A stretch of 64,000 bases of DNA from positions 310,001 through 374,000 of the forward strand of contig JAIQFD010000003.1 of the NCBI GenBank assembly GCA_020073495.1, read 5' to 3'. Numbering within the stretch: the stretch's first letter is position 1; every line of letters begins with the position of its first letter. Under the pieces are notes generated by a model. That model saw only the letters and a list, made by a program, of their open reading frames with translations. It was not told the DNA's origin and made no database searches. Both the position numbers and the translations under genes were made by a program. Positions 1 to 64,000 of this stretch are shown here, in pieces. The DNA comes from Terriglobia bacterium (GTDB lineage Bacteria > Acidobacteriota > Terriglobia > Terriglobales > Acidobacteriaceae).

Positions 1-1
1 C

Positions 2-253
2 GTGCTCCGGAGATCATCTTGGATACCGGTCGCCGTCGTTCTGGCCCTCATCACGCTGGTGTATTTCGTGGTGGCCGACTTCCTCTTCGTCGCCCGCCTT
101 GCGGCCTACGTCGAGATCCTCCGCGACGAGCCGGTTGCTGTTCCACCAGTAGAGTCGCCGGTTCAACCTCCTCCGGACTCCGCGACCTACTCTCAGTCCA
201 GCGATGCCGCCGGCGCGCCTGGAACCAGCGCCCTTGGCGCGGCGGATGTGTAG
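2..253 (+). CDS. Small single-pass membrane protein, possibly 5' truncated by the window edge
   Basis: The frame opens with GTG at the very first bases, so this may be a complete protein of 83 residues or the tail of a longer one. Residues about 8 to 33 form one strongly hydrophobic segment, followed by a short charged stretch and a Pro/Ser-rich tail without recognisable domain. The stop codon lies inside a TGTAGCCCG palindromic repeat. It lies upstream of guaA on the same strand, but 145 bases of repeat-rich sequence separate them, so co-transcription is not shown. Function is not recognised. Confidence 0.45.
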   Translation: MLRRSSWIPVAVVLALITLVYFVVADFLFVARLAAYVEILRDEPVAVPPVESPVQPPPDSATYSQSSDAAGAPGTSALGAADV

Positions 254-279
254 CCCGGCACGCCAGTGCCGGGTCGCCG
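250..279. repeat. TGTAGCCCG-type palindromic repeat
   Basis: A short imperfect palindrome opens with TGTAGCCCGGCACGCC and closes with GTGCCGGG. The same style of element recurs near 2227-2258 and 17591-17616. The following bases to 398 hold further short palindromes (GTCCCGTAGGGAC; GCGGTACGGAAGTACCGC) and no gene. Confidence 0.6.
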
Positions 280-398
280 GCCAGTAAGGACCCGAGTCCC
301 GTAGGGACGACGGATTTCAGCGCGGTACGGAAGTACCGCGCCATAGCCAAGAAGCACGACTCGCTTTACACTTCCAGCGACATCTGTCACACTCGACC

Positions 399-2054
<1,656 letters not shown>

Positions 2055-2065
2055 GCGCTTCCGTC

Positions 2066-2156
2066 TGTCATCCCGAACGGCTTCAGCCGTGAGGGACCTG
2101 CTTTTCGCCCTAAGGACAGCAGGTCCCTCACCGACTTAAGTCGGTTCGGGATGACA
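2066..2156. repeat. Inverted pair of TCATCCCGAACGG repeats after guaA
   Basis: 2066-2103 reads TGTCATCCCGAACGGC...GAGGGACCTGCT, and 2118-2156 is the inverse, AGCAGGTCCCTC...GTTCGGGATGACA. Together they form a large stem-loop unit. Single copies occur at 3407-3442 and 14343-14379. Its position just after the guaA stop would suit a terminator or boundary element, but there is no clear T-tract. Confidence 0.7.
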
Positions 2157-2226
2157 CTGCTAAGACACTGCGCCCGGGCTTCAGCCCGAGTCGAGGGATC
2201 CCTACCTCCTCCGCAATCCCCCACAG

Positions 2227-2258
2227 AGTAGCCCGCGCGCCCTCGCGCGGGCCGGACG
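2227..2258. repeat. TGTAGCCCG-type palindromic repeat
   Basis: AGTAGCCCGCGCGCCC followed by CGCGCGGGCC forms a GC-rich hairpin of the same type as 250-279 and 17591-17616. A further hairpin, GCCCGGGCTTCAGCCC, lies just upstream. Confidence 0.6.
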
Positions 2259-2301
2259 CAACGCCGAGCGGTGTAGGATAGCGACCTGAGTGCTGAGCAG
2301 A

Positions 2302-2814
2302 ATGCCCCGAATCCCTGAGAAGAATCCCCGCTATCGCACAAAGTCTCAGATCTCTGCAGACGTAGCCAGAATTCTGAAATCCAAGCTGCATCACGGCACT
2401 AAGTTCGCCGTGCTTGCGGAAGTGGTATGGGTATGGTCAGAGTTCGAAGGCAAGTATCAGGGGTGTAAGTACTGGTCTGAACGGGCGTTGCGCGTGCGAA
2501 ACGACAGCAAGATATTGGTTCATGACCATATAGTCCCGAAGAAGATTGTCTACGACATGCTCTTTGGTTTAGGTGCGCCATCGGCAAGAGCAGTTCGTCG
2601 CATCCTTCGACGATTCTGCATCGGGGCAATCATCACGCGCGAAGAGGATCAGCGCCTGAACGCGCTGGGCCTACGGTCGAGGATGCCGGACGGATGGGAT
2701 GGGCGCGATCCCTGGGCACGTTATAGGAAAGCAGGGGTTTCGACCATTCCTGCCTACCCCGGCATGCCTCGCCGGGTACCCAGACGAGCCGGGTTTGCTC
2801 GTCAGGGTGCATGA
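2302..2814 (+). CDS. Hypothetical protein with a DHIVPKK motif
   Basis: I do not recognise this family with certainty. The protein has 170 residues from the ATG at 2302; a GTG lies 12 bases upstream. It is basic, with a conserved-looking centre HDHIVPKKIVYDML followed by an ITREEDQRL segment. The DHIVPKK string recalls the His-Val-Pro core of some HNH-like or unclassified accessory proteins, but the rest of an HNH finger is not visible. Base composition is lower in GC than the flanking housekeeping genes. The last 20 or so residues (PGMPRRVPRRAG) are encoded by an intergenic-type palindromic repeat, so the C-terminus may be secondarily extended. Confidence 0.6.
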   Translation: MPRIPEKNPRYRTKSQISADVARILKSKLHHGTKFAVLAEVVWVWSEFEGKYQGCKYWSERALRVRNDSKILVHDHIVPKKIVYDMLFGLGAPSARAVRRILRRFCIGAIITREEDQRLNALGLRSRMPDGWDGRDPWARYRKAGVSTIPAYPGMPRRVPRRAGFARQGA

Positions 2815-2920
2815 ATCCGAAAAATCTGCTTCTCGAACGTCATCGTCGGTGTGCCCGCTAACCCATTGAAATCAAGCCGGGTGCCCCACACGAGCCGGTT
2901 TTGCTCGTGTGCGGAATGCC
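2766..2920. repeat. Two palindromic repeats of the GTGCCCCAC / GAGC-CGGTTTT-GCTC type
   Basis: 2770-2812 and 2880-2920 share an ACGAGCCGG(G/T)TTTGCTCGT hairpin. The second copy has the longer perfect arms CACACGAGC and GCTCGTGTG around CGGTTTT. The first copy is read through by the preceding gene. Related hairpins occur at 18028-18059 and 57853-57891. Confidence 0.65.
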
Positions 2921-2984
2921 TCACCGACGAAAGATAAACTTCGCCACTCCATAAATCATGGTTCCCGCTAAGTCACTGAGATCA

Positions 2985-3375
2985 GGCACCTTGCGGCCGT
3001 AAAATATAGCTTTAAGCAATGTCAAGCGCCACCTTTTCGCCACCTGCAAATCATTGATTCTGCTGCGCTTCCTGTACTGCACCTCCAGGTCCGCAATTCT
3101 CCGATTTGCTATGCTGGATGTAGCGCCCCCAAGCCGGCCCTGAGGTGAAGCCGAAGGGCGCTGCCGCTGCCCCGCGCAGCCGCCGCCGTTCTTTGACAAC
3201 TTTCGCTGACTCCTGACTCCCGACTCCTGTCTTGCTACCACATACCCTACATATCTCCTCACCTAACCCCTTTATTTCGACATATCGAGGGGGAGGGGGT
3301 CTTAATCTGTCGCCTGATCCCCTTGATATCAAGGCGTAACTCCTTTGTTTCGCCTGATGACCCGGAGGGGGTAGG
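2985..3375 (+). promoter_or_regulatory. Orphan copy of the leader found upstream of the 58242 Cys/His gene
   Basis: This gene-free stretch matches the region upstream of the gene at 58242 in order: TATAGCTTTAAGC, TGTCAAG (3020), then exactly 87 bases later an extended -10-like TGCTATGCT (3107-3115) with GGATGTAG, and further on CCCCTTGATATCAA (3319-3332) with TAACTCCTTTGTTTC and GGAGGGGGTA. A related CCCCTTTATTTC...GGGGAGGGGG string lies just before it. No homologous coding sequence follows; the lacD terminator and a repeat do. It may be a decayed gene, a separate RNA, or a transposed leader. Confidence 0.6.
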
Positions 3376-3406
3376 GGTCCCTCGATTCGCTAGGGATAGC
3401 AGGAAC

Positions 3407-3442
3407 AGCAGGTCCCTCACGGCTGAAGCCGTTCGGGATGAC
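3407..3442. repeat. Single copy of the TCATCCCGAACGG repeat (inverse orientation)
   Basis: AGCAGGTCCCTCACGGC...GTTCGGGATGAC matches the right arm of 2066-2156. It is followed at about 3456-3485 by a tandem CTCGGCGGTCTCGGCGA string. Confidence 0.65.
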
Positions 3443-3480
3443 GCTTTCCATGACTCGGCGGTCTCGGCGATCTCGGCGGT

Positions 3481-3511
3481 GAAAAAAGAAAGGCGAGCTC
3501 GAAAGCCCGCC
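3481..3511 (-). terminator. Rho-independent terminator of the lacD-type gene
   Basis: Read on the minus strand, GGCGGGCT and AGCTCGCC form an 8-bp stem around a TTCG tetraloop, followed by TTTCTTTTTTC. It lies about 30 bases after the aldolase stop codon. Confidence 0.85.
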
Positions 3512-3540
3512 TCTATGCACTATGTCCTATGCGCTATGGA

Positions 3541-4539
3541 CTATCTTCCCGCCATGGCCGGCTCGGGGACTTCGTACTTCGAGAACCAGCTGGTCGCCCC
3601 CTTCAGCTTCTCGTTGACGTTGTTGATGTTCTTCACGCCCTCGGTCTCCAGCCAGTGGCGGAACGCCTGCGGACCCTGGTTGGCGTACACCGCGATGCCG
3701 TCTTTCCAGGTCGCGCGCCCGCAGAGCACGCCGTTGAACTTCACACCCGACTCCGCCGCCAGCTCCAGCGACTCGGTGAATTCCGAGTTCGACACGCCCG
3801 CCGACAGGTAGATGAACGGCTTGGTGGTCACCGCGGCGGCGGCGTGGAAGTGCTTGATCGCTTCCTGCTTCGAGTACGCCTTCTCGCCCTTGAATGACTT
3901 GGCGCCCTCGACGAATTTCATGTTGATCGGCACCTCGACTTTCAACACGTCCGCGCCGTAACGATCCTTGGTGAACTCCTTCATCGACTCCAGCACGATC
4001 CGCGGCTTCTTCTTGGAATACTCGAGGCCCTTCTCGTCCACGCCCTCCTCGTAGCCCACCAGCTCGAGGAAGAAGGGGATATCGTTGGCGCGGCACTCGT
4101 CGCCGATGCGCTCCACCCACGCGTGCTTCTTGTCGTTGACGTCCTTGGGATCGTCCGGCGTGTAGTACAGCAGGATCTTCACCGCGTCCGCGCCGTTCTC
4201 TTTCAGGCGGCGCGCCGACCAGTTATCGAGCAGGTCGGGCAGGCGCCCCGGCCCGGTCTTGTCGTAGCCCGTCTTCTCGTACGCCAGCAGCAGCCCGGCA
4301 TTCTTCGACCGCCGCTTCGACGCCGGCAGTCCCCACTCGGGATCCAGCAGAATGGCCGTCGCATGCGGCGTCAACACCTCGGTCACCAGCGACTTGAATT
4401 CCTCCAGCTGCTTCTCGGTGGCGTTTGCGCCCAGCGCCTTCTTCAGCGATCCGCGCTGGTCCATAGCGGCGGCGCCGATCACGCCCCGCGCGTTCGATAC
4501 GTTCTTGAGGCCGGCAAGTTTTCCAGGGGTAAGTTTCAC
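3541..4539 (-). CDS. lacD: Class I aldolase, tagatose 1,6-bisphosphate aldolase type
   Basis: The 332-residue product matches LacD-type class I aldolases, which cleave tagatose 1,6-bisphosphate (and related ketose bisphosphates) to dihydroxyacetone phosphate and glyceraldehyde 3-phosphate. Visible features are AAMDQRGSLKKAL near the N-terminus, ILLDPEWGLPA, DAVKILLYY, the ADVLKVEVPIN strand that carries the Schiff-base Lys candidate, and KPFIYLSAGVS. In bacteria without a tagatose pathway it may serve sugar phosphate metabolism more generally. It has its own terminator (3481-3511). The start is the ATG preceded by GGATTTCCC on the minus strand. Confidence 0.85.
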   Translation of the reverse strand: MKLTPGKLAGLKNVSNARGVIGAAAMDQRGSLKKALGANATEKQLEEFKSLVTEVLTPHATAILLDPEWGLPASKRRSKNAGLLLAYEKTGYDKTGPGRLPDLLDNWSARRLKENGADAVKILLYYTPDDPKDVNDKKHAWVERIGDECRANDIPFFLELVGYEEGVDEKGLEYSKKKPRIVLESMKEFTKDRYGADVLKVEVPINMKFVEGAKSFKGEKAYSKQEAIKHFHAAAAVTTKPFIYLSAGVSNSEFTESLELAAESGVKFNGVLCGRATWKDGIAVYANQGPQAFRHWLETEGVKNINNVNEKLKGATSWFSKYEVPEPAMAGR

Positions 4540-4696
4540 GGGAAATCCTCCTCGTGCGCGCTGGATGAGATTGGCTGGAGCTCCGGACGGGCCGCGCGCG
4601 TGATAACAGCCGACTATTGTATCAGCCGGGCATTCTTCGTAAGAGACGAAAAAAACGAACCGCAGAGCCCGCCGGGATCGCAGTGAAGACCGAAAA

Positions 4697-4730
4697 CTCT
4701 GCGTTCTCTGCGATCTCTGCGGTGAAATGA
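4697..4730. repeat. CTCTGCGTTCTCTGCGATCTCTGCGG micro-repeat
   Basis: Three tandem CTCTGCG units end the spacer between lacD and rph. Very similar strings (with CTCGGCG units) are at 3456-3480. Such strings are widespread in bacterial intergenic DNA. Confidence 0.5.
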
Positions 4731-4731
4731 C

Positions 4732-5469
4732 TTACTGCCGAAGCAGGAGCGAGCTCAGCACCGCCTGCTGTTTGGCGATCAGGCTCTCCACGCCCTTCCG
4801 CGCCAGCTCCGTCATGCGCTTGAGTTGCGCTTCGTCGAATGGACGCTGCTCGGCCGTGGCCTGCAGCTCGACCATCTTCTTCCCGCCGGTCATGACGAAG
4901 TTCATGTCCACCTCGGCGCGCGCGTCTTCTTCGTAGTTGAGGTCGAGCATGATCTCGCCGTCCACGATGCCCGCGCTGGTCGCGGCCACGAAGTCGCGGA
5001 TGGGCGCCGACGTCAGCGTTCCCGCCTCCACCAGCTTGCCCAGCGCCAGCCCCAGCGCCACGAACGACCCGGTGATCGACGCCGTCCTGGTCCCGCCGTC
5101 CGCCTGGATCACGTCGCAGTCCACCCAGATCGTCCGCTCGCCCAGCCGCGTCAGGTCCACCACCGCGCGCAGCGATCGCCCGATCAGTCGCTGGATCTCC
5201 TGCGTGCGCCCGCCCTGCCGCCCGCGCGCCGCCTCGCGCGGCGTCCGGGTCAGCGTCGAGCGCGGGATCATCCCGTACTCGCTGGTGATCCACCCCTTGC
5301 CCGAGTTGCGCATCCACGAGGGCACCGCCTCGTCCACCGACGCCGTGCAGATCACCCGCGTGTTGCCCACCTCGATCAGGCACGAGCCTTCGGCGGTCGA
5401 GATGAACTCGGGCACGATGTTCACCGGCCGCATCTGGTCCGGCGCGCGATTATCGCTTCGATAGATCAT
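4732..5469 (-). CDS. rph: Ribonuclease PH
   Basis: RNase PH trims tRNA 3' ends by phosphorolysis. The 245-residue protein has the full family length, with the N-terminal [13 protein letters not shown] segment, [13 protein letters not shown], the phosphate-site region [17 protein letters not shown] and DADGGTRTA-like [14 protein letters not shown], then [15 protein letters not shown] with the metal-binding acidic residues. It lies downstream of murI on the same strand, separated by 120 bases of CTTCGTG and GAGTACTGAG repeats. Confidence 0.95.
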
Positions 5470-5486
5470 GACCCGTGGATTCTAGC

Positions 5487-5584
5487 AGTCCTTCGTGTTC
5501 CTTCGTGTGGACCTTTGTGTCTTTCGTGGTGAGGTCTTCTTCCCGCAGCTTGGAGATTCTACTAGGTACTGAGTACCGAGTACT
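5487..5584. repeat. Intergenic micro-repeats between murI and rph
   Basis: TCCTTCGTGTTCCTTCGTG with variations runs to about 5536. It resembles, in inverse, the CACAAAGG/CACGAAGG string at 28822-28870. A tandem GAGTACTGAGTAC follows at about 5564-5590. No gene is present. Confidence 0.5.
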
Positions 5585-5589
5585 GAGTA

Positions 5590-6417
5590 CTAGCCTCCAA
5601 TATCGACGTGCCTGACCGGCCCGATCGCGTGCCCCATGAACCTCTCGCCCAGACGGCGGAACCTGTCCACCGAATCGGTCGCAAAGAACCGCAGCCGCGT
5701 CATCTGCCGCTGCTCCGCCGGGTTGATGGTCGGCAACATCGGAGGCAATTTCTCCAGCTCTTTCGCCACGTACTGTGCGGTTGATTCCGCCGAATCCACG
5801 ATCTCCACCCGCCACGGCGCCACCCCGCGCAGGATCTGCTTGATCAGCGGGTAATGCGTGCAGCCCAGCACCAGCGTGTCCGGCCCGGTCTTCGGGTCTT
5901 GGAAGAACTCGTCCAGGTACACGTGCGCCACTTGCTGGGTGACGTTGTGGTCCATCCAGCCCTCTTCGATCAACGGCACGAACAGCGGGCACGCCTTCTC
6001 CAGCGCCATGACGCTCCGCGCCGCCAGCGCCCGCTGGTAGGCGTGGCTGCCGATCGTGGCCTCCGTCCCGATCACCAGTACGGTGCGGTGCAAGGTCGCG
6101 ATCGCCGCTCGTTCCGCCCCCGGCTCGATCACCCCGACCACGGGGATCTTCACCGCGCTCTTGATCGCCTCCAGCGCCAGCGCGCTCGCCGTGTTGCACG
6201 CGATCACCATGTACTCCGCGCCATGCTCCTGGAGGAAGCGCACCGCTTCCAGCGCGAACTTGGCCACCGTTTCCGGCGACTTCGACCCGTAGGGCAGCCG
6301 CGCCGTATCGCCGAAGTAGAGGTAGTCCGCGTCCGGGATTAGGCGCACCAGTTCCTTCAGCACCGTCAGCCCGCCCACGCCCGAGTCAAACACTCCGATG
6401 GTTGGTCTTCTGCTCAC
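5590..6417 (-). CDS. murI: Glutamate racemase
   Basis: MurI makes D-glutamate for peptidoglycan. The 275-residue protein starts MSRRPTIGVFDSGVGGLTVL. It contains both catalytic cysteines, VIACNTASA (about residue 75) and VLGCTHYPL (about 186), together with FGDTARLPYG. The 3' end of the upstream GerMN gene overlaps its start by 4 bases (6414-6417), so the two are translationally coupled within a cell-wall gene cluster. Confidence 0.95.
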   Translation of the reverse strand: MSRRPTIGVFDSGVGGLTVLKELVRLIPDADYLYFGDTARLPYGSKSPETVAKFALEAVRFLQEHGAEYMVIACNTASALALEAIKSAVKIPVVGVIEPGAERAAIATLHRTVLVIGTEATIGSHAYQRALAARSVMALEKACPLFVPLIEEGWMDHNVTQQVAHVYLDEFFQDPKTGPDTLVLGCTHYPLIKQILRGVAPWRVEIVDSAESTAQYVAKELEKLPPMLPTINPAEQRQMTRLRFFATDSVDRFRRLGERFMGHAIGPVRHVDIGG

Positions 6418-7001
6418 TGCATCGCCTTTACGAGTTGATCGACCGCGTTGACATCATAGAACGACATCAGGTCTGCGTGCCCGGCCAGCGTCTCCCGCTC
6501 CTTGCCGTCCACCAGGATCTTCACCCGCGTCACGCCCGGCACGTTGGCTGCCAGCGTCTCCACCAGAGACACTACCGTCAGCTCCTCTACGAACACGCCC
6601 GAGCGGTGCCCTTCGGCGAACTCGGCCGTCGTGTCCACCACCGCCACCCCGCCGTTCAGCAGATACACGTCCTTTACGTCTGCTCCAGGAGCCAGAGGAT
6701 GCGCTGACGGCTTTTGCAGGTATTCGCCCACCAGCGCCCGCAGCACCTCCCGCGCACGCAGATTCGGCTCCTGCGGCAGGGCCACGTTCACTAGCCGCGG
6801 CCGGATCACGCCGTCCTGGTCGTAGGCGATGTAGAGCTCCACCCTCGATTTGGGTCCGGCTACCGGCGGCGCGATCGGGCGCGTGTCCGAGACGGCCCCA
6901 TTCCGCTCCACCCGTGCCTTCAGTCGCAGGATGTAGAATCCCGTGCTGAACATCGCCACGATCAGGACGACGGCGGTGATCTGTACGTGACGCGGGATCA
7001 T
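6414..7001 (-). CDS. GerMN-domain protein, membrane anchored
   Basis: One N-terminal hydrophobic helix (about residues 8-26) precedes a GerMN-type domain: VELYIAYDQDGVIRPRLVNV, REVLRALVGEYL, KDVYLLNGGVAVVDTTAEF. GerMN domains occur in spore germination proteins and in many non-sporulating bacteria next to cell-wall enzymes. Here the gene sits between an amidase and murI with 4-base overlaps on both sides (6414-6417 and 6998-7001), which suggests a periplasmic envelope role. The exact function is unknown. Confidence 0.8.
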   Translation of the reverse strand: MIPRHVQITAVVLIVAMFSTGFYILRLKARVERNGAVSDTRPIAPPVAGPKSRVELYIAYDQDGVIRPRLVNVALPQEPNLRAREVLRALVGEYLQKPSAHPLAPGADVKDVYLLNGGVAVVDTTAEFAEGHRSGVFVEELTVVSLVETLAANVPGVTRVKILVDGKERETLAGHADLMSFYDVNAVDQLVKAMQ

Positions 7002-8494
7002 CTTGCCGTTCCTGGGCTCACGGGCGCGCCCGATCTTGGCGCGTTGGGATCGAGTTTCGGCCGCGCGTCCGCGATCCCGGACGCGATCGCCGCCGCCACT
7101 TGCTGCTGGTAATTCGCCGAGCTCAGAGTATCCACCTGCGGGCCCGGCAGCGAGACTTCCACCGCGATCGCTGCCGTCACCACGTTGTTCAGCGGGCGCA
7201 CCGGCGCGGCCACCACCCAGCTGGCCAGGTCCCGCTTCCCGGTCTCCTCGGCCACCGCATCCGCCACTACCCGGCTCGCTTCGGTATGCCCCGCCTGCGC
7301 CGTCTCCCAGGGGACGAACAACTGCTGCTTGGCGTCGGAGGCCGGCAGCATCGCCGTGTACACCCGCACCCCGCTGCCCATGTTGGCCGCGTGCAGCGCC
7401 ACGTAGACCGCCGCTCGCGACGCGTTCACCGTTTCGGCCCGCTGCTCCAGCGAGAGGGTCGTATCGGAGTCGCGCAGCATCAGCGCATTGATCCCCCGCG
7501 CCTGCAGCTCGCCCCGGAGCTTTCGCGCCAGTGCCAGCGTCACGTCTTTCTCCGCCAGCTTGTCGCTCAGGGCCGCTCCGCGCTCCTCCCCGCCGTGGCT
7601 TGCGTCCACTACGACAAGGTAGGACTGGCGCAGAGCTCCGGCCGCCGCCCCAGCCGCCGCTCCCGGCGAGGTCGGCTGCGCCCCGCCCGGCGTTGCCTCC
7701 GGTGTCGGGGCTGCCGGCGCGGACGTGGGTGACGCTGCCGGCGCCGCTGGCGTGGGCGCCTGCGCCGCCTGGATAGGTGCCGCCACGATACGGATCGTCT
7801 TTCCACCATCGGCGAATGTCGCCATCACCGGAACATTGGCCTGCACCGTCAATTCCGCTGCCCCATTCACTTCATCGAACCGCGCTCCCGAGATCAGTTT
7901 GTTGTCCATGAACTGGTACGTTCCCGTACCTGACACCACCGGCTCATGCGTGAAGGTCATCCTCAGTTTTCCCGGCTCGGTGCTGATCATCGGGTTCACC
8001 GCGTCGGAGAAACTCAACACCAGGCCCTCCCCCTTTTTCAGCTCCAGCGTGAAGCGCGTGGCCACGTCGCCCACGAAGATCCGCCGCGACGTCGTGTGGA
8101 AGTCCACCCGGCTATCGAGCAGCCGCGACAGCACCAACGGCAGCGCAGCCAGCGGGATGTACCCGTGCTCGCCGTCGAGCAGGAATGGCTGGGGCAGTTC
8201 GATCGAGTGCCGCCCCACCCGCCCCCGCGTCTGGCCCGCCTTGAACTCGCATTCCATCCTGTTGAATCGCAGCCGCCACGTTTTGCCATCCACCTGCGTG
8301 CTGGCCCTGCCCAGCGGTTCGACCGCCTCGAACAGCGCCACGTAGTCTCCGTTGGCGCGCTCCTGCACGGGCAGGGAATAGCTGGCCCGCGGCGCGTACA
8401 CCGCCACCCGCTTCTCCTCCGCCGAGCGCAACGGCAGCAAGGCCAGCGCCAGGGCGCCCGCGGTCAGCGCGCTCAGCGGCCTATTCCAGCGCAT
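6998..8494 (-). CDS. N-acetylmuramoyl-L-alanine amidase family protein (Amidase_3) with N-terminal AMIN-like region
   Basis: The C-terminal third has the Amidase_3 zinc pattern: VVDASHGGEERGA (His), LAEKDVTLAL (Glu), YVALHAANM (His) and a late Glu in AIAVEVSLPGP. Such enzymes cut the amide between muramic acid and the stem peptide. A signal segment is at residues 1-24. Residues about 25-240 form a beta-rich N-terminal region like copper-amine-oxidase-N or AMIN domains, followed by a long Ala/Pro/Thr linker (about 243-285). The usual SIHANA is ALHAANM here, a mild deviation. The start overlaps the end of the DUF1015 gene by 14 bases. Confidence 0.85.
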   Translation of the reverse strand: MRWNRPLSALTAGALALALLPLRSAEEKRVAVYAPRASYSLPVQERANGDYVALFEAVEPLGRASTQVDGKTWRLRFNRMECEFKAGQTRGRVGRHSIELPQPFLLDGEHGYIPLAALPLVLSRLLDSRVDFHTTSRRIFVGDVATRFTLELKKGEGLVLSFSDAVNPMISTEPGKLRMTFTHEPVVSGTGTYQFMDNKLISGARFDEVNGAAELTVQANVPVMATFADGGKTIRIVAAPIQAAQAPTPAAPAASPTSAPAAPTPEATPGGAQPTSPGAAAGAAAGALRQSYLVVVDASHGGEERGAALSDKLAEKDVTLALARKLRGELQARGINALMLRDSDTTLSLEQRAETVNASRAAVYVALHAANMGSGVRVYTAMLPASDAKQQLFVPWETAQAGHTEASRVVADAVAEETGKRDLASWVVAAPVRPLNNVVTAAIAVEVSLPGPQVDTLSSANYQQQVAAAIASGIADARPKLDPNAPRSGAPVSPGTAR

Positions 8495-9776
8495 AGATGG
8501 TCAGGCCCGAAAGCATCTTGGGATAGAAGTCCGTGGATTTCTGCGGCAGCACCTCGCCGGCGAATGCGATGTCGCGCACTTGCTCGATCCTCGCCGGGTT
8601 CATCAGGAACGCCACGTTCGCTCCCCCCTGCACCCGGGCCACCGCTTCTTTCGCGTCACGCACGTACTCGATGTGCTTTTGCTCGCGGATCGACTCTTCG
8701 CTCATACCCAGCACCGACCCCAGCACCACCCTGTGCAAGCGGACGACGTCCAGCTCCGCCTGCCGCGACGACAGCCCTTCCATCGACGCATGCCGCGCAC
8801 CCGCCGGCGCTCGCATCAGGAACTTGTTTCCCTTGGTCACAGCCAACAAAGCTGTTCCCTCGCCGCCCGCCGCCAGCGCCGCCGTCGGACGCTCCGGGTC
8901 GAACCGCGACGTGATGTCCTCCACCGCGAAGAAATTCCGCGCCACTCGCACCATCTCGCCCGCCTGGAAATCCTCCAGCCCGTGCACCACCCGGTGGGTC
9001 GGCAGGATCACCAGCCCGGGAGCGTCCACGTTGACGAACGTCATCATCACCCGGTCGTACGCCTGGTTGCCGTCCGCCTTGCCTCCTCCGGCGCGCCGCT
9101 CGTCGCGATACCGCAGTGCGGTCTCGTACCGGTGGTGACCGTCGGCGATGATCAGTTTCTTGTCCGCCATCGCCCGCGTCGCCGCCTCCACCCGCTCGAC
9201 TTCCGGCACCGCCCATATCCGGTGCACGACCCCGTATTCGTCCGTAACTTCTATCGTCGGCTTGGCATCTCGGAAGAGTTGAGTCTCCACCTCCCGCCCG
9301 GGATCGGAATACAGCATGAAGATCTGCCCGAAGTGCGCCCGCGTGGCTCGCAACAGGTTCAGCCGGTCTTGCTTGGGCGCCGACAGCGTCTGCTCGTGCC
9401 GGAACACCACCCCGGCCTCATACGGCTCGATCTGCCCCAGCCCGATGAATCCCCGCCTCGTGCCCATCTTCTCTGTCCCAGGCGCCCTGAATTCTTGCGA
9501 GTACGCATACAGGCTCGCCGCCGCATCCGGCCGCAGCACGCCTTCGCTCCGCCAACGTCGGAAATCGTCCGCCGCCCGCGTGTAAACGTTGCTTTTCTCA
9601 TCGTCTGCTGGCTCTCTTTTCCCCAGGATGATTCGCACCAGGTTGTAGGGGCTGGCGGCGTAGTAGCGCTGCTGCATCGCCGGCGTGATCTTATCGTACG
9701 GCTGGGTGACGACCCTCTGAACATCCACGCGCCCAGGGTTGTAGCGCAGTGCCCGAAAAGGGAAGATCGTGGCCAT
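8481..9776 (-). CDS. DUF1015 family protein
   Basis: The 431-residue protein shows the DUF1015 pattern: IFPFRALRYNP at the N-terminus, VTQPYDKITP, SPYNLVRIILG, then RRGFIGLGQIEPYE, KLIIADGHHRYETALRY and MMTFVNVDAPGLVILPTHRVV. The ADGHHRYET motif resembles a ParB-type CTP-binding/nuclease core that has been proposed for this family. Biochemical function is not established. It is the first gene of the minus-strand run and lies divergent from the VWFA genes. Confidence 0.85.
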   Translation of the reverse strand: MATIFPFRALRYNPGRVDVQRVVTQPYDKITPAMQQRYYAASPYNLVRIILGKREPADDEKSNVYTRAADDFRRWRSEGVLRPDAAASLYAYSQEFRAPGTEKMGTRRGFIGLGQIEPYEAGVVFRHEQTLSAPKQDRLNLLRATRAHFGQIFMLYSDPGREVETQLFRDAKPTIEVTDEYGVVHRIWAVPEVERVEAATRAMADKKLIIADGHHRYETALRYRDERRAGGGKADGNQAYDRVMMTFVNVDAPGLVILPTHRVVHGLEDFQAGEMVRVARNFFAVEDITSRFDPERPTAALAAGGEGTALLAVTKGNKFLMRAPAGARHASMEGLSSRQAELDVVRLHRVVLGSVLGMSEESIREQKHIEYVRDAKEAVARVQGGANVAFLMNPARIEQVRDIAFAGEVLPQKSTDFYPKMLSGLTIYALE

Positions 9777-9933
9777 GTCGGTGAGAGCCTTCGATTCTAG
9801 CGCGCCTAGGCGCGCGCAAATAAAAGAAAACCGGCTACCCTTCTGTCACATCACACATTGGCTGGGGGCCTTCTTCTTCGTCTCGGATAATGGCAAGCGC
9901 GCTGTGATACTATCGGTTCAACAAGAGGGGTCT

Positions 9934-11055
9934 ATGGCCCGTTTTCGGAGAATCGGGCCGGGGTCCATTCGTTCCCTGAGAACGCAAACGCATCCGGTGC
10001 CAGCTATCCTGCCGAATGCCTGCTCGTCGCTCTCAGCGTCGGTTCTGCGGCCCTGGATTTCGGCAGCGCTTATGGCGCTGTTCATTGCTGCGGCGCTCGT
10101 GTTCTGCGCCGCTCCTCTGGCCCGCGCGCAGTCGACCACCGGCGACGTCCACGTCACCCCGCGCAAGGAGCCCGACAAGAACAAAGCCTTCGACGTCGAC
10201 CCCAGGTTCAAGACCCACACCAAGCCCGTGATCGTGGACGTCGACCTCGTGTTGGTCAACGTCACCATCACCGATCCCATGAACCGCTTGGTCACCGGTC
10301 TGGAGAAAGAGAACTTCAAGATCTTCGAAGGCAACCAGGAGCAGCAGATCCGACACTTCTCCAATGAGGACGCTCCTATTTCTCTCGGCGTCATCTTCGA
10401 TGTCAGCGGCAGCATGAAGACCAAGATCGAGAAGGCCCGCGAGGCGGTCGTCGAGTTCTTCAGGACCGCCAACCCTCAGGACGAGTTTTTCCTTGTCACC
10501 TTCTCCGACCGCCCTCAGTTGCTCGCCGACTTCACCCAGTCCATCGAGGACATCCAGAGCAAGGTGGTCTTCACCATGCCCCAGGGCCTCACCGCGTTGC
10601 TCGATGCCATCTACCTCGGCGTCACTAAAATGCACGATGCCCACAACGCCAAGAAGGCCCTGCTCATCATTTCTGACGGCGGCGACAACCGCAGCCGCTA
10701 CACCGACGCCGAGATCAAGGCGATCGTCAAGGAAGCCGACGTCCAGATCTACGCCATCGGCATCTATAATTCGTCCTTCCCCACTCCCGAGGAAGTGGCC
10801 GGCCCCGCCTTGCTCACCAACATCACCGAAGTCACCGGCGGGCGCACCTTCACCATCGATAACCCTAACGACTTGACCGACGTCGCCACCAAGATTGGGA
10901 TCGAGCTGCGCAACCAATACGTCCTCGGATATCGTTCGACGAATTCAATCCGCGACGGGCGCTGGCGCAAGGTCAAGGTCAGGCTCTTGCCGCCCAAGGG
11001 GTTGCCGCAACTCACGGTCTATTCCAAGACGGGATACTATGCACCCTCGCAGTAG
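9934..11055 (+). CDS. VWFA-domain protein, acidobacterial type, secreted
   Basis: The ATG at 9934 is preceded by AGAGGGG; a longer frame upstream lacks such a site. A hydrophobic segment ending in APLARAQS (about residues 45-68) is a signal or anchor. The VWFA core starts at VDLVLVNVTITD, has the MIDAS sequence DVSGSMKTK and ISDGGDNRS, and ends with the ELRNQYVLGYRS and YYAPSQ features of the acidobacterial VWFA family. The protein is probably extracytoplasmic and binds a ligand through a metal site. Its last 17 bases overlap the next VWFA gene. Confidence 0.88.
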   Translation: MARFRRIGPGSIRSLRTQTHPVPAILPNACSSLSASVLRPWISAALMALFIAAALVFCAAPLARAQSTTGDVHVTPRKEPDKNKAFDVDPRFKTHTKPVIVDVDLVLVNVTITDPMNRLVTGLEKENFKIFEGNQEQQIRHFSNEDAPISLGVIFDVSGSMKTKIEKAREAVVEFFRTANPQDEFFLVTFSDRPQLLADFTQSIEDIQSKVVFTMPQGLTALLDAIYLGVTKMHDAHNAKKALLIISDGGDNRSRYTDAEIKAIVKEADVQIYAIGIYNSSFPTPEEVAGPALLTNITEVTGGRTFTIDNPNDLTDVATKIGIELRNQYVLGYRSTNSIRDGRWRKVKVRLLPPKGLPQLTVYSKTGYYAPSQ

Positions 11056-12070
11056 CGCGCTCTTCCTGTCTCTTGTCCTGGCCCTCACAGTCTCACTTGC
11101 GGGGCCCATTGTGCGCGCCCAGCAGCAGTCCGACCCCACGGCCGGCCACATGCCTCTGCCCGTCCCCTCGCCGACACCCGGCACCCAGGCGTCCCAGGGC
11201 CAGAGCCCCGACCAGACCGACAACGGCGTTTTCATCTTTAGGAAGAAGGTTGAGGAAGTCGTCCTCCACGCCACCGTCGTGGACCAGAAACAGCGCCTGG
11301 TCACCGACCTCGATCGCACTGCCTTCACCGTCTACGAGGACGGTCGCCCGCAGCAGCTCACCTCCTTCCGCCGCGAAGACATTCCCGTCGCCCTCGGCAT
11401 CATCATCGACAATTCTGGCTCCATGCGCGACAAGCGCGCCGCCGTCAACCAGGCTGCCATCAACCTGGTCCGCGCCAGCAACCCCCAGGATGAAGTCTTT
11501 CTTGTCAACTTTAACGACGAGTCCTATCTCGATCAGGACTTCACCTCCGACGTCAACAAGCTGAAGGAAGGCCTGGAGCGCATCGAGTCCCGCGGTGGCA
11601 CCGCCCTCTATGACGCCATTGTGGCCGCCTCCGACCACCTCGAGAAGGGCGCCAAGCTCGACAAGAAAGTGCTCCTTATTGTCACCGACGGCGAGGACAA
11701 TGCCAGTCGCGAGTCTCTCGAGCAGACCATTCGCCGCCTTCAGGACGAGCACGGCCCCACCGTGTATTCCATCGGCATCCTGGGCGACGACCGCGAGGCT
11801 CGCCGCGCCAAGCGCGCTCTCACCGCGCTCGCCTCTCAGACCGGTGGCGTGGCTTTCTTTCCCAAGGACATCAACGAGGTGGACAACATCAGCCGCGCCG
11901 TCGCCCACGACCTCCGCAATCAGTACACCTTGGGCTACAAGCCTTCCAACCCGCAGTCCACCGGCGGATACCGCACCGTGCGCGTCGAGGCTCATGCCGG
12001 CGGATACGGCAAGCTCCAGGTCCGCACCCGCAGCGGCTACTACGCCACCCAGGAGCGCGCCTCGAAGTAG
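11039..12070 (+). CDS. VWFA-domain protein, acidobacterial type, tandem paralogue
   Basis: The start is the ATG at 11039 (MHPRSSALFLSL), which lies inside the end of the previous gene, implying translational coupling. A signal peptide ends near VRAQQQ. The VWFA domain has the MIDAS motif DNSGSMRDK, RGGTALYDAI, IVTDGEDNASRE and the terminal LRNQYTLGYKPSN and SGYYAT. It is clearly a paralogue of the upstream protein with the same domain order, 343 residues. The duplicated pair suggests they work together in the periplasm or outer surface. Confidence 0.88.
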   Translation: MHPRSSALFLSLVLALTVSLAGPIVRAQQQSDPTAGHMPLPVPSPTPGTQASQGQSPDQTDNGVFIFRKKVEEVVLHATVVDQKQRLVTDLDRTAFTVYEDGRPQQLTSFRREDIPVALGIIIDNSGSMRDKRAAVNQAAINLVRASNPQDEVFLVNFNDESYLDQDFTSDVNKLKEGLERIESRGGTALYDAIVAASDHLEKGAKLDKKVLLIVTDGEDNASRESLEQTIRRLQDEHGPTVYSIGILGDDREARRAKRALTALASQTGGVAFFPKDINEVDNISRAVAHDLRNQYTLGYKPSNPQSTGGYRTVRVEAHAGGYGKLQVRTRSGYYATQERASK

Positions 12071-12118
12071 CGGCTAGCCATCAGCCCGACCGAGCGTCGG
12101 GTGTGCTGGGGTTCTTCA

Positions 12119-12193
12119 AATTACCCAATTACCCGATTTCCAATTACCCAATGATTTCTAGTCGCCCGATCATTTCCGACTAGCCGATCATTG
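12119..12193. repeat. AT-rich AATTACCC tandem string between VWFA and cysK
   Basis: The spacer holds repeated AATTACCCAATTACCCGATT-like units and CCGATCATT units. It is the same general type of low-complexity intergenic DNA found inside guaA. Confidence 0.5.
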
Positions 12194-12222
12194 ACCGTCC
12201 CCTCCGCCTCCCTTTACCCTGA

Positions 12223-13176
12223 ATGGTAATGAAAACGGCCGAAGCTGCTCACCTCCGGATCGCCGAAGAGATCACCCAGATCGTCGGCGAAACCCCGATG
12301 CTTCACCTCAAGCGCATCGCCCCTCCCGGCGCCGCCGACATCTACGCCAAGCTCGAATACCTGAACCCCGGCGGCAGCATTAAGGACCGCGCCGCCATCG
12401 GCATCATCCGCCGCGCCGAGCAGCAGGGACTTCTCCGCAAAGGCTGCACCATCTTCGAGGCCACCGCCGGCAACACTGGCATCGGTCTGGCTCTCATCGG
12501 CGTCAACCGCGGCTACAAGGTCGTGCTCTTCGTACCCGAGAAGTTTTCCCAGGAAAAAGTCATCATCATGCGTGCCCTCGGCGCCGAGGTGACTCGCACT
12601 CCGGACGCCGAGGGCATGGAAGGGGCCATCCAGCGCATGCGCGATGCCGCCGCCAAGACCCCCGATTCCTTCGTCGCCGCCCAGTTCGAGAACCAAGCCA
12701 ACCCCGACTTCCACTACGAAACTACCGGACGCGAGATCTTCGAGCAGATGGAAGGCCGCATCGACGCCGTCGTCATCGGCGCCGGCACTGGCGGCACCTT
12801 CACCGGCGTCGCCCGCTACGTCAAGGAACGTCTCCCTGAGGCTCTGGCCATCGCGGTCGAAACCGTGGGCTCTGTCCTCGGAGGCGGCCCCAAAGGCACC
12901 CACAAGATCGAAGGCATCGGCGCCAGCTTCATTCCCAAGACCTTCGATAGCTCCCTTGCCGACCAGATCATCGCCGTCTCCGACCCCGATGCCTTCAACA
13001 CCGTCAAAGAGCTGGCGGCCAAGGAAGGCGTGCTCGGAGGCTCCAGCGCCGGCGCCAACGTATTCGTCGCCCTCCAGATCGCCAGGCGTCTCGGGCCAGG
13101 GAAGCGCGTCGTCACCATCATCCCCGACTCCGCCGAGCGCTATCTCTCGAAGAAGATTTTCGAAGGCGGGATCTGA
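12223..13176 (+). CDS. cysK: Cysteine synthase / cystathionine beta-synthase-like PLP enzyme
   Basis: The 317-residue fold-type II PLP enzyme carries LNPGGSIKDRAAIG with the PLP Lys54, TAGNTGIGLA (substrate loop) and GAGTGGTFTGV (phosphate loop). Family members make cysteine from O-acetylserine and sulfide, or cystathionine from serine and homocysteine. The stop codon overlaps by one base the ATG of a cystathionine gamma-synthase/lyase (TGATG at 13174-13178). That pairing favours a transsulfuration role like MccA/MccB, so the simple cysK name is provisional. Confidence 0.85.
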   Translation: MVMKTAEAAHLRIAEEITQIVGETPMLHLKRIAPPGAADIYAKLEYLNPGGSIKDRAAIGIIRRAEQQGLLRKGCTIFEATAGNTGIGLALIGVNRGYKVVLFVPEKFSQEKVIIMRALGAEVTRTPDAEGMEGAIQRMRDAAAKTPDSFVAAQFENQANPDFHYETTGREIFEQMEGRIDAVVIGAGTGGTFTGVARYVKERLPEALAIAVETVGSVLGGGPKGTHKIEGIGASFIPKTFDSSLADQIIAVSDPDAFNTVKELAAKEGVLGGSSAGANVFVALQIARRLGPGKRVVTIIPDSAERYLSKKIFEGGI

Positions 13177-14333
13177 TGAGCGATCGCAAGCACGGCTTCG
13201 CCACCCGCGCCATCCACGACGGACAGCAGGCAGAACCCCTCACCGGCGCCATTGCCGTCCCCATCTATGCCACTTCCACTTATCTTCAGGACGAGCTTGG
13301 CAAGCCGCGCTTGGGATACGAGTACGCGCGCGTCTCCAATCCCACTCGCGACCGCCTGGAGCAGAACTTGGCTTCGCTCGAAGGCGGGACTTCCGCCCAC
13401 GTCTTCGCCAGCGGCATGGCCGCCATCAACGCCCTTTGCACCACCCTCAAGGCCCGCGACCACGTCGTCTGCTCGCACAACGTCTACGGCGGCGTCCCCC
13501 GCCTCTTCAATCAGATCCTGGTCAACTACGGCCTTGAGTTTACCTACGTGGACACTTCGGATCTGAACGCGGTCGAGCGCGCCATCCAGCGCGGCACCAA
13601 GTACGTCTACGTCGAGACCCCGACCAACCCCCTGATGACCATCAGCGACATCGCCGCCATCAGCCGCATCGCCCACCGTCGCGGCGCCGAAGTCGTGGTC
13701 GACAACACCTTCATGTCGCCCTACTTCCAGCAGCCCCTCGCCCTGGGCGCCGACATGGTCATCCACTCCACCACCAAGTTCCTCAACGGTCACAGCGACG
13801 GACTCGGCGGCGTCATCATCTGCACCACGCCGGAGCATGCAGAAAAATTCCGCTTCATCCAGAAATCTGCGGGCGCGATTCTCTCGCCGTTCGAATGTTT
13901 CCTCGTCCTCCGCGGAGTGAAAACGCTGGCCGTGCGCATGGAGCAGCACGAGAGGAACGGCCGCGCCGTCGCCAAGTTCCTGAACGGTCACCGCAAGGTC
14001 CAGAAGGTCTTCTATCCCGGCCTGCCAGAGCATCCGCAATACGAGCTCGCCAAGAAGCAGATGTCCGGCTTCGGTGCCCTCATCACCTTCGAGACTGGCT
14101 CTCTGAAGAATGCAAAGCGGATGTTGAGCAAGGTCCGCGTCTGCTCCCTCGGCGAGTCCCTCGGCGGCGTCGAGACCCTCATCTCCCACCCCGCCACCAT
14201 GACCCACGCCGCTCTCGGCGAGAAGGGAAGAAAGGCCATCGGCATCACCGATGGCCTGGTCCGCATCTCCGTCGGTATTGAGGACGTCGAAGACATCCTC
14301 TCCGACCTCGACGAAGCCCTGAAAGCGATCTGA
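13176..14333 (+). CDS. Cystathionine gamma-synthase/gamma-lyase family PLP enzyme
   Basis: The 385-residue fold-type I enzyme of the Cys/Met metabolism family shows GFATRAIHDGQ, YARVSNPTRD, GGTSAHVFASGMAAI, YVETPTNPLM, VVDNTFMSPY and the PLP Lys in HSTTKFLNGHSD. The C-terminal SLGGVETLISHPATMTHA motif is typical. Members interconvert homoserine esters, cystathionine, homocysteine and cysteine; sequence alone does not decide synthase from lyase. It is one-base coupled to the preceding cysK-like gene, so the two form a sulfur amino acid pair. A repeat (14343-14379) follows directly. Confidence 0.88.
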   Translation: MSDRKHGFATRAIHDGQQAEPLTGAIAVPIYATSTYLQDELGKPRLGYEYARVSNPTRDRLEQNLASLEGGTSAHVFASGMAAINALCTTLKARDHVVCSHNVYGGVPRLFNQILVNYGLEFTYVDTSDLNAVERAIQRGTKYVYVETPTNPLMTISDIAAISRIAHRRGAEVVVDNTFMSPYFQQPLALGADMVIHSTTKFLNGHSDGLGGVIICTTPEHAEKFRFIQKSAGAILSPFECFLVLRGVKTLAVRMEQHERNGRAVAKFLNGHRKVQKVFYPGLPEHPQYELAKKQMSGFGALITFETGSLKNAKRMLSKVRVCSLGESLGGVETLISHPATMTHAALGEKGRKAIGITDGLVRISVGIEDVEDILSDLDEALKAI

Positions 14334-14342
14334 CTTACGCAG

Positions 14343-14379
14343 TGTCATCCCGAACGGCTTTAGCCGTGAGGGACCTGCT
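14343..14379. repeat. Single copy of the TCATCCCGAACGG repeat
   Basis: TGTCATCCCGAACGGC...GAGGGACCTGCT differs at only a few positions from the left arm at 2066-2103. It lies directly after a stop codon, as at guaA. Confidence 0.7.
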
Positions 14380-14433
14380 CTCTGACCGGCGTCGTCGTGA
14401 GCGAGGCGAAATCCGTGAGACCATGGACCTGCA

Positions 14434-14814
14434 ATGGATCGCGAGCGCTTCGCAAGGATCGCGGCCGAGGTCCTGGACAGTCTTCCTCGTCGCTTCCGCC
14501 GGCGCATCCAGAATGTCGCCGTGCTGGTCGAAGACTATCCTGCGGAGCAGCGTCCGCGCCGCCGCACGGGCCGCCCCCGGAAGCTCGCCCCGAGTCCTCG
14601 CCGCTTGCTCATGGGTGTGTACGTCGGCGTCCCCCTGACGCAGAGGAGTGTCTTCGACCTCCGTGCCGGCCCCGATCACATCGTGCTCTACCAGAAGAAC
14701 ATCGAAGCCGTGTGCCGCGACGACATTGAGGTCCGCGAGCAGATCCGGCGCACCGTTATCCACGAACTGGGACACTACTTCGGTCTGGACGAGGAGCACC
14801 TCAAAGACGTGTAG
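14434..14814 (+). CDS. Zincin-like metallopeptidase family protein (HExxH, PF06262-like)
   Basis: The 126-residue protein ends with IHELGHYFGLDEEHL, the HExxHxxGxxE zinc signature of the small zincin-like family widespread in actinobacteria and acidobacteria. VAVLVEDYP and the LYQKNIE strand before the helix fit that family. No signal peptide is visible, so it is probably cytosolic. Physiological substrate is unknown. The start is ATG at 14434; the local region between 14380 and 14433 has no strong ribosome site. Confidence 0.85.
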   Translation: MDRERFARIAAEVLDSLPRRFRRRIQNVAVLVEDYPAEQRPRRRTGRPRKLAPSPRRLLMGVYVGVPLTQRSVFDLRAGPDHIVLYQKNIEAVCRDDIEVREQIRRTVIHELGHYFGLDEEHLKDV

Positions 14815-14867
14815 GTCCGCCCCTCTCCCCGGAGATACGAGCTGCTTTGCGGTAATCTTGTTAGCTT

Positions 14868-15653
14868 ATGCCCCAGCACCAGACCTCCAGCGAGTGGGAC
14901 GCCGACTCCTACCACCGCCTCTCGAACCCCCAGGTCGCTTGGGGGCTGAAGGTCCTCGAGCGCCTTAAGCTTCGCGGCGACGAGCTGATGCTCGACGCCG
15001 GCTGCGGCTCCTGCCGCCTGACCGTCGAGCTCCGCAATCGCCTGCCCCGCGGCAACGTCGTCGGCGTCGATCTTTCCTTCAACATGCTTAACCAGGCTGC
15101 CGCGCACGTCTCCGGCCGTGTGCATCTGGTCCAGGCCGATCTCCAGCATCTTCCTTTCCGCCCGATTTTCGACGGCATCTTCAGCACCGCCGCTTTTCAC
15201 TGGGTGCCCGATCACACGCAGCTCTTCCGATCGATTTTTTCAGTGTTGAAACCCGGCGGGTGGCTGGACGCGCAGTGTGGCGGCGGCCCCAATCTCGAGC
15301 GCATCCATCGCCGCGCCCAGACCATCATCGACTGCCCCGAATACCGCGAAATCTTCGCCGGCTGGCGCCGCACCACCCACTACGAGACGCCCGAGACTTT
15401 CCACGACAACATGCTCCGTGCCGGCTTCAAAGACATCGATATCTGGCTTGAACCTGCGCCCGCCCAGCTCTCCAGCGCCGAGGAATTCAAGGACTACCTG
15501 GCCACCGTCACCTTGCGCGAGCACACCAGCCGCATCACCGACCCGATCCTACGCCAGCGCTTCTTGGATCAACTCGCGCTGCACGCCTCCCAGGACTCGC
15601 CGCCCTTTGTCATGGACTACTGGCGCCTGAACATTTCCGCCCGCAAACCCTAA
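14868..15653 (+). CDS. Class I SAM-dependent methyltransferase
   Basis: The 261-residue protein has motif I LMLDAGCGSCRLT (about residues 41-53), motif II VVGVDLSFNML, motif III VQADLQHLPF and the FSTAAFHWV...FSVLKPGGWL segment typical of methyltransferase family 11/25 proteins. The overall layout resembles trans-aconitate methyltransferase, but substrate cannot be assigned. It is read in the same direction as the zincin gene 53 bases upstream and may be co-transcribed. Confidence 0.85.
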   Translation: MPQHQTSSEWDADSYHRLSNPQVAWGLKVLERLKLRGDELMLDAGCGSCRLTVELRNRLPRGNVVGVDLSFNMLNQAAAHVSGRVHLVQADLQHLPFRPIFDGIFSTAAFHWVPDHTQLFRSIFSVLKPGGWLDAQCGGGPNLERIHRRAQTIIDCPEYREIFAGWRRTTHYETPETFHDNMLRAGFKDIDIWLEPAPAQLSSAEEFKDYLATVTLREHTSRITDPILRQRFLDQLALHASQDSPPFVMDYWRLNISARKP

Positions 15654-15695
15654 TACGATCCCGGCGATTTCGGCGATGCCGGCGATCCCGGCGAT

Positions 15696-16013
15696 CTATC
15701 CAACGTTTTCTCCGATCCAGGCGAGGTACTCCGCGCTCCCATCCTCGACCGCCAGCTCCACGCACTCCGGCAGCTCGTAGGAATGCAACTCTTTAATCGC
15801 CGCCCTCACCCGCTCCACCGCCGCCGCCGTGGTCTTGATGACGCACAGGAACTCCTCCGCCGTCTCCACCGCGCCCTTCCAGCGGTACACCGACTCGATC
15901 GGCCCCACGACGTTCACGCACGCCGCCAGCCGCCGCTCCACCAGCGCCCGCGCGATCTTCTGCGCCTCTTCTTTCGACCCTGCGGTTGTTAGCACCACTC
16001 GCTTGTCAGTCAT
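15696..16013 (-). CDS. cutA: Divalent-cation tolerance protein CutA
   Basis: The 105-residue protein is full length for CutA: VVLTTAGSKEEAQKIARALVERRLAACVNV, SVYRWKGAVETAEEFLCVIKT and HSYELPECVELAVEDGS. CutA forms stable trimers, binds divalent metals and is linked to copper tolerance in E. coli; its molecular role is unclear. It is divergent from the phosphohexomutase, and the shared upstream region holds a long repeat (16032-16110). Confidence 0.93.
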   Translation of the reverse strand: MTDKRVVLTTAGSKEEAQKIARALVERRLAACVNVVGPIESVYRWKGAVETAEEFLCVIKTTAAAVERVRAAIKELHSYELPECVELAVEDGSAEYLAWIGENVG

Positions 16014-16031
16014 TTACAATCATCCGTTCTT

Positions 16032-16110
16032 TGAAACTTGAGGCGCTTTGCGGGCGTCTGAGCCCGCAGCCGACATCCTGAGCGCGAAGCGCGAAGGAGC
16101 TCTCTTAACC
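16032..16110. repeat. Long CTTTGCGGGCGTCTGAGCCCG repeat, copy 1
   Basis: This copy shares almost the whole sequence with 24329-24406, including GAAACTTGAGGCGC, GCGGGCGTCTGAGCCCGC, ATCCTGAGCGCG and TTAACC. A third, more diverged copy is around 24005-24094. Two internal hairpins are visible (GCGGGC/GCCCGC and GCGC/GCGC). Confidence 0.8.
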
Positions 16111-16168
16111 TGGCAACGATAACACCGGCCGCTACCGGCCGCATCTGGACCGCATTCCTAGAGCGATC

Positions 16169-17584
16169 ATGCTGACTCAAATAAGATTCGGCACTTCCGG
16201 CTGGCGCGCCGTCATGGCGGAAGATTTCACCTTCGCCAATGTCCGCCGCGCCGTGAGCGGCATCGCCCGCTACGTCGTCTCCGTGAAGCCCGCGGGCGCC
16301 CGCGTGGTCGTCGGACGCGACCCGCGCTTCCTCGGCGAGACCTTTGTCTCCATGGCCGCGCAGATCCTCGCCGCCCGCGGTGTCACGCCGCTGGTCATCA
16401 CCGAGCCCGCTCCCACTCCCGCCATTGCCTACGAAGTGATCCGCGCCCAGGCCGACGGCGCCATCAACTTCACCGCCTCGCATAATCCGCCGGAGTACAA
16501 CGGCATCAAGTTCTCGACTCCCGACGGCGCGCCAGCTCTCCCTGAGTACACAAAGAAGATCGAGGCCGCCATCGCTGAGCTTGACGCCGACCCGGCCCTC
16601 GCCGCGCCCTCCAGTCCCGTGCCCGGAGTGAATAAAGAAGAGATCGACGTTCGCCCGCCTTATCTGGCTCGTCTGCGCGAGATCATCGACCTCGATCTGA
16701 TCAAGAAATCCGGTCTGAAGATCGCCTTCGACTCCTTCTTCGGCGCCGCGCGCGGCTATCCCGACACTCTTCTCCGCGACGCCGGCATCGACCTCGCCGT
16801 CGTCCACGATCGTCGCGACGTCCTCTTCGGCGGACACGCTCCCGAGCCAGACGGCGAGCTCCTCAACGACCTTCGCGCCAAAATGAAGGAGACCGGCGCG
16901 CGCGTCGGCATGGCCACCGACGGCGACGCCGACCGCTTCGGCATCGTCGACGCCGACGGCACTTTCATCCAGCCCAACTACGTCATCGCTCTTCTTTTCG
17001 ATTACCTGGTCGAGACCCGCGGCTGGCGCAACGGCGTCGCCAAATCCGTCTCCACCACCAATATGATCAACGCCCTCGCCGCCCACCACAAGGTTCAGCT
17101 CTACGAGACTCCCGTCGGCTTCAAGTACATTGGCGAGCTCATCAAGCAGGACAAGATCGCCATCGGCGGCGAAGAAAGCGCGGGCCTCAGCATCCGCCAT
17201 CATGTCCCGGAGAAAGACGGCGTCCTCGCCGGACTGCTCTGCTGCGAGATGGTCGCGCGACGCGGCAAGCAAATTTCCGACCAATTGCGCGAATTATTTG
17301 TCAAAGTTGGTTCCTTTTACCCTCGCCGCGAGAACTTCCGCTTGACCCCTGAGGTCAAAGAGAAGTTCACTACTAAATTGAAGACGGAACCGCTCGACTT
17401 TGCCGGACGCAAGGTCTCCGAGATCGTCCGCACCGACGGTTTGAAGCTCGTGCTCGACGACGGATCCTGGGTCTGTTATCGCTTGTCCGGCACCGAACCC
17501 GTGGTTCGCGTCTATTCCGAAGTGCGCTCGGCCGCGGACCTCGACAAGCTCGCGCCCGTCGCCAGGGACTGGATCTTTTCTTAA
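16169..17584 (+). CDS. Phosphoglucomutase/phosphomannomutase family protein
   Basis: The 471-residue alpha-D-phosphohexomutase has FGTSGWRAVMAEDF, the phosphoserine loop FTASHNPPEYNGIK (about residue 112), the metal loop TDGDADRFGIVD, the sugar-binding loop GGEESAGLS and the phosphate-binding loop RLSGTEPVVRVYSE. Family members shift phosphate between C1 and C6 of hexoses. Precise sugar preference is not given by the sequence, although the GEES loop fits glucose/mannose mutases. The start is ATG at 16169. Confidence 0.92.
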   Translation: MLTQIRFGTSGWRAVMAEDFTFANVRRAVSGIARYVVSVKPAGARVVVGRDPRFLGETFVSMAAQILAARGVTPLVITEPAPTPAIAYEVIRAQADGAINFTASHNPPEYNGIKFSTPDGAPALPEYTKKIEAAIAELDADPALAAPSSPVPGVNKEEIDVRPPYLARLREIIDLDLIKKSGLKIAFDSFFGAARGYPDTLLRDAGIDLAVVHDRRDVLFGGHAPEPDGELLNDLRAKMKETGARVGMATDGDADRFGIVDADGTFIQPNYVIALLFDYLVETRGWRNGVAKSVSTTNMINALAAHHKVQLYETPVGFKYIGELIKQDKIAIGGEESAGLSIRHHVPEKDGVLAGLLCCEMVARRGKQISDQLRELFVKVGSFYPRRENFRLTPEVKEKFTTKLKTEPLDFAGRKVSEIVRTDGLKLVLDDGSWVCYRLSGTEPVVRVYSEVRSAADLDKLAPVARDWIFS

Positions 17585-17590
17585 CGAAGT

Positions 17591-17616
17591 TGTAGCCCGC
17601 TCGCCCTCGGGCGGGC
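17591..17616. repeat. TGTAGCCCG-type palindromic repeat
   Basis: TGTAGCCCGCTCGCCC with CGGGCGGGC forms a hairpin directly upstream of the TTG start of the FtsB-like gene. It is the same family as 250-279 and 2227-2258. Confidence 0.6.
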
Positions 17617-17627
17617 AGAAGAGAACC

Positions 17628-17981
17628 TTGGGCCTCATCCGACGCATCGCCGACTGGTTCTACCGCGCGCGCCGCAAGCTCGCCACCGCCGCCGTCGCCG
17701 CGCTTGCCTTGCTGCTCAGTCTGCACGTCGTTTTCGGACCGAACGGATTCCTCGCTTACCAGAAAAAGAAGGCGGAATACCGCGCGCTGGAAAAGGACAT
17801 CGAAAAAATTCAGAAGGAAAATGACGCTCTCGGCGAGCGCATCAAGGCGCTGAAGACCGACCCGGCCACCATCGAAAAGGAGGCCCGTGAGCAGCTCCGA
17901 TATGCCCGCCCCGGCGAGGTCATCTACACCTACCCCAACCCGCCGCAGCAACCCGCGCCCCCGGTCGCCGCCAAGAAGTAG
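17628..17981 (+). CDS. Septum formation initiator family protein (FtsB/DivIC-like)
   Basis: The 117-residue bitopic protein has a short basic cytoplasmic start, one transmembrane helix (about residues 20-38) and then a leucine/charged coiled coil KKAEYRALEKDIEKIQ...LGERIKALKTD, followed by IEKEAREQLRYARPGEVIY, the hallmark of FtsB/DivIC. It would act in the divisome. The start is TTG at 17628; no ATG is available. The C-terminus has a Pro-rich tail. Confidence 0.88.
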   Translation: MGLIRRIADWFYRARRKLATAAVAALALLLSLHVVFGPNGFLAYQKKKAEYRALEKDIEKIQKENDALGERIKALKTDPATIEKEAREQLRYARPGEVIYTYPNPPQQPAPPVAAKK

Positions 17982-18027
17982 CTTGTAGCTAGTAGTTAGT
18001 AGCTGGCGGCCCCTAGCTACCAGCGGG

Positions 18028-18059
18028 TGCCCCACCCTTCTGCGAAGCAGAGGGTGGGA
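18028..18059. repeat. GTGCCCCACCC hairpin between ftsB-like gene and thiG
   Basis: GTGCCCCACCCTTCTGC, GAA, then GCAGAGGGTGGG forms a near-perfect hairpin. It lies between two convergent genes and may terminate either. CTAGTAGTTAGTAG-type tandem sequence precedes it. Confidence 0.65.
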
Positions 18060-18836
18060 TCAGCGAACTACTCCCTCCAGCGGCGAGCTGGCGGTGGCGT
18101 AGAGTTTTTTCGGCATGCGTCCGGCCAAGTACGCCTGCCGCCCGGCCAGGACCGCATTCTTCATCGCCTCGGCCATCAGGACCGGGTCCGCCGCCCCGGC
18201 AATGCCGGTATTCATCAGCACCCCGTCGTATCCCAGCTCCAGGGCGATGGCCGCATCGGACGCGGTGCCCACCCCGGCGTCCACGATCAGCGGCACGCCC
18301 GAGATCAGCTCCCGCAGGATCTGCAGGTGGGCACGGTTCTGGATGCCCATGCCGCTGCCGATGGGCGCTCCCAGCGGCATCACCGCGCTGGCCCCGGCAT
18401 CGATCAGCCGCTTGGCCACCACGATGTCGTCCGAAGTGTAGGGCAGCACCGTGAATCCCTCTTTCACCAGCACCCGCGTCGCCTCCACCGTGGCCGTCAC
18501 GTCGGGATACAGCGTCGCCTGGTCGCCGATCACCTCCATCTTCACCCAGTCCGACAGCCCCACCTCGCGCCCCAGCCGCGCCGTGCGGATGGCCTCGTCG
18601 GCCGTGTAGCAGCCCGCCGTGTTGGGCAGCAGGAAGTAGCGCTTGGGATCGATGAAGTCCAGCAGCGATTCCTTGCTGCGGTCCAGGTTCACCCGCCGCA
18701 CCGCCACCGTCACCATCTCCGCCCCGCTGGCCTCGATGGCCCGCGCCGTTTCTTGCCCACTCTTGTATTTCCCGGTCCCAACAATCAGCCGCGACCGGAA
18801 CGCCTTCCCCGCAATGATGAAGGAGTCCATGGACAT
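18060..18836 (-). CDS. thiG: Thiazole synthase
   Basis: ThiG forms the thiazole ring of thiamine from 1-deoxyxylulose 5-phosphate, dehydroglycine and ThiS thiocarboxylate. The 258-residue protein shows [54 protein letters not shown] with the Schiff-base Lys, [13 protein letters not shown] and [12 protein letters not shown]. No other thi gene is nearby and no TPP riboswitch is visible in the 56 bases upstream, which run straight into the accessory cassette. Confidence 0.95.
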
Positions 18837-18892
18837 ATTCTAATCACCTAGAACTCCGAATGGATACCAAGCTTTCTGTGGATTCGGACTGA

Positions 18893-19858
18893 TTAATCCC
18901 TCGGTGCAATCGCAGTAACAACGTAAGCTTTGGTGCATTCGTCTGACTGCCACGTGTATAAAGAACTCACCGATGTGCAGGGCTGTATGCGGCGGGCCCA
19001 TTTTCCTGCCTTGTACTCCGACATCTCGACCTCTTCCGCTTGCTCCAGCAGTCTGCGCGGGTTTCGCTCAAGAGATCCACTGTCACTCAGTCCGAAACGA
19101 CCACGTTCTTGCCCTTGAGTCCACGCGTCGTAGGTGCGGAGGGCGCCAGTAATACGTGCACCCACAACGGATCGGTTCCACCAGACGAACCGATTTCTCC
19201 ATGAACCCAAGGTCACACAGGACTCGACTCGCAACATAGGATCTTGTCGAGTGCTCGCGTTCGGTCGAACGCTCGAGCAGACAACCATGTATGGTGAGCT
19301 GGGCAACACAACGCGCTGAAGTCGCGCGAGCAACGCGGGCATACTAACCCGAAAGGTCCGTGACGTTCCTTCCAGTAGGTTCAGCAGCTCTCCCGGCGCA
19401 TTGGCAGGAATCCTCTCTAATGCCAATTTCAGCGGGCGCTTCGGCATCAGCAAGCACTGAGCGAACATATCGCAGATTTTTTCCTCAGCATTGTGTTCTT
19501 GCTTGCTCAGAATGCCAATCACGTGCCGCGGGCCGGAACCAGCGTCTTCATAAAAGAGAGTATGGCCAAGCTCGTGAGCCAATGAAAACCGCTTCCGAGT
19601 GTCAGTAGATGCTCTTCTCAACCGCACCCGATAACCCCCATCGACCGGGACCAGCAAGCCCTCCTGACATCCTGCACCCTCCAAATTCTCTTTAACAGCT
19701 AAACCCTTTTGCGCTGCTAAGCGGAACACATCGACGGGAACTTGTTCGTACTCTTCAAGTAATCCTGCCCGCTGCTTTTGCGCAGCAATCTCCGCAGCAC
19801 CGTAAAGAGTGGCAGCTCCAAATAATTCTAAGAAAAACACCTCAGAGCGCGTTGCCAT
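18893..19858 (-). CDS. ImmA/IrrE family metallo-endopeptidase, fourth gene of the accessory cassette
   Basis: Residues about 85-160 hold the ImmA/IrrE signature: KRFSLAHELGHTLFYED (HExxH) and, about 35 residues on, EEKICDMFAQCLLMP, which supplies the third zinc ligand Glu. ImmA-type proteases cleave repressors of mobile elements and some antitoxins. The 321-residue protein has a long C-terminal region (about 190-321) with two WW-rich segments that I do not recognise. The ATG at 19858 is only 3 bases after the stop of the HD gene, so it is translationally coupled. Codon use is less GC-biased than in thiG. Confidence 0.85.
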   Translation of the reverse strand: MATRSEVFFLELFGAATLYGAAEIAAQKQRAGLLEEYEQVPVDVFRLAAQKGLAVKENLEGAGCQEGLLVPVDGGYRVRLRRASTDTRKRFSLAHELGHTLFYEDAGSGPRHVIGILSKQEHNAEEKICDMFAQCLLMPKRPLKLALERIPANAPGELLNLLEGTSRTFRVSMPALLARLQRVVLPSSPYMVVCSSVRPNASTRQDPMLRVESCVTLGSWRNRFVWWNRSVVGARITGALRTYDAWTQGQERGRFGLSDSGSLERNPRRLLEQAEEVEMSEYKAGKWARRIQPCTSVSSLYTWQSDECTKAYVVTAIAPRD

Positions 19859-19861
19859 AAC

Positions 19862-21991
19862 CTACTCGCTGACGCTGGAGCCGCCCAGTACCGCTGCTAA
19901 AAGGGAATCACGGAAGTCAGCAAACCTGGAACTGCCTTCTCGTGCAGCCGCTTGCATCGGCTTTGATCCCATTCGTAGAGATGCACGGTACTTATCAATC
20001 TCAATCACTTGCGCTTTCTTCAGTCGAGTCGTGCCAGAATTGTTCGCGATCACCTCCGACAGGGTCGCTAGGTGGAAAAGCGCAGTCAGTCGCGCAGACG
20101 CGTCGTCGCCGCTGCTCCCACCTGCCTGCAATACATTGTCTGACTTTGCTTCCGCGAGGAAGGTTGCCGTGACGGCAGGAGGCACATCTTGAATTGGTAA
20201 GTTCCGAAGAAAACTCTCAACCGCGCTGAAAACCCAAGTTGCTGCTGCTGCGACTCGGTCAACCTGACTGAAGTCATACCTCCGAACCTTCCGATACGCT
20301 AGTGCAGTGTGAATTCCGTAATGTGCACAGAACGCATCCACGACAGCTCTGCACTTATCACGATTTGCAAATAGACTCGGGCTCACAAAAATGTAAGCTC
20401 TCCACAATTCGTCGTAGTACTGCTGGAGCACGTCAACATCGGCCTTATAAGCGAATGACTCCCGCTGGACTCGGAGTGGCAGTACTCTGTTCTCACTAAT
20501 CTCCAACCGAGCATCAACCAGTTTCGATTGCATGCCCGGCGAAGGGCAATAGACAATTACTTCACCTTGGGACGCCCCGGCTGCTGCTGCCAGCTTCCTC
20601 TCGAGAGCGCCTCTCCCGCTGTTATCGGGTTTATCTTTTGGTCCTCGGAGCTCTGTAGCAAAAAAGCTGATGGAATGTTGGCTAGCCTGTGCCAAATCGC
20701 TATCCACGACCAGCAGTGTTCGATAGATGCTGTCGCGCCTATAGCGTAACCCCGCGTATAACATCTCCCGCAGCTTCGTTTTTTCTCCGCTGCCGACCGC
20801 CACGGTGCCCAAGTAATCAATGAATTCAGCGTCGGATAGGTGGACGGTGTGGGGAATGCCAGATGACCGACGGCCCGTTTGCCACGGAGCTGGATAGATA
20901 AGTTCATCGTCGCGCGGCTTGTTATCGCCGGCGAGCTCGACGAGTTTCGCAAGCATCGCACTGGCGGCCGCCTTTTTGTGGTGATAGTAAACGCGCTCAG
21001 ACATTTCGTAGCGTTCTCGCATGATATCGAGCACCGCTGTGGCCACGTCGCGTCTCTGCCCGCCACGCCCTTTGCGCGTAACCATCGTGCTCACGCGCAA
21101 GCCCTCATTTGGGTACAGCGTCCCGGTTCTTACCGTCAGGTACCGCTGCAGTCTCGTATGAAAACGAGGCTCCATCCCCAAATGCTGTCGGTCACGCGGA
21201 AGATAATCGAGCAGGTCAGCACAAATGGTGTTACCTACCGCATCGCTCATGAAAGGATGAAATAGCCGTTCTGCGTCGAACGTCGTGTACCACTCTTGTA
21301 GCTCTTGTAGGCGTGCTTTCTTCGAAGCGTCTGTCTCCCTTTGGAGCGAGTTCTCAAGCAGTTCGTCAAAACCGCATGGCGGCTCTATTCGTTCCTTCCA
21401 ACTCAGAATGACGTAGATCAGCCGGCGCAAGTCCTCATTCCTTATCTTTGGCAACCAGTGCTCTTGCGCATCATCAGAAAAGACCCGCGCCAAACTACTC
21501 GATTCGTTAAACAACATTGCGTAAAGGCGTGCATTCGCTAAATCATCGTGACGTAGGTAAATTCCCGTGAACTCGTCTTCCAGAGTATGACCGAACGGAA
21601 CGTGGCTCAGATCGTGGATTAGCGCTGCGGCACTGACAACCTCGGTCACTCCCCTCCAGCACGACTGGTACGTGGTGATGTTTTCTTCCAGATCAGAATT
21701 CTTCGGAACGAGCCGAAGCTTCTGTGAGACGAACCCCCCGGGATGCTTGAGATCCAATCGCTCGTGGTTTTGCACAATTCTCCGCAGAATTGTGCGACAG
21801 ACAAAGTACGTTCCTATGGAGTGCTGTAGTCTGGTGTGGACGGCTCCGCGGTAAACGAGATCAGAGAAGCCTAACTGCCGCAACCCAGCGAGGCGTTGGA
21901 ACTCAGGAGTATCGATGATTGCTACGGCAAGCGGTGTTAGGATTTTGGCGCCATACAACGGGTCCTGGTAGAGCTTTCCGTTCTCGCCCAT
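19862..21991 (-). CDS. HD-domain phosphohydrolase, SAMHD1/dGTPase-like
   Basis: The start is the ATG at 21991 behind GGGAGGTGG, better than a longer frame that would overlap tcmP. The 709-residue protein has HD ligands at His57 (TRLQHSIGTY), His126-Asp127 (ALIHDLSHVPFGH) and Asp259/Asp262 in CADLLDYLPRDRQHLGM, strikingly like SAMHD1, which hydrolyses dNTPs to deoxynucleosides and triphosphate. Residues beyond about 450 form a large extension with no recognised domain. dNTP depletion is a known antiphage strategy, so a defence role is plausible but inferred. It is the third gene of a four-gene run. Confidence 0.85.
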   Translation of the reverse strand: MGENGKLYQDPLYGAKILTPLAVAIIDTPEFQRLAGLRQLGFSDLVYRGAVHTRLQHSIGTYFVCRTILRRIVQNHERLDLKHPGGFVSQKLRLVPKNSDLEENITTYQSCWRGVTEVVSAAALIHDLSHVPFGHTLEDEFTGIYLRHDDLANARLYAMLFNESSSLARVFSDDAQEHWLPKIRNEDLRRLIYVILSWKERIEPPCGFDELLENSLQRETDASKKARLQELQEWYTTFDAERLFHPFMSDAVGNTICADLLDYLPRDRQHLGMEPRFHTRLQRYLTVRTGTLYPNEGLRVSTMVTRKGRGGQRRDVATAVLDIMRERYEMSERVYYHHKKAAASAMLAKLVELAGDNKPRDDELIYPAPWQTGRRSSGIPHTVHLSDAEFIDYLGTVAVGSGEKTKLREMLYAGLRYRRDSIYRTLLVVDSDLAQASQHSISFFATELRGPKDKPDNSGRGALERKLAAAAGASQGEVIVYCPSPGMQSKLVDARLEISENRVLPLRVQRESFAYKADVDVLQQYYDELWRAYIFVSPSLFANRDKCRAVVDAFCAHYGIHTALAYRKVRRYDFSQVDRVAAAATWVFSAVESFLRNLPIQDVPPAVTATFLAEAKSDNVLQAGGSSGDDASARLTALFHLATLSEVIANNSGTTRLKKAQVIEIDKYRASLRMGSKPMQAAAREGSSRFADFRDSLLAAVLGGSSVSE

Positions 21992-22020
21992 AAGTCCACC
22001 TCCCAACCGGTTCTCGTCGC

Positions 22021-22944
22021 TCACGGAGAGATCACGGTTGCCAACTCCAATTTCAACTGCTCGACCGATTCTCTCCTTGTAACCGCGCGCGCGTACGCTC
22101 TGGCCATTAGCAGGGGGGCCGCTGGGTGGTCCGTCGCATGAACCATGTAGTACATTAAGCGCCCTTGCCCCGCACGACGCTCGAAAATCGGCCACGGGTG
22201 CGCATATCTGTAACCAAGTTCATTTCGAAACCGACTGACGAATTCGTCGCGAATCTCGTCTTCTGTCATGACTGACAACTTCGACCAATCTGATCGGCCC
22301 CACCACTGCTGCAAAATGGACTCGTGTTTCACGCCCGAGATTGCTCTCTTTAGCCACCCCACGCCCAAGAAGTAGAAGAGTTCTATCTTGTTGTTTGGGG
22401 CTTGCTTATATTCTGCCAAGCGTTTGACCGTTGCCCAATGGCATTCAAAAGTCCGCTGGTCCAACAAACAAAATGTAGCTTCCTTTTGGCGTATGCAGTC
22501 GCCTTTCAGAACAGGCAGCACTTGTTCATTAAAATCGCCTTCATATACGCGAATCTCGCGTCCAATTCCAGCTGCATCATCAGCGGCACCAATTCTTTTC
22601 CTGAGATCGCGCAATCGCTCCATCTGCTTTGGATCCTCGTCAAAAAAATGGAAGTGTCGAAACCACTTAGGTTCGCTCTCCACCACCAGCTTCGCCGCCC
22701 ATGTTTCCGGATGCGTGGGCTCCTGCGGGCCAGCAAAGCCGTCGATGTATGTACCGTGTTTCGTAACGAGCACAAAGTAGTATAGATACCGCTCGATTAG
22801 CTTCGCCTTATTCTCGGTCCAGATTGGGTTGCGAATCTGCGGGACGAGCACCTCAGCGCGAACTTCGATGGTCGGCAGAAATGGAAACAAAGGGAGGCTC
22901 TGCTTGGTTGCCTTGTCGGCCTTCTTGTTCTCCCTTTCCATCAA
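22021..22944 (-). CDS. tcmP: Three-Cys-motif partner protein TcmP
   Basis: The 307-residue protein matches the TcmP family: PIWTENKAKLIERYLYYFVLVTKHGTYIDGFAGP near the N-terminus, a methyltransferase-like segment FHFFDEDPKQMERLRDL, and CLLDQRTFECHWATVKRLAEY. TcmP proteins regularly accompany a DUF5131 three-Cys protein, and here the pair overlaps by 4 bases (22941-22944, ATGA). The first half looks like a Rossmann fold (YIDGFAG as motif I), so a nucleic-acid-modifying activity is possible but unproven. The biological role of the pair is unknown. Confidence 0.85.
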   Translation of the reverse strand: MMERENKKADKATKQSLPLFPFLPTIEVRAEVLVPQIRNPIWTENKAKLIERYLYYFVLVTKHGTYIDGFAGPQEPTHPETWAAKLVVESEPKWFRHFHFFDEDPKQMERLRDLRKRIGAADDAAGIGREIRVYEGDFNEQVLPVLKGDCIRQKEATFCLLDQRTFECHWATVKRLAEYKQAPNNKIELFYFLGVGWLKRAISGVKHESILQQWWGRSDWSKLSVMTEDEIRDEFVSRFRNELGYRYAHPWPIFERRAGQGRLMYYMVHATDHPAAPLLMARAYARAVTRRESVEQLKLELATVISP

Positions 22945-23765
22945 TCTGCCGCTACACCATCGCTAATCCCAACGTGCGTCTCTTTGCTCAGTGCGTCCAA
23001 AATTCTCCGCCGCGTTTCCTGACCAGGCATCGGAGCGCGTTCAATCGGTGGCATGCGATCGTACGTAATGCCATTAAGGACTCGACCAGTCTTTCCTTTT
23101 CGCACGCCACCCCACTGTTTGAAGAAGAAAGGAATTTCAGCAGCGGTGCACCTTTTCAGAATCGATTGCACCCATTCAGGGCACATAGGTCGCGCGCCTG
23201 GGCCACTTTCTCCGCCGACGATCACCCAATCTAACTCCGTCAGATTTACGTCCGGCATGTCCTCCAAAAGTGGCTCGATTGAGACAAATCGGACCGCAGC
23301 AGCACTCGCACGAAGATCGTCGATTCTGGGGTAGCCATGTCTGCGATCCTCAGCACTCACGCCCCACCATATGTGCGGCATGCGGGCTACGAAGCCAAGC
23401 TTAGAGTTCAATAGCTGCCTCATCCGTCCCGACCGCTTCGTGAGGACCTGGTACGTATGCCAGTTTGCAGCGGCCATGACTCGGGCGACCGCAACAATGT
23501 AACTATCGGGGACGCCGCTCTGAAACAAATCACTCATGGAGTTAACGAAAACCATGCGCGGCGTCGACCAGTGGAGCGGATCGGACAACTTGGCAGGTAT
23601 CAGTCGCAAGTCAAATCCAAATTCATAAGGATGACCGGGTACACCCCTGAAACGCTCTGCGAATGTCTCTGCGTAGCAGTGCTTGCAACCCGGACTGATC
23701 TTGGTGCAACCCCGGACAGGATTCCACGTGGCGTCAGTCCATTCGATTTTGGATCGCCCGCTCAT
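22941..23765 (-). CDS. DUF5131 (phage Gp37/Gp68-type) three-Cys-motif protein
   Basis: The 274-residue protein begins SKIEWTDATWNPVRGCTKISPGCKHCYAE, the three-Cys motif (Cys at about 20, 27, 30), CX6CX2C, reminiscent of but distinct from the radical SAM CX3CX2C motif. RMVFVNSMSDLFQ, HTYQVLTKRSGRM, HIWWGVSAEDRR and VIVGGESGPGARPM are typical of DUF5131. The family is found in phages and genomic islands and may bind an iron-sulfur cluster. It is the promoter-proximal gene of the cassette. Confidence 0.88.
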   Translation of the reverse strand: MSGRSKIEWTDATWNPVRGCTKISPGCKHCYAETFAERFRGVPGHPYEFGFDLRLIPAKLSDPLHWSTPRMVFVNSMSDLFQSGVPDSYIVAVARVMAAANWHTYQVLTKRSGRMRQLLNSKLGFVARMPHIWWGVSAEDRRHGYPRIDDLRASAAAVRFVSIEPLLEDMPDVNLTELDWVIVGGESGPGARPMCPEWVQSILKRCTAAEIPFFFKQWGGVRKGKTGRVLNGITYDRMPPIERAPMPGQETRRRILDALSKETHVGISDGVAAD

Positions 23766-23838
23766 GAATGCTCCTCAGAATCTTAGCATTGTTTCGCTTT
23801 TTGTTCTCCTATCGCAGTGTCTTTTCGCATACGTCACC

Positions 23839-23942
23839 TGTCAAGACCCCCACACGTCACAAATCGGGCCTAACCTACTCATTCCCCGCCAAATATAAAT
23901 TTGTGGAAATTGTCGGATTCAGGGTACCCCATCTGCCATACT
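23839..23942 (+). promoter_or_regulatory. Upstream module of the 24431 gene family: TGTCAAG plus extended -10
   Basis: TGTCAAG at 23839 and TGCCATACT at 23934-23942 followed by AAAAGTAG have the same order and near-equal spacing (95 bases versus 87) as at 3020/3107 and 57981/58068. TGN followed by a TATNCT-like hexamer fits an extended -10 promoter. It would drive rightward transcription toward 24431, although a hairpin lies between. Confidence 0.5.
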
Positions 23943-23966
23943 AAAAGTAGGACAAGGTGTATCCCA

Positions 23967-23999
23967 CGGGCCGCCCTCACGGGCGGCCCGTTCCTTTTC
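23967..23999 (+). terminator. Strong hairpin followed by T-rich tract
   Basis: CGGGCCGCC and GGCGGCCCG form a 9-bp GC stem, then TTCCTTTTCC. It begins only about 25 bases after the extended -10 at 23934, so transcripts from that promoter would be very short (an attenuator or small RNA) unless read through. Confidence 0.65.
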
Positions 24000-24004
24000 C
24001 CGCC

Positions 24005-24094
24005 GCTCTTTGACAATTTGAGCCGCTTAGCGGGCGTGAGCGAGGCGTCGCCGAGCGGGAGCCCGCTGGCGAAATCCTGAGCGCAGCGAAGGAC
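24005..24094. repeat. Diverged copy of the CTTTGCGGGCG repeat
   Basis: GAGCCGCTTAGCGGGCG, GGGAGCCCGC, GAAATCCTGAGCGCAGCG and GAAGGACCT recall 16032-16110 and 24329-24406 with an internal insertion. The stretch on to 24328 also holds a GATCCGCGCCCATCCGCG string and no gene. Confidence 0.55.
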
Positions 24095-24328
24095 CTATCG
24101 GATCCGCGCCCATCCGCGTCGATCCGTGGTAGTGGTGAATTTCTTTGGGTTTGCTCTGTGCCCTCGCCGGTTAAATCTTTGATTCGCAAGATTTTGCCCC
24201 AAATATCCCCCTAACTTCTTCCCCTGCATCACCGCCCGGACCGGGGGAGGGGCACTCAGATGTAAGTTCCCGGCCCACAACAACTTAGAAGCACCGATAT
24301 CCCGAATATCGATTCTGTCTAGGAACTA

Positions 24329-24406
24329 GAAACTTGAGGCGCTTTGCGGGCGTCTGAGCCCGCAGCCGAAATCCTGAGCGCGCAGCGCGAAGGATCTTTC
24401 TTAACC
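24329..24406. repeat. Long CTTTGCGGGCGTCTGAGCCCG repeat, copy 2
   Basis: This copy is nearly identical over about 75 bases to 16032-16110 and ends 25 bases before the ATG of the Cys/His protein gene at 24431. Confidence 0.8.
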
Positions 24407-24430
24407 AGAAACTCGAAACGAGGTTTCCTA

Positions 24431-24844
24431 ATGCCCATCTCCCCCAATATTCCTCAGTGCGAGCACATCAAATTGAATGGCGTTCGTTGTGGCTCCCCTT
24501 CCCTCAAGGGAAAGAACCTCTGCTACTTCCATTTCCGCGCCCACGATCGCCACGCCAAATACATCCCTTTCCTCGAGGACGGAAACGCGCTCCAGTTCGC
24601 CCTCATGCAGATCATTCGCGGCGTCATGGACGACCGCATCGACCTCAAGAAGGCGAACACGCTGCTCTACGCTCTCCAGATCGCCGGCTCGAACCTTCGC
24701 CAGGTCCACAGTGAGCCTTACTGGGAGAACGTCATCCGCCAGTTTCCCTGGCACGAGATTTTGAAGAAGCGCATCCGCCGCGCAGAGATTGGCGAAAGAA
24801 GTGCCTCTGACTCGTTTGAGGCATCCGTGGTGAAAGGTCGCTAG
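24431..24844 (+). CDS. Small acidobacterial protein with a WRC/HRT-like CX9CX10CX2H motif
   Basis: The start is ATG at 24431 (MPISPNIPQCEH); a longer frame would translate the repeat. Residues 10-34 contain Cys, nine residues, Cys (NGVRC), ten residues, Cys, two residues, His (LCYFH), exactly the spacing of the plant WRC/HRT zinc motif. The rest is a helical region with FLEDGNALQFALMQIIRGVMDDRID and ANTLLYALQIAGSNLRQV. It is a clear paralogue of the protein at 58242, with the same motif spacing and the same helices. Function is unknown; a small nucleic-acid-binding or regulatory protein is a guess. 137 residues. Confidence 0.8.
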   Translation: MPISPNIPQCEHIKLNGVRCGSPSLKGKNLCYFHFRAHDRHAKYIPFLEDGNALQFALMQIIRGVMDDRIDLKKANTLLYALQIAGSNLRQVHSEPYWENVIRQFPWHEILKKRIRRAEIGERSASDSFEASVVKGR

Positions 24845-24845
24845 C

Positions 24846-25421
24846 TCAGTGAAACTCGGAGCGCAGGCCGGCGAAGAGTTTGGCGTCGCGGTAGGCGCCG
24901 CGGACGCGGACCGCCTGGCGCATGGTGCCCTCGAGCCGCATCTCGTTGCGCTTGAGCACGCGCATGGTAGCAAGGTCTTCGCCGTCCACCAGCGCCTCGA
25001 CCCGGTTCAGGCCCATGGGACCGTAGGCGCACTTCAGCACCGCGTGTGTCGCCTCGCTCATGTATCCCTTGCCCCAGAACTTGCGGTTCAGGATGAAGAC
25101 GATCTCCGCGCGGCCGTTCTCCGGGGAGATGGAGCGGAAGCCGCACTCGCCGATCAGGCGTCCATCGCCGCCTTTCTCCGTGATCGCCCAGGCTGCTGCG
25201 AGCCCGAGGTCCTGACGCTGGAGCAGCGTGTTGACGTACTGGCGAGTGTCGTCGATCGAGCGATGCGCGTCCCAGGTGGTGCGGCTGGTCACTTCGGGAT
25301 CCGACGCGTACTCGTGGATGGCCCCGACGTCGCCGATGGTGATCTTGCGCAGTTTCAGGTGCTCGGTTTCGAGCGTGGGAAGATTTTGCGTGACTTGTGC
25401 AGGTTGCAGGGCGGTTGCCAT
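24846..25421 (-). CDS. GNAT family N-acetyltransferase, RimJ/RimL type
   Basis: The 191-residue protein has the ribosomal-protein acetyltransferase layout: LETEHLKLRKITIGDVGAI, IGECGFRSISPENGRAEIVFILNRKFWGKGYMSEAT (acetyl-CoA loop RKFWGKGY) and LNRVEALVDGEDLATMRVLKRNEMRLEGTMR. Such enzymes acetylate N-termini or small molecules; the substrate is open. It ends one base from the stop of the convergent 24431 gene. The 356 bases upstream (25422-25777) contain no supportable gene. Confidence 0.88.
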   Translation of the reverse strand: MATALQPAQVTQNLPTLETEHLKLRKITIGDVGAIHEYASDPEVTSRTTWDAHRSIDDTRQYVNTLLQRQDLGLAAAWAITEKGGDGRLIGECGFRSISPENGRAEIVFILNRKFWGKGYMSEATHAVLKCAYGPMGLNRVEALVDGEDLATMRVLKRNEMRLEGTMRQAVRVRGAYRDAKLFAGLRSEFH

Positions 25422-25777
25422 GACGTACCTCCGGCAACATCACCCCACAATGATGTGTCCCGCAATTTCTATCTCGCGAACGTTCGTTCGGCAAGTTACA
25501 TCGGTAATGCGCATCAGGATGTTCACCTCAGCGGCCGCGGGCGATCGCTGGGATCGGGGGAACAAAGATCGAAGAACGAAGAAGGTAGAGTGCAGAAGTA
25601 AAGAAATTTTGAATTTGTGATTGGGGATTTGCGAGTGCAAATCTTCCCCGCGTCCTCCGTGGAGCATGGAAGTCGAAATTTGCACCAAAAACGGTAATTG
25701 CTCCCGCGTCCGTCCTGTGGCTAAATGTTCGGCAAAGGTTTCCCAGGCGCGCACAAATCAAGACGCAAGACATTCCG
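25422..25777. other. Gene-free spacer between GNAT and PilZ genes
   Basis: I see no convincing gene, terminator or RNA here. A purine-rich string (about 25555-25610) resembles low-complexity intergenic sequence. Divergent promoters for both flanking genes should lie within it. Confidence 0.5.
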
Positions 25778-26074
25778 GTGGAACGCCGCAGGACGCAGCG
25801 CTTGCCGTTGACGCTGCTGATGCGCGTGTGTCCGTCGCCGCATCTCCCGGACGGCGAAGACACGATCACCAAAGATGTCAGCACGAAAGGCGTGTTCTTC
25901 TACACCAGCACGGATCTGAGCCAGGCATCGGAGATCGAGTTCGTGCTGGCTTTGCCGCCGACTGGCACCCAAGTCCGCTACAAGGGCAAAGTGGTCCGCG
26001 TCGAGCCCTACCGCGATGGGACCTTCGGCGTCGGCGTGGCCACGGAAGCGTACGAGTACGTGGCCAACGCGTAA
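25778..26074 (+). CDS. PilZ domain protein (c-di-GMP receptor candidate)
   Basis: The 98-residue protein is a stand-alone PilZ domain: ERRRTQRLPL gives the RxxxR element, DVSTKGVFFYT gives the D/NxSxxG element and GKVVRVEPYRDGTFGVGVA the final strands. PilZ domains bind cyclic di-GMP. It lies 84 bases upstream of an EAL-domain phosphodiesterase candidate on the same strand, so the two probably belong to one signalling unit. The start is GTG at 25778, at the domain boundary; no better start is visible. Confidence 0.85.
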   Translation: MERRRTQRLPLTLLMRVCPSPHLPDGEDTITKDVSTKGVFFYTSTDLSQASEIEFVLALPPTGTQVRYKGKVVRVEPYRDGTFGVGVATEAYEYVANA

Positions 26075-26158
26075 GATCGGGCACCGCAATCTCGGTCTAC
26101 AACCACCGTAACCAGCGTCCACTTTCCTATGGCTGAATTCTAGGGTTTCTGGCCTAGA

Positions 26159-28234
26159 ATGGCGCTCACGACTGTGGCACTTTCGACAGATCCACAAGAA
26201 TCCGACCAACTCCAGCGCCAATCGGAAGCGGCGGCGATCAAGCTGCGCAAGATCGAAGGCCGCGAGTGGTGGCTTTGGGCCTTCGCCGTCCTGGTCACGC
26301 TGGTGCTGACGCTGGGGATCGTGTCGTTCACCGTGCCGTGGCTGCACGTGGTGCGCGACACCGTCTACTGGTCCGGGCTGAGAGACTGGATGCGCGGCCT
26401 GACCGCGCTCGTCCTGCTGTTCGACATCTACACCGGATACCAGCACCTCCAGCTCTACCGCACGCGCCGGAAGTTGTTCGAGCAGAGCCAGCTCTTCCGG
26501 CTGATCAGCGAGAACGCCGCCGACATGATCGCGCTGGCCGATCGCGATGGACGAACGCTGTACAACAGTCCCTCGTTCGAGAAGGTCCTGGGTTTCCGCG
26601 CGGAGGACCTTGCGGCGTCCTCCATCGAGCAGATCCACCCAGACGATCGCGAGCGCGTGCTGGAGGCGACGGCGATGGCGCGCACCAGCGGGCAAGGCCA
26701 GCGACTGGAGTACCGCATCCATCACAAGAACGGCACGCTGCGGATCGTGGAGTCCACGGTCAATGCCATCCGCAACGCCGACGGCGAGGTGGAGAAGCTG
26801 GTGATCGTCAACCGCGACATCACCGAGCGCAAGCGCGCCGAGGAGATGCTGGCGCACAGCGCGCTGCACGACGGCCTCACCAATCTGCCCAACCGCGCGC
26901 TGTTCCTCGACCGCCTGCAGCGCCTGTTCACGCTGTTCCGCCGCCACGCCGACCGCAAGTTCGCCGTCCTGTTCGTCGACATCGACGAGTTCAAAGTCAT
27001 CAACGAGAGTCTGGGACACGAAGCCGGCGATGAGCTGCTGGTGCAAATGGGCCGCCGGTTGACGGCGTCGCTGCGTGGCTTCGACACGGTCGCGCGCCCC
27101 GGCGTGACCGGCGAGTACCAGCCGACCGACGACACCCTGGCCAAGCTTCCGGGCGACGAGTTCTCGGTGCTGCTGGACGACATCCGCGATCCCAGCGACG
27201 CCATTCGCGTGGCGGAGAGGATCCAGGAGAAGCTGGCCGCGCCGTTCGTGGTCAACGGGCAGGAGATCGTGGTGTCGGCGAGCATCGGGATCGCGCTGAG
27301 CACGAGCCAGCTCAGCGGAGCGCAGGACTTGCTGCGCGATGCCGAGATCGCGATGCACCGCGCCAAGCGCGCAGGCAAGGCGCGCTGCGAGGTCTTTGAC
27401 GCCGCCATGCATGCCACCGCGGTCAAGCGGCTGGAGCTGGAGACCGACCTGCGCAAGGCGATCGAGCGGGGAGAAATGCGGGTGCATTACCAGGCGATCG
27501 TGTCCGCCTCAGACGGGCGGATCACGGGGTTCGAGGCGCTGTCGCGCTGGCAGCGCGCGGACCGCATCGCGATGCCGGCCGAGTTCATCGGGCTGGCCGA
27601 CGAGACGGGGCTGATCCTGCCCATCAACCGCGCTCTGATCCACGAAGCGTGCCAGCAGTTGCAGGCGTGGCAGGCGGAGTTCCCGTCGGAGCCGCCGCTG
27701 ACCGTCAGCGTGAATCTCACGCCGAAGCAGTTCGCGCATCCCAACCTGGCAGCGGAGATCGCGTCGATCCTGCAGCAGACCGGCCTGGACCCGCGCTGCC
27801 TGGAACTGGAGATCCTGGAGACGGTCGCGATGGGCAACCCGGAGCACGGCGGGCAGGTGATCGGGGAGCTGAAGGCCACCGGCGTGCTGCTGAGCATCGA
27901 CGACTTCGGCACCGGATACTCGTCGCTGGGGCGCTTGCAGCGCCTGCCCGTGGACAAATTGAAGATCGATCGCAGCTTCATCATGAGCCTGGAGAGCGAC
28001 GCGCAGAGCCGCGAGATCGTGCGCATCATCATCATGCTGGCCCATGGGATCGGGCTGAAGGTGGTGGCGGAAGGCGTGGAGACGGAGGCGCAGTTCGAGC
28101 AGTTGAAGGGAATGGGTTGCGACCTGGTGCAGGGATATCTTTTCTCCAAGCCGGTCGAGGCCGCGAGGGCCTCCGAGCTGATGCGAAACGGCTGTCGGCC
28201 GTTGCTGGCGAAAGCGGCGTCCCCGAACGTCTGA
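26159..28234 (+). CDS. Membrane PAS-GGDEF-EAL cyclic-di-GMP signalling protein with degenerate GGDEF
   Basis: The order is two transmembrane helices (about 38-60 and 78-95), a PAS/PAC sensor (about 115-235, ending VNRDITERKRAEEM), GGDEF (about 240-400) and EAL (about 425-680). The diguanylate cyclase signature is KLPGDEFSVLL instead of R-x-GGDEF, with about 17 extra residues (GVTGEYQPTDDTLA) just before it, so cyclase activity is doubtful. The phosphodiesterase part has FEALSRWQ, NLTPKQFA, LEILET, DDFGTGYSSL and KIDRSFI and looks intact. The likely role is hydrolysis of c-di-GMP, perhaps GTP-stimulated. Confidence 0.9.
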   Translation: MALTTVALSTDPQESDQLQRQSEAAAIKLRKIEGREWWLWAFAVLVTLVLTLGIVSFTVPWLHVVRDTVYWSGLRDWMRGLTALVLLFDIYTGYQHLQLYRTRRKLFEQSQLFRLISENAADMIALADRDGRTLYNSPSFEKVLGFRAEDLAASSIEQIHPDDRERVLEATAMARTSGQGQRLEYRIHHKNGTLRIVESTVNAIRNADGEVEKLVIVNRDITERKRAEEMLAHSALHDGLTNLPNRALFLDRLQRLFTLFRRHADRKFAVLFVDIDEFKVINESLGHEAGDELLVQMGRRLTASLRGFDTVARPGVTGEYQPTDDTLAKLPGDEFSVLLDDIRDPSDAIRVAERIQEKLAAPFVVNGQEIVVSASIGIALSTSQLSGAQDLLRDAEIAMHRAKRAGKARCEVFDAAMHATAVKRLELETDLRKAIERGEMRVHYQAIVSASDGRITGFEALSRWQRADRIAMPAEFIGLADETGLILPINRALIHEACQQLQAWQAEFPSEPPLTVSVNLTPKQFAHPNLAAEIASILQQTGLDPRCLELEILETVAMGNPEHGGQVIGELKATGVLLSIDDFGTGYSSLGRLQRLPVDKLKIDRSFIMSLESDAQSREIVRIIIMLAHGIGLKVVAEGVETEAQFEQLKGMGCDLVQGYLFSKPVEAARASELMRNGCRPLLAKAASPNV

Positions 28235-28273
28235 CGATTGCGGAAATCTTCGTTCGACGTATCATTGAGGCGA

Positions 28274-28792
28274 ATGTCCTCACCGCAGCAAACAACACGG
28301 CTGAACATCGACGCGATGGCTCCCAGCGATTGGCCCGACGTGTCCGCAATCTACCTGGAAGGGATCGCGACCGGCAATGCCACGTTCGAGACGCTGGCGC
28401 CGACGTGGGACGAATTCGACCGCACGCATCTGCCATTCGCGCGGCTGGTCGCGCGGCAAGGGCAAACCATCGCGGGCTGGGTCGCGCTGAGCCGCGTCTC
28501 CCTTCGATCCGCGTACGCGGGCGTGGCGGAGATGAGCGTGTACGTGGCGAGCTGGGCGCGCGGCAAGCGCGTCGGGTCGGCGCTGATGAGCGCGGCGATC
28601 GAGCTATCCGAGCGCCACGGGATCTGGACGCTGCAAGGCAGCATATTCACGGAAAACGTCCCCAGCCTGCGGCTGTGCGAGGCCGCGGGTTTCCGCCAGG
28701 TCGGGCACAGGGAGAGGATCGGCCAAAGCGGCGGCCAGTGGAGAGATACGATCCTGGTCGAAAGAAGGAGCAAAGTTGTGGGGATTGAGTAA
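28274..28792 (+). CDS. GNAT acetyltransferase, phosphinothricin N-acetyltransferase-like
   Basis: The start is ATG at 28274, preceded by TTGAGGCGA. The 172-residue protein resembles the Pat/Bar family: IYLEGIATGNATFET, GWVALSRVSLRSAYAGVAEMSVYV, ARGKRVGSALMSAAIELSE (acetyl-CoA loop), TENVPSLRLCEAAGFRQVGHRERIGQ and WRDTILVERR. Family members acetylate phosphinothricin or methionine sulfone-like compounds. True substrate is unknown. It starts 39 bases after the EAL gene. Confidence 0.85.
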   Translation: MSSPQQTTRLNIDAMAPSDWPDVSAIYLEGIATGNATFETLAPTWDEFDRTHLPFARLVARQGQTIAGWVALSRVSLRSAYAGVAEMSVYVASWARGKRVGSALMSAAIELSERHGIWTLQGSIFTENVPSLRLCEAAGFRQVGHRERIGQSGGQWRDTILVERRSKVVGIE

Positions 28793-28821
28793 TCGTGGAA
28801 TCGGGTAATTTAGAAATTGAA

Positions 28822-28925
28822 AAAACCTCACCACAAAGGGCACGAAGGTAAACACGAAGGACACAAAGGAAGAAGAATCGCCGGGATCGCCGACATCGCC
28901 GGCACCGCCGGGATCGCCGAAGTTG
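28822..28925. repeat. CACAAAGGGCACGAAGG and GCCGGGATCGCC micro-repeats
   Basis: This resembles the inverse of 5487-5536 (ACACAAAGG, CACGAAGG units), then tandem CGCCGGGATCGCCGACATCG units like those at 15658-15700. No gene is present between 28793 and 29030. Confidence 0.5.
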
Positions 28926-29030
28926 CCGCAATCCGATGCCGACGATCGATGACTGATAGCTGACGACTGTTTCCGGCTATAATCCCTGCCCTTATCCACG
29001 GTCCTAATCCAGACATATGGAGCGACGAGA

Positions 29031-30044
29031 ATGAAGCAGAACCGTCGGAATTTCCTCAAGACCGCAGGCGCGCTCGGCGCGGTCGCGGTCACGGGCGCGA
29101 TGCCCGCGGCGATCGCGGAATCCAGGCCATCCGGGACGTCGGCAAAGGGATACGCCAAGGGCCTGACGCTGCTGACCATGCGGCGCAACGGCGAGTATCG
29201 GCTGGGCGTGAAGCTGGAGCAGGGGATCCTCGATGTCCTTGAAGCCGCCAAGCTGCTGCACATGCGCGCGCCCTCTACCGTGGACGAGCTGCTGGCAAAC
29301 GAGGACGGACCGGCGCTGAACGCGCTGGTGACCGCGGCCCAGAAGTCGAAGGCAGCGCAGAAGGCGTTCGTCAAAGAGGAGAGCATCGAGTACGGGCCGG
29401 CGGTGACGCGTCCGGACAAAATCGTCTGCGTCGGGCTCAACTACAAGCGGCACGCGCAGGAGGTCGGCCTGAAGCCGGGCAAAGTGCCGGTACTGTTCAG
29501 CAAGTACAACAATGCGCTGAGCGCGCACAACCAGCCGCTGAAGCTGCCCACCAAGGTCGCCACCAAGTTCGACTACGAGATCGAGCTGGTGATGGGCAAG
29601 GTGGCGAAAGACGTCAGTGAGGAAGATGCGCTGTCGTACGTTGCGGGATACGCGAGCGGCAACGACTTCACGGCGCGCGACCTGCAACTGGAGACCGGCG
29701 GGCAATGGATGATCGGCAAGACGCCCGACCAGTTCGCGCCGCTGGGCCCGTACCTGGTAACTGCGGACCAGATCCCCGATCCGAACAACCTGAAGCTGGA
29801 ATGCCGGGTGAACGGCGAGACGCGGCAATCGTGGAACACCAACGACATGATCTTCAACTGCAAGCAGATCATCAGCTACATCTCGGGGCGCATCACGATG
29901 AAGCCCGGGGACATCATTTTCACCGGGACGCCGCAGGGAGTGATCCAAGGGTATCCGCCGGAGAAGCGGGTGTGGCTGAAGGCGGGCGACAAGATCGCGT
30001 GCAGCGTGGAAAAGCTAGGCGAGCTGAAGTTCGACCTGGCGTGA
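29031..30044 (+). CDS. Fumarylacetoacetate hydrolase family protein with Tat signal
   Basis: The N-terminus MKQNRRNFLKTAGALGAVAV is a twin-arginine export signal (RRNFLK). The FAH core follows: KIVCVGLNYKRHAQEVGL, PVLFSKYNNALSAHNQPL, FDYEIELVMGKVAKDV (metal Glu residues), YASGNDFTARDLQLETGGQWMIGKTPDQFAPLGPYL and IIFTGTPQGVIQGYPPEKRVWLKAGD. Members hydrolyse or decarboxylate beta-keto acids such as acylpyruvates. Export by Tat is unusual for this largely cytosolic family. 337 residues, start ATG at 29031. Confidence 0.9.
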   Translation: MKQNRRNFLKTAGALGAVAVTGAMPAAIAESRPSGTSAKGYAKGLTLLTMRRNGEYRLGVKLEQGILDVLEAAKLLHMRAPSTVDELLANEDGPALNALVTAAQKSKAAQKAFVKEESIEYGPAVTRPDKIVCVGLNYKRHAQEVGLKPGKVPVLFSKYNNALSAHNQPLKLPTKVATKFDYEIELVMGKVAKDVSEEDALSYVAGYASGNDFTARDLQLETGGQWMIGKTPDQFAPLGPYLVTADQIPDPNNLKLECRVNGETRQSWNTNDMIFNCKQIISYISGRITMKPGDIIFTGTPQGVIQGYPPEKRVWLKAGDKIACSVEKLGELKFDLA

Positions 30045-30102
30045 GGCGGCGGGATTTACGTCCCGCTACTGGACCGATGGTTGTAGCGCAAGCTGTTGTG
30101 GA

Positions 30103-30141
30103 ATCCTTCGGTCGTCCCTACAGGACTCCCTCAGGATGACA
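30103..30141. repeat. ATCCTTCGGTCG...CCCTCAGGATGAC repeat
   Basis: A short member of the family CCTTCG(ACT)...CTC AGGATGACA that also appears at 33413-33475, 33492-33540 and 39757-39807. Just after it, 30162-30181 is a perfect hairpin GGCACGGC, TAAA, GCCGTGCC. Confidence 0.55.
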
Positions 30142-30219
30142 AATTAGAAAGGCTCTCGAACGGCACGGCTAAAGCCGTGCCCTGACACATTCTTCGTCTC
30201 GGACTCAGACCAAGTTTGG

Positions 30220-31999
<1,780 letters not shown>

Positions 32000-32010
<11 letters not shown>

Positions 32011-32674
32011 TGGCCTGGTTCTCCAATCCCTTGAGGATAACGTCCACGACAGCATCGGCGGCGCCGCCGAGGGGGTAATCGTGCTCGCTGAGCACCCAGG
32101 AGGTGACCATCTCGTCGAGGGCGCCGAAAAAGCAGTTGGCGGCAACCTTGTCGGAGAGATCGGGGCGGAAGAGGCCGAGACGCTGGCCTTCACGGATCTC
32201 GTGGCGGATAAGCTGGAAATAATCGATCAAGTGCTTGGTCGAGAACTGGGCCAGGAACTTGGCGCTGTGGCGGAGCTCGGTCTGGAAGACGATGGCCAGA
32301 TTCCGGTTGCCGCCCAGCATGGAGAGATGCAGGAAAGCCATGCGGCGCAGGCGCTCGCGAGGGTCGTGGAGATGGTGAAGGTCGGCGCGGGCGCGGGTGA
32401 GGAAGCCCGCGAAGGAGGTGTTGATGGCCTCCATGAGGAGCTCTTCTTTGTTGTGGAAGTAGAGGTAGATGGTGCCGTCGGCGACACGCGCGCGGGAGGC
32501 GATGTCGGTGACGCGGGAACTGGCGTAGCCGTGTTGGGCGATGACTTCGATGGCAGCGTCCAGGATACGCCGGTATTTGTCCGCGTTCCGGCCTGGTGCG
32601 GTAGCGGCACGAGTGCTGAAGTGTCGTTTTGGCACTGGCGTCTGGGCCCCTGAACGCAGTTCCGAGGAATCCAC
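32000..32674 (-). CDS. TetR/AcrR family regulator
   Basis: The DNA-binding domain is KYRRILDAAIEVIAQHGYASSRVTDIASRARVADGTIYLYFHNKEELL, followed by an all-helical ligand domain resembling FadR-type TetR proteins that sense acyl-CoA. GTG at 32674 (VDSSELRSG) is a reasonable start; an earlier ATG at 32749 would translate a palindromic repeat. The gene is coupled to the downstream acyl-CoA ligase, which it probably controls. 224 residues from the chosen start, which is uncertain. Confidence 0.85.
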
Positions 32675-32723
32675 AATGTACTCTGGCGCAAGCGTTGGGG
32701 CAAGAAGGGTGCAGAGTACTGAG

Positions 32724-32748
32724 TGCACCGTGCATAGTGCACGGTGCA
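32724..32748. promoter_or_regulatory. Perfect inverted repeat upstream of tetR: possible operator
   Basis: TGCACCGTGCA, TAG, TGCACGGTGCA has perfect 11-bp arms and lies 50 bases upstream of the chosen tetR start and about 70 upstream of the divergent redoxin gene. TetR proteins bind such sites. Intergenic tandem strings of similar wording also occur here, so a repeat origin is possible. Confidence 0.4.
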
Positions 32749-32816
32749 AAGCGGGAATTGACCGGGATGTAACTTCCAGCTAGGCTTTCGTGTCTGTTTG
32801 GGTGTGAGGGAAATCT

Positions 32817-33401
32817 ATGCGCAAAGCTGTGCTGGCTGTAACGGTGGCATGCCTGCTGGTCTTGTCGGCGGGTGTGGCCCGGTCGTGGGGGAATCCGGAC
32901 AAGAAGGACAGTCCGCCGCTGGGTCTTAAGATCGGGGACACGGCGCCCGATTTCACGCTGCTTGCCTTTGACGGCAAGGAACTGAAGAAGGTGTCGCTCA
33001 GCGACTATCGCGGCAAGAAGAACGTAGCACTCGCGTTCTACGTGTTCGCCTTCACGGGCGGTTGAACCAAGGAGATGAAGGCCTTCCAGGAGAACCTGGC
33101 GAAACTGGAGGCCGCCGACACCCAGGTGCTGGGTGTGAGCATGGACAGCCCCTTCTCGAACTTTTACTTCGCGCAGATGAACGGAGTCACGTTCCCGCTG
33201 CTGGGAGACTGGGGCGGCGAAGTCACCCGCAAGTACGGACTGCTAAAGACGCTGGAGATCCAGGGCACAAAGATGGATACGGCGCGGCGAGCGACCTTCC
33301 TGATCGACAAGAGCGGGAAGATCATCGAAGAGCAGGTGGATAACGAGGCCGTGGACCCGTCGAAGGTTGTGGCGGCGTGCGAGCGGAAGAAGAAGGGGTA
33401 A
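32817..33401 (+). CDS. Peroxiredoxin-like (AhpC/TSA) selenoprotein: TGA at the catalytic Cys
   Basis: Two frame-matched parts separated only by TGA at 33063-33065 form one redoxin of 194 residues. Part 1 gives a signal peptide (about 1-25), KIGDTAPDFTLLAFDGKELKK and ALAFYVFAFTGG; part 2 continues TKEMKAFQENLAKLEA, VLGVSMDSPFSN, FPLLGDWGGEVTRKYG and RRATFLIDKSGKIIEEQ. In the peroxiredoxin motif TxxC the TGA falls exactly on the peroxidatic Cys (T-G-G-Sec83-T-K-E). A short hairpin follows as expected for a bacterial SECIS. The start is ATG at 32817 with GAGGG 7 bases upstream. Likely a peroxide reductase; a sequencing error or nonsense mutation is the alternative. Confidence 0.85.
33063..33100 (+). 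promoter_or_regulatory. Candidate bacterial SECIS element at the Sec codon
   Basis: After the TGA, CCAGG (33086-33090) and CCTGG (33095-33099) pair around the loop AGAA, which starts 26 bases after the TGA and has G as its second base. This fits the published bSECIS rules (apical loop about 16-37 bases downstream, G among its first two bases). The stem is short, and the flanking GCCTT adds little pairing. Confidence 0.5.
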
Positions 33402-33412
33402 AGCGCACGTTC

Positions 33413-33540
33413 CCCTTCGACTTCGCTCAGGGCAAGGACTCGACTCGCGCTGCGCGCCTGTTCGGGATGATGTGAATCGACAGAGTAGGGATCCTTCGAC
33501 TCGGCGCGCCAAGATCGGGCGCGCCTCGCTCAGGATGACA
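33413..33540. repeat. Two CCTTCGACT...GGATGA repeats
   Basis: 33413-33475 is CCTTCGACTTCGCTCAGGGC...TTCGGGATGATG. 33492-33540 is ATCCTTCGACTCGGCGCGCC...GCCTCGCTCAGGATGACA, which matches 39757-39807 closely. Each can fold on itself through GGCGCGC/GCGCGCC arms. Confidence 0.7.
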
Positions 33541-33547
33541 CCAAAAT

Positions 33548-33581
33548 AAAAGAGGCTCTGGGCGAACCCCGAGCCTCTTTT
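33548..33581. terminator. Bidirectional rho-independent terminator
   Basis: AAAAGAGGCTC and GAGCCTCTTTT form a perfect 11-bp stem, with inner GGG/CCC pairs around CGAA. A-tract on the left and T-tract on the right serve both strands. It separates the convergent redoxin (plus) and DinB (minus) genes. Confidence 0.92.
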
Positions 33582-33592
33582 CTTGCGCGCGA

Positions 33593-34177
33593 TCACTTCT
33601 GGGGACGGCTGGCCGGGGGAATGATACCGTTCATGCGCAGGTATTCGACCATCTGGCCGTAGTGGTCGAAGGAGTGCCAGGTAACGACCATTGCCATGCC
33701 GAGGCGCGTTGCCTGGCCATCGCCAAACGGGTTCTTGATCCAGCCATTGATGTTCTTGTCGTTTACGGTCGCCAGGGCCTTGTGGGTATAGGCGCACGAT
33801 TCCTTCACGAACTTCACCACGTCGGGCTTGGAGGTGATGTTGTCGGGGCCGTTCTCGCCCTTGCCGAGGTCCACGGGAGGCTTCTCTCCGAGGATGGCGG
33901 CGGAGACCAGATAGTTGGTGGCGGCGACGTGCATGGCCTGGTCGCGGAAGGTACGGACACCCTTGAACTCGCCGTTTGTCGGGGCGAAGGTGAACCTGCC
34001 GTCGGGCATGGCTTCGACGGCGGGGACGAATTCACGTTCCAGGTTGGAGAAAGAACGGTCGAGGATGGTGGTGACGGACGGCGGCTCTTTGGGAGCCTCC
34101 GTCTTCGGCTTGTCTTGCGCTGCGGCGAAGACGCTGAACAGCAGCAGGACCAGAACATTGATGCGAGCGAGTTTCAC
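33593..34177 (-). CDS. DinB family protein, secreted
   Basis: The start is GTG at 34177 preceded by AGGAGGAAGC. A signal peptide VKLARINVLVLLLFSVFAAAQ is visible. The DinB four-helix domain includes TILDRSFSNLEREFVPAVEAM, RTFRDQAMHVAATNYLVSAAI (His metal ligand) and TWHSFDHYGQMVEYLRMNGI (two His), giving the three-His metal site of DinB/YfiT proteins. Members include bacillithiol-type transferases and unknowns; this exported form is common in acidobacteria. 194 residues. Confidence 0.87.
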   Translation of the reverse strand: MKLARINVLVLLLFSVFAAAQDKPKTEAPKEPPSVTTILDRSFSNLEREFVPAVEAMPDGRFTFAPTNGEFKGVRTFRDQAMHVAATNYLVSAAILGEKPPVDLGKGENGPDNITSKPDVVKFVKESCAYTHKALATVNDKNINGWIKNPFGDGQATRLGMAMVVTWHSFDHYGQMVEYLRMNGIIPPASRPQK

Positions 34178-34190
34178 GGCTTCCTCCTGA

Positions 34191-35468
34191 TCAAGCTTTG
34201 ATTTGAGTGCTGATGATGTCGGCGACCGAAGCTCCGGCTTGCAGCCGGTAAGAGCGCACGATGACGATGCCGAGCAGCAGCCCTGCGGCGGCGATCTCAA
34301 GCGCTCGTGCGATGCCGAAGCGGTTGGCGATCGCGCCCCAGGCGGCGCTGCCGGAGGCCATGCCTCCTTGCAGCATCAAGAGATACAGGGAAATGGAACG
34401 CGCCCGCACCCAGGCGGGCGAGCAGGTCTGAGCGGCCATATTGAGGGTGGCCAGGATCTGGATCCAGGCAACGCCGCCGGCGAAGAGCGCGGCGGCCAGC
34501 AGCCAGAACATGTGCCAGGTGGAGAGCAGGAAGGTGACCAATGCGAATGCCAGGGTGGCGAGGGCCACCTGCGCGTCCGGGGAGAGCCTCCTGCGGAGCG
34601 CAGGCAGGATGGTCGCACCGGCGATGGCCCCCAATCCAAAACATCCCAGCAGCAGGCCATAGCCGACCGATCCGTAGGGACTGGCGATGATGGGCAGCAG
34701 CGCCAGGACCGCGCTGGCGGAGAAGCTGAAGACGCCGGTGCGCAACAGGACGGCGCGAACCGCCAGAGACTTGTGGGCGTAGCGGATGCCCACGACCATG
34801 GCCTCGGCGAAGCGGGTGGCGGGGAAAGGATTCTCGTGGGGGACGCGCCGCCACTCGTGGAGGACGAAGATCACGCCGAGGAAGGAGGCGGCGTTCAACA
34901 GGAAGGCGGAACCGGAGCCGGCGGCGGCCACGATGGCGCCGCCCAGAGCCGGGCCGACGGCGCGCGCGACGTTGAAGCCCGCGGAATTGAGCGCGACGGC
35001 GGAGGCGTAATTCTGGCTTGAAACGATCTCTGGGGTGATGGCCTGCCAGGCGGGGTCGTTCATCACGGCGCCGAAACCGAGCAGCAGGGTGAAGAGGATC
35101 AAAATCCAGGGCGTGACCAGGTGCAGGAGGGTGAGCAGGCCGAGAACGGCAGCGACCAGCATCATCCAGGTCTGGGTGACCAGCAAAAGACGGCGGCGGT
35201 CGACCATGTCGGCGAGGACGCCGGCGGGAAGCACGACGAGAAAGACGGGCAGGCTCATGGCGGCCTGGACGAGTCCGACCATCAGCGGAGACATGGTCAT
35301 GGTGGTCATGAGCCAGGCAGAGCCGACATTCTGCATCCAGGTACCGGTGTAGGAGATCACGGCGGCCACCCAGATGCCGCGGAAGAGCGGCTCGCTGAAG
35401 GGAGCCACGGCCGATCCGGACCATCGGTCCGTGACGGGCACGTTCGGGATCTGTCCGGTCTCTGCCAT
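34191..35468 (-). CDS. MFS transporter (drug/enterobactin-exporter-like)
   Basis: The ATG at 35468 (MAETGQIPNVPVTD) gives 425 residues with about 11-12 hydrophobic helices. Family features are FRGIWVAAVISYTGTWMQNVGSAWLM in helix 1 and the loop 2-3 motif GVLADMVDRRRLLL. The layout matches the MFS_3 group of proton-driven efflux permeases. Substrate unknown. It lies 8 bases downstream of the APC permease and 13 bases upstream of DinB, suggesting one transcript. Confidence 0.88.
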   Translation of the reverse strand: MAETGQIPNVPVTDRWSGSAVAPFSEPLFRGIWVAAVISYTGTWMQNVGSAWLMTTMTMSPLMVGLVQAAMSLPVFLVVLPAGVLADMVDRRRLLLVTQTWMMLVAAVLGLLTLLHLVTPWILILFTLLLGFGAVMNDPAWQAITPEIVSSQNYASAVALNSAGFNVARAVGPALGGAIVAAAGSGSAFLLNAASFLGVIFVLHEWRRVPHENPFPATRFAEAMVVGIRYAHKSLAVRAVLLRTGVFSFSASAVLALLPIIASPYGSVGYGLLLGCFGLGAIAGATILPALRRRLSPDAQVALATLAFALVTFLLSTWHMFWLLAAALFAGGVAWIQILATLNMAAQTCSPAWVRARSISLYLLMLQGGMASGSAAWGAIANRFGIARALEIAAAGLLLGIVIVRSYRLQAGASVADIISTQIKA

Positions 35469-35476
35469 GTCAGGTC

Positions 35477-36958
35477 TCAGGCGTGCGTGGCCGGTGCGGG
35501 AGCGAGCGCAAAGGGCCACTCGCGGCCTCGCCAGGCCCGCAACAGATACAGCACGATGCCCGCGCCGAGGATTAGCGCGGCGTAACGCAACTCCTTCTGA
35601 AAACTAGGACGGAAGACGAGTACGTACAAAAAACCCGCGGTGGCAAGCAAGGCGGGCACAGGGTACAGCCACATGCGGAATGGGCGCGGCATCTCGGGGC
35701 GCAGAACGCGGAGGACCACGACGCCGACGATCTGCAACAGGAATTGAAGAGAGATGCGGATGACGACCAGGGCGGCGATCACGTCGGCGAGACGCAGGAA
35801 ACAGAAAGCGGCCGCGGCGACCGCCAGCCAGGCCAGGGCGACGTGCGGGATGCGCTTGACGGGGTGCACGCGGGCGAAGGCGCGGAAGAAGTTGCCGTCG
35901 AGGGCAGCGGCGTAGGGTACACGCGAGTAGCCGAGCATCAGGGAGAAGACCGAGGCGAAGGCGGTCCACATGATCAGCAGGGTGATGACGACGGCGGCGC
36001 CGTGGCCGTACACGCGTTCCATCATGGAGGAGACGACGTAGAAGCGGGCGTCGGAATGCGAGGTCTCAATCAGCTCGCGCCAGGGCACCACGCCCAGGAT
36101 GCTGACGTTCATCAGGATGTAGATGGCGGCGACGCCGAGGATGGCGTAGATGACGGCGCGGGGCATGGTGCGCGCCGGGTCCTTCAGCTCGTCGCCGATA
36201 AAACAGACGTTGTAGTAGCCCCAGAAATCGTAGGTGGCGACCAGCAGAGCGGAACCGTATCCGAGGAAGAATCCCCGGCCGAGGGTGAAGGCGCCCGGGG
36301 GGAAATCGAAGGCCAGCGCGGAGCGGAAGTGCGTGGCGCCCGTCCAGATCACGAGCGCGATGGCCGCGACCACGCCTCCGAGCAGAAGCTTGGAGATGGC
36401 GCCGATGGTGGTGATGCGGCGATAAAGCAGAAACGCCGCGAATGCGCAGGCGGCGATCGCGACCAGCGTCGTGCGCGAGAACACCACGTCGGCCTGGAGG
36501 CTTCCGAGGACGGGAAGCTGGAGAGAAAACCCATGCGACCAGATCACGGTACCCAGTGGCCGGAAAAGATAGGTGGCGTACTGCGCCAGGCCGATGCATC
36601 CGGAGGCGATGGAGAGCGGGGCGCTGAAACTCAGTTGCCAGATAAAGAGAAAGGAGAGGAGGCGTCCGAGGCCGCGCGGACCGTAGATCTGAGAAAGATA
36701 TTGATAGGAGCCGCCGGAGCGGGGCATGGCGGCGCCGAGTTCCGCCCAGACCAGGCCGTCGCACATGGCGAGCAGCGCACCTGCGATCCAGCCGAACATG
36801 GCCTGCGGTCCGCCGACGGCGCTGACGATGAGCGGGATCGTGATGAAGGGTCCAACGCCGATCATGTCGATCATGTTGAGGACGGTGGCGCCGCCGACAC
36901 CGATGCCCCGCACCAACTCGGGCGCGGAGGTGTCGTGTTCGGCGGCGGGAGGGGTCAT
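35477..36958 (-). CDS. APC superfamily amino acid permease
   Basis: The 493-residue protein has about 12-13 membrane helices and the APC signatures GVGGATVLNMIDMIGVGPFITIP (helix 1, with the unwound GxGP region), AMPRSGGSYQYLSQIYG and GYGSALLVATYDFWGYYN. It should take up or exchange amino acids or polyamines. The start overlaps the stop of the PIG-L gene by 4 bases (36955-36958), so coupling with a secreted deacetylase is suggested. Confidence 0.88.
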   Translation of the reverse strand: MTPPAAEHDTSAPELVRGIGVGGATVLNMIDMIGVGPFITIPLIVSAVGGPQAMFGWIAGALLAMCDGLVWAELGAAMPRSGGSYQYLSQIYGPRGLGRLLSFLFIWQLSFSAPLSIASGCIGLAQYATYLFRPLGTVIWSHGFSLQLPVLGSLQADVVFSRTTLVAIAACAFAAFLLYRRITTIGAISKLLLGGVVAAIALVIWTGATHFRSALAFDFPPGAFTLGRGFFLGYGSALLVATYDFWGYYNVCFIGDELKDPARTMPRAVIYAILGVAAIYILMNVSILGVVPWRELIETSHSDARFYVVSSMMERVYGHGAAVVITLLIMWTAFASVFSLMLGYSRVPYAAALDGNFFRAFARVHPVKRIPHVALAWLAVAAAAFCFLRLADVIAALVVIRISLQFLLQIVGVVVLRVLRPEMPRPFRMWLYPVPALLATAGFLYVLVFRPSFQKELRYAALILGAGIVLYLLRAWRGREWPFALAPAPATHA

Positions 36959-39684
36959 GGGCGGGCGCCTAGGTTGGACGATTGGGCGGCGGATTGGTTG
37001 TGTCCGGAGGCGATCAAATTCACAAACAGGCGCACGGCGCCGGGAATGCCCGCTGGAAGCTGGCGGAAGAAGGCGTAACCGGCGTAGATGTACGTCCCCT
37101 TACCGTAGCGGGCGCGGAGCAGACCGCCTTGCAGCGGCGACTCGCCGGGGTCGCTGGAGGCCAGCAACGGCTCGTACTGTTTGTCCCAGGAACTCATGAA
37201 ATAGAGGCCGCGCTCCTGGACCCATCCGTCGAAGTCGCGGGCGGTGATCTCGTTGGGGTAGTGGAAGATGGGATCGGTGGGAGCGAGGACCTGCACGGGC
37301 GCCTGTTCCACGGCGACGCGGTCGCGGCCGAGTTGCGCGGGATAGGGCGTGAAGTTACCGGAGTTGAAGTCCTGCACGCCGGCGTTGTATTGCACGAGGA
37401 GAGTGCCACCGTTCTTCACATAATCGAGAAGGCGCGGGTGGTTCTGCTTGAGGTCGTCACGGGTATCGTAGGCGCGGATGCCGAGGACGATGGTGCCGAA
37501 CTGCGATAGGTCGGCGTGAGCGAGTTCGTCGGGGGTGATGAGGTGGACATCGAGGCCGAGCTGCTGGAGCGCGGTGGGGATGTCGTCGCCGGCGCCCATG
37601 ACGTAGCCGACCTTCAGGCCTTCGGGAATGTTGACGTTCACCGCGCTGATCTTCTGGATGGCGGGCTGGTAGTAGTAGAAAACGCCTAGGTCTTCGCGGG
37701 TGACGATGGAGAAGCCTTCGGAGTAAGTCTTGCCGCCGGATTCGGCGATGGCGCGGATGGTGTAGTGCTGCTCGGCCAGCCGGTCGGGGCGAACGGTGAA
37801 TGTCGCAGTTGCCTGATCGAGACGATTCTTCAGCACCAGCGGCTGCGACTTCGGCGTGACCTGCCAGCCGGGAGGTAGTTGGAGGCGGATAAAAGCGGGA
37901 GACGGTGGGAACCGGTAAGAAGTAGCACTCACCGCGACCTTAAATCCTTTCGGAGTACCCGCTCGTATGAGTGATGCAGAAGGAGTGAGGAGAACTGATA
38001 TCGGGGCGCCGACTGCAAGAGCGACCTGTTTTTGGGCGACCGTCGATGGGCCGGCAGCTTGGTGGGAAGTTGCAACGGCATGGTAGCTCGCGTGGTGCCC
38101 GTGCCAGGAGTAATCCACCCGAACGCGGACGGGAGCCGGGGACAACGGTGCGGTGGGATCGGTTGAAACCGTGTAGATGGTGTCGGTTTCAGGATTGCGG
38201 CGCTGGAAGTGGGGCCGTGAGAGCGCAGCATCGGGCGGAATCTTGATGTTGAATGAGGTGACTCCCTCCAATACTCGGAAGGAGGAAGGGTCTCCAAAAA
38301 TATCCACGTCCTTCCCCCATTTCCAAGTTGAGGGCAGCTCGGGCTGAATACGATCGATTTTGAGGCCGTTTCCTTCATCGGTAGGAACACTCACTAAAAG
38401 AGGGAGTGTGTCCCCGGCAGCAAATACCTCGAAGCCCTGTGGAGTAAGACTGCTAGCAGCCATGCGGGGATCTGCAATCACTTGCAAATCTAACGCGAGA
38501 GCTATCGCGCGTTCGAACTGAGACTTCTTAGTTTGCAAGGCTTCGAGAAGATCGGCTTTCTTCAGGGCGCCGACCTTCGAATCACTTACTTCGGCGATGA
38601 GCTGACGCGTGAGCTCGAGGCCGAGGAAGAGGGGCTCGGCGGCGTCATAGGAGCTTTTCTCAGCGGCTGCGGTCGCCTTCTCCACATCGTGCTGAATCTC
38701 GGTCAGCGTGGCCTTTAGATTCGGAATCGCATCGGCGTGGACGCGCGAAGCGAGGCCGGGGATCGTGGTGTCGATACCGGCGAAAAAGTCGGGCTCGTGG
38801 CCGTCTTTGTCCGTCGCAGGGGGAATGACCGAATCCACCAGCTTGTACATGCTGAAGCGCGGGCCGGGTGGAAGATTCCACGCGCCGGCGCCCTGCGAGA
38901 GCTGGTGCTTGAGCCCCTGCATGCCGAACTGCGCGTAGGAGGCGCCGAGCAGGGGATCGACCACGGTGGTCTCGAGCTTGACGGTGTAGTTCTCGCCGGG
39001 GCGGACGTTGTCCACGTAGAGCTTCTTGGCCTGCCAGGGCTGGAGGCCTTCGCGGATCTGCTCGGGAAAGCGGTTGGGATCGGCGGCGGCGCGGAAGGCT
39101 TCGCGGCTCAGAATGCCGGCGGCTTCGTGTTGGCCGTGTCCGTCACGGCTCGCGCCCTGGAAGCGGCTGACAATGACGTCGGGACGGAAGGTGCGGATGA
39201 CGCGCACCATGTCGCCGAGGCCGATATCGTGCCCGTGCCACTGCTGGAAAGTCTCCTCGGCGTTCTTGGAATAGCCGAAGTCCGCCAGGCGGGTGAAGCG
39301 CTGCTGGACGCCGTAGTAGCGGTCGGATTCGAGCAGCTCGAGGGTGCGCAGCACGCCCAGCTCGTCGAACAGATTGCTACCGGTCTTGTTCTGGCCGCCT
39401 TCGCCGCGGTCGAGAGTGAGCAAGAGGGTGTCAACGCCATGGCCGCGCGCTTCCAGAGTGAGCATGCCGCCGTCCTCGTCGTCGGGATGGGCGGTGGTGT
39501 GCATGAGATGCGCGGTTGTCTGGAGCTGGCGGAGAACTTGCTTAAGACCCGTGGCGCCGGTATCAACGGGTAGCGGGTCGGGACGCTGGGCGAAGGACGC
39601 CGACGCCCCGAGCAGCAGGGCGAAAGGAAGCGCAAGTTTTCGGAGAATCAGCGCGGGCCGGCGGCCGAACAATCTTTCCCCCAT
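36955..39684 (-). CDS. Large secreted PIG-L family (LmbE-like) deacetylase
   Basis: The ATG at 39684 (MGERLFGRRPALIL) opens a signal peptide ending near SFAQ. The N-terminal PIG-L zinc hydrolase domain shows TTAHPDDEDGGML (about residue 60), DLRGEGGQ-like TLDRGEGGQNKTG and a later DGHGQHEAAG with the third zinc His. PIG-L enzymes remove acetyl from N-acetylglucosamine-type sugars. Residues about 330-640 are beta-rich, and the end (GYVMGAGDDIPTALQQLG...GGTLLVQYNAG) looks like a glutamine-amidotransferase/ThuA-type fold. At 909 residues it is three to four times the length of minimal PIG-L proteins. Confidence 0.87.
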   Translation of the reverse strand: MGERLFGRRPALILRKLALPFALLLGASASFAQRPDPLPVDTGATGLKQVLRQLQTTAHLMHTTAHPDDEDGGMLTLEARGHGVDTLLLTLDRGEGGQNKTGSNLFDELGVLRTLELLESDRYYGVQQRFTRLADFGYSKNAEETFQQWHGHDIGLGDMVRVIRTFRPDVIVSRFQGASRDGHGQHEAAGILSREAFRAAADPNRFPEQIREGLQPWQAKKLYVDNVRPGENYTVKLETTVVDPLLGASYAQFGMQGLKHQLSQGAGAWNLPPGPRFSMYKLVDSVIPPATDKDGHEPDFFAGIDTTIPGLASRVHADAIPNLKATLTEIQHDVEKATAAAEKSSYDAAEPLFLGLELTRQLIAEVSDSKVGALKKADLLEALQTKKSQFERAIALALDLQVIADPRMAASSLTPQGFEVFAAGDTLPLLVSVPTDEGNGLKIDRIQPELPSTWKWGKDVDIFGDPSSFRVLEGVTSFNIKIPPDAALSRPHFQRRNPETDTIYTVSTDPTAPLSPAPVRVRVDYSWHGHHASYHAVATSHQAAGPSTVAQKQVALAVGAPISVLLTPSASLIRAGTPKGFKVAVSATSYRFPPSPAFIRLQLPPGWQVTPKSQPLVLKNRLDQATATFTVRPDRLAEQHYTIRAIAESGGKTYSEGFSIVTREDLGVFYYYQPAIQKISAVNVNIPEGLKVGYVMGAGDDIPTALQQLGLDVHLITPDELAHADLSQFGTIVLGIRAYDTRDDLKQNHPRLLDYVKNGGTLLVQYNAGVQDFNSGNFTPYPAQLGRDRVAVEQAPVQVLAPTDPIFHYPNEITARDFDGWVQERGLYFMSSWDKQYEPLLASSDPGESPLQGGLLRARYGKGTYIYAGYAFFRQLPAGIPGAVRLFVNLIASGHNQSAAQSSNLGARP

Positions 39685-39756
39685 GGTGGAAGTCCAAGAT
39701 GGTAACAGGTTTGACGGGTGCGACGCCCGATCGTGAGCCTTTGGGTTGGATAGGGG

Positions 39757-39807
39757 TCCTTCGACTCGGCGCGGCCAGAACTGGGCCGCGCCTCGCTCAG
39801 GATGACA
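39757..39807. repeat. TCCTTCGACTCGGCGCGG...CTCAGGATGACA repeat
   Basis: Nearly the same as 33492-33540, with GGCGCGGCC and GGGCCGCGCC arms. It lies just after the end of the arg operon and could act as its terminator or boundary. Confidence 0.7.
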
Positions 39808-39824
39808 CCTTGAAACGCACGCTC

Positions 39825-41015
39825 CTAGGTCGAGTAGTCGGCGTTGATGCGGACGTATTCGGCGGTGAGGTCGGAGGTGAGGAGCTGGGCGAGTCCGCGG
39901 CCGCGGCCGACGCGAACGCGGATGTCGTACTTGGGCTGAAGCATGCAGGTGTGGGCGGCGTCTTCGCTGAATTCGCCTTTGGCCCCGCGCCGGCAGACCT
40001 GATGGGGGCCGATGAAGATATCTACGTGTCGCGGGTCCACGGGGACACCGGAGCGGCCGACAGCAGCAAGGATGCGCCCCCAGTTGGGATCGGCGCCGGC
40101 CCACGCGGTCTTCACCAGCATGGAGGTGGCGATGACGTTGCCGATGCGGTGAGCGTGGGCATCGGTCGCGGCGCCCTCAATGTCGAGACGAATGACGTGC
40201 TTGACTCCTTCGCCGTCGAAGACGATCTGCCCGGCGAGGGAGCGGCAGACGTCGGTGAGAGCCTGGGCAAATTGGCTGTGATTGCGCCTGGTCAGCTTGA
40301 TCCCACTGGCGCCGCTGGCGAGAAGCAGAAGCGTGTCGTTGGTGGAAGTGTCGCCGTCCACGGAGATGCAGTTGAAACTGACCGCACAGGCCGCGCGCAG
40401 AGCGGAATGGAGTTGCTTCGGGGCGGCGTCAAGATCGGTGAAGATGTAGGCCAGCATGGTGGCCATGTTGGGGTGGATCATGCCCGCGCCCTTGGCGACG
40501 CCGGCGATGGTGACGGTAGTGCCGCCGGAAGAAAATGCTTCCGACGCCAGCTTGGGGCGGGTGTCGGTGGTCATGATGGCGCGCTCGAAGTTTTCCAGAG
40601 CGGCTTCGCCGAGGGAACGTTCGCGGACAACCCGCGGCAGGGCGGCGCGGATCTTCTCTACAGGAAGCGGCACGCCGATGATCCCGGTGGAAGACGGGAA
40701 AATGAATTCCGGCGCGGCCTGGAGCAGTTTGCCGACGTCAGCGCACACCGCTTTGCTGGCGGCAAGTGCCGCGGGACCGGTCGCGCAGTTAGCGTTGCCG
40801 CTGTTGACGAGGACGGCGCGCACGCGCCCGCGGGTGCGTTTCAAGTGTTCGCGGCCCACGATGACAGGCGCGGCGACCACGCGATTGCGGGTGAACAGCG
40901 CGGCAGCGCTGGCGCCCATCGGAGCCTCGGCGAGCGCGAGGTCAAGATTGCCGCTGGCTTTGATCTGGGCCGCGGTGGCGGAGAACAGAAACCCGCGCGG
41001 CACGCGCAGACTCAA
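39825..41015 (-). CDS. argJ: Bifunctional ornithine acetyltransferase / N-acetylglutamate synthase
   Basis: ArgJ recycles the acetyl group from N-acetylornithine to glutamate. The 396-residue protein shows RVRAVLVNSGNANCATG, FPSSTGIIGVPLP, GVAKGAGMIHPNMATML with the self-cleavage Thr, CISVDGDTSTNDT and GADPNWGRILAAVGRSG. The start is TTG at 41015, overlapping the stop of the upstream GNAT gene (TTGA). It is the last gene of the arg operon. Confidence 0.95.
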   Translation of the reverse strand: MSLRVPRGFLFSATAAQIKASGNLDLALAEAPMGASAAALFTRNRVVAAPVIVGREHLKRTRGRVRAVLVNSGNANCATGPAALAASKAVCADVGKLLQAAPEFIFPSSTGIIGVPLPVEKIRAALPRVVRERSLGEAALENFERAIMTTDTRPKLASEAFSSGGTTVTIAGVAKGAGMIHPNMATMLAYIFTDLDAAPKQLHSALRAACAVSFNCISVDGDTSTNDTLLLLASGASGIKLTRRNHSQFAQALTDVCRSLAGQIVFDGEGVKHVIRLDIEGAATDAHAHRIGNVIATSMLVKTAWAGADPNWGRILAAVGRSGVPVDPRHVDIFIGPHQVCRRGAKGEFSEDAAHTCMLQPKYDIRVRVGRGRGLAQLLTSDLTAEYVRINADYST

Positions 41016-41530
41016 GGCTGGATCCTCGTCAGGACCGGACGCTCCTCGCGGGCGGGCGCAAGGATGGCAAAGTTTGGCAGCTCACCGCGCACCATCGCGA
41101 TCTCGTCGCAGGCGTGCAGCTTGGGGCAGAACTGGCAGTCCTTGTAGGCCTTGTCGGGCAGGCTCTCCCGCTCGGCGACGCGGAAGCCGAGGCGGGCGAA
41201 CCATTCCGGGATCTTGGTGAAGAGGCAGATGCAGGTGACGCGCTGGCGCTCGGCCTCGGCGAGCAACGCGTCAACCAGGAGTCGTCCCGCGCCCTTGCCA
41301 CGCTGGCTCTTGCGGATGGTGATGGAGCGTATCTCGGCCAGGTGCAGGCCGTAGAGGTGCAGAGCGCCGCAGCCGACAACCTTGCCTTTGTCCTCGATGA
41401 CCATGAAGTCGCGGATGTTCTCGCAGATCTCGGGCAGCGACCGCGGGATCAGGCTGGAGCCCGTGACCTCGGCGGAGATGAGGCGCTCGATCTGCTTGGC
41501 GTCGGGAAGGAGGGCGTTACGCACCAACAT
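41012..41530 (-). CDS. GNAT N-acetyltransferase in the arg operon, likely N-acetylglutamate synthase
   Basis: The ATG at 41530 (MLVRNALLPDAKQIERLI) gives 172 residues with IRSITIRKSQRGKGAGRLLVDALLAEAER as acetyl-CoA site and a Cys-containing DKAYKDCQFCPKLHACDEIAM segment near the end. This is like the short ArgA-type proteins found fused to or next to ArgH in other bacteria, which acetylate glutamate. Its place between argH and argJ supports that role. The overlaps are 14 bases with argH and 4 with argJ. Confidence 0.8.
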   Translation of the reverse strand: MLVRNALLPDAKQIERLISAEVTGSSLIPRSLPEICENIRDFMVIEDKGKVVGCGALHLYGLHLAEIRSITIRKSQRGKGAGRLLVDALLAEAERQRVTCICLFTKIPEWFARLGFRVAERESLPDKAYKDCQFCPKLHACDEIAMVRGELPNFAILAPAREERPVLTRIQP

Positions 41531-42908
41531 GGGCCGCTCCTTTGGATGCCGCGAGACGCTCCTGGGCGTGGGCCAGCGCCTGCTGGACACGCCTGGGAGC
41601 CGTGCCGCCCTCGACGTCGTGACAGGCGAGGACGGCGTCGAGCGAAAGGCTCGCGCGCAACTCGCCGGTGGAGTCAACTCCGCACTGCTTCCACTGCTGG
41701 GGGGAGAGATCCTGGAGCTCGCATCCGTTCTGGAGCGCGAGCTGCACCGCAGCGCCGACCAGCTCGTGGGCGCGGCGGAAGGGAACACCGTTCTTGACCA
41801 GGTGCCCTGCGGCGGCCATGGCGTTCATGCAGCCGGTGCTGGCGGCGGCGCGCATGCGGTCGAAGTTGAACGTCACCGTAAACATGAAGCCGGCGGCGAT
41901 CTTCATCATGGCGGCGCATTGCTCGGCGCTGTCGAATACGGGCTGCTGCGTTTCCTGAAGGTCCTTGTTATATGCCAGCGGCAGGCCCTTGGCGGCGATC
42001 AGAAGCGCGGTGGCATTGGCGATGACTCGTCCGGCTTTGCCGCGGATGAGCTCGCAGGAATCGGGGTTCTTCTTCTGCGGCATGGCGCTGCTGCCGGTGG
42101 AGTAGGCCTCGGGCAGCGTGATGAAGCCGTACTCCGTGGTGGAGAAGAGGATCATCTCCTCGGCCCAGCGGCTGAGATGAACGGCGAGCAAGGAGAGCGA
42201 CTGGGCGAACTCGATGGCAAAGTCGCGGTCGGAGGTGGCGTCCATGCTGTTGGCCGTGGGACGGTCGAAGCCGAGCTTGGTCGCCATGGAGCGGCGATCG
42301 AGAGGCAGGATCGCGCCGGCGATGGCGCCGGAGCCCAGCGGGCATTCGTTCAGACGCGCGCGGGCGTCGGCAAGGCGGTCCATGTCGCGGAAGAACATCT
42401 CCGCATAGGAGAGCAGCCAATGCGAGACCAGCACAGGCTCGGCTCGCTGGAGGTGGGTGTAGGAGGGCATGGCGGCGTCGCCCGCCTGCTGTGCGCGCTC
42501 GATGAGCACGCCGATCAGATCGGCGAGCAGGCCACGCAGTCCGTCGATTTGGCCGCGGACGTAGAGGCGCAGGTCGGTGGCGATTTGCTCGTTGCGGCTG
42601 CGTCCGGTGTGCAGCTTGTAGCCGACGTCGCCGGCGACCGCGACCAGGCGCGACTCGACGAAATGGTGGACGTCCTCGATGGCGGGGTCGTCGGAAGCGA
42701 CACCCTCGCGCTCGATCTGGTCCAGGCCGCGGACGGTGGCGTCGAATTCCGATTTCGAAAGGACGCCGGCCATGTGCAGGGCAGCGGCGTGCGCCTTGCT
42801 GGCCGCGATCTCCTGCGGGAGGAGGCGGCGGTCAAAGGGGAATGAGCGCTGCCAGGCGTCGAACTCGGGATCCGGCCCGCCGCGGAAACGCCCAGACCAC
42901 ATCTTCAT
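41517..42908 (-). CDS. argH: Argininosuccinate lyase
   Basis: The start is MKMWSGRFRGGPDPEF at 42908, overlapping the argG stop by 4 bases. The 463-residue protein has LHTGRSRNEQIATDLRLY, SYTHLQRAEPVLVSHW, LPLDRRSMATKLGF and the signature loop GSSAMPQKKNPDSCELIRG with the catalytic Ser. ArgH releases arginine and fumarate. The frame extends upstream through argG but those residues are not part of the protein. Confidence 0.95.
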   Translation of the reverse strand: MKMWSGRFRGGPDPEFDAWQRSFPFDRRLLPQEIAASKAHAAALHMAGVLSKSEFDATVRGLDQIEREGVASDDPAIEDVHHFVESRLVAVAGDVGYKLHTGRSRNEQIATDLRLYVRGQIDGLRGLLADLIGVLIERAQQAGDAAMPSYTHLQRAEPVLVSHWLLSYAEMFFRDMDRLADARARLNECPLGSGAIAGAILPLDRRSMATKLGFDRPTANSMDATSDRDFAIEFAQSLSLLAVHLSRWAEEMILFSTTEYGFITLPEAYSTGSSAMPQKKNPDSCELIRGKAGRVIANATALLIAAKGLPLAYNKDLQETQQPVFDSAEQCAAMMKIAAGFMFTVTFNFDRMRAAASTGCMNAMAAAGHLVKNGVPFRRAHELVGAAVQLALQNGCELQDLSPQQWKQCGVDSTGELRASLSLDAVLACHDVEGGTAPRRVQQALAHAQERLAASKGAAHVGA

Positions 42909-44110
42909 TTCAGGGCCTCCGTGCGGACGATGGCGCGCGAGCGGGCGGGCAGGCCGAGGATGCGGATGAATCCGGCCGCGTCCTTCTGGTCGTAGCCGTC
43001 GCCCATGGTGAAGCTGGCGATGTCGGTGCGGTAGAGCGAGTTCTCGGACTTGCGTCCGACGACGTCGACATTTCCCTTGTAGAGCGAGAGCGCCACCGAG
43101 CCGCTGACATCGCGCTGCGTGCTGGCGATGAAGGCGTCCAGGGCCTCGCGCAACGGCGTGAACCAGAGGCCGAAGTACACGATCTCGGCGTACTTGAGCG
43201 CGATGTGCTGCTTGAAGTGCAGCAGTTCGCGGTCGAGGCAGAGCGCCTCGAGCTCGCGGTGCGCGGTCAAGAGCAGCGTGCCACCGGGCGTCTCGTAGCA
43301 ACCACGCGACTTGATGCCGACAAATCGGTTCTCCACCAGGTCCACGCGGCCGATGGCATTGCGCGCGCCGATCTCGTTGAGAAGCTCGACGAGCTGCACG
43401 GGCTCGAGCCGGGTGCCGTTGATCGAGTTCGGTACCCCTTGCTCGAAGCCGATCTCGACGGTCTCGGGCTGATCAGGCGCTTCCTGCGGCGACTTGGTCC
43501 ACGTCCAGGTGGTGGGAAGCGGTGGGTTGTTGGGATCCTCGAGCTCGCCGCCTTCGTGGCTGACGTGCAGCAGATTGCGGTCGCGGCTGTGGATCTTCTG
43601 CCGGCTGGCTTCGACTGGAATGCCGTGCGCTTCGGCGTAGTCGAGGCAGTCCTCGCGCGATTTCAGGGTCCACTCCCGCCAGGGCGCGATGATTTTCAGC
43701 TCGGGCGCCAGCGCCTGGAAAGCGTGTTCGAAGCGGACCTGGTCGTTGCCCTTGCCGGTACATCCGTGGGCAAGGGCGGTGGCGCCTTCGTTCTTCGCCA
43801 ACTGCACCTGGTACTTGGCGATGACGGGACGCGCGAGCGAGGTGCCGAGCAGATATTTGTGCTCGTACACCGCGCCGGTGCGGATGGCGGGGAAGACGTA
43901 GCCGGTGAGGAATTCCTCGCGGAGATCCTCGACCAGGACTTTGCTCGCCCCGGTCTTGTACGCCTTGTCGACCACGGCGTCGAGGTCATCACCCTGGCCG
44001 ACATCGGCGACGAAGGCGATAACGTCGCAGTCGTAGTTCTCCTTCAGCCACGGGATGATGATCGAGGTGTCGAGTCCTCCCGAGTAGGCAAGAACGACTT
44101 TCTCACGCAT
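42905..44110 (-). CDS. argG: Argininosuccinate synthase
   Basis: The start is MREKVVLAYSGGLDTSIIIPWLKENY at 44110, with the P-loop AYSGGLDTS. ArgG joins citrulline and aspartate with ATP. Also seen are GCTGKGNDQVRFE, REDCLDYAEAHGI, DRNLLHVSHEGGELEDP and GRVDLVENRFVGIKSRG. The 401-residue length is typical. The ATG overlaps the end of argF by 8 bases. Confidence 0.95.
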   Translation of the reverse strand: MREKVVLAYSGGLDTSIIIPWLKENYDCDVIAFVADVGQGDDLDAVVDKAYKTGASKVLVEDLREEFLTGYVFPAIRTGAVYEHKYLLGTSLARPVIAKYQVQLAKNEGATALAHGCTGKGNDQVRFEHAFQALAPELKIIAPWREWTLKSREDCLDYAEAHGIPVEASRQKIHSRDRNLLHVSHEGGELEDPNNPPLPTTWTWTKSPQEAPDQPETVEIGFEQGVPNSINGTRLEPVQLVELLNEIGARNAIGRVDLVENRFVGIKSRGCYETPGGTLLLTAHRELEALCLDRELLHFKQHIALKYAEIVYFGLWFTPLREALDAFIASTQRDVSGSVALSLYKGNVDVVGRKSENSLYRTDIASFTMGDGYDQKDAAGFIRILGLPARSRAIVRTEALK

Positions 44111-45116
44111 TTCCGCTCCTCGGCTGGACGCGGTGCATGCCACCGCCCAGCAACAGAACAAGGATGGCCTTCTGGATGTGGAGGCGGTTCTCCGCCTGGT
44201 CGAAGACGACCGAGCGCGGCGAGTCGATGACGGCCGCGGTGACCTCGTCGCCGCGATGCGCGGGCAGGCAGTGCATGAACACAGCGTGCTTGGCGGCGCG
44301 GGAGAAGAGGCGCTGGTTGACCTGATAGGGAGCGAAGATCGCTTTGCGCTCGGCGGCTTCGCTCTCCTGGCCCATGCTCGCCCAGACGTCGGTGTAGATG
44401 GCGTCGGCGCCAGTGACAGCGGCGACGGGATCGGTGAGGACCTCGATCTTCGCGCCGGTGGTCTTGGCGATGTGGCGCGCGCTGGCGACGACGGCGGGCT
44501 GGGGCTCGTAGCCTTCGGGCGTGGCGACCGCGATATTGGCGCCGGTGCTGGCGGCGGCGAGGATCAGCGAATGGGCGACATTGTTGCCGTCGCCGACGTA
44601 AGCGAGACGCACCTGCTTGAGATCGCCAAACCGCTCCTGAAGCGTGAGGAAGTCGGCGAGCGCCTGGCAGGGATGCTCGTGATCGCTGAGCGCGTTGACG
44701 ACAGGGATTGACGCGTGCTCGGCGATGGCGGCGACGGTCTCGTGCGCGAAGGTGCGCAGCACCACGCCGTCGACCCAGCGCTCGAGGTTCTTGGCGATGT
44801 CGCGCAGGCTCTCGCGCTCGCCCAGGCGCGTCTGCGTCTGGTCTACGAAGAAAGTGACGCCGCCCAGTGCGCTCATGCCCGCTTCAAAGGTCAGGCGGGT
44901 GCGCAGCGAGGGCTTCTCGAAGAAGAGAACGAGCTGCTTGCCGGCGAGGGCGCCGCGGAAGTCCGCCGGGCTCGCCTTCATCACGGCGGCAACGCCGAGG
45001 GCCCAGGAGACCTCGTCGGGCGAGAAATCCTGCACGGAGACGAGGTCGCGGCCGGGAATGCCGGTCACCGGGTGCGGGCCGAGAGCCGGCCGCGGCGCGA
45101 GGGTGGTTGCGTTCAC
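44103..45116 (-). CDS. argF: Ornithine carbamoyltransferase
   Basis: The 337-residue enzyme makes citrulline from ornithine and carbamoyl phosphate. The carbamoyl phosphate loop is FFEKPSLRTRLTFEAGM (SLRTR instead of the commoner STRTR), then VDGVVLRTFAHE, DHEHPCQALADFLTLQE, VWASMGQESE and FMHCLPAHRGDEV with the catalytic Cys. The SLRTR variant recalls some N-acetylornithine or other transcarbamylases, but HCLPAHRG and SMGQE favour ornithine. It overlaps argD and argG by 4 and 8 bases. Confidence 0.92.
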   Translation of the reverse strand: MNATTLAPRPALGPHPVTGIPGRDLVSVQDFSPDEVSWALGVAAVMKASPADFRGALAGKQLVLFFEKPSLRTRLTFEAGMSALGGVTFFVDQTQTRLGERESLRDIAKNLERWVDGVVLRTFAHETVAAIAEHASIPVVNALSDHEHPCQALADFLTLQERFGDLKQVRLAYVGDGNNVAHSLILAAASTGANIAVATPEGYEPQPAVVASARHIAKTTGAKIEVLTDPVAAVTGADAIYTDVWASMGQESEAAERKAIFAPYQVNQRLFSRAAKHAVFMHCLPAHRGDEVTAAVIDSPRSVVFDQAENRLHIQKAILVLLLGGGMHRVQPRSGNA

Positions 45117-46372
45117 TGTTTTCTCCTTCTTGTCGGCCGGCTGGCTGCTGCCGGTGACGCGGCGTTGGCGCTGAGTACCTTATCGAGTGCGGAGATCATC
45201 TGGTCCACGTGCTGCTTCTCGATCACGTACGGAGGCAGGAAGCGGAGCACGTTGTCGTTGGTGCGGTTGATGACGAAGCCGCGCTCGAGCATCTGCTTGA
45301 CGACGGCTTTGGCGAGGTCGGTGGAGTCGAGTTCGGCGGCCAGCATGAGGCCGAGGCCTCGCACGTTACGCACTTGCGGATGACGGGACTGGAGCTGGAG
45401 CAGGCACTTGTGGAAATAGGCGCCGACCTTCGAAACGTGCGCCAGCAGGCGCTCCTTCTTCAGCGTGCGGACAAAGGTTGCGGCCACAGCGCAGGCCAGC
45501 GGCCCGCCACCGAACGTGGTGCCGTGCATGCCGGGGTGAAAGCAGGCGGCGACCTTGGCGGTGGTCAGGATGGCGCCGAGCGGGAGGCCGGCTGCCAGCG
45601 GCTTGGCGATGGTCACGATGTCCGGTTTGACGCCGAAGCGCTGGAAAGCGAAGTAGCGGCCGGTGCGGCCGAGGCCGCACTGGATCTCGTCGAGGATAAG
45701 CAGCGCGCCGGTGCGCCGGGTCAGCGCGCGCGCGGCTTTCAGGAATTCCGCCGAGACAGGGCGGACGCCGCCTTCGCCCTGGACGGTCTCGAGTCCGATG
45801 GCGCAGACGGAGCGGTCGAATTTTTTCTTCAGGTCGGCGACGTCGTTGAAGCGGACGAAGACCACGCCCGGGACCAGCGGGGCGAACGGTGCGCGATATT
45901 TTTTCTGGCCGGTGGTGGCGAGGGAACCGAAAGTGCGTCCGTGGAAGGAGTTCTCCATCACCAGCAGGTGCGTGCGCGGCTTGTGTCCGTTGGTGTTTAC
46001 GGTGCGGGCATAGGCGCGCGCCAGCTTCAGCGCGCCTTCCCAGGCCTCCGTGCCGCTGTTGCAGAAGAAGGCACGGTCGAGTCCGGAGATCCCGGTCAAC
46101 AAGCCCGCCAACTCGGCCTGGTACTTGTGAAAGAAGAGATTGGAGATGTGGATCAGCTTCGACGACTGTTCCCAGATCGTCTTCTGGATAACGGGGTGCG
46201 CGTAGCCGAGCGCGTTCACGCCGATGCCGCTCAGAAAATCGAGGTACTTTTTCCCGCTCGAGTCGTAGAGATAGACGCCGTCGCCGCGCTCGAACAGGAC
46301 GGGGAAGCGGTCGTAGGTCGGCAGGAGGAGGTTGGCCTCCAGCTTCATGACTGCCGCCAGGGCCCGGCTCAT
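45113..46372 (-). CDS. argD: Acetylornithine aminotransferase
   Basis: The start is [20 protein letters not shown] at 46372. The 419-residue class III aminotransferase has [70 protein letters not shown] and the PLP Lys in [16 protein letters not shown]. It transfers an amino group to N-acetylglutamate semialdehyde. The ATG overlaps the argB stop (ATGA). Confidence 0.94.
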
Positions 46373-47148
46373 GGAATGACCTCCGTCCCGTACTCGATCG
46401 GGTTGGTGAAGAAGCCGGGCAGCACTTCCACGCTCTCGGCGGGGAGGATGCGGACGCGATGAACGCCACGCTTGAGGGCGTTGGTGCAGGCCTCGAGCTT
46501 GGGCAGCATGCCTCCGCTGATGACGGCGTCGTGGACCATGCCGCGGATGCTGTTCACGTGCAGCCAGCGGATGACGGCGCCGTCGGCCCCCTTCACGCCG
46601 GGGACGTCTGTGAGGAAGATCAGTGCGTGAGCATTGCAGGCGGCGGCGCAGGCCGAGGCCATGTGGTCGGCGTTGATGTTGTAGTACTCGCCGTCGTTGC
46701 CCAGCGCGATGCTGGAGATGACGGGCACGATGCCGTGCTGCCACATGACGTCGAACCACTTGGATTCCACCGAACTGATCTCGCCGACGTAGCCGAGTTC
46801 GGGGTGTCCGTGCATGGGCGTGGCGCGGAACAGACCGAGGTCACCGCCGCAGAGGCCGATGGCGGTCTGGCCGGCGGCGCCGATGGCCGCGACCAGCGAC
46901 TTGTTCACATGGCCGGCCAGCACCATGAGGGCGACGTCGCGCGTCTGCGAGTCGGTGACGCGCAGGCCATTGATGAACTGCGATTCCTTGCCCAGCTCCT
47001 GGAGCGCTCGGCTGACCGCGGCTCCGCCGCCGTGCACGACGGCGATCTTGTGACCGCCCTGCGCAATGTCGGCGATGGTTTGCGCGAACTTGCGCACCAG
47101 TTCCTTGCTGTCGAGGGCCCGGCCGCCAAGCTTGATGACGAACCTCAT
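46369..47148 (-). CDS. argB: Acetylglutamate kinase
   Basis: The start is MRFVIKLGGRALDSKELV at 47148. The amino acid kinase motifs are VIKLGGRAL, VVHGGGAAVSRALQELG, FINGLRVTD, YYNINADHMASACA and LTDVPGV, plus ISGGMLPKLEACTNAL. The 259-residue short form starts directly at the core, which often means an arginine-insensitive kinase, though that is inference. It overlaps argC by 4 bases. Confidence 0.94.
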   Translation of the reverse strand: MRFVIKLGGRALDSKELVRKFAQTIADIAQGGHKIAVVHGGGAAVSRALQELGKESQFINGLRVTDSQTRDVALMVLAGHVNKSLVAAIGAAGQTAIGLCGGDLGLFRATPMHGHPELGYVGEISSVESKWFDVMWQHGIVPVISSIALGNDGEYYNINADHMASACAAACNAHALIFLTDVPGVKGADGAVIRWLHVNSIRGMVHDAVISGGMLPKLEACTNALKRGVHRVRILPAESVEVLPGFFTNPIEYGTEVIP

Positions 47149-48182
47149 TGCAAGCCCTCCCGTTCGTCGAAGCCGAACATCACGTTCATGTTCTGGACCG
47201 CCTGTCCGGCCGCGCCCTTCATGAGGTTGTCGAGACAGGAGACCAGGACGACGCGCTCGCCGTCGGGGGCGACGGCAAAGCCGAGGTCGCAGTAATTCGT
47301 GTTGAGCGAGAACTTGATCTGCGGCAGGCGCGAGTGGGCGAAGACGCGTACCCACGGCTTGCCGGAGTAGAAATCGCGCAAGCACTTCTCGAGCTCGTCC
47401 GCCGAAGCGGACCGCGCCAGCTTCACGTAAATGGTGGAGAGGATGCCGCGAGGAATGGGCAGCAGGTGCGGCGTGAACTGGAACTGAGCGGCCGCGAGGC
47501 CGAGCTGCTCCAGCATCTCGCCGGTGTGGCGATGGCCGAAGACGGAGTAGGCGGACAGGTTGTCGGCGACCTCGACGAAATGCGTCTTCGCGGTGGGCTG
47601 CTTGCCCGCGCCGGAGACCCCGGACTTGGAGTCGCAGATGATGCCGTGGTCGAGGTCGAGGAGACCGGCGCGCACCCAGGGCGCAAGCGCGAGGATCACC
47701 GAAGTCGCGTAACAGCCCGCGTTGGCCACCACCGGCGCCGAAGGAATGGCGTCGGCGTACAGCTCTGGGATGCCGTAGACCGCGGAAGCGTCGAGCTGCG
47801 CCGCGCGCTGGTCGCCGTTGGTGAAGCCGTACACGCTGCGGTGCTCGGGGTTCTTAAGCCGCCAGGCGCCGCTGAGATCGATGACGCGGATGCCGCGCGC
47901 AACCGCTTCCGGCGCCCATTCGCGCGAAACCTCATGCGGAGTCGAGAGAAAGAGAACGTCAACGTCTTTCAGCCTATCCCACGAAAATGCCTGGATGGGA
48001 TAGCCGCCGTTGCCGGCGACGTGGGGGTAGATCTCGCTGAGGTCGAGAGAAGCGCCGGCCTCGCCATCGCGCCCGAGAAGGATGGGCTTGCGCACCCGCC
48101 CGTGCCGCAGGAGCAGGCGCGTGAGCTCAAAACCCGCGTAACCCGTGGCTCCAACCACGGCCGGTTGAGGAGCGGCAGGCAT
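47145..48182 (-). CDS. argC: N-acetyl-gamma-glutamyl-phosphate reductase
   Basis: The start is MPAAPQPAVVGATGYAGFEL at 48182. NADPH-binding GATGYAGFEL, FLSTPHEVSREWAP and the catalytic Cys in VVANAGCYATSVIL are present, then DSKSGVSGAGKQPT and FTPHLLPIPRGILSTIY. 345 residues. The ATG shares one base with the argR stop (TGATG). Second gene of the arg operon. Confidence 0.95.
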   Translation of the reverse strand: MPAAPQPAVVGATGYAGFELTRLLLRHGRVRKPILLGRDGEAGASLDLSEIYPHVAGNGGYPIQAFSWDRLKDVDVLFLSTPHEVSREWAPEAVARGIRVIDLSGAWRLKNPEHRSVYGFTNGDQRAAQLDASAVYGIPELYADAIPSAPVVANAGCYATSVILALAPWVRAGLLDLDHGIICDSKSGVSGAGKQPTAKTHFVEVADNLSAYSVFGHRHTGEMLEQLGLAAAQFQFTPHLLPIPRGILSTIYVKLARSASADELEKCLRDFYSGKPWVRVFAHSRLPQIKFSLNTNYCDLGFAVAPDGERVVLVSCLDNLMKGAAGQAVQNMNVMFGFDEREGLQ

Positions 48183-48622
48183 CAGGCGATCAGCTCCTTG
48201 ACGCGAGCCACCAACTTGTCGGCGATCTTCGTTTCCGGAGCAATGATGAGGATGGTGTCGTCGCCGCCGACGGTGCCCACGACCTCGGGCCACTCCTCGG
48301 CGTCGATGGCAGCGGCCACCGGCTGGGCGCTGCCCGCGCTGGTCTTCACCACGACCAGGTTCTGTGCGGAACGCACGTCGTAGACGAATTCGCGGATCAG
48401 GCGCTCCACGGAGGGAAGCCAGGCGTCCGAGTCGCCGTTCTGCGGAAGGGTGTAGCCCTCGCCGGTCTTCACCAGGCCGAGCTCATGCATGTCGCGCGAG
48501 AGGGTGGCCTGGGTGACGCGGTGGCCGCGCTTGTAGAGCATGCGGCGCAGCTCGTCCTGGCTGGCGACGGAGTGGTCCGCCAGAAGGTCACGGATAGCGG
48601 CATGGCGCGACAGTTTGGACAT
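48182..48622 (-). CDS. argR: Arginine repressor ArgR
   Basis: The 146-residue protein has the N-terminal winged helix SRHAAIRDLLADHSVASQDELRRML...VTQATLSRDMHELGLVK and the C-terminal oligomerisation/arginine domain ending VVGTVGGDDTILIIAPE (the GTxxGDDT arginine-binding motif). It is the first gene of the operon, and two ARG boxes overlap its promoter and start (48622-48655), so it represses itself and the whole arg operon when arginine is high. Confidence 0.95.
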   Translation of the reverse strand: MSKLSRHAAIRDLLADHSVASQDELRRMLYKRGHRVTQATLSRDMHELGLVKTGEGYTLPQNGDSDAWLPSVERLIREFVYDVRSAQNLVVVKTSAGSAQPVAAAIDAEEWPEVVGTVGGDDTILIIAPETKIADKLVARVKELIA

Positions 48623-48678
48623 GAATAATTATGCAGTCGAGTGCATAAATATTGACCCATTTTGGAACCGCTTGTCAA
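48622..48678 (-). promoter_or_regulatory. arg operon promoter with two ARG boxes
   Basis: Minus-strand -35 TTGACA (48673-48678), a 17-bp spacer, and -10 TCAATA (48650-48655). ARG box 1 TGAATAATTATGCA (48622-48635) and box 2 TGCATAAATATTGA (48642-48655) are centred 20 bases apart, one helical-face distance as in E. coli argR. Box 2 covers the -10 and box 1 the leader up to the start codon, which explains repression. Confidence 0.85.
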
Positions 48679-48870
48679 CGGAAAAATCCTCCCGACGGGG
48701 TGCATGGGATTGGTCGGGCGGGACCGTGGCGCACCCGCCGGCCGCAGCGGTCTTTATCTCTGTACCGCAGGACGAACCACGCGGTGCAACACCGATTCCT
48801 GAATATCAGCTTTGCGGTGACGGCACCCTGACGCATGCTGTGGACAAGAGTCAGTTGCGGAGGCGCAGGA

Positions 48871-49362
48871 ATGGGAGCATCCGCAGTCTCACGGGATCTG
48901 TCGCGATCGATCGCCCTGGGCCAGGTGGCCGCCGTCTGCTACCGGCGGACGGGAAATTCCCTGCAATTCCTGCTGGTGAGAACCGACAAGGGGCGATGGA
49001 GTTTTCCCAAGGGTCGTCTCGAGCCGCAGCTGACGTCGAGCCAGGCGGCGGCGCGCGAGGCGCTGGAAGAGGCGGGTGCGGTGGGGATCATCGCGCCGCG
49101 TCCGTTCGCGCGGTACCGGCACAAGAAGCGCGCGCTCGCCTCGGAAGTGATGGTGCGCGCCTACCTGCTGCACGTGACGCGAACCGTGGACCCTCCGGAA
49201 ACGCACCGCGATCCCACATGGTTCGGTCCACGCGAGGCGCGGAGCAAGCTCGCGGCCGCGCGAAAGTCGAAATACCGGAGAGAGTTGAGGTCTGTCCTGG
49301 ACCGCGCGGTGCGGCTGCTCGACCGGGCGCAGCGCGACAGCCGCATGCGTTACCTGCCGTAG
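48871..49362 (+). CDS. Nudix hydrolase
   Basis: The ATG at 48871 follows GGAGGCGCAGGA. The 163-residue protein has FPKGRLEPQLTSSQAAAREALEEAGAVG as Nudix box; the first Glu of GX5EX7REUXEEXGU is replaced by Leu, while REALEEAG is intact. The overall form resembles short Nudix proteins of the diadenosine polyphosphate/diphosphoinositol type (Ap4A, Ddp1-like). It stands 59 bases before the CHAD-HD gene, which fits polyphosphate-related metabolism. Confidence 0.82.
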   Translation: MGASAVSRDLSRSIALGQVAAVCYRRTGNSLQFLLVRTDKGRWSFPKGRLEPQLTSSQAAAREALEEAGAVGIIAPRPFARYRHKKRALASEVMVRAYLLHVTRTVDPPETHRDPTWFGPREARSKLAAARKSKYRRELRSVLDRAVRLLDRAQRDSRMRYLP

Positions 49363-49421
49363 CCGCGGCGCCGCGCTTGCATTCCGCTTCCCCGGCTGCA
49401 ATGCTCTAGCCTCCCACGCAC

Positions 49422-50876
49422 ATGCGAAGCGCCGCTGCGCCAAAACGGGTCGATCTGAAGCACTGGATGGAGCGTGCCGCGAGCGAGATGGATGGAGCAC
49501 TCGCGGAGCTCGCGCCGGATCCCGTCCACGACCTGCGGGTCGCGCTGCGCCGCTGCCGGTCCATCGCGAGCAGTTTCCGGACGATCGACTTCCATCCCGC
49601 CTGGCGGCGCATGGACCGGGCGGCGCGCACGGTCTTCCGCCAGCTCGGCGAATTGCGCGACGTGCAGATCCTGGCGGAATGGGTGAAGAAACTGGGGGCC
49701 GCGGACGATCCGGTCACGGCTACCCTGATGGGGTTCTGCACCAGGCGGGAGATGGAGCTGCGCGCCGGAGTCACGGCGGCGCTCACCAGATTCAACCGTA
49801 CCCGGTGGCAGTATTGGAGCGAGCGGCTGTCGGCGCGCTTCGAGCGCGTGCCGGCCGAGGGGCTGGTCTTCCAGTGCCTGGCGCTGCACCGCTACGCCGA
49901 CGCCTACGAGTTGCACCGCGCGGCCCTGCGCAACCGGACGAAAGTCGCATACCACCAACTTCGCATCGGGCTGAAGAAATTCCGCTACTTGGTGGAGAAC
50001 TTTCTGCCGGAGCGGCACCGGCAGTGGGGCAAGAGCCTGAAAGAACTCCAGGACCTTCTGGGCGAAGTCCACGACCTGGACGTGCTGTGGGCGACCGCGC
50101 TCAAGCAACGGGCGTTCGCCTCGCCGGAGGCGCGTCAGCGCTGGCAGGAGCGCATCGAGGCGGAACGCAGCCGGCGGCTGGCGCGATATCGCGAGCTGAT
50201 GATGGGGCGGGAGTCGCTGTGGCGGCAGTGGCGGCGCGGCCTGCCGCAAGGCGCCGCCATCCGGCGGGCGGAACACCAGCGCCTGAAGACCTGGGCGGCG
50301 TTTCTGGATCCCGACTTCGAGCACAGCCATCGAGTCGCCAAGCTGGCGGTGCAGCTCCACAAAGGATTGGTGCGGGCAAACATCTTCGACGGTTCAGCTC
50401 CCGCGGCGCTGCTGGAGTCGGCCGCCCTGCTGCACGATGTCGGGCGCAGCAGCGGCGGGCGCTCGCGGCACAAGGCCTCGCGCCGGCTCATCTCGAGAAT
50501 GGTGCTGCCGGCGGGATGGACACAGCAAGACTTGCAGATCGTGGCGCTTACCGCACGGTATCATCGCGGCGCCCTGCCCAGCGCGAAACAAAAAAGATTC
50601 GCGGCGTTGCCGCCGAAGTTTCAGCAATGTGTGCGGCAAATGGCCGCGGTGGTGCGGCTGGCCGACGCCTTCGATTGCCGGCACGATGGCGCCGTGCGCT
50701 CGCTCTCCGTGCAACGCGCCGCCGACCGTCTTATCGTGGAGGCGACGGGATTTTCGGAAGAGGGAGCAGCGGCCGAGCGCGTGGCCGCGGGCAGGTATCT
50801 CCTGGAACGGACGTGCGGCCTCCCGGTGTTGGTGCAGGGAGTTCAGCTACGCTCGAGAAGGACTTCGACGCGATAG
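49422..50876 (+). CDS. CHAD domain fused to an HD phosphohydrolase domain
   Basis: Residues about 10-260 are two CHAD halves, VHDLRVALRRCRSIASSF and YHQLRIGLKKFRYLVENFL, with the conserved His/Arg/Lys rows that bind polyphosphate. Residues about 285-440 form an HD domain: DFEHSHRVAKLAVQLHKGL, ALLHDVGRSSGGRSRHKASRRLI, ARYHRGALP and VRLADAFDCRHDG, like the HD part of Ppx/GppA exopolyphosphatases. It likely hydrolyses or senses polyphosphate or a related nucleotide at polyphosphate granules. Its last 34 bases overlap the convergent GH13 gene. Confidence 0.88.
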   Translation: MRSAAAPKRVDLKHWMERAASEMDGALAELAPDPVHDLRVALRRCRSIASSFRTIDFHPAWRRMDRAARTVFRQLGELRDVQILAEWVKKLGAADDPVTATLMGFCTRREMELRAGVTAALTRFNRTRWQYWSERLSARFERVPAEGLVFQCLALHRYADAYELHRAALRNRTKVAYHQLRIGLKKFRYLVENFLPERHRQWGKSLKELQDLLGEVHDLDVLWATALKQRAFASPEARQRWQERIEAERSRRLARYRELMMGRESLWRQWRRGLPQGAAIRRAEHQRLKTWAAFLDPDFEHSHRVAKLAVQLHKGLVRANIFDGSAPAALLESAALLHDVGRSSGGRSRHKASRRLISRMVLPAGWTQQDLQIVALTARYHRGALPSAKQKRFAALPPKFQQCVRQMAAVVRLADAFDCRHDGAVRSLSVQRAADRLIVEATGFSEEGAAAERVAAGRYLLERTCGLPVLVQGVQLRSRRTSTR

Positions 50877-53800
50877 CCCGCATCGGCGGCCGCGCGCGTA
50901 CGCACCTGCAACTCGCGCTCGAGTTCGCGCAATCTTCCCAGATCCGGTGTGGGAGTCGATGCGATCCGCAGCATCGCCGGCAGGGCCATCCACCACAGCA
51001 AGCGCTCAAACGCTTCCTTATTGAAGTAGCGAACGCCCTCGTGCTCGTGGACACCGATCAGCCACGCGACGTCGGGATCGTGGACCCAACTGAAAGGCGC
51101 GGTGGAGCGGGAAGGCGCCGCCTCGGCCCCCGGGGCCCAGGAGGCATGCCCCAGGGCGGCACGGACACGGGCGGCCGCGCGCCAGCGCTCCTCGCCCGCG
51201 AAACCGAGCGCGGAGAAAGCTTCCGCCATGGGCTCGCGCAGGCGCAGCGCATCGAAGATCTCCGCGGCGGCGTGGGTGGGGTCGGCTGCGTCCCGCAGTG
51301 AGCCGAGCGCCTCCAGAGAACACCATGCGAGGATAGCGCCCCAGATCGGAGTGGATTCAGCCGGTGCGGCGCCCGCGGCCGGCAGGACAGCGGAGGCGTC
51401 TGCCGGCCAGGGCGTGGAGAAATGGCGCTGCAGCCCGGGCAGCGCCAGGGCCGCTTCGAGGTGATCCTGGAAGCGGCGGAGCGCGACCGCGGGGTCGCCC
51501 TCCCATCCTCGCGCCAGCTCAAGGCCGGCCGCATCGGCCGCGCCACCCGTCGCATAGCGGCGCGACTCCTCGAACAGGGCGCGCACACAGCGGGAGGCGT
51601 GCTCGAACAGCTTGCCAGTCCCGTCTTTCCCAGTCCTGGGAACGCCGGCGCCATCGGCGAAGCCTCTGGCCAGAGCGGGCTCCAGAAGCGAGCGCAGGGC
51701 GTCGTGAATGGGCTTGAGCTCGAGCGCGTGCAGTGCGTCCTCGAGGCTGGGAACACCGCGTCCGTTGAGCATGCCGCACAAAGCGCCCCAGGGACGCTTG
51801 CCGTCGTCACGGATATCGCGCCAGTCGAGAAAGACGTGGCACTTGTAGGCTTCGATCTCGATGCGCAGGCCTTTCCCGGCGAGCTCGGGAGCGTGGTGCA
51901 AGTACTCGAGGCCGGTGACTGCGTCGCGGCAGGCGGCGAACATTCGCCGATCGTGGGAGAGGCCGAACGCTTCGCCCAGCGTGCGCTGGCGCAGACGCTT
52001 GCCGCCCGGCGTCTTCTCGGCGTAGGCGCAGGAGGACCGGATCCAGCCGCTCGTGTTGGAGTAGCGGTTGAGATAAACGACCAGCGCGCGCTCGTCGCCC
52101 AGGCGGTTGGAGTAGGCGAAGACGTCTTCGTTGACGTGGCCCTGGTCGGTGTAAAAGTCGAAGAGCAGGAACTCGCCGACCTCGGCGAAGAGGGCGCGGC
52201 GGTGGAGCAGGGGCGAGATCTCGCGCTCGTGGCGCGCGACCAGCCACGGATCGGGCAACTCGTCGCGATAGGCGCGGCGATACTCCATGCCGTAGCGTTC
52301 GGCATAGCCCTCGATCTGGCCGTGCCCGAACATGGGCAGGCCGGGCAGGGTGGCCATGAGGGTGCAGACGCCGAAATACTTGTCGCCTTTTCCGAACTGG
52401 TCCACGGCGGTGCGCTCGTCGGGGTTGTTCATGAAATTGACGTAGCGCTTGAGCACCTCGGGATCGAACTCCAGTGTGTTCTTGATGACGCTGCGATAGT
52501 TGGCGTTCTCCTCGTCGCGCATCATGTTCATGAAGGCGCTGTTGTACACGCGATGCATGCCGAGGGTGCGCACGAAGTAACCTTCCAGCAGCCAGAACGC
52601 CTCGGCCAGAAGCAAAGTGCCCGGGACCTCGGCGGCCACGCGGTCCACCAGTTCCCTCCAGAACTCGTTGGGCATGGCGCGGTCGAAGTCCGCCTTGCTC
52701 AGGCCGTGCTCGGCGCGCGAGGGGATGGCCCCGCCGGTGCCCGGCTGGGGGAACCACAGGCGCTGGTAGTGCTGCTTGGTCAGCGTCATGGCGGCATCGA
52801 AGCGAATGATGGGGAACAGCCGGGCGACGTGAAGGATCGTCTGGATGACCCCCTCGCGCACTTCCGGCTTCAGGTAGTCGAGCTGCGCGGTGTCGTTCCA
52901 GGGAAAGCTGGTGCCGTCGTTGCCGTGATAGATGTAGCGGGCATCGCCGCTCCAGCGGTCCAGACGGCGGAAGACGACGGCGGCGTCGCTGCGGTTGTAG
53001 TAGTGGTCCTCGATCTTGATCTCGACGCGGCCGTCGCTCGACAGATCCGGCCCGTTGAAGGTGTAGGAGGGGAACGGGCTATAGGGCAGCGAGAGGAACC
53101 AGTCCGGATGCTGGATCATCCAGCGGGAATCGATGCCCATGTGGTTGGGGACCATGTCGCTGGCCATGCGGATGCCGCGCGCCCAGGCGCGGTCGCGCAG
53201 ATTGAGGAATGCGGCCTCGCCGCCGAGTTCTTCTGCGATGGTGTAATCGAGCAGCGAGTAGGCCGAGGCCGCGGCCTCGGGATTTCCGGTGAGTTGCTTG
53301 ATGCGCTGCGAGGCGCGGCTGCGCTCCCAGACGCCGATCAGCCACAAAGCATTGAAGCCGCGGCGCGCCAGAAGGTCGAGCTCTTCGTCCGGGACCTGGT
53401 CCAGGCGGTTGATCAGCCGGCGGTACTGGATGCAGAGCTGATGAAGCCAGACATGGATGGTTTTTGCCAGCATCACCGTGCGCGGCATCCACTCGACGTC
53501 CTGGCTGAAGCGCTCGTATTCGTGGTCGTGGAAATGGGGGACAGCGGCGGCGCTCGAGTCCCCGGTCGTCAGGCCCCCGCCAAAGTGCGCTCCCGGCGGA
53601 TGGAAGCGCAGCCAGACCGCGATCTCTTCTTCCTTCAGGAGATCGAGCGCGGTGAGCAGGCGGGCGATGAAGTCGCCCAGCAGCGGCGTCCATTTTTCGC
53701 GGATGTAGGCAAGCTGGCCGGCAAGCGAATCGGGTGAAGCCAGCGCGGGGGCGCGAAGCATGTCCACCAGGTTCTGGTTGTCGGGGCCGAAGCGCGGGCG

Positions 53801-54385
53801 AGTCTCGAAATAATCGCGCAGCGCAGCCGTGATGTTGGCATAGGCCGTCGTAGTGGCCAGCAGGTCGTCGTCGAATAATTCTCCGAAAGGCCGGAACGCG
53901 GGATTCTCGTTCGCCAGCCAGAGCATCATCAGTTCTTCCAGGGCGACGGCGCGGTGCGGGACGCCGCCGGTGGCGTCCGCAAGCCACTGCTGAGCGGTGC
54001 GCTCGCCGCGGTACACGGCCACGGTGGGGAAGTGGTCGGCGAAGCCGAGCAGCGCGCGGTCCAGTTTCGTACGGCCGAGCCGCGCCTCGAACCAGGTGAG
54101 CGCGTCCCGCATGGCGGCAGGGTCGCGCTGCTGGCGGTAGAGAGCCGCGACCAGGTGCAGGGCCTCATCGATGAGTCCCATCGCATTCAGCGCGCCGGGA
54201 TAGACGCTGCGCTCCGGATGGCGCTCCGCGTCGCGCGCCAGGGTCATCTTTCGGGCGAACTCCCGGCTCGCCGCCAGGTTGGCGAAAACGACGTTCCCGG
54301 TCAGGGAGAAGAGGGCGTCGTCGAACTGGTAGAGATCGCGCGCCGCCCGTGCGACGTGGAACTCGAATGTCGGAGTGGTTCTCAT
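50843..54385 (-). CDS. Very large GH13 alpha-amylase family glycosidase
   Basis: The ATG at 54385 (MRTTPTFEFHVARAARDLY) gives 1180 residues. The central part has the (beta/alpha)8 landmarks LARRGFNALWLIGVWERS, RIRMASD-like ASDMVPNHMG (region I), IIRFDAAM (nucleophile Asp, region II), LLAEAFW (general acid Glu, region III). About 360 residues precede the barrel, and about 350 follow it, neither with a domain I recognise. No signal peptide is seen, so it probably acts in the cytosol on glycogen or trehalose-type glucans. GH13 members with such long helical flanks are seen in acidobacteria and actinobacteria. Confidence 0.85.
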   Translation of the reverse strand: MRTTPTFEFHVARAARDLYQFDDALFSLTGNVVFANLAASREFARKMTLARDAERHPERSVYPGALNAMGLIDEALHLVAALYRQQRDPAAMRDALTWFEARLGRTKLDRALLGFADHFPTVAVYRGERTAQQWLADATGGVPHRAVALEELMMLWLANENPAFRPFGELFDDDLLATTTAYANITAALRDYFETRPRFGPDNQNLVDMLRAPALASPDSLAGQLAYIREKWTPLLGDFIARLLTALDLLKEEEIAVWLRFHPPGAHFGGGLTTGDSSAAAVPHFHDHEYERFSQDVEWMPRTVMLAKTIHVWLHQLCIQYRRLINRLDQVPDEELDLLARRGFNALWLIGVWERSRASQRIKQLTGNPEAAASAYSLLDYTIAEELGGEAAFLNLRDRAWARGIRMASDMVPNHMGIDSRWMIQHPDWFLSLPYSPFPSYTFNGPDLSSDGRVEIKIEDHYYNRSDAAVVFRRLDRWSGDARYIYHGNDGTSFPWNDTAQLDYLKPEVREGVIQTILHVARLFPIIRFDAAMTLTKQHYQRLWFPQPGTGGAIPSRAEHGLSKADFDRAMPNEFWRELVDRVAAEVPGTLLLAEAFWLLEGYFVRTLGMHRVYNSAFMNMMRDEENANYRSVIKNTLEFDPEVLKRYVNFMNNPDERTAVDQFGKGDKYFGVCTLMATLPGLPMFGHGQIEGYAERYGMEYRRAYRDELPDPWLVARHEREISPLLHRRALFAEVGEFLLFDFYTDQGHVNEDVFAYSNRLGDERALVVYLNRYSNTSGWIRSSCAYAEKTPGGKRLRQRTLGEAFGLSHDRRMFAACRDAVTGLEYLHHAPELAGKGLRIEIEAYKCHVFLDWRDIRDDGKRPWGALCGMLNGRGVPSLEDALHALELKPIHDALRSLLEPALARGFADGAGVPRTGKDGTGKLFEHASRCVRALFEESRRYATGGAADAAGLELARGWEGDPAVALRRFQDHLEAALALPGLQRHFSTPWPADASAVLPAAGAAPAESTPIWGAILAWCSLEALGSLRDAADPTHAAAEIFDALRLREPMAEAFSALGFAGEERWRAAARVRAALGHASWAPGAEAAPSRSTAPFSWVHDPDVAWLIGVHEHEGVRYFNKEAFERLLWWMALPAMLRIASTPTPDLGRLRELERELQVRTRAAADAGYRVEVLLERS

Positions 54386-54546
54386 CGGTTCCGGCTGGCA
54401 GTATAGCAACCCCGTGGGCGAGGCACAGCGAAGATGAGCCCACACTCGGCCGCGGGCCGCCGGAGGCATCGGTACCAGGATTTCGAGACCTGCGTTGGCC
54501 GAAGGGGTGAGAGCTGCAGGGTAAGCACCCTGCTTTCCGATTTTGC

Positions 54547-55122
54547 CTATGCTTTGGAAACCGAGATAGCTCTTGCCTTCGCCAGTTCAGCGGAGGTGGC
54601 GCGCAGGCGCCGCGATAGCGTCAATGCGACGGAGCGGAAGAAGCGCGAGCCCACGTGGGGGAACGACTCGAAGAGAGAGATCAGGACCGCTGCGTCCAGG
54701 GCATCGGCGGTGAGTTCCACGTCGGCCACGACGGAGGCGCTGGCGGAGGTCTTTTCGATGAATGACATCTCTCCGCAGATGTCGCCCGGCCCCAGGGTCG
54801 CGATACGGATTACTTGGCCGCCGTTCCTCCGCTCGACGCGGGCGGTCCCCGTTTTCAAAATGTAGAGAGTATTGCCCACGAGACCTTCGTGGATTAGCCG
54901 CTGGTCCTTGGCGAAGCGGAGTTCGCGCGCCTTGTCGCGGATCAGCGCCCAGTCGTTGGGCGTGAGGAATTGCAAGCCGCTCTTCGCTGGTTCCAAGCCG
55001 GCCTCCGGGGGCGATCGTGCCGAGGGGCCGAAGGCGCGCGCAAAGGACAGGAACGGCCACCCAGGCCGTTCCAATGTAACCCAAATCTTGAGCCATCCTC
55101 GTGGCGCCGAAGGGTCGCGCAC
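54547..55122 (-). CDS. Cyclic nucleotide-binding domain protein without DNA-binding domain
   Basis: The frame of up to 191 residues (true start uncertain between 55122 and about 54990) holds one cNMP-binding beta-barrel: FAKDQRLIHEGLVGNTLYILKTGTARVER and LGPGDICGEMSFIEKTSASASVVAD, with the GE...S phosphate cassette. The end is a helical tail RFFRSVALTLSRRLRATSAELAKA, and no helix-turn-helix follows. It lies 28 bases downstream of a Crp/Fnr regulator and may be a partner or sensor of it. Confidence 0.78.
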   Translation of the reverse strand: MRDPSAPRGWLKIWVTLERPGWPFLSFARAFGPSARSPPEAGLEPAKSGLQFLTPNDWALIRDKARELRFAKDQRLIHEGLVGNTLYILKTGTARVERRNGGQVIRIATLGPGDICGEMSFIEKTSASASVVADVELTADALDAAVLISLFESFPHVGSRFFRSVALTLSRRLRATSAELAKARAISVSKA

Positions 55123-55150
55123 CTCGTGAGTTACCCGGGCGGAGCGCCGG

Positions 55151-55858
55151 CTAGGAGTGTGCCACGGCCTCCAGGGAAGCCTTGTTGCGGATGAGCAGGG
55201 TGGATCCGTTCAGCTGGATGTACTGTCTCTTCTTGAAGTCGGCGAAGAGCCGGGTGACCGTTTCGCGAGAGGTCCCGATCATCTGCGCGACCTCTTCGTG
55301 GGTGAGGGAGAGCTTGATGCGTCCGGGCTGGCGTGAGTCGCCATTGCTGAACGACCATTGCAGCAGCAGCTTGGCCAGTTTCTCCGCCGCCGAGTGTGAT
55401 AGCCCGAGAGAGCGGATCTCGTGGCAGGCGGTGTTGTACATGTGGCTGAGCTGCTCGGCCACCCACAGGCAGATCTCGTTGTGCGACTGCATGAAGCGCA
55501 GGAACCCGTCGCGCTTTACGTACTCGACCTCGCACGGGCCGAGGGTCTCGGCGGTCATCTCGTACTGTCTTCCGGAGAGGGTGCCGGCCAGCCCCAGGAC
55601 CTCGCCCGGTTCGGCGAGTCGGAGGATCAGCGTTTTGCCTTCGCTCGAGCAGATGGACAGCTTTATCTTGCCCTTGCGCAGGATGAAGACGCCGCGCGGC
55701 GCCTGTCCCTCGGCAAAGATCGCGGCGCCGTCGGGATATGTGATGGTGCAACTGATGGAATCGAATTCATTCCTGGCCTTAGGTGAGAGTTCGCAGAACA
55801 TCAGGCTGGGACTCACCGGATTGCGTTGTTCAGAGCTGCACGCTGCTAGCACAGGCAC
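55151..55858 (-). CDS. Crp/Fnr family transcriptional regulator
   Basis: The 235-residue protein has an N-terminal cNMP-type barrel (TYPDGAAIFAEGQAPRGVFILRKGKIKLSI, GEVLGLAGTLSGRQYEMTAETL), the dimer helix and a C-terminal winged helix LTHEEVAQMIGTSRETVTRLFADFKKRQYI. A few Cys (AACSSEQ, FCEL, SISCTI) lie near the N-terminus but not in the CX2-3CX...C array of Fnr, so iron-sulfur sensing is unlikely. The start is GTG at 55858; an internal ATG (MFCELSPKARN) is an alternative. Confidence 0.88.
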   Translation of the reverse strand: MPVLAACSSEQRNPVSPSLMFCELSPKARNEFDSISCTITYPDGAAIFAEGQAPRGVFILRKGKIKLSICSSEGKTLILRLAEPGEVLGLAGTLSGRQYEMTAETLGPCEVEYVKRDGFLRFMQSHNEICLWVAEQLSHMYNTACHEIRSLGLSHSAAEKLAKLLLQWSFSNGDSRQPGRIKLSLTHEEVAQMIGTSRETVTRLFADFKKRQYIQLNGSTLLIRNKASLEAVAHS

Positions 55859-56431
55859 CCCCCAAAACCAGCTTTAGTGCCATCCCCCAGGCTTGAGCCC
55901 TGCCCCTAGGGGATGACCTGCCGGTGTGTAGTGCATTCCGGGAGCCAAGGCGCCGGGAGCCAGGGTACTGCGCTCGGGAATTTTGTAACTTATTGATTTA
56001 ATTAATGTTGCTCGATTTCTTGCCGTTGTGGCTGCTTCTGGCGGAGGGTGTTGCTCCGTTTCCCGATGGGGGAAAAAGCCGAGCCGGGCTTAGGCGCTTG
56101 GGTCATTACGCACAGTCAACGGTGACCCCTATCACTATCGAGTGTGATAACTTTCAGGTAAACCAGCCGCAGGACGTGCGGGGCGCTGGAGCAGCTTCCG
56201 GGCCTACGCTCTTCGGGAACCCGAGATCCTAGCCGTCAATGCCATGTTCCCGCCAAAATGGATGCGCACCAAGAAGGCCGCATGACGACTTCCGCCCACA
56301 TGAGCACCGCTCGTGTGGGGCACCCCCATCATGGAGAGGTGTAACATTCTGGCGTTGTCTGGGCCACCCGCCACTCTGGAAATACCTGTTCCGCGGTCTG
56401 GAATCTGCCCGCCGAATACGGGTGAGACGCG
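55859..56431. other. Gene-free stretch upstream of the Crp regulator
   Basis: No convincing gene is present. A direct repeat GGGAGCCA occurs at 55940 and 55955, and a GCTCGTGTGGGGCACC repeat fragment near 56312. The part 56140-56232 shows CAGGTAAACC and GGGCCTACG, weakly recalling a c-di-GMP-I riboswitch, but core bases do not match. Lower GC begins here. Confidence 0.4.
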
Positions 56432-57739
56432 ATGATTGGATCAACAATCAGAATTGGTTGGCTATCAACGCTGCTGGGTTTGATTTCTCTTGCACTACCC
56501 GGAATCCCGCTAGCCTCTGCGGGTAGCTATGAATGGCCTCGAGTTGCTCCATTCAGAGCGAAATTCAACGTCCGCGATGTACGCCGGATGAAAGTCGATC
56601 TGGACCTGCACTCGGTGAACGGCTCTCCCCTTTACGGTCTCCGCTGTCGTTCCGGTGAGAGTCGTGACGCGGAGTTCGACTTCTCTGGGGATTTTCAGTG
56701 CTGGCTCAGGTCGTTGAACCCGGACGACGTTTACATCGATCTGTTTACGTACGAACCTCTTGGCAATCTAGGTATCGAAAGCAGAGCGCGATTCTTTTCG
56801 GAAGAACTGTTAGGTAGGTGCGCTAACTACCCTGAATACGGTCGGATCAGAACATTTCGGGTTCGCGGCATGGTGGTCAGGCTTGCGCTGAGCCATGTGA
56901 GATTCGTTCTTGGCCGTCGGTACGGAAGGGGGAAACCCATTACCCTCGTTCACAGCTTTGATCTCGAAGTCGGAGTTGTTCCAGACGGCAGCATTCTCTC
57001 CGCAATAGACGAAGACGTTCCTTTTGCGCCGCCACCGTTCAAGAAAGACAGTCTCGAAGAAGGCGGTACTGTCTCTCTCAATTGTGACAAAGTTCAGCAC
57101 CGGCACATACCTGGAGTAAGCATCGCGGACAAGGTGAATAGCTATGGTCTCGGGCCGCCCTACCCGCGGGTTGCGCCTGCGGAGTTTTCTGTAGTACTTC
57201 CGAAGAAGGGCTTAAGGCCAGAGGATACTTCTGATTTTTCTCTTACCCTAAGAGATGACGCCGGCAACCCTGCATATGAGCTGGCTTGTTCTGTCTATAC
57301 CATTCCATACGGAGGGGGGTTCACCATCATAAGGTCTGGCATCGATTGTAAGCTTTTCTCCACAACGAAATCGGTTGACCTATTGGAGGACAGCAGAGAC
57401 CCATATAGCCGTATGCCGAGGGCGATCATCTTGCCAATGCAACTCTACGGCAAGTGTTCCGCTTATCCGGACTGGGGCGCGCGGCGCACATTTAGCCTGC
57501 GAGGTTTCAGGTTAATTATGGAGTTCAGAGACATCGTGTTCGCGGAGGGCGCCACCCCGGATGATTTTTGGCTCAAGCGCGGAATCAATCAGGTGACCAT
57601 GATAGTCAGGATTGAAACTGTCCCCTCCGCAACGACACCTGTTGCCGCACCCTCGTATTATGCGGATTGGAGCTTCGTACCTGGGAAACAACTTTGCGAG
57701 CGGGTTCTGATTAACCCTGAGCTCTCCCATTTGCAATGA
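56432..57739 (+). CDS. Secreted hypothetical protein with an internal duplication
   Basis: I do not recognise this family. A signal peptide (about residues 1-30, LISLALPGIPLASAG) is followed by two similar modules: about 33-165 and 255-385. Both start with an (Y/P)RVAP segment, and both have three Cys in the same order (LYGLRC, FQCWL, LGRCANYPEYGRIRTFRVRG versus AYELAC, IDCKLF, YGKCSAYPDWGARRTFSLRG), which could form disulfides in the periplasm. Base composition is lower in GC than most neighbours, and an RHS remnant follows, so recent acquisition is plausible. Start choice is the ATG at 56432. Confidence 0.7.
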   Translation: MIGSTIRIGWLSTLLGLISLALPGIPLASAGSYEWPRVAPFRAKFNVRDVRRMKVDLDLHSVNGSPLYGLRCRSGESRDAEFDFSGDFQCWLRSLNPDDVYIDLFTYEPLGNLGIESRARFFSEELLGRCANYPEYGRIRTFRVRGMVVRLALSHVRFVLGRRYGRGKPITLVHSFDLEVGVVPDGSILSAIDEDVPFAPPPFKKDSLEEGGTVSLNCDKVQHRHIPGVSIADKVNSYGLGPPYPRVAPAEFSVVLPKKGLRPEDTSDFSLTLRDDAGNPAYELACSVYTIPYGGGFTIIRSGIDCKLFSTTKSVDLLEDSRDPYSRMPRAIILPMQLYGKCSAYPDWGARRTFSLRGFRLIMEFRDIVFAEGATPDDFWLKRGINQVTMIVRIETVPSATTPVAAPSYYADWSFVPGKQLCERVLINPELSHLQ

Positions 57740-57776
57740 GGTGGGTGTAGGCACCCTAAGGAGCCTGGTAATCAGC

Positions 57777-57908
57777 GTGACCACCAACCACATCACCGAC
57801 AGCAGCTTCTTCTACGACGCCAACGGCAACCTGACCCAGGAGGGCTCGGCCAGGTGCCCCACCCAACGCGGTTTTCGTTGGGTGGGTCTCTCCGCGTTTT
57901 TGCGGTGA
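57777..57908 (+). pseudogene. RHS/YD-repeat remnant
   Basis: A 43-codon frame contains SSFFYDANGNLTQEG, a clear YD-repeat sequence of RHS/toxin proteins, then runs into a hairpin repeat (57853-57891) and stops. No further RHS sequence is nearby. It looks like a scar of a larger gene. Confidence 0.6.
57853..57891. repeat. GTGCCCCACCC hairpin repeat
   Basis: GTGCCCCACCCAACG, CGGTTTT, CGTTGGGTGGG is a perfect stem-loop. The CGGTTTT loop is the same as in the 2880-2920 copy, and the GTGCCCCACCC start as in 18028-18059. Confidence 0.7.
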
Positions 57909-57962
57909 GTATTTTCTCCCACCGCAACTCCCTGAAAACAAAGACACGCGCAAAATCTGGAT

Positions 57963-58241
57963 TTGTATAGCTTTAAGCTATGTCAAGAACTTTATTTTCC
58001 GTCCCTGCAACTCACTGATCCTACAGGCCTAATCGCTCCGCCTCGCCGCGGAGCCGTTCCTTCGACCTGCTATTCTGGATGTAGTATGCTTCATTCTCGT
58101 GGGGCAGCTTTCCCCGCTCCAGATTCCCCCTTCTTTCGGCCTCCTAACTACCAGCTACTGACTACCAGCTACCTCTTGCTCCCCTTGATATCAACAGCTA
58201 ACCCCTTTGTTTCAATTGATCCCCCGGAGGGGGTATACCCC
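57963..58241 (+). promoter_or_regulatory. Leader and promoter of the Cys/His protein gene
   Basis: TATAGCTTTAAGC and TGTCAAG (57981), then 87 bases later the extended -10 TGCTATTCT (58068-58076) with GGATGTAG, and further on CCCCTTGATATCAA (58181-58194), TAACCCCTTTGTTTC and the SD. The same parts in the same order occur at 2985-3375. CCCCC GGA GGGGG (58221-58233) and GGGGTATACCCC (58230-58241) can each hide the ribosome site just before the ATG at 58242. Confidence 0.65.
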
Positions 58242-58673
58242 ATGAACGCCAACCGCATCGCCATCCAACGCGTCCGTGAAGACCTCCGTCGCATGGACCA
58301 GGTCCGCAAGGCGCCCCGCTGCCAGCACGTCAAGTCCAACGGCGTCCGCTGCGGCTCGCCCGCCCTGCTCAACCGCTCCTACTGCTACGCCCACAACAAC
58401 ATGCACCGCCCTTCGCCCGACCTCGACTGCCTTCCGCCCTTCGAGGACGCCAACGGCATCCAGTGCGCCCTCATGCAGGTCGCCGACGCCATCGTCCGTG
58501 ACGCCATTGATTACAAGCACGCCGCTCTCCTCCTCTACGCCCTCCAGATCGCCTCTGCCAACCTCAAGCGCGTCTCCTTCGAGCCCATGCCCCACGACGT
58601 TGTCCTCGACGCCCCCGACGACGACGGCCAACCTAACAAGAGCAGTATCCCGCCCCAACGAGCGGAGATGTGA
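58242..58673 (+). CDS. Small acidobacterial protein with a WRC/HRT-like CX9CX10CX2H motif, paralogue of 24431
   Basis: The ATG at 58242 (MNANRIAIQRVREDLRRMD) has GGAGGGGG upstream; a longer frame through the leader is rejected. Cys, nine residues, Cys (NGVRCGSP), ten residues, Cys (SYCYAH), two residues, His repeats exactly the spacing in the protein at 24431. The helical remainder also matches (LPPFEDANGIQCALMQVADAIVRDAID, AALLLYALQIASANLKRV). The 143-residue protein has an extra basic N-terminal helix. Function is unknown; the motif suggests zinc and possibly nucleic acid binding. Confidence 0.82.
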   Translation: MNANRIAIQRVREDLRRMDQVRKAPRCQHVKSNGVRCGSPALLNRSYCYAHNNMHRPSPDLDCLPPFEDANGIQCALMQVADAIVRDAIDYKHAALLLYALQIASANLKRVSFEPMPHDVVLDAPDDDGQPNKSSIPPQRAEM

Positions 58674-58787
58674 CGTGCGTATCGCCCACACCATCGGCGA
58701 CATCACCGAGCGCCTTGTTTACGCGCCCGGCAGCCGAGGATTAGCATCTCTAGCTATTGCGGTGGGGTTTCGATGGAGGAGGTGCTC

Positions 58788-59780
58788 ATGCGATCGCACG
58801 TGATCCGCACTTGTGTATTGCTCGGCCTGTGTGTCGCTCTCGCGCTGGCGGCGGAGAGTGGCAAGGTGTCGATCAAAGAATGGGAGGTGCCGACGCCACA
58901 CTCCCGCCCGCACGATCCCGCGCTCGCGCCCGACGGCTCGCTCTGGTACACCGGGCAGATGGCTAACAAGCTGGGGCGCCTCGATCCGAAGACAGGTGAG
59001 TTCAAGGAATACTCGCTGAAGACGCCCGATTCCGGCCCGCACGGTCTGGTGGCCGACCGCGACGGCAACATCTGGTTCACCGCTGCGTTCAAGGGTTACA
59101 TCGGCAAGCTGGATCCCAAGACCGGCAAAGTGACCGAGTACCCGATGCCCGATCCGCGCGCCAAGGACCCGCACACTCCCGTCTTCGATCAGAGCGGCAT
59201 TTTGTGGTTCACGGTCGAGGGTTCGAATTTTGTCGGGCAGTTGGATCCGCGCACCGGCGCCATCAAGCTGAAAGAGGTCCCGACACCCCATGCCGTGCCT
59301 TACGGCATCGTCGTCGCGAAGAACGGTACGCCGTACTTTTGCGAATTTGGCACCAATAAGCTGGCGAGCATCGATGCAAAGACGATGAGCATCACCGAGT
59401 ACCCGCTGCCTGAAGGCGCGCGTCCACGGCGGCTGGCGCTGGCGTCCGACGGCGCCATCTACTACTCCGACTACGCGCGCGGCTACCTCGGCCACTTCGA
59501 TCCAGCGACGAAGAAGGTGGAAGAGTGGCCGTCGCCCGGCGGCGCCGGATCGAAGCCCTACGGCATCGCTGTCACACCCGATGGCACGGTCTGGTATGCC
59601 GAAACTGGCCTACAGCCCAACACGCTGGTGCGCTTCGATCCCAAGACGAAGAATTTTTCGAAGACCGACGTGCCCTCGGGCGGTGGAGTGATTCGCAACA
59701 TGGCCGCGACGCCGGACGGCAAGGTCTATCTGGCGTGCAGCGGGGTGAACAAAGTGGGGATCGCCGAAGTCGTGCAATGA
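58788..59780 (+). CDS. Streptogramin-lyase/SMP-30-like beta-propeller, exported
   Basis: The ATG at 58788 follows GGAGGTG and gives a signal peptide MRSHVIRTCVLLGLCVALALA; an earlier ATG at 58773 lacks such a site. The 330-residue protein is built of repeats of the form PDGSLWYTGQMANKLGRLDPKTGEFKEY, the seven-bladed propeller of virginiamycin B lyase-like proteins. Antibiotic lyase activity is not implied; many homologues are periplasmic proteins of unknown substrate. Confidence 0.85.
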   Translation: MRSHVIRTCVLLGLCVALALAAESGKVSIKEWEVPTPHSRPHDPALAPDGSLWYTGQMANKLGRLDPKTGEFKEYSLKTPDSGPHGLVADRDGNIWFTAAFKGYIGKLDPKTGKVTEYPMPDPRAKDPHTPVFDQSGILWFTVEGSNFVGQLDPRTGAIKLKEVPTPHAVPYGIVVAKNGTPYFCEFGTNKLASIDAKTMSITEYPLPEGARPRRLALASDGAIYYSDYARGYLGHFDPATKKVEEWPSPGGAGSKPYGIAVTPDGTVWYAETGLQPNTLVRFDPKTKNFSKTDVPSGGGVIRNMAATPDGKVYLACSGVNKVGIAEVVQ

Positions 59781-59791
59781 GGAAGTTGCGT

Positions 59792-60310
59792 CTAGGTGTA
59801 GCCCGCGGAGGCCGCGCCGTAGATGGCTTTGCGGGCCTCGAGCTTCTGCTTGCGGCGCTCCAGCCGCCGCTGGATTCGGGCCAGCCGCGCGCGACCCTCA
59901 GGCAGCCGCATGATGACCTCTTCCACGGTGAGCAGGAAAAATGGCAGCTTGGGGCGCAGCTCCTTGAGAAAGGGCTGGAATTTGGAGAAGACGCAGTACA
60001 TCTCTCCGGTGCAATCGAAGAAGAGCTGTTCGTGGAGGGCGCCGCGCAGCACGAAGGCGGCGGCCATCTCCCAGTAGGAGATCACCTGGCGCAGCCAGGT
60101 GTTTTCCCGCGAGGGATAGGCGCGGATCACGCGCAGCACGTCGTCGGCGGTCTCGGGCCAGAATTCCGCGGAGACGAAGTGGCGCGCCTTGCGCATTTCG
60201 TCGTCGCGCCGCAGGTCGTACAGATAGAGGATGACGTCGGCGTCGGCCTGCGTAGCCTTGGTGCCCGCGGCAGGGAAGATGCGCTTCCGCTTTCTGGTGC
60301 GGGTGCTCAC
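59792..60310 (-). CDS. Conserved hypothetical protein, 172 residues
   Basis: I do not recognise the family. The protein begins with a basic stretch (STRTRKRKRIFPAAG), then a mainly helical body with RRDDEMRKARHFVSAEFWP, ISYWEMAAAFVLRGALHEQLFFD and CTGEMYCVFSKFQPFL, ending in a charged coiled-coil-like tail RLARIQRRLERRKQKLEARK. No signal peptide or zinc motif. The start is GTG at 60310, 22 bases after the end of the enoyl-CoA hydratase gene, suggesting the same transcript. Confidence 0.7.
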   Translation of the reverse strand: MSTRTRKRKRIFPAAGTKATQADADVILYLYDLRRDDEMRKARHFVSAEFWPETADDVLRVIRAYPSRENTWLRQVISYWEMAAAFVLRGALHEQLFFDCTGEMYCVFSKFQPFLKELRPKLPFFLLTVEEVIMRLPEGRARLARIQRRLERRKQKLEARKAIYGAASAGYT

Positions 60311-60332
60311 GACCGCTCCCGAATCGTTGCGG

Positions 60333-61109
60333 TCATTTTCCCGTCCAGCACGCGGGGCGTTTCTGAAGGAACGCCGAAATCCCTTCCTGCGCGTCCATGG
60401 CCATGGAATTCATGCTCATGACCTCTTTGGCGTAGGCGTAGGCCTTGGGCTGGTCGAGATCGATCTGCGAGTAGTACGCCTGCTTGCCGATGGCGAGGGT
60501 CAAGGGGCTGGCCTCGGCGATGTGCGCGGCCAGCTTGCGCGTCTCCGCATGCAGTTGCGCCGCGGGGACGACGCTGTTCACCAGTCCCCACTCGGCTGCG
60601 GTGGCGGAACTGATGGGTTCGCCGGTCATCAGCATCTGGAGCGCGCGCTTGCGGCCGACGGCGCGGCTGAGCGCGACCATGGGCGTCGTGCAGAACAGGC
60701 CGATGCGCACGCCCGGCGTCGCGAACGAGGCCTCCTCGGCGGCGACGGCCAGATCGCAGGTCGCCACCAGCTGGCAGCCCGCGGCGGTGGCCATGCCCTG
60801 CACCTCGGCGACGACCGGCTGGGGGATGGACTGGAGGAGCGTCATCAACTGCGTGCACACGTCGAAGGTGCGCCGGTACTCGTTGATGTCCTTGCCCACC
60901 ATCTCGCTCAGGTCATGCCCGGAGGAAAACACTTTGCCGGCTGCCGCCAGTACGACGGCCCGGACCCGCTTGTCCTTGCCGATCTGCTCCAGGCAGTCGA
61001 TCAACTCGAGCATGAGCTGGAGCGAGAGGGCGTTGCGCCGGTTGGGCCGGTTCAAGGTGACGGTCGCGATGGGGCCGTCGGATTCGCACAGAACGGTTTC
61101 GTATGCCAT
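60333..61109 (-). CDS. Enoyl-CoA hydratase/isomerase family protein
   Basis: The 258-residue crotonase-fold protein has ATVTLNRPNRRNALSLQLM, the oxyanion-hole segments VLAAAGKVFSSGHDLSEM and QGMATAAGCQLVATCDLAVAAEEASFATPGVRIGLF, and FLQKRPACWTGK at the C-terminus. The catalytic Glu equivalents are not clear (Gly-Leu-Phe-Cys after the active helix), so hydratase activity is not certain. It follows the small unknown genes of the same strand by a few bases and is likely part of an acyl- or aromatic-CoA pathway. Confidence 0.85.
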   Translation of the reverse strand: MAYETVLCESDGPIATVTLNRPNRRNALSLQLMLELIDCLEQIGKDKRVRAVVLAAAGKVFSSGHDLSEMVGKDINEYRRTFDVCTQLMTLLQSIPQPVVAEVQGMATAAGCQLVATCDLAVAAEEASFATPGVRIGLFCTTPMVALSRAVGRKRALQMLMTGEPISSATAAEWGLVNSVVPAAQLHAETRKLAAHIAEASPLTLAIGKQAYYSQIDLDQPKAYAYAKEVMSMNSMAMDAQEGISAFLQKRPACWTGK

Positions 61110-61112
61110 AGG

Positions 61113-61436
61113 TCAGTGTCCGCTGTAGAGCGAGAAGTATGCGTCCTCGCCGATCCACTCGGCGATGTGGCCGCGGATCTCGGCGATGAACTTGAGGTCG
61201 GCATCGAATTCGTGGGCCACGACGCGCTGGTCCTGGCCATCGTAGTAGCGGACCACGAAGTGGTCCCCGGTCGCCTGCACGTCGATGGGCTTGCTGTCGT
61301 CGAAGTTCAGGCCCATGGTGACCAGCAGGTCCCAGATGTCCCACTCGCGGCCACGGATGACCACGCTCTGATTGCTGGTCCTGCTGATGGAGCCGAAGCG
61401 GCTCTCGATCAGCGCACGTCCCCGCAGCTCGTCCAT
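61113..61436 (-). CDS. Small protein of unknown family, tandem paralogue B
   Basis: The ATG at 61436 (MDELRGRALIESRFG) follows AAGGTGG, 10 bases upstream. The 107-residue protein resembles its upstream neighbour: RGRALIESRFG, FVVRYYDGQDQRVVAHEFDADLKFIAEIRGHIAEWIGEDAYFSLY. The shared YYDGQDQR(I/V)VAHEFD motif has no function I recognise. The frame is open through the in-frame TGA of gene A, but a separate ribosome site argues for two proteins. Confidence 0.7.
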   Translation of the reverse strand: MDELRGRALIESRFGSISRTSNQSVVIRGREWDIWDLLVTMGLNFDDSKPIDVQATGDHFVVRYYDGQDQRVVAHEFDADLKFIAEIRGHIAEWIGEDAYFSLYSGH

Positions 61437-61454
61437 GACTTCGACCACCTTGCC

Positions 61455-61814
61455 TCAGAAATCGTCGCCCGGCACCAAGGGACAGCGGAACGACACCGGA
61501 CGCATGGAATCGAAGTATGCATCCTCCCCGATCCACTCGGCGACGTGGGCGCGGGTTTCGCCCAGGAAGCGGAAGTCGTCGTCGAATTCGTGCGCCACGA
61601 TCCGCTGGTCCTGCCCGTCGTAGTAACGCACCGCGTAATGGCCGGCGGCCAGTCGCACTGCGTCAATCATCTTGGTGTCTTCCAGCGCCAGGTCCAGGCG
61701 GAAGAACAGCGCGTCCAGGTCGTAGTCAGCGCCGTTGATCTCGAGCTGTTTCAGGCCCTTCCCCAGCGGCCCGAATCGGGCCTCCATCAGCGCCCGTCCG
61801 TGCAGTTCCGCCAT
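61455..61814 (-). CDS. Small protein of unknown family, tandem paralogue A
   Basis: The 119-residue protein MAELHGRALMEARFGPLGKG shares HGRALMEARFG, YAVRYYDGQDQRIVAHEFDDDFRFLGETRAHVAEWIGEDAYF with the next gene (about half the residues identical by eye). Two short repeat-derived units probably form a heteromer. It lies 7 bases after the small gene at 61821, so a transcript with the alpha/beta hydrolase is likely. Confidence 0.7.
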   Translation of the reverse strand: MAELHGRALMEARFGPLGKGLKQLEINGADYDLDALFFRLDLALEDTKMIDAVRLAAGHYAVRYYDGQDQRIVAHEFDDDFRFLGETRAHVAEWIGEDAYFDSMRPVSFRCPLVPGDDF

Positions 61815-61820
61815 GGCGCT

Positions 61821-62060
61821 TCACCCCTCAGCGACCCTCGGCCGTTTGAAGATGAGGTGGATGCCGATGGTGCCATAGGCGAGTCCGTCCTTGTTGGGGG
61901 CAATGAGGGGAGCCGAGCTCACCAGTTCCCAGCAGTCCTTGCCGGCATCGTTGATCCACTCTTCCAGGCCGCTCACCATCCCCTGCTCGCTATCGTCGAA
62001 GACGACCATGCGATCGAAGTATTCCCACTGCGTGCGCTTGCTTGTGCCGTTGCTGCCCAT
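61821..62060 (-). CDS. Small hypothetical protein (79 residues)
   Basis: The short protein MGSNGTSKRTQWEYFDRMVVFDD...GLEEWINDAGKDCWELVSSAPL...GIHLIFKRP has the WEY...LN-GWELV...I-FKR form of small DUF4177-like proteins, whose role is unknown. The start ATG at 62060 follows GAACGAGATGGGC on the minus strand. It stands between the hydrolase and the tandem pair. Confidence 0.65.
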   Translation of the reverse strand: MGSNGTSKRTQWEYFDRMVVFDDSEQGMVSGLEEWINDAGKDCWELVSSAPLIAPNKDGLAYGTIGIHLIFKRPRVAEG

Positions 62061-62087
62061 CTCGTTCTCCTTCGTTTCCTCGACTGC

Positions 62088-62831
62088 TCACACGCGGGCG
62101 ACGGCATGGCGGGAGGCCATCCAGCGCGCCGTGACCTCCATCACCTCGTAATTGAACTTCAGCTCGCCGTGGTTGAACCAGCGCGGCAGGTAGCGGATGA
62201 GCCCGTTGTCGTGCTGCACGTCGGGCCGCAAATCCTTGGTGATGTAAAGCAGTTCTGCGCCGGCGAGACTGGCTTTCAGGCCGGCCGCCCCCTCCATGAT
62301 GGCGGGAATGTCGCGTTGAGCATACATCAGCAGGCATGGCTTGTCGTGCGGCTGCACCGGACCCAGCTTTTCCAGCAGTTCGATGACGTAGCCGGAATAC
62401 GGCTCGCGGATCGCCGGGCTGGGGAAGTTCTCGAACATCCACTTGCCCTGCGGGGACACCTCCTGCACCACCGCTGCGGAGATGGCGACCATGTAGTCGG
62501 CGGAGGACATCAGAGCCAGGCGCCCGCCCAGACTGATGCCGACGGCGCCCACTCGGCCGTAGCGCCGCATGTAGGCGATCGCGGCCTCGACTTCGTCGCG
62601 CATCCCCACGCCGATCTCGGTGCGGTTTGCGCCGTGGCCACACGGGTCGATGGAGACGCACGCCACCTGCTGTTCCGCCAATAAGGCGGCAATGCCCAGC
62701 ATGTGTTCCTTGGTGGAGCCGTAGGGCGGGACCAGCACCGCGCCGCTCTGGGCGGTCTTCGGCGCCATCAGGAATGCAGGGATGGGATGGCCGTCGGGCG
62801 CTTTCAGGTCCTCGATGCGCTGGAACTCCAT
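62088..62831 (-). CDS. Alpha/beta hydrolase (dienelactone-hydrolase-like)
   Basis: The 247-residue protein has the nucleophile elbow GISLGGR (about residue 99), VLVPPYGSTKEHMLGIAALLAEQQVACVSIDPCGHG, and a late HDNGLIRYLPRWFNHGELKF with His residues for the triad. It may hydrolyse a ring-opened ester or thioester in the pathway suggested by the neighbouring enoyl-CoA hydratase and CoA ligase. Substrate is unknown. Confidence 0.82.
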   Translation of the reverse strand: MEFQRIEDLKAPDGHPIPAFLMAPKTAQSGAVLVPPYGSTKEHMLGIAALLAEQQVACVSIDPCGHGANRTEIGVGMRDEVEAAIAYMRRYGRVGAVGISLGGRLALMSSADYMVAISAAVVQEVSPQGKWMFENFPSPAIREPYSGYVIELLEKLGPVQPHDKPCLLMYAQRDIPAIMEGAAGLKASLAGAELLYITKDLRPDVQHDNGLIRYLPRWFNHGELKFNYEVMEVTARWMASRHAVARV

Positions 62832-62850
62832 GTCTCCTCCCTTGGGTCTG

Positions 62851-63303
62851 TCACTTGCTTCCGACTGCGTTCTTGATCTGAGCTTCCAGCGCCGCCAGCT
62901 TCTGCTTGAGGGCCTTGTCGCGCTCCCAGCGCGCGCTCACATCCTGGATGATGGCGGCGGCGCCCAGCACCTGGCCCGCGTCGTCACGCAGCAGGACGAT
63001 GTTGAACTCGATGGAGATGCGGCGGCCGTCCTTGGTGAGCGCGGGGACAGCGAGAGGTTCGTGGCCGTACTTGGTCACACCGCTCTTCATCACCGCCTCC
63101 CAGCCCTCCCAGTGGCGGGAGCGATGCTTCTCCGGGATGATCATGTCCATCGACTGGCCGACCGTTTCTGTGGCGGTCCAGCCGAACATGTGCTCGCAGC
63201 CGCGGTTCCACAGGCGTACACGGCCATCGCGGCCGGCGTACAGGATGCCCGCCTCACACTCGTCGACGATGCGCTGGCAGAGCGACTCGCGCTGGAGTTC
63301 CAC
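62851..63303 (-). CDS. Stand-alone PAS domain protein
   Basis: The GTG at 63303 follows AGGTGGGGAT and gives 150 residues. One PAS/PAC module is visible: CEAGILYAGRDGRVRLWNRGCEHMFGW, MDMIIPEKHRSRHWEGW, LTKDGRRISIEFNIVLLRDDAGQVLGAAAIIQDVS, then a short coiled coil KALKQKLAALEAQIKN. No kinase or output domain follows; it could sense a ligand or redox state and act on a partner. It is co-oriented with the CoA ligase. Confidence 0.82.
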   Translation of the reverse strand: MELQRESLCQRIVDECEAGILYAGRDGRVRLWNRGCEHMFGWTATETVGQSMDMIIPEKHRSRHWEGWEAVMKSGVTKYGHEPLAVPALTKDGRRISIEFNIVLLRDDAGQVLGAAAIIQDVSARWERDKALKQKLAALEAQIKNAVGSK

Positions 63304-63424
63304 ATCCCCACCTATCGAGCCGGCCCGCCCGCTCTGCCGCACAAGTCGGCGGAGGCGGACCCGATGCGGCGGGCGGGCGGGCTAGCACTCGGTCAGCGCC
63401 AGGTTCGGCGCCGATTGACCCGGA

Positions 63425-64000
63425 TCAGACCGCTGTCTTGGCGACAGCGACCTCCGAATCCTTCTGCCGCAGGACCCGGCGCAGCAGTTTGCCGGTCGGG
63501 GTCCGTGGCAATTCGTTGACGATCACGACCTCGCGCGGAAGCTTGTAGGTCGCGATCTTGCCGCGGCACCACTCGATGAGTTCCTCGGGCTTGACCGACG
63601 TCCCCGGCTTGAGCACGACGAAGGCCTTGGCGATCTGCCCGCGGACTTCGTCGGGCACGCCGATGATGCCGACGTCCTGCACCGCCGGATGTTCCGCCAG
63701 GGTCACCTCGATCTCCTCGGGCCCGATGCGGTATCCGGAGCTCTTGATGATGTCGTCTTCCCGCGACACGAACCAGAAATAGCCTTCGGCGTCCTGGGAA
63801 ACGAAGTCACCGGCCCGGTTCCAGCCGTCCTTGGTCACCACGTGGCGTTGTTTGTCCACGTCGCGCCAATAAATCGTTCCCGTCGGGCCACGCGCCACGA
63901 AGTGGCCGATGGTGCCTGCCGGCACGTCCGCGCCTTCCTCGTTGACCACCTTGAGCTCGTACCCCGGCACCGCTTGCCCGAAGGAGCCGGCCTTGGCCTT
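63425..64000 (-). CDS. AMP-dependent CoA ligase, 5' part outside the window
   Basis: Only the C-terminal 191 residues are inside. They show the adenylate-forming hinge GDFVSQDAEGYFWFVSREDDIIKSSGYRIGPEEIEVTL and the catalytic Lys in LPRTPTGKLLRRVLRQ. The phrase SSGYRIGPEEIE is typical of medium-chain acyl-CoA or benzoate-CoA ligases. With the hydratase and hydrolase downstream it suggests an acid-CoA degradation cluster. Confidence 0.88.
   Translation of the reverse strand, partial: KAKAGSFGQAVPGYELKVVNEEGADVPAGTIGHFVARGPTGTIYWRDVDKQRHVVTKDGWNRAGDFVSQDAEGYFWFVSREDDIIKSSGYRIGPEEIEVTLAEHPAVQDVGIIGVPDEVRGQIAKAFVVLKPGTSVKPEELIEWCRGKIATYKLPREVVIVNELPRTPTGKLLRRVLRQKDSEVAVAKTAV

Follow-up and report, generated by a model that had tools for sequence, protein, structure and literature searches.

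Known selenocysteine-containing peroxiredoxins

A characterised member of the TxxU peroxiredoxins is reportedly an enzyme of Eubacterium acidaminophilum, which we take to be the protein named PrxU. TxxU peroxiredoxins are treated as an established selenoprotein family in the available portions of PMC1794560, PMC5029168, PMC9312934 and PMC13188914, in agreement with the premise of an earlier, sequence-only reading of the DNA studied here that some peroxiredoxin-like proteins use selenocysteine (Sec) at the catalytic site. The motif itself is given in the accessible parts of PMC1794560, PMC9312934 and PMC13188914, the family tables naming only TxxU, and the Pro of the extended form PxxxTxxU is described as highly conserved in the portion of PMC13188914 consulted. 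Bacterial SECIS elements are characterised by a small apical loop bearing a guanosine just after the UGA (excerpts of PMC1088965). For Acidobacteria, three families and four selenoproteins are reported in the accessible part of PMC1794560, and three known selenoprotein genes are listed for the acidobacterium Occallatibacter riparius in that of PMC12013277, both as counts without names. Among the matches listed for open-licence PMC papers, no title or abstract opening described an exported group of such peroxiredoxins. The gene analysed here very likely encodes one: judged from its sequence and those of its relatives, it would specify an exported peroxiredoxin with Sec as the peroxidatic residue.

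A peroxiredoxin gene interrupted by a single TGA

The window, i.e. the whole stretch of 64,000 nucleotides analysed, comes from a Terriglobia bacterium and contains the following features:

32817..33401, plus strand: putative selenoprotein peroxiredoxin gene, a single frame that yields 194 residues when the UGA is translated as Sec
32817 (ATG) and 33399-33401 (TAA), plus strand: start and stop codons
32806..32811, plus strand: Shine-Dalgarno-like GAGGGA, 5 nt upstream of the ATG (direct reading)
32817..32894, plus strand: predicted signal peptide at the N-terminus, covering roughly residues 1-26 (hydropathy; end point approximate)
33042..33044, plus strand: V76, at the Pro position of PxxxTxxC/U, non-Pro in 85 of 87 orthologous loci
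33054..33056, plus strand: T80, conserved Thr of TxxU (87 of 87)
33063..33065, plus strand: TGA, read as Sec (U83) at the peroxidatic position, which in the alignment with 2ywn is that of the catalytic Cys
33080..33113, plus strand: SECIS-like RNA hairpin (minimum free energy fold, -15.9 kcal/mol)
33288..33290, plus strand: R158, an invariant Arg (87 of 87) and presumed active-site residue
33378..33380, plus strand: C188, C-terminal Cys and candidate resolving Cys (87 of 87), the only Cys beyond the leader

The TGA at 33063-33065 is the sole in-frame interruption between 32817 and 33401, so that the coordinates, frame and codon are all as the sequence-only reading had them, and the GAGGGA element is present before the start, to which it had assigned a good ribosome site. 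Under the ordinary code the gene appears as a pair of frames, 32817-33065 and 33075-33401, and so would be easily missed. The similarity that had been described as continuing on both sides of the TGA does so: the Pfam AhpC-TSA domain (PF00578) matches straight across it, at 114.2 bits against a cut-off of 26 (E 4.8e-33). The TGA column coincides with the peroxidatic Cys of the solved Sulfolobus protein 2ywn (FYVFAFTGGU versus FYPAAFTQVC), which places it at the catalytic Cys, as had been proposed.

On the upstream side are a TetR-type regulator gene and an AMP-binding gene, on the downstream side a DinB-like gene; all are oppositely oriented, so the peroxiredoxin gene seems to stand alone. A scan with a sigma-70 pattern found no promoter-like site. 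Elsewhere in the window, an Acido-Lenti-1 RNA (RF01687) was matched at 295-340 on the minus strand (46.1 bits versus a gathering score of 37).

Conservation of the TGA in Acidobacteriota

An order-wide search of 200 genomes yielded matches at E 2.8e-33 or better in 62 genomes, with one in-frame TGA in each of the 62 matches. A phylum-wide search of 396 genomes, at a threshold of E 1e-25, gave 50 matches in 48 genomes, all 50 with a TGA and one also with a TAG; the best 30 of these 50 were read by residue and the other 20 by stop count only. In all, 98 loci were read residue by residue, three of them (L088-L090) being repeats, which leaves 95 distinct loci; TGA occupied column 83 in 98 of 98. 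These loci were sorted into set A (57 loci), set B (30) and set C (8). Sets A and B together make up the 87 top-scoring loci, the window's gene included, and comprise 62 loci from the order search plus 25 more found among the best 30 of the 50 phylum matches, ranked by score. Set C consists of paralogues chosen for carrying a TGA and is thus not evidence of conservation.

All 87 distinct loci in sets A and B have the TGA exactly on the peroxidatic column (86 of 86 when the window's gene is excluded). The proteins continue in frame to a common C-terminus, contrary to the possibility, raised beforehand as a test of the Sec proposal, that homologues might end at this position. A scan of named genomes with a single protein query gave two further loci, both in metagenome-assembled genomes (L113, Terriglobia bacterium; L114, Acidobacteriota bacterium), and in both this motif likewise contains the TGA. 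Among the matches listed from the order and phylum genomes, sets A and B had no Cys counterpart within their group, the E 1e-25 threshold of the phylum search being one that would hide distant Cys versions.

The peroxiredoxin probably carries an export signal. A hydrophobic stretch N-terminal to the domain was present in 55 of the 56 complete set A proteins (locus L068, cut by a contig end, was left out) and in 30 of 30 in set B, but in only one of eight in set C. These leaders are approximate, having been detected by simple hydropathy from start codons chosen by rule.

Active site and proposed catalysis

None of the 87 set A and B proteins lacks U83, T80, R158 or C188, and with T80 and U83 the TxxU motif is complete in every one. 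Beyond residue 35, all 87 are without any Cys other than C188, which lies near a charged C-terminus and 98-106 residues from U83, mostly 99 (60/87). A structural model predicted with AlphaFold from three alignment rows was poor (pLDDT 57). The Val noted earlier in place of the usual Pro four residues before the Thr is indeed present as V76, and the loss is a trait of the group: the motif Pro is replaced in 85 of the 87 proteins by Val, Ile, Leu, Phe or Ser, most commonly Val or Ile.

After export, the U83 selenolate, held by T80 and R158 (presumably the active-site Arg), would reduce peroxide and become a selenenic acid. C188 probably resolves this selenenic acid; it would do so by forming a Se-S bond, either inside one subunit or between two, which an envelope thiol donor would then reduce. 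The constancy of C188 as the sole Cys after residue 35, and its spacing from U83, are like those of a redox partner, and argue against a 1-Sec enzyme in which an external thiol reduces the selenenic acid directly and C188 serves for linkage to a second subunit or a partner. We regard this 1-Sec scheme as rather unlikely, even though Rv2238c, which we take to be AhpE, a 1-Cys peroxiredoxin, is among the nearest solved relatives by profile, and though the position of C188 near the charged C-terminus would suit it.

A further alternative is that the protein is not chiefly a peroxidase, being instead an envelope selenol oxidoreductase with its Pro replaced, or that its substrate is an unusual peroxide. 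In its favour, the motif Pro is absent from nearly all of the group, whereas the 14 Cys relatives that were read (picked from the stop-free matches of the order-wide search) all keep it, and this loss could alter peroxidase chemistry. The invariant TxxU Thr and Arg158, however, suit peroxide chemistry, and we consider this alternative unlikely. The resolving-Cys peroxidase remains our preferred reading.

Selenocysteine machinery and RNA structure after the UGA

The sequence-only reading had suggested looking for selA, selB, selC and selD in the same genome, and all four were found in the assembly that contains the window, which has 8 contigs totalling 3.70 Mb. selB was recognised by its wing domain (E 6.6e-20) and by TIGR00475 (337 bits, above the cut-off), selA at E 4.9e-170 and selD at E 1.3e-112. 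selC was detected as a tRNA-Sec by RF01852 (65.5 bits) and as a tRNA-SeC with anticodon tca (UCA) by ARAGORN, the other RF01852 match above the gathering score being a tRNA-Ser. Across the order, selB scored above its cut-off in 86 of 200 genomes: 59 of the 62 with the peroxiredoxin gene versus 27 of the 138 without it, 111 genomes having neither (Fisher p 1e-25 over 200 genomes, a value that ignores shared ancestry). In the three gene-bearing genomes in which selB did not reach the cut-off, selA scored at least 551 bits (that of G117 in two joined pieces), and their missing selB may reflect assembly gaps.

The RNA structure right after the UGA is under selection across the sets. Synonymous codons were permuted within alignment columns, a procedure that preserves the proteins and the codon use of each column without removing shared ancestry. 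The 48 nt starting at +9 (counted from the T of the TGA) outfolded 100 of 100 permutations, with z values of -10.2 for set A (57 loci), -6.6 for set B (30) and -2.6 for set C (8), while controls at +60, +120 and +180 gave z values between -1.7 and +1.8. When sequences were instead shuffled by codon usage, the effect had the same direction: the mean z at +9 was -1.89 for set A and -1.78 for set C but only -0.72 for set B, which reached -1.01 at +3.

Set A's coding stretch from 60 to 13 nt upstream of the TGA also outfolds its synonymous permutations (z -3.1 at -60, better than all 100), as against -0.8 for set B and -0.2 for set C; by codon-usage shuffling, set A gave -1.09 at the same place.

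In the window, the hairpin has an outer stem GGCCUU/GAGGCC and an inner stem and loop CCAGG-AGAA-CCUGG, the loop AGAA lying at 33091-33094 and its G33092 27 nt after the UGA. Taken alone it gave a z of only -1.14, with 26 of 200 shuffles folding as well, so the case for a SECIS element rests on the sets and not on the window's sequence. In set B, the hairpin at columns 19-38 has a tight loop and one bulged base, usually U, and is paired in 91.7% of cells; 18 cells were changed on both sides, compared with 5.0 for shuffles and a maximum of 10 when the structure was slid, and G-C, C-G and A-U were all seen at one pair, although the number of pair types was not above that of shuffles (281/500 reached it). 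In set A, a 13-nt loop is enclosed by a stem of columns 21-28 and 42-49, which is paired in 93.4% of cells, with little covariation (292 of 500 shuffles reached its count of pairs changed on both sides). RNAalifold consensus energies were small (-0.44 kcal/mol for set A and -0.96 kcal/mol for set B).

The hairpin differs by clade, tight-looped with a bulged base in set B and with a longer loop or a two-part stem in set A. The short hairpin CCAGG-AGAA-CCTGG was considered as the structure of set A as a whole and rejected as insufficient by itself.

Given that the frame is single, the UGA conserved, the Sec machinery complete and the RNA structure selected, SelB with Sec-tRNA(Sec) would recode the UGA through the downstream hairpin. 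The original assignment as a probable selenoprotein peroxiredoxin is thus strengthened by the conserved TGA, the selA, selB, selC and selD genes and the selection on the RNA. Decoding of the UGA as another residue, by a suppressor tRNA or general recoding, would equally leave the frame open once read through, but the occurrence of the gene tracks selB, a selected structure follows directly, and the UGA sits on the catalytic Cys column, all of which makes such decoding very improbable. That the gene is simply a Cys peroxiredoxin with a sequencing error, a nonsense mutation or a pseudogene stop, for which it can be said that TGA is one base from TGC or TGT, was rejected and is given almost no credence, because the TGA is kept on the same column in all 87 loci, in a genome with Sec machinery and in an RNA under selection.

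Other UGA-containing genes of the genome and phylogeny

In-frame TGA codons were also found in a second peroxiredoxin of the same genome (L084, a set C member at G000:C4:206921-208346), on the same column, and in its selD (L011, G000:C4:414172-418095), within GUASK. Counting the gene described here, this genome has three or more UGA genes whose sequences fit Sec. Among formate dehydrogenase candidates (PF04879), none of four matches had a stop within the matched domain, the part that was read.

In a tree of 57 proteins (midpoint root, with a warning from the tool of long branches meeting), the 35 set A and B rows formed one group, apart from 12 Bcp-like Cys relatives, with support of 90/90, which is below the tool's mark for firm support. 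A separate clade mixed the eight set C rows with two Cys proteins.

Comparison with known systems and implications

These observations suggest that a probably exported peroxidase in Acidobacteriota is selenium-dependent, no Cys version having appeared among the orthologues found; selenium supply may then bear on envelope peroxide defence in this phylum. With the motif Pro almost uniformly absent from a Sec enzyme, the group would offer a direct way to probe the role of this Pro when selenium replaces sulphur. More tentatively, and with somewhat less than even confidence, the group might constitute a separate, exported, apparently Sec-only Acidobacteriota subfamily with a Pro-less site and a C-terminal resolving Cys, whose envelope peroxide or selenol chemistry is not taken over by a Cys enzyme.

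With the TxxU family (PF00578/COG1225) the window's protein shares the AhpC/TSA fold, the Thr three residues before the peroxidatic Sec and, in its gene, a hairpin just after the UGA, as these traits appear in the accessible parts of PMC13188914, PMC9312934 and PMC1088965. What would be unusual for a TxxU peroxiredoxin is the combination of a probable export signal, an invariant C-terminal Cys, Pro loss in 85 of 87 loci and no Cys orthologue seen. Because the Pro of PxxxTxxU is absent, here as across those 85 loci, the gene is filed, on its predicted protein, as a variant of the TxxU kind. Against the NCBIfam PrxU equivalog (NF040737) the protein scored 70.4 bits, far below the cut-off of 270. 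Prx-SUH (NF045827), listed in the available part of PMC13188914, is a selenoprotein thiol peroxidase, as the window's protein would be, but there its motif is CxxU rather than TxxU, and the window's protein scored 46.3 bits versus a cut-off of 298.

The closest solved relatives by sequence or profile, Rv2238c and the Sulfolobus peroxiredoxin 2ywn/4g2e, differ in having Cys in place of Sec and in the presence, in both, of the motif Pro. Within the genome itself, a likeness is seen in L084: it and the rest of set C have the UGA at the same column and, across the set, better folding after it. Set C differs, however, in lacking the leader in seven of eight, in lacking the conserved C-terminal Cys, in keeping the Pro in eight of eight, and in belonging to a clade with two Cys forms among the Sec forms.
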